24,574 nucleotides of DNA from Actinomycetes bacterium (GTDB taxonomy: Bacteria > Actinomycetota > Actinomycetes > Actinomycetales > Cellulomonadaceae): the NCBI GenBank assembly GCA_021793115.1, contig JAJYTJ010000008.1, forward strand, positions 18,394 through 42,967, written 5' to 3'. Each line of letters begins with the position of its first letter. Position 1 is the first letter of the stretch. Below, piece by piece: positions 1-24,574 of this stretch. Position numbers and translations under genes: made by a program. The notes under the pieces are model-generated. The model did no database searches, was not told where the DNA came from, and worked only from the letters and a program-made list of their open reading frames with translations.

Positions 1-557
1 ACCATCACCGCGAAGAACGGGATGCCCTGCCAGGCGTCCACCACGATGAGGGTCACCAGGGCCGAGTGCGGGTTGCCGAACCAGGCCACCGGGGAGTGCA
101 TCAGCCCGGTGCGGGTGAGCACCGCGTTGACCAGCCCGTGGTTGGGGTCCAGCAACCACATCCAGATGAGCGCGACGAGCACGCTGGGCGTCGCCCAGGG
201 GATCATGGCGAGCCCCCGGACGACGCCCCGCAGCCGGAACCGCTGGTTGAGCAGCAGCGCGCCGATCACGCCGAACACGACCTGCAGGCCCACCCCCCCG
301 GTCGTCCACGCCACCGAGTTCCGCAGGTACGTCGGGAAGCTGGGGTCGGAGAACAGCGACCGGAAGTTGTCCAGGCCGACGAACCCGAGGGTCCCGCCGA
401 GCAGGCTGGTGCTGGTGAACGAGAGCCAGATCGCCCGGAAGAACGGGTAGGCGACGAAGGCCAGGAGGAGGAGCAGGGTCGGCGAGAGGAAGAGCGGCAC
501 GGTCAGGTCGAGCCGCCGCTTCCTCCTCGCCGGCCTCGCCGCGGTCAGGGCAGTCAT
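1..557 (-). CDS. Sugar ABC transporter permease, MalF/UgpA type (3' end cut by window)
   Basis: This is an inner-membrane subunit of a carbohydrate ABC importer; about 185 N-terminal residues are visible and the C-terminus lies beyond base 1. The reverse strand reads MTALTAARPARRKRRL, a basic cytoplasmic start. It continues into a hydrophobic helix (about residues 19-42, LFLSPTLLLLLAFVAYPFF), an extracytoplasmic loop containing FVGLDNFRSLF, and further helices. The FxGLxNF loop and the RGLAMIPWATPSVLVALIWMWL segment are typical of MalF/UgpA-type permeases. The ATG at 557 lies 7 bases after the stop of the substrate-binding protein gene, so the two are almost certainly co-transcribed. The partner permease would be expected just outside the window; the ATPase may be a shared MsiK-type protein encoded elsewhere. 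Substrate cannot be read from sequence. Confidence 0.9.
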   Translation of the reverse strand, partial: MTALTAARPARRKRRLDLTVPLFLSPTLLLLLAFVAYPFFRAIWLSFTSTSLLGGTLGFVGLDNFRSLFSDPSFPTYLRNSVAWTTGGVGLQVVFGVIGALLLNQRFRLRGVVRGLAMIPWATPSVLVALIWMWLLDPNHGLVNAVLTRTGLMHSPVAWFGNPHSALVTLIVVDAWQGIPFFAVM

Positions 558-564
558 CGATCGG

Positions 565-1839
565 CTACTTCGACAGGTCCGCAGCTAGTGTCTGGAGCAT
601 CTGCGCGCTGGTGATCTGACCGCCGAACGCTTCCTGGATGGTCGGCGACCAGGTGGCGTTGACGACGTTCGTCGTGCCGTTCAGCTGCGGCCAGCTCTGC
701 GCCGTCTGCGCCGCCGTGAGCGCGACCTGGTACCCCACGTCCTTGGTGAACGCGGCGTTCTGCGCGACGGAGGTGGTCACCGGCAGCTGGCCCTGCGGCG
801 ACGTGCTCATGGTGAGCATCGGCCCGTCACCGAGCAGCCACGTCTCCCACTGCCACGCCAGCTCCTGCTTCTTCGACGACGTGAAGATGACGTTGCCGCT
901 CATGGTCTGCAGGGTCGACGGCTTCGACGGGTCGTTGCCGGGCACCGGGATGACGCCCACGTCCTGGCCGAACTGCTTGCGCACCGCGGCGAGCGAGCCG
1001 ACGTGGTGGATCATCATCGCCGTCGTGCCGGACAGGAAGTTGCTCTGCACCTGCGCGTACGTCGCCGTGGCGGACCCCGGGGGCGCGTACTTCGCCAGGT
1101 CGAGGTAGGACTGGTTGATCTTCACGGCCGTCGGGCTGTCGAGCGTCACCTTGCCGCTGGAGTCGACGAACTGGGCACCGCCGGCGTACATCCAGGCGGC
1201 CCACTGGTCCTGGCCACCGGCGCCACCCCGGACGTCGAACGCGTAGTGGCCGTTGCCCGTCAGCTTCGGGGCGTCGGCCAGCACGTCCGCCTGCGTCTGC
1301 GGCGCCTGGAGCCCAGCGGCGCTGAAGAGCTTCTTGTTGTAGTACATGTACAGCGCCGTGTTCTGGTGCGGCATCATGTAGATCTCGCTGCTGCCGGGGA
1401 TCTTGCCCGCGTCCCAGCCGGAGGCGATGACGCCCGACTTCCCGCTCCACGCGTCGATCCGGCTGCTCAGCGGGGCGAGCACCCCGGCCTTGACGAACTG
1501 CCCGATCCACTCGTCCTTCATGCGCGCCGCGTCGGGGCCGTTGCCGCTGCTCAGCGCCGTCTGCAGCTTGTCCAGGTACTGGGCCGCCGGGACGATCTGG
1601 AGCTGCACCTTGCCGTGGCCCGACTCGGCGTTGAACTGGTCCGCCAGGTGCTGCCACGTCTGATCGGTCGCGTTGTCCACCCAGAGCCAGTAGTTGAGGG
1701 TCTGGCCGGTGGTGTCGGTGCTCTGCGGTGACGGCGACGATGCGGCAGCCGCGCCACCGCTGCAGCCGGCAAGGGTCACGGCCGCGGCCGCCAGCGTCGC
1801 CCAGATCGCTCCGGTGCGGCGCCACGAAGAATGCCTCAT
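565..1839 (-). CDS. Sugar ABC transporter substrate-binding lipoprotein
   Basis: This is an extracellular solute-binding protein (family 1, MalE/UgpB-like), 424 residues, that captures a sugar and delivers it to the permease encoded immediately downstream. The N-terminus is a lipoprotein signal: RR at residues 7-8, a hydrophobic core, and the lipobox LAGC with the acylated Cys at residue 26, followed by a Ser/Ala/Thr-rich linker. The mature part has family features such as the YNKKLF segment and a C-terminal lobe rich in Trp and Gln. I chose the ATG at 1839 because GGGAGGACTGCA precedes it; a longer frame from 1878 would put 13 basic residues before the signal peptide and has no such site. 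It starts 35 bases after the GntR-type regulator gene, which suggests one regulated operon. Ligand unknown. Confidence 0.93.
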   Translation of the reverse strand: MRHSSWRRTGAIWATLAAAAVTLAGCSGGAAAASSPSPQSTDTTGQTLNYWLWVDNATDQTWQHLADQFNAESGHGKVQLQIVPAAQYLDKLQTALSSGNGPDAARMKDEWIGQFVKAGVLAPLSSRIDAWSGKSGVIASGWDAGKIPGSSEIYMMPHQNTALYMYYNKKLFSAAGLQAPQTQADVLADAPKLTGNGHYAFDVRGGAGGQDQWAAWMYAGGAQFVDSSGKVTLDSPTAVKINQSYLDLAKYAPPGSATATYAQVQSNFLSGTTAMMIHHVGSLAAVRKQFGQDVGVIPVPGNDPSKPSTLQTMSGNVIFTSSKKQELAWQWETWLLGDGPMLTMSTSPQGQLPVTTSVAQNAAFTKDVGYQVALTAAQTAQSWPQLNGTTNVVNATWSPTIQEAFGGQITSAQMLQTLAADLSK

Positions 1840-1874
1840 TGCAGTCCTCCCTCTCTTGCGTTCCTTAGGGGAAT

Positions 1875-2630
1875 TCACAACCCGGCAGGTGCCGCCCCGC
1901 GCGGGGCAGCCATGCCACTGGTGCGCTCCTTCGACCGCAGTGCGGTGAAGCGGGCGCGGACGTCGAAGAAGTGCACGTTGAGCTCGTGCGTCGCCAGCGA
2001 GGTGTCGCCTGCTTCGAGCGTCTCCACGATGCGCAGGTGGCGGTGGGCGGTCGCCTGGAGGTCCCCGCCCACCTGGAACTGCTCCGACATCTCGTCGAAG
2101 AGCCGCCAGAAAGCCGCGATGAGGCCCTGCAGCGTCTTGTTCCCGAGCTGCTCGTACAGCGCCTGGTGGAACTGCGCGTCCTCCTGCACGAACGGCTGGC
2201 CGCGCGCGGCCTTGGCCACCATGCGGTCGGCGATCCGTCGCAGCTCGCGCAGCGTGTTCGCCGACATCTTCGCGACCGCGATGGGGAAGAACGCGGCCTC
2301 GAGCACCCGCCGCACGTCGAGCATCTCCAGCATCAGCTCGGTCGACGGCTCCATGTAGCGCGTCAGCGCCTCGACGACGGTCTGCATGTCGGAGGTACCC
2401 AGCGTGCGGCGCGCGCCTTGTCGTGAGGCCACCAGACCCAGCGCCTCGAGGGCAGCCAACGCCTCACGCAGCGCGGGCCGGCTCACGTGGAGGTCACGCA
2501 CCAGGTCCTGCTCGCGCGGCAACGGATCGCCGGGCACCAGCTCGAGCACGCGGAAGTGGCGGATAAGTCGGAACTCGAGATCGGAAGCCACGTCGCTCAC
2601 CACCACTTGTCTGACAGGTTGGGGCGTCAT
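1875..2630 (-). CDS. GntR-family transcriptional regulator with FCD ligand domain
   Basis: This is a DNA-binding regulator of about 251 residues. The N-terminal winged helix-turn-helix includes PREQDLVRDLHVSRPALREALAALEALGL, the usual GntR recognition region. The C-terminal all-helical FCD domain carries candidate metal/ligand residues in EDAQFHQAL, AHRHLRIVETL and THELNVHF (Asp and His positions). FCD regulators usually sense small organic acids or sugar acids. The start is uncertain: GTG at 2639, GTG at 2633 and ATG at 2630 are in frame, none with a well-spaced ribosome site, and a short CCCTC/GAGGG inverted repeat sits directly before the ATG. The gene lies upstream of the binding protein and permease genes on the same strand, so it probably controls that operon and itself. 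Two operator-like repeats lie at and before its start. Confidence 0.92.
   Translation of the reverse strand: MTPQPVRQVVVSDVASDLEFRLIRHFRVLELVPGDPLPREQDLVRDLHVSRPALREALAALEALGLVASRQGARRTLGTSDMQTVVEALTRYMEPSTELMLEMLDVRRVLEAAFFPIAVAKMSANTLRELRRIADRMVAKAARGQPFVQEDAQFHQALYEQLGNKTLQGLIAAFWRLFDEMSEQFQVGGDLQATAHRHLRIVETLEAGDTSLATHELNVHFFDVRARFTALRSKERTSGMAAPRGAAPAGL
2608..2616. promoter_or_regulatory. Candidate GntR/FCD operator, half of an inverted pair
   Basis: The nonamer TGTCTGACA lies within the first codons of the regulator gene, in the context TTGTCTGACAGG. It resembles the TNGTNNNACNA-type sites known for FCD regulators. Its exact reverse complement recurs at 2705-2713. Binding by this regulator is inferred. 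Confidence 0.4.
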
Positions 2631-2640
2631 CACCCTCACG

Positions 2641-2875
2641 GAGGGCTTGACTGTAGGAACGGCGCCGTCGAAGTCGCAATGGACGTCGACGAATCCGGCC
2701 TACATGTCAGACAGGAAGCCCGCTCAGCAGCCCCGGGATCGGACCACCCGCGAGGTCCGCCCGCCGCGGGCGCCGCCTCCGGGCGCCTGCAGGACGATGT
2801 CGGTCGGTGCCTCGGGGACGATCCGGACGATCGTCGTCAGGGCTTGGGGGCCGGGGCGGTGTCCCCCCGGGCTCC
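2641..2875. other. Spacer upstream of the GntR gene
   Basis: About 235 bases with no convincing gene. It holds one operator-like site (2705-2713) and probably the promoter of the regulator-transporter operon, though I could not pick clear -35/-10 boxes. Open frames across it are GC-rich shadows without family resemblance. Confidence 0.5.
2705..2713. promoter_or_regulatory. Candidate GntR/FCD operator upstream of regulator gene
   Basis: TGTCAGACA, in context ATGTCAGACAG, is the reverse complement of the site at 2608-2616. It lies about 75-80 bases upstream of the regulator start codon, where an autoregulatory operator could sit. Two exact copies near one regulator are unlikely by chance but the assignment is inference. 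Confidence 0.4.
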
Positions 2876-2913
2876 GCGGCGTCGGGAACCTGCCGTCAGG
2901 ATCCCGACGCCGC
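2876..2913 (-). terminator. Probable intrinsic terminator after tRNA-Ala
   Basis: A strong hairpin: 12-bp arms at 2876-2887 and 2902-2913 (GCGGCGTCGGGA and its complement), then an A/A mismatch, a further 4-bp stem and a CCGT tetraloop. It begins 20 bases after the 3' end of tRNA-Ala on the minus strand. There is no downstream T-run, as is common for actinobacterial hairpin terminators. Confidence 0.6.
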
Positions 2914-2932
2914 CGCTGACCAGCACTCGCGG

Positions 2933-3003
2933 TGGAGCGACGGGGAATCGAACCCCGATTAGAGCCTTGCAAAGGCCCCGTTCTACCGTTGAACTACCGC
3001 CCC
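2933..3003 (-). tRNA. tRNA-Ala (anticodon UGC)
   Basis: A 71-base cloverleaf on the minus strand. The acceptor is GGGGCGG/TCGCTCC with a G3:U70 wobble pair, the classical alanine identity element. The D arm is GTTC/GAAC with a short 7-base loop. The anticodon stem GGGCC/GGCTC holds the loop TTTGCAA, so the anticodon is TGC. The variable region is 4 bases, and the T arm is CGGGG-TTCGATT-CCCCG. The discriminator is A. The 3' CCA is not encoded (CCG follows), so it must be added enzymatically. A tRNA-Ile/tRNA-Ala pair after gyrA is a usual actinobacterial arrangement. Confidence 0.93.
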
Positions 3004-3004
3004 G

Positions 3005-3040
3005 CTGTCCTCGTCATCCGCGCGCGGACGACGAGGACAG
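3005..3040. repeat. 36-bp near-perfect palindrome before tRNA-Ala
   Basis: The arms 3005-3022 and 3023-3040 pair at 17 of 18 positions with no spacer (single A/C mismatch at 3016/3029). The centre is CCGCGCGCGG and the outer arm CTGTCCTCGTC. It sits immediately upstream of the tRNA-Ala 5' end and about 145 bases after the DLW-39 stop. It could be a terminator for the upstream transcript, a processing signal in the tRNA leader, or a protein-binding site. Confidence 0.7.
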
Positions 3041-3184
3041 GGTACTTGACCTGGAAACACGTGTCGTCACCCGGAGACACGCGCGCCGCGACCCGGGGCG
3101 TGCGCAGAGCCGCGGTCGGCGCGCGCTTCACGCCTGTGGCCCTCGGACGGCGGCCGCCCCACGCCGCGGGCGGTGCCGGCAGCG

Positions 3185-3307
3185 TCAGTCGTCGACCGTG
3201 TCGGTGACCTCGGCCCACAGGTCCCGCTCGTCGCGGTTCTGCAGGTACTTGGTGTAGAGGACGTAGCCTGCCGCGGCGAGCGCCGCGACGAACAGCAGCT
3301 TCTTCAC
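3185..3307 (-). CDS. DLW-39 family small protein
   Basis: A 40-residue protein that I recognise as the conserved actinobacterial DLW-39 type, named for its Asp-Leu-Trp motif and length of about 39. It starts MKKLLFVAALAAAGYVLYTK, a short basic end plus one hydrophobic segment (about residues 4-18), so it is probably a single-pass membrane microprotein. The charged C-terminal half contains RDERDLWAEVTD and ends in DD. The GTG start at 3307 is preceded by AGGAGGACTC, an excellent ribosome site. It lies between tRNA-Ile and tRNA-Ala downstream of gyrA and DUF3566, its usual place in actinobacteria. Its function is unknown. The frame is too short for most gene finders and is easily missed. Confidence 0.9.
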   Translation of the reverse strand: MKKLLFVAALAAAGYVLYTKYLQNRDERDLWAEVTDTVDD

Positions 3308-3331
3308 GAGTCCTCCTGAGGGAGAAGTGCG

Positions 3332-3405
3332 TGGGCCTAACAGGACTTGAACCTGTGACCTCTTCCTTATCAGGGAAGCGCTCTAACCGTCTGAGCTATA
3401 GGCCC
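3332..3405 (-). tRNA. tRNA-Ile (anticodon GAU)
   Basis: A 74-base cloverleaf on the minus strand. It shows acceptor GGGCCTA/TAGGCCC, D arm GCTC/GAGC, anticodon loop CTGATAA (anticodon GAT), T arm ACAGG-TTCAAGT-CCTGT and discriminator A. The 3' CCA is not encoded. It lies 56 bases downstream of the DUF3566 gene on the same strand. Confidence 0.97.
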
Positions 3406-3425
3406 GTGCGCTGCAGCGCCGGTCG

Positions 3426-3455
3426 AGACTACCCCAGCGGGTTCTTCCCTCCCAA
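3426..3455 (-). promoter_or_regulatory. Candidate promoter for tRNA-Ile
   Basis: On the minus strand TTGGGA (3450-3455) and TAGTCT (3426-3431) are separated by 18 bases, a sigma-A-like pair. The -10 box lies about 20 bases before the mature tRNA 5' end, which leaves room for a short leader. No experimental support. Confidence 0.45.
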
Positions 3456-3461
3456 ACCGCG

Positions 3462-4396
3462 TCACTCGTCGGTCATCGTCACGTGGACGCCGCCCACCAG
3501 CGCCGCCACCACGTTGTAGAGGAACGCGCCGATGGTGGCCAGGGCGGTGAGCAGGAACACGTCGAGGACGCCGATCAGCGTGGCGACCGACAGCACCTTG
3601 GAGAACTGGACGTACGACAGCACGCTGATCGAGCTCTCCGGGCCGACGATCTGCGAGACCAGGCTGTTGAGCGACGTGAACACGTGCAGCCCGTCGAGGG
3701 TCAGCCAGAGCACCGAGATCGCGACGACGAACATGATCCCGGCCGCGAACGACAGCAGGAACGACAGCTTCATGACGGACCACGGGTCCAGCCGCGAGAT
3801 CGCCAGGCGCACCCGGCGCGGGCCAGGTCCTCCGACGACAGGGGTGCGACCGGTCGCCGGGCGGACGGTCGGGGCCCCGGCGGTGGTCGCAGGCGCCGTG
3901 GGCGGCACCGTGCGGGGCGGCGCTCCGGTCACGGATGGGTTCGCGGTCATCGCGTCGTCCTTCGGGCGGGGTCTGGTCAACGAAGCGTACGCGGCGGACA
4001 CCGACGAACCGGTGGTGCTCGCCGCCTTCTTCAGCCACTGGCCGGTCTGCTCCACGGCGGTCGCCAGGGGGGAGGGCCCGTCGTCCGGATCGTCGGGCGT
4101 CGGGGGGCCGACGACCGGGAAGGGCGCCCCGGGTGCCGGCCGCAGCGCCCCGTCACGCACGGAGGCGGCGCCGTCACGCGGCGAGGCGACACCGTCGTGC
4201 GACGCGCCGTCGAAAGCTCGCGCCGGCGCCACGGACGGCTGGGGCCGGTCCGCCTGCGGAGCCGGCACCGGGCTGGTGCCGGCACCGGCCGGGGTGCCGC
4301 GGCCCCGGACCGTCGTCACCCCCCCGGCGCCTGCCGGTGTCGACGGCCGCTTGTGCGGGGGTATCGAGGGCGGGATCGAGGGCGGTGGCGCGTCAC

Positions 4397-4400
<4 letters not shown>
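3462..4400 (-). CDS. DUF3566 transmembrane protein
   Basis: A 312-residue membrane protein. The first two thirds are low complexity, rich in Pro, Ala, Thr and Arg (it begins [20 protein letters not shown]), and probably disordered in the cytoplasm. The C-terminal 115 residues are the DUF3566 domain. They start [20 protein letters not shown] and contain two hydrophobic helices (about [20 protein letters not shown] and [27 protein letters not shown]). Its ATG overlaps the gyrA stop by 4 bases (ATGA), which implies translational coupling. This placement directly after gyrA is conserved in actinobacteria. Mycobacterial homologues (CwsA-neighbouring region) suggest an envelope or division role, but the biochemical function is not established. 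Confidence 0.93.
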
Positions 4401-6949
<2,549 letters not shown>

Positions 6950-6996
6950 GCTGTCGTCCTTCGGTGTGTGCGGTCGTCCGTCCGGGGCCGGCTACC

Positions 6997-9051
<2,055 letters not shown>

Positions 9052-9179
9052 GGGCGGCGGTCTCCTCGAAGGGCTGGACGGCGCGGAGGGCTCCGCCCAT
9101 TGACACACAGGGCGGATCACTCCACGACGCGAGAGTTCTTGTCTCAGGACCGGCGCAGACGCGCCAGGAAGACCCTTCT

Positions 9180-9185
9180 AGTCTA
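9180..9185 (-). promoter_or_regulatory. Possible -10 box for gyrB-gyrA
   Basis: TAGACT on the minus strand, in GGCGGTAGACTAGAAG, matches the actinobacterial TANNNT rule. It lies about 130 bases before the chosen gyrB start, in the 179-base gap after DUF721. No clear -35 partner is visible. Confidence 0.35.
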
Positions 9186-9230
9186 CCGCCTGGACGCCCT
9201 GGACCTGGGATCTCTCCACAGCACTGCGCA

Positions 9231-9908
9231 TCAGCCCCAGGTGTCGCGCGCCCCACGGCCCGGGACGGATCGCCGACCACGGCCGAAGCCCGGCCCCGCC
9301 GGCCCCAGGACCTTCACCTCGACGACCACGCCTTCGCCCAGCTCCTCGGCGAGCCGGCGCAGCAGCCGCTGGGACTCGAGCGTCAGCGTCGTCGCCCAGG
9401 CCGTCGACGACGCGCGCAGCGTCAGCAGGCCCGCCTCGAACGTCTCGGGCCGGCAGTGCTCCGCGATGTCCGTGCCCACCAGCTCCGGCCACCGTCCGTG
9501 CAGCTGGCCCTCGATCAGGCCCGGCCGCCAGCCCAGCTCTGTCGCGAGCCGGCCTGCCGTGACGGCGATCCGCTGCGGGTCACGGGCGTCAGGTCCGGCC
9601 GCGGTCGCCACCGGTGCCGACCACGAGCGACGCGCGGCGTCGCCGGGCCGTAGTCCCCGCGCGCGGGCCGCCTCCTGCGCGCGCGAGAGCGCTGCCCGGG
9701 CCACCTGGTCCGGCGGGGTCGGCGTGTACGTCACGGTCACCGGGCCGGTCAGGTCCCGCGCGACGTCGCCGGGATCGCCGGCGACCGCCGACGAACGGGC
9801 GGACGAGCCCTCCGGCCGGCCGCCCCGTGCGCCGCTCGTGCGGCCGGCGCCGGCCGGCAGCAGCTTCGCGGCCGGCGCGCTGCCGCGACGTGCCGGGTCA
9901 GAGGACAC
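9231..9908 (-). CDS. DUF721 (DciA-like) protein
   Basis: A 225-residue protein of the DUF721/DciA family. The N-terminal half ([16 protein letters not shown]...) is Ala/Arg/Gly-rich. The conserved domain occupies about the last 110 residues. It includes [20 protein letters not shown] and [29 protein letters not shown], the DUF721 pattern of a KH-like fold. DciA-type proteins help load the replicative helicase, and this position between recF and gyrB is standard in actinobacteria. The GTG at 9908 overlaps the end of recF by 11 bases, so translation is probably coupled; a longer frame up to 10187 only runs antiparallel to recF codons and is not real. Confidence 0.9.
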
Positions 9909-11091
9909 GGGAGACCGTGCCGCCTGTGACGTCCACCCGGGCGCCGGCGAGCGCCTCGGGCACGTCGCCCGGTACCGCGGCGGTGACGAGCACCTGGCCG
10001 GCCGGGGCGACGAGGTCCGCGAGCCGGTCCCGGCGACGCGTGTCGAGCTCGGCGAACACGTCGTCGAGGATGAGCACCGGATCGCCGTCCGGTCCCCAGT
10101 CGCCGGACCACTGCGCCGTACCGGCACCACCGCGCAGCAGCGTCGCGGACCCCAGCCGCAGGGCCAGCGCGTACGACCAGGACTCACCGTGGCTGGCGTA
10201 TCCCTTGGCCGGCAGCTTGCCGAGGGTCAGCAGGAGGTCGTCGCGGTGCGGGCCGACGAGGCTGACCCCCCGCTCGATCTCCCTGCTCCGCAACCGGCCC
10301 ATCGCCTCGAGCAGCTGCGCCTCGACCAGGTCCTCGTCGACGGCGGGCGGGAGCTCGTCGACACCCGCCGACTCGTCCGGCGCGGCGTCGACGGACGCGC
10401 GGTAGCTGAGACGAGCCTCCCCGGCCGCAGCGCTGACCTGCGAGTACGCGTCCATCACCGCGGGGGCCAGGGCGGCCACCAGGCTGCGCCGCGCGACGAC
10501 GATCCGGGCGCCGGCGGTCGCCAGCTTGGCGTCCCACACGTCCAGCGTGCGCAGGTCGGCGCCACGCGAGGCCCGCATCGCCCCGGCCGCCGACTTCAGC
10601 AGCGCCGACCGCTGCCGGAGCACGCGCTCGTAGTCGGAGAGCACTGCGGCCAGCGGCGGCCGCAGCTGCACCACGAGCTCGTCGAGGAACCGTCGCCGGC
10701 CGTCCGGGTCGCCCTTGACCAGCGACAGGTCCTCCGGTGCGAACTGCACGGTCCGCAGCAAGCCCAGCACGTCCCGCGCGCGCCCGGGCGAACCACCGTT
10801 GAGCCGCGCCCGGTTCGCCCGGCCCGGCGTGATCTCCACCTCGACCGTCGTCGTGCGGCCGGCGCGTTCCACCCGGGCCCCGACCACGGCGCGTTCCGCT
10901 CCGGACCGGACGAGCGCGGCGTCGGTCGGCACCCGATGGCTCGACAGCGTGGCGAGATAGCCGATCGCCTCGACCAGGTTCGTCTTGCCCTGGCCGTTGG
11001 GGCCGACGAGCGCGGTCACCCCTCGGTCCAGCGCGAGCTCGACGTGCGGGTAGGAGCGGAAGTCGGCGAGCGCGAGGTGGGAGACGAACAC
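9898..11091 (-). CDS. recF: DNA replication and repair protein RecF
   Basis: An SMC-like ATPase of 397 residues that recognises single/double-strand DNA junctions and helps RecOR load RecA at gaps and stalled forks. It starts [20 protein letters not shown]. Walker A is GPNGQGKTN (from residue 30). The signature region contains [15 protein letters not shown], and Walker B with the following D-loop is [18 protein letters not shown]. The GTG start at 11091 follows the gnd stop with no gap (TGAGTG), so it is translationally coupled to gnd. Its tail overlaps the DUF721 gene. The length is slightly above the usual 360-380 because of a variable C-terminal region. Confidence 0.98.
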
Positions 11092-11991
11092 TCAGGCCCC
11101 GTCGGGACCGGCGGCCTTCACCGCGTGCCCACCGAACTGCTGTCGGAGCGCCGCGACCGCCTTGAGGGCAGGCGACTCCTGCTGGCGTGAGGCGAACCGG
11201 GCGAACAGTGCCGCCGAGATCACCGGCGCCGGCACGGCCAGGTCGATCGCCTCGTCGACGGTCCACCGTCCCTCGCCGGAGTCCTCGACCCAGTCGTCGA
11301 TGGCGGCCAGCCCGGGATCCTGCTCCAGTGCCTGGACGAGCAGGTCCAGCAGCCACGACCGGACGACGGTGCCGCGCGTCCACGCCTTGAGGACGCCCTC
11401 CACGTCGGTGACGAGACCCTTGGCCGCCAGCAGCTCGTACCCCTCGGCGTAGGCCTGCATCAGCCCGTACTCGACGCCGTTGTGCACCATCTTCGCGAAG
11501 TGCCCGGCGCCGACCGTCCCGGCGTGCACGAACCCCTCGTCGCGCGGTCCGTCGGGCCGCAACGCGTCGAAGACCGGCATCAGCCGTTCCACGGCGGCGG
11601 GATCGCCGCCGACCATCAGGCCGTAGCCGTTCGCGAGCCCCCAGACGCCACCGGACACCCCGGCGTCGACGAACCCGATGCCGTGCTCGGCGAGCAGGTC
11701 GGCGTGCGGCTGGTCGTCCTGGTAGTAGGAGTTGCCCCCGTCGACAACCACGTCGCCGGCCGCGAGCAGGCCTGCGAGCTGCTGGATCACCGCGTCGGTC
11801 ACCGCACCGGAAGGAACCATCACCCAGATGTTCCGGGTGCCGGCCGGCATCTGCTGCACCATCGCCTCGAGCGACGGGACGTCGGTGACGTCGGGGTTGC
11901 GGTCGTAGCCGACGACCTCGATGCCGCCGCGCCGCAGCCGCTCCCGCATGTTGGCGCCCATCTTTCCGAGCCCCACCAGGCCGATCTTCAT
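11092..11991 (-). CDS. gnd: 6-phosphogluconate dehydrogenase, short NAD-type (decarboxylating)
   Basis: Oxidises 6-phosphogluconate to ribulose 5-phosphate and CO2. The 299-residue length fits the short form (YqeC/GndA-like, about 300) rather than the 470-residue form. The Rossmann start is MKIGLVGLGKMGANM, with the dinucleotide loop GLGKMG. The second strand ends in GYDRNPD, whose Asp suggests NAD rather than NADP. The substrate/catalytic region has DGGNSYYQDD, GVSGGVWGL and GAGHFAKMVHNGVEYGLMQ, with the expected Lys and the His-Asn pair. The ATG at 11991 has GAAGGG upstream; a longer frame from 12045 lacks family similarity. It sits between dnaN and recF, a placement shared by many actinobacteria. 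Confidence 0.96.
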   Translation of the reverse strand: MKIGLVGLGKMGANMRERLRRGGIEVVGYDRNPDVTDVPSLEAMVQQMPAGTRNIWVMVPSGAVTDAVIQQLAGLLAAGDVVVDGGNSYYQDDQPHADLLAEHGIGFVDAGVSGGVWGLANGYGLMVGGDPAAVERLMPVFDALRPDGPRDEGFVHAGTVGAGHFAKMVHNGVEYGLMQAYAEGYELLAAKGLVTDVEGVLKAWTRGTVVRSWLLDLLVQALEQDPGLAAIDDWVEDSGEGRWTVDEAIDLAVPAPVISAALFARFASRQQESPALKAVAALRQQFGGHAVKAAGPDGA

Positions 11992-12081
11992 CTCGCCAAC
12001 CCTTCGATCAGACGACTCGGCCCCACGGCCGTCGCATGCCGTCACTGTGCCGCAGCGACGGACCGTCTGCCACGGCGACGA

Positions 12082-13212
12082 TCAGCCGGCGAACCGGATC
12101 GGAACCAGCAGGTACCGGTACTCCTGAGAGTCGTCGCCCGCGGCCTCGGCCTGTCCGGTGAACTCCACCGGCTTGTTCGGGTGCGTGAACGACAGCCGCA
12201 CGAACGTGGTGTCGAACGCGCCGAGCCCGTCCAGCAGGTACTGGGGGTTGAAGGCCACCGTGATGGGCTCACCCACCAGCGTCGCCTCGAGCGCCTCGGA
12301 GGCCTGCGCGTCGTCGCCGTGACCGGCCTCGAGGACCACCTCACCGTCAGTGAACGACAGCCGGATCGGGGTGTTGCGTTCCGCCACGAGGGCCACACGC
12401 TTGGCCGCCTCGACGAGCGACGCCCGGTCGACGACCGCATGGATCGGCGTCTCGTCCGGGAACAACCGACGCACCGGCGGGTAGTCACCGTCCACCAGGA
12501 GGCTGGTGGTGTGGCGGCCGCCGGCCTCGAACCCGATGAGGTCCACGCCGCCCGACGTGGTGAGAGCCACCGTGACGGAGCCGGAGCTGGCGAGGGACCG
12601 CGCGACGTCGGTGAGCGTGCGGGCACGGACCAGGGCGATGCTCGAGAACCCTGGCGTCGAGGGCTTCCACGACAGCTCACGCAGGGCCAGCCGATAACGG
12701 TCCGTCGCCAGGAGCGTGAGCTTCTCGCCGTCGATCTCCATCCGGACGCCGGTGAGCAGCGGCAGCGTGTCGTCGCGACTCGCCGCGACGCTCACCTGTG
12801 CCACGGCGCGCGTGAGGTCGTCCCCGTCCACGACGCCGGCCACCGGCGGCATGGTGGGCAGCGTCGGGTACTCGTCGACCGGCATGGTCAGCAGCGTGAA
12901 CCGGCTCGCGCCGCACGTGATGACGACCTTGGTGCCGTCGAGCTGGACGTCGACCGGCTTGTCCGGCAGCGCCCGGGAGATCTCTGCCAGCAGCCGTCCC
13001 GAGACGAGGACCGTGCCTGCCTGCGTCACGTCCGCAGGGATCTGGGAGCGTGCCGACACCTCGTAGTCGAAGCTCGACAGCTCGATGGTACCTGTCGTGT
13101 CGGCCGCGATGCGCACGCCCGCGAGCACCGGGACCGGCGGCCGCGTCGGCAGCGTGCGGGCCGTCCACGTCACGGCGTCCGCGAGGACGTCGCGCTCGAG
13201 CCGGAACTTCAT
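12082..13212 (-). CDS. dnaN: DNA polymerase III sliding clamp (beta subunit)
   Basis: A processivity clamp of 376 residues that encircles DNA as a dimer and tethers the polymerase and repair proteins. It starts MKFRLERDVLADAVTWTARTLPTRPPVPVLAGV, the standard first-domain start, and ends with EYRYLLVPIRFAG, close to the conserved YLIMPVR end. The partner-binding cleft would lie near the third domain. The ATG at 13212 is preceded by AGAGGTGACGC. It is separated from dnaA by a 615-base spacer that is the likely origin, and from gnd by 90 bases. Length and order are normal. Confidence 0.99.
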   Translation of the reverse strand: MKFRLERDVLADAVTWTARTLPTRPPVPVLAGVRIAADTTGTIELSSFDYEVSARSQIPADVTQAGTVLVSGRLLAEISRALPDKPVDVQLDGTKVVITCGASRFTLLTMPVDEYPTLPTMPPVAGVVDGDDLTRAVAQVSVAASRDDTLPLLTGVRMEIDGEKLTLLATDRYRLALRELSWKPSTPGFSSIALVRARTLTDVARSLASSGSVTVALTTSGGVDLIGFEAGGRHTTSLLVDGDYPPVRRLFPDETPIHAVVDRASLVEAAKRVALVAERNTPIRLSFTDGEVVLEAGHGDDAQASEALEATLVGEPITVAFNPQYLLDGLGAFDTTFVRLSFTHPNKPVEFTGQAEAAGDDSQEYRYLLVPIRFAG

Positions 13213-13827
13213 GCGTCACCTCTTCGTCGTGCCGCGGCGGTGGTCCCGCGCGTCGGCCCTGACCAGAAACGAGCCTTCCGACGAACACTACGGGATCGGT
13301 GTGACGCGGCCGGGCCAGTTCCCGGTCCGACGGTGTCTGCCGTCGAGTCATGAAGAAGGTTCGTTGTCGTCGTCGGCGTTGTGGGTTGTGTGGATGAGGC
13401 GCGGTGTCGCACGTCACGTCGCGTGGCGGGTTGTGGACGTGGTTGTGTCTTTCGCAGGCTGGTCGGTGGATGCCCGTGGACGGGTCGCGGCGGCGTGGTT
13501 GTCGTCCACCGACGGGGGCGTCCGGGTCCACACGATCTGGACACTCGTCCACTGTCATCCACAGCGGTGTCAACAGGTGTGAACAATCGTCCCATCGAAG
13601 CCTCAGGGCGGGGTGGAACGTTCTCGCACGAGCGGTGGCGAGCCTGGTCGGAACTGGGACGAACCGGACATCGAGGCACGTCAGCGCGCTGCCGAGGCGG
13701 AGCCTCCGGCGTCGCTCGACCGGCGCAACGAGTACGGGGCTGCAGCGCTCCGCCACCCCGGTCGAGGCCGCTCAGAACGCACCGTCCACAGGTTTTCCCA
13801 CAGGCTTCCGGGAGCCCTGTGGACAGT
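13213..13827. other. oriC: Probable oriC: dnaA-dnaN spacer with a DnaA-box cluster
   Basis: A 615-base gene-free spacer between dnaA and dnaN, the usual actinobacterial origin position. Nonamers close to TTGTCCACA occur on both strands. Eight of nine bases match at 13389-13397 (minus, to the T-variant), 13555-13563 (TCATCCACA), 13578-13586 (TGTGAACAA, minus) and 13818-13826 (TGTGGACAG, minus). Seven of nine match at 13432-13440, 13502-13510, 13524-13532, 13545-13553, 13782-13790 and 13794-13802. Boxes are densest at 13500-13590 and next to the dnaA 3' end. No strongly AT-rich unwinding tract is visible; the least GC-rich part is around 13345-13400. Confidence 0.8.
13285..13290 (-). promoter_or_regulatory. 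Possible -10 box for dnaN
   Basis: TAGTGT on the minus strand fits TANNNT and would start transcription about 65 bases before the dnaN ATG. I see no convincing -35 box. Confidence 0.3.
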
Positions 13828-15255
13828 TCAGGACCGGTTCTGCTGCTTGATCCGGTTGGTGAGCTCGGTGACCTGGTTGTAGATCGAGCGACGCTCGGCC
13901 ATGAGCTCGCGGATCTTGCGGTTGGCGTGCATGACGGTGGTGTGGTCCCGTCCGCCGAAGGCCTGGCCGATCTTCGGCAAGGACAGGTCGGTGAGCTCAC
14001 GGCACAGGTACATCGCGATCTGGCGGGCAGTCACCAGGACGCGGGACCGGCTGGATCCACAGAGGTCCTCGATCGTCAGGCCGAAGTACATCGCCGTCTG
14101 GCCGATCACGGTGGTCGCGGTGATCTCGGCCGTCTGGTCGTCCGTGATGAGGTCCTTGAGAACGATCTCGGCGAGCGACATGTCGACCTGCTGGCGGTTG
14201 AGGTTCGCGAAGGCCGTGACGCGGATGAGCGCACCTTCCAGCTCACGGATGTTGCTGCTGATCTTCGACGCGATGTGCTCCAGCACGTCGTCGGGCGCCT
14301 TGAGGCCCTCAGATCCGGCCTTCTTCCGCAGGATCGCGATGCGGGTCTCGAGGTCCGGCGGCTGGACGTCGGTGATCAGGCCCCACTCGAAGCGCGAGCG
14401 CATCCGGTCCTCGAAACCGTTGAGCTCTTTCGGTGGTAGGTCTGAGGTGATCACCACCTGCTTGTTCGCGTTGTGCAGGGTGTTGAACGTGTGGAAGAAC
14501 TCCTCCATCGTCTGTTCCTTGCCCTGCAGGAACTGGATGTCGTCGATGAGGAGCACGTCCACCTCGCGGTAGCGCCGCTGGAACGCGCCGGCCTTGCCCT
14601 CGCCGATGGAGTTGATGAAGTCGTTGGTGAACTCCTCGGAGTTCACGTAGCGCACCCGGATGCTCGGGTACAGGTTCTGGGCGTAGTGCCCGATGGCGTG
14701 CAGCAGGTGCGTCTTGCCGAGGCCAGAGTTCCCGTAGATGAAGAGCGGGTTGTAGGCCTTCGCCGGCGCCTCGGCCACGGCGAGCGCGGCGGCGTGGGCG
14801 AACCGGTTGGACGAGCCCGGGACGAACGTCTCGAAGACGTACTTGGGGTTGAGGCGCGCGGGTTCGGCCGGGGCGCGCCGGCCGACCCCCGACTGGCCGC
14901 CGGATCCGACCGGCGGGTAGGCCGCCGCCGAGCGGGCGGGGGCCACCGGTTCGACGACCGGCGCGGGCGCGGGCGGCATGACCGGCGCCTGGCCGTCGAG
15001 GTCGGGGTCCACTGACACCGCGAAGCGTGCCTCACGCCCGATCGCCTCGGAGAGGGCCTGCGTCACCTCGGTGCGGACGCGCGACTCCAGATAGTCCTTG
15101 GTGAAGTCGTTGCCGACTGCCAGCAGGAGCGTGCCGTCGAACAGACCGAGCGGACGCGCGAGCCGGACGAATGCGAGCTGACGGGGCGTGATGTCAGGAC
15201 TGGTGCCCAGCTCGGACACCACGTGACCCCAGATCTGGCCCAGGTCGTCGGTCAC
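13828..15255 (-). CDS. dnaA: Chromosomal replication initiator protein DnaA
   Basis: Binds DnaA boxes and melts the origin; 475 residues from the chosen start. Domain I is [24 protein letters not shown] Pro/Ala/Gly-rich domain II (about 86-135) links to the AAA+ domain, with Walker [11 protein letters not shown] (about 175-184) and Walker B LLIDD (235-239). The C-terminal DNA-binding domain carries [27 protein letters not shown], the family signature. Two GTG codons compete: 15255 is spaced well from AGAGG, while 15261 overlaps that site, so I prefer 15255. It is transcribed away from rpmH. Two DnaA boxes upstream suggest autoregulation. Confidence 0.99.
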
Positions 15256-15307
15256 GGTCACCTCTGCTGTTGTTCGACGGTCGTCGGAGAACTATGTTCG
15301 CGCGCGC

Positions 15308-15328
15308 TCGTCCACACACTTGTCCACA
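15308..15328 (+). promoter_or_regulatory. Pair of DnaA boxes upstream of dnaA
   Basis: TTGTCCACA at 15320-15328 is an exact consensus box. TCGTCCACA at 15308-15316 matches 8 of 9, with 3 bases between them in the same orientation. They lie about 55-75 bases before the dnaA start, consistent with DnaA repressing its own gene or with an extended origin. Confidence 0.8.
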
Positions 15329-15509
15329 TCTGTGTGCGGATCAGCCGGACCTTCGCCCTGCGGGGTGGTGAGGAAAGACCGGAGCGGCACGGTGGCCGCG
15401 GATGGAGACGGAACGACCACAGATGGTAGTGGTCCGGAGCGCGTGCGACGAGGGGCAGCAGGGCATGGCGGGGTGTCGATCGGCGTGTCGACTGGACATG
15501 CGGCGTGAT

Positions 15510-15539
15510 TTGACCCTGTCCGTGGCGGGAGCGTACCGT
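15510..15539 (+). promoter_or_regulatory. Probable promoter for rpmH-rnpA
   Basis: TTGACC (15510-15515) and TACCGT (15534-15539), 18 bases apart, form a good housekeeping-type promoter. It would give a leader of about 155 bases before rpmH. Confidence 0.6.
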
Positions 15540-15700
15540 GATTCAGCCTTGTTGACGGCTCCTCTTCGCGCGCCTCGATGCCATCGCCCTCGGTCGTTCA
15601 CCGAGATCGAGACGCGGGATGTCGTGGGACCGCCCAGCCCGGCACCCTGACCTGCTCCATACGTCCGCGCTCGACGCGGGCCAGTCCCGGGGAGACTCTC

Positions 15701-15838
15701 GTGACCAAGCGCACATTCCAGCCGAACAACCGGCGCCGGGCGAAGACCCATGGCTTCCGTCTCCGGATGCGCACCCGCGCCGGGCGCGCCATCCTCGCCG
15801 CGCGGCGCCGCAAGGGCCGCGCGGAGCTGTCGGCCTGA
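15701..15838 (+). CDS. rpmH: 50S ribosomal protein L34
   Basis: A 45-residue basic ribosomal protein of the large subunit. It begins [20 protein letters not shown] and continues [20 protein letters not shown], the nearly invariant L34 pattern. The GTG start at 15701 follows GGGGAGACTCTC. A longer in-frame reading from 15578 adds 41 residues with no L34 similarity. It is the first gene of the plus-strand block, 10 bases before rnpA, and is expressed from the promoter at 15510-15539. Confidence 0.98.
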
Positions 15839-15848
15839 CGCATCCTCG

Positions 15849-16211
15849 GTGCTGCCTCGGGCGCACCGGATGCGCCGCGGCTCGGACTTCGAGCAGGCGG
15901 TGCGCCGAGGCGCGCGTGGTGGCCGGGAGTCCCTCGTGGTGCACCTGACGACATCGACCGACCCGGAGCCTGACGGCGCCGTGGTCGGTCTCGTCGTGTC
16001 ACGGGCGGTCGGCAACGCCGTGACCCGCAACCACGTCAAGCGCCGGCTGCGGTCGTTGATGAGGGAACGGCTGCCGCTGCTGCCTTCGGCCGGGCGCGTC
16101 GTCGTGCGAGCGCTGCCGCCGGCTGCGACCGCTGACTACGCGACGCTCGGGGCCGATCTGGACGGCGCGCTGGCGACCGCGATCCGCCGTTCGCGCGAGC
16201 GGGCACGATGA
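15849..16211 (+). CDS. rnpA: Ribonuclease P protein component
   Basis: The protein subunit of RNase P, which matures tRNA 5' ends with the catalytic RNA; 120 residues. It starts [21 protein letters not shown]. The central RNR motif region is [23 protein letters not shown], with basic residues for substrate binding. The GTG at 15849 lies 10 bases after rpmH. A longer frame from 15750 reads across rpmH in another phase and is not real. Its stop overlaps the yidD start by 4 bases (ATGA). Confidence 0.97.
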
Positions 16212-16513
16212 ACGGCCTGGCGCGGTTCGCCCGCCTCGTCGTGCGGGTGCCGGCGCGGGCGGCGCTGCTGCTGCTGCGCGCGTACCAGCGTTACGTCTCG
16301 CCGATGCGGCCCGCGACGTGCAAGTACTACCCGACGTGCTCGCAGTACGCCGTCGTCGCGATCCAGCGCCACGGTCTGGTACGCGGGACCGGACTTGCTG
16401 CGTGGCGGCTGCTGCGGTGCAACCCGTGGAGCCGCGGCGGCGTCGATGACGTGCCGCCCGCCCGCGAACGGCACGAGCACCACCGACCAGCCGTGGCCCG
16501 CGCCGCGCACTGA
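16208..16513 (+). CDS. yidD: Membrane protein insertion efficiency factor YidD
   Basis: A small cytoplasmic-side membrane-associated protein, 101 residues, that assists YidC-dependent insertion. An amphipathic N-terminus ([28 protein letters not shown]) is followed by the family core [20 protein letters not shown] and [16 protein letters not shown], with three conserved Cys. The ATG at 16208 overlaps the rnpA stop by 4 bases. The His/Arg-rich tail is variable in the family. Confidence 0.97.
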
Positions 16514-16534
16514 CCTTCAAGGAGCCTTGCCCCC

Positions 16535-17914
16535 ATGAGCTGGTTCGACAGCCTGCTGTGGCCGATCATGATCGCGGTCGCGTGGATCATGACGACCTTT
16601 CACTCGCTGTTCTCGGCGATCGGTCTGGACCCCGCCGGAGGCGCGGCCTGGGCACTGTCGATCATCGGCCTCGTCATCTTCATGCGGATCCTGCTCATCC
16701 CGCTGTTCTTCCGCCAGATCAAGGCGTCGCGGGGCATGCAGCTCATCCAGCCCGAGCTGCAGGTGATCCAGAAGAAGTACAAGGGCAAGACGGACCCGGC
16801 CTCCCGCGAGGCGATGAGCCGGGAGACGATGGAGCTGTACCGGAAGCACAACACGAACCCGTTCGCCTCGTGCCTGCCGATCCTGCTGCAGTCCCCCATC
16901 TTCTTCGCACTCTTCCGGGTCCTGAACAGCCTGACCCTGCTGTCGCAGGGCAAGTACGACGGCGGTGCGAAGGATCACATCGGGCCGCTGACTCGCGAGC
17001 TCGCCTCGAAGGCGGAGAGCGCGAAGATCTTCGGCGCACCGTTGTCCGGGTCGTTCATGCAGGCGCACGGGAACGTGCGCATCCAGCTCGTCACCATCCT
17101 GCTGATCGTCGCGATGTCGGCGACGACGTTCACCACGCAGCGCCAGCTGACGATGAAGAACATGCCCAAGGCGGCGCTGGAGGGGCCGATCGCGCAGCAG
17201 CAGAAGGTCCTGCTCTACGTGATGCCGCTGATCTTCGCGTTCTCCGGAGTGAACTTCCCGATCGGCGTGCTCATCTACTGGACCGTGACGAACCTGTGGT
17301 CGATGGGCCAGCAGTTCTACTCGATCCGCAAAATGCCGGCTCCGGGGTCCGAGGCGGAGCGTCAGCTGAAGGAGCGTCAGGCCCGCCGGGCCGCGGAGCG
17401 GGGCACCGCCGTCGCGGTGTCGGACGACAAGCCGACGATCGAGGAGCGGCCACGCTCGGGGCAGCGGCAGCAGCCCGTGCGCAAGGACCGCCAGAAGCCC
17501 CGACCAGGGGCGGCGGGGACGGGCGACGGCATGGATGCTGCGGAAGGGAGCACCGCCGCACCGGAGGCTTCCGGGGACGGTGAGAAGGCGCAGCCTGCGC
17601 CGACGCAGGGCGGCGCTGACCAGCGGACGTCCCCCACGGGTCGCGGCAGCGCCGGCGCGAGCGGCGCGTTGGAGATCCCGCCGGCGAAGAAGAAGCGGAC
17701 CGCGCCCGACGGCGGTGGTTCGCCGGCACGTCCGGTGGCTGCTGAGAGGCGGAACGGACCGGGTGGGACGACCGGTGAGGCGCCGCAGGCTCCTCCCTCC
17801 AGGGAGAAGCGGAGTGGGCCCGGCGCCAGCGGTTCGCTGGAGATCCCGGCGGCGAGGAAGAAGCGGAGCGGCCCCAGCGCCGACTCGGCTGGCTCGACTG
17901 GTTCGACGAAATGA
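16535..17914 (+). CDS. yidC: Membrane protein insertase YidC
   Basis: The Oxa1/YidC insertase, 459 residues, which inserts and folds membrane proteins alone or with SecYEG. The first helix is in MSWFDSLLWPIMIAVAWIMT. The core has FFRQIKASRGMQLIQPELQ, the cytoplasmic hairpin KKYKGKTDPASREAMSRETMELYRKHN and FASCLPILLQSPIFFALFRV. Later helices include LVTILLIVAMSATTFTT and FPIGVLIYWTVTNLWSM. The last 180 residues are a charged, Pro/Gly-rich cytoplasmic tail with duplicated LEIP-basic modules. AAGGAG precedes the ATG by 11 bases. It lies 21 bases after yidD and 17 before the chosen start of jag. Confidence 0.98.
   Translation: MSWFDSLLWPIMIAVAWIMTTFHSLFSAIGLDPAGGAAWALSIIGLVIFMRILLIPLFFRQIKASRGMQLIQPELQVIQKKYKGKTDPASREAMSRETMELYRKHNTNPFASCLPILLQSPIFFALFRVLNSLTLLSQGKYDGGAKDHIGPLTRELASKAESAKIFGAPLSGSFMQAHGNVRIQLVTILLIVAMSATTFTTQRQLTMKNMPKAALEGPIAQQQKVLLYVMPLIFAFSGVNFPIGVLIYWTVTNLWSMGQQFYSIRKMPAPGSEAERQLKERQARRAAERGTAVAVSDDKPTIEERPRSGQRQQPVRKDRQKPRPGAAGTGDGMDAAEGSTAAPEASGDGEKAQPAPTQGGADQRTSPTGRGSAGASGALEIPPAKKKRTAPDGGGSPARPVAAERRNGPGGTTGEAPQAPPSREKRSGPGASGSLEIPAARKKRSGPSADSAGSTGSTK
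17651..17875 (+). repeat. Duplicated LEIP-basic module in the YidC tail
   Basis: Two copies of a coding repeat, 17651-17707 and 17819-17875. They encode GASGALEIPPAKKKRTAP and GASGSLEIPAARKKRSGP. A third, shorter basic segment (SREKRSGP) precedes the second copy. The basic patches could contact ribosomal RNA, as proposed for YidC tails, but this is inference. Confidence 0.65.
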
Positions 17915-17931
17915 CGGGAGCGGAGGAGACG

Positions 17932-18444
17932 ATGAGCGCCACCACGCCGGAGGATTCCGGTGACACCACGGTGACGAGACGCCTCGAGGAAGAGGGCGAG
18001 ATCGCGGCCGACTACCTCGAGGAGCTGCTGGACATCGCGGATCTCGACGGCGACATCGAGATCGACGTCGACCATGGCCGCGCGGCAGTGGCGATCGTTT
18101 CGGAGAACGCGTCCGATCCTGCTCTGAAGCGACTGGTCGGTCCGGCGGGCGAGACGCTCGAGGCGCTTCAGGAGCTGACGCGGCTCGCGGTCCAGGTGCG
18201 CACCGGAGACCGGAGTCGGTTGATGCTCGACGTCGCGGGCTACCGATCTGGACGAAAGGCGGAGCTGACGAGGGTTGCGGAGGACGCGATCGAGCAGGTG
18301 CGAGCTTCAGGCGCGCAGCTCGAGCTCGAGCCGATGAACCCGTTCGAACGGAAGGTCGTCCACGACGCGGTGGCGGCGGCCGGCCTGGTGTCGGAGTCCG
18401 ACGGGGTGGAGCCGTACCGGTACGTGGTGGTGCGTCCGGCCTGA
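17932..18444 (+). CDS. jag: Jag/KhpB family RNA-binding protein (KH and R3H domains)
   Basis: A cytoplasmic RNA-binding protein of 170 residues. A short acidic N-terminus with RRLEEEGEIAADYLEELLDI leads into a KH-type domain (ALKRLVGPAGETLEALQELTRLAV) and a C-terminal R3H domain (MNPFERKVVHDAVAAAGLVSESDGVEPYRYVVV). The ATG at 17932 is chosen because GGAGGAGACG lies directly upstream. An ATG at 17911 overlapping the yidC stop is possible but has a poor ribosome site. It is the last gene of the rpmH block; in most actinobacteria rsmG follows closely, but here a 2.8-kb gap intervenes. Confidence 0.95.
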   Translation: MSATTPEDSGDTTVTRRLEEEGEIAADYLEELLDIADLDGDIEIDVDHGRAAVAIVSENASDPALKRLVGPAGETLEALQELTRLAVQVRTGDRSRLMLDVAGYRSGRKAELTRVAEDAIEQVRASGAQLELEPMNPFERKVVHDAVAAAGLVSESDGVEPYRYVVVRPA

Positions 18445-18455
18445 GTGGCCGCTGA

Positions 18456-18483
18456 CCGTCACGTTTCACGTGAAACGTGACGG
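18456..18483. promoter_or_regulatory. parS: parS site 1 in a 28-bp perfect palindrome
   Basis: The ParB-binding core GTTTCACGTGAAAC (18463-18476) sits at the centre of a perfect 28-bp palindrome spanning 18456-18483. It begins 12 bases after the jag stop, so the palindrome could also act as an RNA hairpin ending the upstream transcript. Confidence 0.95.
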
Positions 18484-18646
18484 CGTCGGTCTGGACTGGT
18501 GGGCGGCGGCGTCGGACGTGCTGGGTGCGCGCGCTGGGCGGACCGCGGGATCTTAGCCGTTTCGCTCGCACCACCGGTGATGGTCGTGTGGTCGCACCGG
18601 GTGCGTCACCGTGCGGTTGCCTCGTACGGTCGCCGCTCAGGGCGCT

Positions 18647-18666
18647 GCCGTTTCACGTGAAACGGC
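18647..18666. promoter_or_regulatory. parS: parS site 2
   Basis: Core GTTTCACGTGAAAC at 18650-18663, flanked symmetrically by GCC/GGC to give a 20-bp palindrome. It lies 173 bases after site 1. Confidence 0.95.
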
Positions 18667-19012
18667 TCGTCGCCGCCGTGAGGCGGACCCACCTCGAGCG
18701 CGGCCGGCCTTCGGGGGGAGCATCCGCGATGTCCGAGACCTGTCCTAGGAGGCTTGGCGGCGGCGCGGATGGTGTCCGGGCGGCGTGGAACACCCGAGAC
18801 CGGGGCTCAGTGCTACAGGCCTTGGATGGTGGGAACGTAGCGCCGTCGACGGCCGACCACGGGTTCGGCGCCGCGTGGGCTCCGTCTGCAGGTGTCCGGA
18901 CAGGTTCCTCGGCACACGGCGGTGGCGGAACGTGATGCCACCTGCCGGCAGCTGGGCCGCCGGAGCGCCACAGACGGCGGGTGCCGCCGCGCTGACATAT
19001 CGCCGCGCTGAC

Positions 19013-19022
19013 TCTGGCCTGA
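19013..19022 (+). repeat. Left copy of the 10-bp target-site duplication
   Basis: TCTGGCCTGA directly abuts the left terminal inverted repeat. The identical sequence follows the right terminus at 20112-20121, in the same orientation. Confidence 0.85.
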
Positions 19023-19063
19023 AGGGCTATCCATCTGACTGACACACCTATGTGCTGGTCAGC
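19023..19063 (+). repeat. Left terminal inverted repeat
   Basis: 41 bases, inverted relative to 20071-20111 with two transitions, at 19046 and 19051. It ends inward with GTGCTGGTCAGC. Confidence 0.9.
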
Positions 19064-19179
19064 GCCCGGCGCCAGGAACGATGCACAATCGGCGGGCGTG
19101 GCTCTCGGGATCGGTTCTCCGGCATAGCCGGGCGACGCGTTGACCGCGTCCCATCACCGGACCACTCGTCGCCGCTGCA

Positions 19180-19728
19180 TCACTCCTCGGCCTCCAGTCG
19201 GTCTTGCCGCCTCATGTCGGCACCCGGGGCCTGGTCGAGGGCGGCTTCGATGAGTTCGTCGACGTCCACGACAACATCCGCCGGAAGGTAGGTCCTCGCG
19301 TTGCGCGTCGCGCCGTCGGACTCGCGAGTGACCATGACGCTCACCAGCACACCCAACGGGCCCGTCGTCATCCCGGGTCGCAGCACATCGATCGACTCGA
19401 CCTCGCCGACAGGGATCCGCACGCCGCCCCCGCGCACGCCTTCCAGCACAACCTCCGCGGTCGTGATCCGCAGTCGCGTACGGCTCATCGTCCCTTTCCA
19501 CCAAGCGGCGTAGGCGACGTCGCACACCACCACCACAGCGGCTGCGTTGGCGTAGGCGACGAGTCCTGCACCGGAGGCGACGGCCGCCACGAGCGGAAGC
19601 ACCGCGATGATCGCCAGGATCATCGCCAGCCGGCCGCGCAGCCACCCAGGATCAGCGCGCAGTTCGTAGAGCACGTTCCCCACGACTGGACGGCCCTCCG
19701 GACCGAAGGACTCCCAGGGCTTACTCAT
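19180..19728 (-). CDS. Small membrane protein with PH-like C-terminal domain (element passenger)
   Basis: A 182-residue protein. A polar N-terminus (MSKPWESFGPEGRPVVGN) leads to two hydrophobic segments at about 34-53 and 57-76. A soluble part at 80-165 is rich in short beta strands (RLRITTAEVVLEG, GGVRIPVGEVESIDVL, PLGVLVSVMVTRES). This layout resembles bacterial PH-like membrane proteins, but no diagnostic residue allows a firm call. High third-position GC supports coding. The ATG at 19728 has only a weak upstream GGTGAGA. It is the only credible gene within the inverted-repeat element and runs opposite to the flanking jag and rsmG genes. Function unknown; it may be a passenger. Confidence 0.75.
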   Translation of the reverse strand: MSKPWESFGPEGRPVVGNVLYELRADPGWLRGRLAMILAIIAVLPLVAAVASGAGLVAYANAAAVVVVCDVAYAAWWKGTMSRTRLRITTAEVVLEGVRGGGVRIPVGEVESIDVLRPGMTTGPLGVLVSVMVTRESDGATRNARTYLPADVVVDVDELIEAALDQAPGADMRRQDRLEAEE

Positions 19729-20070
19729 GTGAGCATCTCACCCATTCCTTGACCAGTCTGCTGTTGGAACGTTCGGCTCTTGACTGAATGGCGGCGACCG
19801 CGACCGTGGCGGCTTTGGTGACAAGAACGGCGGCCGCGAGGGTGCGGCCGACGGTGCTGATCTTGCTCGCAACATCGCCAGCGTGACCTTGGTTTCGGCA
19901 CTCAGGTTCGTCGTCGCCCCCAAGGCGCCACTGCACCGGCGTGCGGCAGCGTTCAGAGATCGACGGGTCAGAGCGATCCGAAGGCGGCTGCGATCTCGCA
20001 AGGCGATCGTGAGGCCGCTGTGAGCGTGGCGCCTCGGCGGACGCTCGCGCAGGCCGCGGCCGGGTGAGCT
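19729..20070. other. Inner right part of the mobile element, no clear gene
   Basis: About 340 bases. A plus-strand frame through about 19793-20020 contains RDRRVRAIRRRLRSRKAIV, and a minus-strand frame 19721-19936 runs into the start of the membrane-protein gene. Neither matches a family I recognise. It may hold the passenger-gene promoter or the remains of a lost transposase. Confidence 0.4.
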
Positions 20071-20111
20071 GCTGACCAGCACGTAGGCGTGTCAGTCAGA
20101 TGGATAGCCCT
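20071..20111 (-). repeat. Right terminal inverted repeat
   Basis: 41 bases, the inverted partner of 19023-19063 (39 of 41 identical). It ends outward in GGATAGCCCT. Confidence 0.9.
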
Positions 20112-20121
20112 TCTGGCCTGA
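20112..20121 (+). repeat. Right copy of the 10-bp target-site duplication
   Basis: TCTGGCCTGA, identical and parallel to 19013-19022. Removing the element and one copy restores a continuous CTGAC-TCTGGCCTGA-CTCTG empty site. Confidence 0.85.
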
Positions 20122-20410
20122 CTCTGCGCGTGGGCGGAGGGGTTTGCGGTCCGGCGCACGGCGAGGCGGTGCGGCGTAGGTGTGGGGCTCGGCGGCTGCG
20201 AGCTCCAGCGCGGCCCGGATGGTTGCGGCCGGGTGGACTATCAGGCGGTGTTCCACGACCTCGTCGGCGCTCGCAGCCTGCGAGCCGACCGCGCCTCCAC
20301 CAGCGGGTGGTCGGGTCTTCGAACACGTCGCGCTCCACTCCGCCGTCGCCCCACCGGCCCTCGGGCCGTCCGACGTCGGTGGTTCTCCCGGCGCCCGCCG
20401 TTACCGGGCC

Positions 20411-20476
20411 GGTGGCGACCCGGCGGGGTGGTGGCGACCCGGCGGGGTGGTGTCGACCGGGCGCGGTGGTGTCGAC
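20411..20476 (+). repeat. 19-bp tandem repeat, 3.5 copies
   Basis: Units at 20411-20429 and 20430-20448 are identical (GGTGGCGACCCGGCGGGGT). Unit 3 (20449-20467) differs at three positions, and a 9-base partial copy follows. Not divisible by three, so unlikely to be a coding repeat. Confidence 0.85.
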
Positions 20477-20773
20477 ACTTTCGGTCAAGAGGCGGTGTCG
20501 GCCGGACCGACTTCCCTGTGCCCCGGACCGGGACCGCGCGGCCTGGGGAGCACTCGTGTCGGCCGAGGTGCTTGGCCTCACCGGTGAGGCCTGGAGAGCG
20601 TGACGAGCGCTCCGGGCGGCCTCCCTTCCCGGGGGTGCCTGGCCTTGGGGAACGCGGGGCGGGGGCACTCGCGTCCGCTCAAGAGCCTGATCTGAACGCG
20701 CGCGGTACTGCGAGCGCCCCGAGCAGCACCGATGGCACCGCCGGAGAGGTACCGAGGGCTTCCGCATCGTGTC

Positions 20774-20802
20774 GCGCCGGCCGGGCGCGGCCCGGCCGGC
20801 GC
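20774..20802. repeat. Very strong GC hairpin
   Basis: Perfect 12-bp all-GC arms, 20774-20785 (GCGCCGGCCGGG) and 20791-20802, with a 5-base loop. There is no T-run. No gene directly adjoins it, so a terminator role is uncertain. Confidence 0.65.
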
Positions 20803-20974
20803 TGCTCGGGGTGTGTGAGTCTGGGCCGCGGTGGGGCGTGGTGCGGCCCGGCACGAGACTCGGGGAAGCTTCGACTGCCGCAGTCGGAACCGGCGAAGAT
20901 CCGGCGCAGCGAATGGCCGCGTCGTTGAATGCCGGCGGCGGCGCCGGTAGGGAGGTGGTGACCCGAGCGCTCCA

Positions 20975-20992
20975 CCGTTTCACGTGAAACGG
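20975..20992. promoter_or_regulatory. parS: parS site 3
   Basis: Core GTTTCACGTGAAAC at 20977-20990 with CC/GG flanks, an 18-bp palindrome, about 225 bases upstream of rsmG. Confidence 0.95.
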
Positions 20993-21216
20993 GAGCGGCG
21001 GTTGGCGTGTCATTCGCGGGCCCGGGTGCTCACGGACGGCTCGCCGATCTCGTCTGTGGTGACTGGCGGTCACTGTGGCGATGCGGGCACGCCAGGACCG
21101 GCGTTGCTGAACCGTGCCTTCGGACATGTGGACCAGAGCCGGGCCGCGAGGTGCACGCGGGTAGCGTGGGCGGACGTCGACGGGGTCGGTTCCGAGGGCA
21201 GGGGTTGAGGGCGAGC

Positions 21217-21915
21217 ATGGCGCATGGGCAGCGAGACGAGGACACGCCGACGGCTGTCCCGACTGCCACCGATCCTCTGGACGACGACCCTCGGCTGCAG
21301 GAGTACTTCGGAGCAGCGTGGCCGGTCCTTGCGGGCTTTGCCGGTCTACTGCGGCGGTATGGGGCGGAGCGGGGGCTCATCGGGCCCAACGAGTCGAGCC
21401 GTCTCTGGGAACGACATCTGCTGAACTCCGCCGGGGCTGCCGCGTGCCTCCCGGACCGTGGCATCGTCGTCGATCTCGGGAGCGGGGCCGGCCTGCCGGG
21501 AATCGTCCTCGCCGCGATGCGTCCGCAAGTGCACGTGGTGCTCGTCGAGCCGATGGAGCGGCGGACCGACTGGCTCGATCTCGTCGCCGGAGAGCTCCAG
21601 CTGACGAACGTCGAGGTGCGGCGCGGTCGTGCCGAGGAGCTCGTCGGAACGCTGCGCGCCGACGTCGTCACGGCGCGGGCGCTGTCCGCGCTGTCGAACC
21701 TCCTCCGCTGGGCCGCGCCACTTGTTCGTTCCGGCGGCCAGCTGTGCGCCATCAAGGGATCGCGTGCTGCGCACGAGGTCGCCGAAGCGGCTAGCTCAGC
21801 CGCGCAGTACGGATGGGCCGACGTCCACGTGAAGGAGGTCGAGACGCTTACCGGCGTCGAGGTCACACGGATCGTGCGTGCCGTGCGGAAGGGCAAGGCA
21901 GCCAGTGTTCGGTAG
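21217..21915 (+). CDS. rsmG: 16S rRNA (guanine527-N7)-methyltransferase
   Basis: The GidB/RsmG SAM-dependent methyltransferase of 16S rRNA G527, 232 residues. The N-terminal part has LQEYFGAAWPVLAGFAGLLRRYGAERGLIGP and RLWERHLLNSAGAAACLP. The SAM-binding motif is VVDLGSGAGLPGIVLA, followed by the acidic strand end VVLVEPMERR and by VVTARALSALSNLLRWA. The tail is RIVRAVRKGKAASVR. The ATG at 21217 follows GAGGGCGAGC; the frame stays open upstream to 21007 but lacks family similarity. It is usually adjacent to jag and parA; here both flanking spacers are long. Confidence 0.96.
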   Translation: MAHGQRDEDTPTAVPTATDPLDDDPRLQEYFGAAWPVLAGFAGLLRRYGAERGLIGPNESSRLWERHLLNSAGAAACLPDRGIVVDLGSGAGLPGIVLAAMRPQVHVVLVEPMERRTDWLDLVAGELQLTNVEVRRGRAEELVGTLRADVVTARALSALSNLLRWAAPLVRSGGQLCAIKGSRAAHEVAEAASSAAQYGWADVHVKEVETLTGVEVTRIVRAVRKGKAASVR

Positions 21916-22981
21916 GGGAAAGCGCCGTTCGGCACCGGTTGCGACACCAGAGCTCGGGCTCGACATCCGCGAGGTGCCTTCAAGCGCGGCCGGCTCCGTC
22001 ACGCCAGAAGGCGCCGGGGAGTTCGGACCGCGCCCGGCCGGCGATCCCGGGCCACGACGAGCTGCCGATCCCGGGCGACCGGGGGGTGGTGATCCCGCAG
22101 AGGCCGGCACCTCCGGAGCGGTGGCGAACCCCGGAGCATCGTGGCAGCGGTGGTCGGCACAGCCGACTGGCGAAGCGACGACCGCGACCAGGGAGGGCGC
22201 GGGCCGGCAGGTCTGGCCGGGGGATGACGTCACGACGGTCTCGTCAGGAACTGAGCGTGGTGGGTTGGCAACCCCCGGCGGCGAGGCCGGCGCCGAGCAC
22301 GTGGCGACGATCGGGGAATCGATCGTGGCCCGGTCGCGCAGTGCTTCGGACGCGCGCGCCGACGATGGTGGCGATGCGAGAACCTCGGCTGCGACCGTGA
22401 CAGCGCCGACGGTACCGGCCGGCACCACGCGTTCTGGTGAGGGGGCGGAGGAAGTCGGCGATCCCGATGCCACATCTCTCGCCACTGGGTGGACGAACAC
22501 CACCAGTCCTCGGACTGCAGGGTCGACCATGGCCGGATCGCCACCTGACGTCAGCAGCGCTGGCAACGGGAGCGTTTCACGTGAAACGGCCTCGGCGGGA
22601 ACACAGGCGACACTGGGCGGTGGAGTCCATCTCGGCGACGGGCTCGGTGGCAAGGAGCGCCACGATGCCGGTCGCCTCGGCGATCCACTGCTAGATGTGG
22701 TGCCCGACCCGCCGGTTCACCTCACGACCGATCTCTCGATCGACGAGGCCGCGAGCGGGGAAGTGGCGCCGGACCCCCATCGTGTTGCGACACGAAACAT
22801 GACAAATCGCCCAGCAGGAGGTACGGAGTTGGACGGTTCGCATGGCACCCTTACGACGTCGACCGGACCGTCGGTCGACATCACGCCAGCAGCTGTCGAT
22901 CGGCATGACGAACCTTCCGTCGGGAACCGCACCGATGAAGGCCGGCTGGCAGTGAGACGAGCGGAGGGAGCGGACCCCGGC
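21916..22981. other. rsmG-parA spacer, or N-terminal extension of ParA
   Basis: About 1.07 kb containing parS site 4. It is stop-free in the parA frame back to a GTG at 21878 inside rsmG, so it could encode up to 368 extra Ala/Gly/Pro/Thr-rich residues. Third-position GC, which I counted by eye, is only about 62-76 percent here, against about 82 percent just after 22982 and about 92 percent around the ParA P-loop. Other frames on both strands are also open. I therefore treat it as mostly non-coding. An in-frame ATG at 22529 just before parS would give a 553-residue ParA with VSRET, as in Mycobacterium ParA. Confidence 0.5.
22573..22588. promoter_or_regulatory. parS: parS site 4
   Basis: Core GTTTCACGTGAAAC at 22574-22587 with C/G flanks. 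In the parA frame it would read VSRET, the same peptide that parS encodes near the ParA N-terminus of Mycobacterium tuberculosis. Confidence 0.95.
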
Positions 22982-24190
22982 ATGGGCACGAACGACACGA
23001 TCGGGGCGCGACCCGTGGGGCTCTCCGGATGGTCACCCGACGACACCGTCGTCGACGCTGAGGAGCGTCGACGAGCGGCTCTGGTGCAGAGCCTGCCGCC
23101 CGTCTCGGATGACACCCCGGTGCTGGCCGAGCTCCACCAGGACGCCCGGCGCCGCATCGAGCTCCGTGGCCGTCGCTTTCCCAGGCCCGAATCCACGCGC
23201 ATCATCACCGTGGCCAACCAGAAGGGCGGCGTCGGGAAGACCACGACGACCGTGAACCTCGCTGCGGCACTCGCCCAGTCGGGGCTGACGGTGCTGGTCA
23301 TCGACAGCGACCCGCAGGGCAACGCGTCGACGGCCCTGGGTGTGGATCACCGGGCCGGCACGCCGTCGATCTACGAGGTCCTGGTGGACAGCGCCCCGTT
23401 GCACACGGCCGTGCAGGAGAGCCCAGACGTTCCTGGGCTGTTCTGCGTGCCTGCGACGATCGACCTCTCGGGCGCCGAGATCGAGCTGGTATCGATGGTC
23501 GCCCGGGAGACTCGGCTGCGCAACGCCCTCGACCAGTACATGGCATGGCGGGCGTCCCAGGGGCTGACGTCCATCGACTACGTTCTCGTCGACTGCCCGC
23601 CGAGCCTCGGACTGCTGACGGTGAACGCGTTCGCCGCAGGTCGGGAAGTCTTCATCCCGATCCAGTGCGAGTACTACGCACTCGAAGGTCTCAGCCAGCT
23701 GCTCAAGACCATCGAGCTGATCCAAGCGCACCTCAACCCGGGTCTGCACGTTTCGACGATCCTGCTGACGATGTACGACGGTCGCACGAACCTCGCACAA
23801 CAGGTGGCCGACGAAGTCCGCACACACTTCCCGCAGACCACGCTTCGCACCACCGTCCCCCGATCGGTGCGGATCTCCGAAGCACCGAGCTACGGGCAGA
23901 CCGTCATGACGTACGACCCCGGTTCGTCGGGCGCCCTGGCCTACCTCGAGGCAGCCCGCGAGCTCGCGGAGCGGGGCGCCGCACGAGTTGCCGCGACCCC
24001 CGCTGCTCGCGGTGACGCCATCGGGGTCGTCGAACCTCAGGCCGACGAGGCCCGGCCGCGCGCGCACGTCCGAACGGATGCCGCACCTGTGCATCGACCG
24101 ACGCCCGTGGGCTGGTCGTCGCCGAACGATGGCATGGCGGGCACAGTCCCAGAAGAGGCCCGGCCGGCGGCCGGCAAGGAGGAGTCGTGA
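22982..24190 (+). CDS. parA: Chromosome partitioning ATPase ParA
   Basis: A Walker-type ATPase that moves ParB-parS origins apart over the nucleoid; 402 residues from the chosen start. A variable N-terminus ends in DDTPVLAELHQDARRRIELRG. The deviant P-loop is KGGVGKTTT (from about residue 81), followed by DSDPQGN (108-114), YVLVDCPPSLGLLTVNA and IPIQCEYYALEGLSQL. The ending has RISEAPSYGQTVMTYDPGSSGALAYLEAARELAERG. The C-terminal 80 residues are a low-complexity tail. I chose the ATG at 22982 because of an upstream GGAGGGAG and a sharp rise in third-position GC there. Starts at 22529, 21905 or 21878 remain possible. The stop overlaps the parB GTG. Confidence 0.93.
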   Translation: MGTNDTIGARPVGLSGWSPDDTVVDAEERRRAALVQSLPPVSDDTPVLAELHQDARRRIELRGRRFPRPESTRIITVANQKGGVGKTTTTVNLAAALAQSGLTVLVIDSDPQGNASTALGVDHRAGTPSIYEVLVDSAPLHTAVQESPDVPGLFCVPATIDLSGAEIELVSMVARETRLRNALDQYMAWRASQGLTSIDYVLVDCPPSLGLLTVNAFAAGREVFIPIQCEYYALEGLSQLLKTIELIQAHLNPGLHVSTILLTMYDGRTNLAQQVADEVRTHFPQTTLRTTVPRSVRISEAPSYGQTVMTYDPGSSGALAYLEAARELAERGAARVAATPAARGDAIGVVEPQADEARPRAHVRTDAAPVHRPTPVGWSSPNDGMAGTVPEEARPAAGKEES

Positions 24191-24574
24191 GCGAGAAGCG
24201 GCGCGGGCTTGGGCGCGGTCTGGGTGCCCTCATCCCGACCAGCGCGGACTCGGGCCGGGAACGGCCCGTCGATGTGTTCTTCCCCAGCAGCCGCAGCAGC
24301 GGTGCTGGGGTGGTGGGGGCGGTGCTCGTGGCGGACAGCCAGGACGACGGCCTCGACGGCACCCGGGAAGGGCAGGAGGTCGGGGCGGCCGGTGGTGAGA
24401 CCACCACGGGCGGCAGCACCATCGTGAAGGTCCGCAGCGATGCAACGAACGGCACCGCGGACCGCCCCAACGGCACCGCGGACCGCCCCAACGGCACCGC
24501 GGACCGCCCCAACGGCACCGCGGACCGCCCCAACGGCACCGCGGACCGCCCCAACGGCACCGCGGACCGCCCCA
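24187..24574 (+). CDS. parB: Chromosome partitioning protein ParB (5' part; continues past window)
   Basis: The parS-binding CTPase/clamp of the partition complex; about 129 residues are visible. It starts MSEKRRGLGRGLGALIPTS, the highly conserved ParB N-terminus (the RRGLGRGLGALIP box that contacts ParA). A long acidic/Gly linker follows (DVFFPSSRSSGAGVVGAV, then DSQDDGLDGTREGQEVG), and then perfect NGTADRP heptapeptide repeats run to the window end. The CTP-binding and DNA-binding domains lie outside. The GTG at 24187 overlaps the parA stop (GTGA), with AAGGAGGAGTC as ribosome site, so the two are co-translated. The linker is longer than usual. Confidence 0.96.
   Translation, partial: MSEKRRGLGRGLGALIPTSADSGRERPVDVFFPSSRSSGAGVVGAVLVADSQDDGLDGTREGQEVGAAGGETTTGGSTIVKVRSDATNGTADRPNGTADRPNGTADRPNGTADRPNGTADRPNGTADRP
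24448..24574 (+). repeat. 21-bp perfect tandem repeat inside parB
   Basis: Six identical 21-base units from 24448 to 24573, plus the first base of a possible seventh. Each unit encodes NGTADRP, and all copies are in frame. There is no sequence divergence, so the array is young or kept uniform. Its full length lies outside the window. Confidence 0.97.

Follow-up and report, generated by a model that had tools for sequence, protein, structure and literature searches.

A likely mobile insertion cassette with IS1595-type ends beside the replication origin of an actinobacterium

Positions 19022-20112 of the window, i.e. the whole stretch of 24,574 nucleotides from a member of the Cellulomonadaceae that was analysed here, are taken up by a 1091-bp element situated near oriC, with jag on one side and rsmG on the other. 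This element is a non-autonomous IS1595 derivative and not an IS, no zinc-ribbon/DDE transposase of its own being found in 19022-20112, and is very probably a mobile insertion cassette of IS1595 type. A preliminary description of this DNA had proposed such a cassette, moved in trans, and the proposal is favoured by the ends, the target duplication and the displaced gene block reported below. Two copies of an IS1595-type end would have come to flank a chromosomal gene segment, and a cognate IS1595-family transposase (zinc-ribbon and DDE domain) encoded at another locus would have moved the whole unit in trans. The unit would then have inserted between jag and rsmG, staggered cuts giving the 8-bp duplication, and the cargo gene is maintained by selection.

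Anatomy of the element in the origin region

The window is taken to be an actinobacterial origin region, with ORFs that we assign, in this order, to gyrA, gyrB, recF, gnd, dnaN, dnaA, then rpmH, rnpA, yidC, jag, rsmG and parA; jag ends at 18444 and the element lies in the gap that follows. Around jag, rsmG and parA, four CGTTTCACGTGAAACG sites are present (window 18462-18477, 18649-18664, 20976-20991 and 22573-22588), which we take to be the parS sites used in chromosome partitioning. The cassette sits between the second and the third of them, and the stretch compared in the related genome G001, introduced below, has five such 14-mer cores. Two tRNA genes were also located by Rfam on the minus strand (window 2933-3003 and 3332-3405).

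The layout of the element is given in Table 1. The inverted ends are 42 bp long, match at 40 of 42 bases and are identical over the first 24; at up to 3 mismatches, the 40-mer end consensus has two sites in the window and none in 100 dinucleotide shuffles, so that the inverted ends claimed in the preliminary description are real. The direct repeat abutting them, also claimed there, is present as well, its preferred length being 8 bp instead of 10. As read directly, the sequence runs ...TCTGGCCTGA-AGGG...CCCT-TCTGGCCTGA..., which permits a 10-bp duplication with AGGG ends; cut at AAGGG...CCCTT, it gives the 8-bp duplication CTGGCCTG on both sides of the element. The latter reading is preferred, and the 10-bp one set aside, because transposase-bearing relatives show 8-bp duplications and because the distance from TATC to the tip is then equal in three of the loci compared (L053, L031 and L104).

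Table 1. Features of the element and its borders (window positions)
Feature	Position	Strand	Basis
Left copy of the 8-bp target duplication, CTGGCCTG	19014..19021		Sequence; 8/8 against the right copy
Left terminal inverted repeat, beginning AAGGGCTATCCATCTGACTGACAC	19022..19063	+	End comparison, pattern search, folding
Left inner stretch, from end to captured block	19064..19169		Not covered by the long blastn alignment with the G001 chromosome, whose first window position is 19170
Captured block	19170..19999	-	82.8% identity to the Cellulomonas sp. 73-92 chromosome (L047 9385-10216), no such ends found there
Cargo gene, 182-aa protein, predicted two hydrophobic helices then PH-like domain (weak fold support)	19180..19728	-	Homologues, model, dN/dS < 1 against the G001 copy
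Possible short upstream frame (weak), ending ...RLVKEWVRCSHE	19725..19880, extent approximate	-	Translations
Right inner stretch, from captured block to end	20000..20070		Long blastn match stops at 19999
Right terminal inverted repeat	20071..20112	-	End comparison, pattern search, folding
Right copy of the target duplication, CTGGCCTG	20113..20120		Sequence; 8/8

Regarding the interior, tblastn with the transposases of three relatives gave a best E of 0.05 within the element, and none of the four element ORFs tested has a Pfam or NCBIfam match above cut-off, in agreement with the earlier view that no transposase is encoded inside. The ORF with support as a gene is that of 182 aa, which indeed lies, as had been noticed, on the strand opposite to jag and rsmG. 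The stop of the possible short frame, a weak candidate, overlaps the start of this gene and a similar frame exists in G001 (RLVKEWVGWTHE); a search of 18950-20200 for a sigma-70-type promoter returned no match.

The probably captured block, its cargo gene and the relative G001

The captured block aligns by blastn, over 833 columns and at 82.8% identity, with contig C8 of the MAG Cellulomonas sp. 73-92 (G001). The boundaries of such matches were taken from blastn; a loose local alignment overran the likely limits. G001 is the closest relative by rsmG among the matches listed (67% vs at most 59% for other family genomes), a match being present in 215 of the 221 family genomes, and its origin region is 84-92% identical to that of the window for the two longest aligned pieces. 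The element finds no match in the jag-rsmG gap of G001 (about 1.9 kb), though the flanking genes align. The same gene block thus stands at another site of G001, and the site occupied in the window is without it in the relative. When the whole of G001 was searched with the element, the C8 block, one end at locus L001 and a single 48-base match were returned; over G001 and G089 together, and with the block and the L001 end set aside, only two short matches of about 50 bases were found.

The preliminary description had looked to relatives lacking the block for the empty site, and this expectation is borne out in part: of the relatives found, the closest is free of the block here and carries the gene elsewhere without ends, but divergence of the intergenic DNA prevented alignment of the precise empty site. 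With the joined flanks as query, the best local alignments correspond to the shared putative parS site, with scores of 34 and 36 vs 38 reached in 30 shuffles.

The cargo gene is rare. A search of 5.8 billion proteins yielded 7 homologues, the one of the window included (6 besides), and the cargo profile matched twice in the 396 genomes of the order and likewise, in a separate search, in the 221 genomes of the family, namely in G001 (1.3e-99) and in G052 (1.3e-4). The G052 match lies inside a 1700-codon frame and was not counted as a real relative. A strong match is accordingly present in one of the 221 family genomes, at a locus other than that of the window, and conservation of the block at this locus across many relatives, which the preliminary description had held out against its own proposal, is not seen. 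Between the window and G001 copies, 155 of 183 codons (stop included) have the same translation, substitutions fall 11, 18 and 43 times on the first, second and third codon positions, and dN/dS is 0.26 (NG86) or 0.13 (YN00). From this codon-position bias and these ratios, it follows that the gene is real and under purifying selection, which is a statement about the gene and not about its usefulness to the cassette.

The encoded protein is probably anchored in the membrane and may carry a PH-like domain, the fold support for the latter being weak. Helices are predicted at residues 27-52 and 56-80, both hydrophobic in a simple hydropathy scan, followed by six strands and a helix; the model, built on an alignment of 7 sequences, has a mean pLDDT of 73.6, and PH domains rank first among its PDB matches, with E of about 0.03 and none reaching 0.001 or below. 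Comparison with Pfam, NCBIfam and PADLOC gave no family for the cargo, and among the homologues scanned (P0005-P0007), P0006 and P0007 gave sub-cut-off matches only (DUF2244, PCDO_beta_N; DUF3093).

The rarity of the gene, with its single strong match in the family, would also suit a reading in which the chromosomal copy of G001 is the derived one, a cassette having landed there and lost its ends by decay and the gene having travelled mainly in cassettes; the window element would still be a cassette. This is rather unlikely. Homology to G001 ends some 70-105 bp inside both window ends, and, with as many as 8 mismatches allowed, nothing resembling the 24-bp end turns up in the 19-kb L047 locus around the G001 block, where a shortened query of 20 bases finds only sites with 5-6 mismatches, at least 6 kb away from the gene. 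Capture of a resident chromosomal segment between IS1595-type ends is the preferred reading.

End sequences and IS1595-family elements

Judged from sequence comparison, the window ends are best read as fitting one subgroup of IS1595-family elements. A search of 396 genomes of the order with the end consensus AAGGGCTAYCCATSTGACTGMCA (up to 3 mismatches, the reversed pattern serving as control) located 13 places in 7 genomes vs 1 place for the control. The exact 22-mer of the end occurs once in the genome collection, at locus L001 of Cellulomonas sp. 73-92, with no transposase adjoining it; at up to 3 mismatches it occurs in 3 of the 221 family genomes, i.e. the same MAG, G139 and G214. The G139 match (L003) was taken as chance, the site reading as ordinary coding sequence, and G214 contains a 170-bp element with both ends. 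In both G214 and G391, such ends are present and no transposase match was found. Beyond chromosomes, the window end has no match among viral contigs and two matches of 18-19 bases among plasmids; the region 18400-21100 matches no plasmid and the element no phage.

The link to a transposase comes from other genomes of the order. Contig C138 of G287 starts with a complete IS of 1359 bp with ATGGGTTATCCATGTGACTGCCC ends, whose 349-aa transposase belongs to the IS1595 family (PF12762, 2.5e-26; NF033547, 2.8e-51). A second IS with such ends (L032) has a transposase 77% identical, and at three further loci a single such end stands directly ahead of a cut-off transposase gene (83% identity over 273 aa in L033, 78% over 130 in L035, 70% over 27 in L040). 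The subgroup comprises two full IS copies, of 1203 and 1359 bp. Compared with the window end over 23 positions, its transposase-linked ends show 4-7 differences and those of the miniature elements 3-5, and no transposase with ends identical to those of the window was found among the genomes searched. Six transposase loci outside the subgroup, 46-55% identical to L015, have more divergent ends, and the sole IS1595 copy found in G001 carries other ends. The search with the 41-bp end recommended in the preliminary description, for copies flanking a transposase gene, was thus fruitful to the extent that close ends do flank transposases elsewhere, which points to IS1595 as the helper family.

Target duplications were compared at 15 IS1595-type transposase loci. 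At 6 of them the inverted ends are accompanied by a duplication of 8/8 and at one by a duplication of 7/8; 8 are without ends having a duplication of at least 7/8. Examples in which TATC has the same distance from the tip are L053, with AAYGGGTATCC ends and the duplication TTGGCCTA, and L031, with GTTGGGTATCT ends and the duplication ACGTATGT. No convincing end pair was recognised at L049, L050, L034, L103 and L105; the ends are paired at L052, with a duplication of 5/8, and at L044 and L032, where contig edges cut them. Among elements devoid of transposase, a 204-bp one (L039) has AAGGGCTATCCAG... ends and GATTGGTC on either side, an 8/8 duplication, and a miniature element with such ends at L041 has a 7/8 duplication; at L004 both ends are present and the duplication is not clean (3/8). 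Of note, the L041 miniature (204 bp, in 3325-3558) is followed, beyond a 7-bp gap, by the start of a third IS1595-type end, which suggests nested or adjacent insertions.

The size of the window element, near the 1203 and 1359 bp of the complete IS in the subgroup, and the roughly 70-105 bp per side that the captured block leaves unexplained would suit a history in which an autonomous IS1595-family IS once resided here and had its transposase gene replaced in place by a host gene, the present unit never having moved as a cassette. Such a replacement is unlikely: no transposase remnant better than the E of 0.05 mentioned above is left in the element, and ends matching at 40 of 42 bases together with an intact 8-bp duplication are most simply explained if the present unit inserted whole.

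Besides, a hairpin is possible in each end (window 19035-19062 and 20072-20099), and the two differences between the ends fall on partner positions (A-T vs G-C), so that pairing is kept. That the ends are repeats with a regulatory or structural role (paired hairpins, for instance) and the duplication arose by chance is nevertheless hardly credible, as similar termini flank transposases and, in some elements, are accompanied by duplications, and as folding of 20 ends gave z values of -2.1 and -2.3 for the window ends vs -1.5 to +1.6 for the other 18. Since z falls below -1.5 in the two window ends only, the hairpin was rejected as a conserved structure of the family. Occurrence of the ends as ordinary dispersed regulatory repeats free of duplications, the other observation that the preliminary description had named against a cassette, is likewise not seen.

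A probable second cassette and comparison with known systems

The single exact copy of the end in Cellulomonas sp. 73-92 belongs to a probable second cassette, at 3575-4283 of L001, which would carry a different protein of similar predicted architecture. The exact end is at 4260-4283 and, counted from the tip, is identical to the left window end over 24 bases and to the right one over 25; a degenerate partner lies near 3575. The interior has a 196-aa frame, whose model (pLDDT 70.5) shows two helices then strands and matches best in the PDB a DH-PH-PH protein (E 0.025, none at or below 0.001); PF03703 is found in 7 of 89 homologues of this protein. A chromosomal copy in G089 matches only 3667-4207, inside the ends, at 78%; in its vicinity, no site was found for the 24-bp end with 8 mismatches or fewer, and a single one, with 6, for the 20-mer. 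The assignment is graded as probable only because the left end is poor and there is no clear duplication, the best one being 6/8 at a poor position.

Profile comparison between the cargo of the window and the L001 cargo family gave a probability of 1.7, i.e. no detectable homology. It could be imagined that, in this Cellulomonas lineage, small genes for membrane proteins with a PH-like domain have been captured and spread time and again by IS1595-type ends, giving a set of cassettes with interchangeable cargo of one architecture. The window element and L001 would then have arisen by two separate captures, sharing the 24-bp end but with cargo proteins of no detectable sequence relationship; such a generalisation appears quite improbable.

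With its gene also present in place on a related chromosome, the window element illustrates how an ordinary host gene can be brought to a new location, in this case next to the origin of replication, by an IS family although the unit itself has no transposase. Such cassettes are easily overlooked by annotation, and a defined end sequence is now available for finding more of them in actinobacteria.

As regards known systems, mobile insertion cassettes (MICs) carry a passenger gene, as the window element does, and MIC231 goes with IS231, an IS4-family element. Transporter IS are IS copies that keep their own transposase, unlike the window element. The latter shares with IS1595-family IS (PF12762/NF033547) the AAGGGYTATCC-type termini of one subgroup, the 8-bp duplication and a similar size, the IS copies encountered here being about 1.0-1.4 kb, and is unlike them in having no transposase gene and a host-type gene in its interior. 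The miniatures L039, L041 and L004 also have similar ends and no transposase but, at 170-204 bp, are too short for such a gene.

The passages of PMC3129680 on mobile insertion cassettes describe them and their activation by a cognate transposase, and part of PMC3281130 treats them as well. MICs such as MIC231 of Bacillus cereus, which is named there in a reference title, share with the window element the IS ends and the lack of a transposase of their own, and activation by a cognate transposase is what would apply to the window element too; the latter differs from MIC231 by its IS1595-type ends and its actinobacterial host. In Transporter IS, the IS ends likewise enclose a passenger gene with no role in transposition, and their link to IS1595 is given by the citation of the IS1595 paper (Siguier et al., 2009) in the Transporter IS passage of PMC3129680. 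With no claim that IS1595-type cassettes are unreported, the window element is regarded here as a further mobile insertion cassette.
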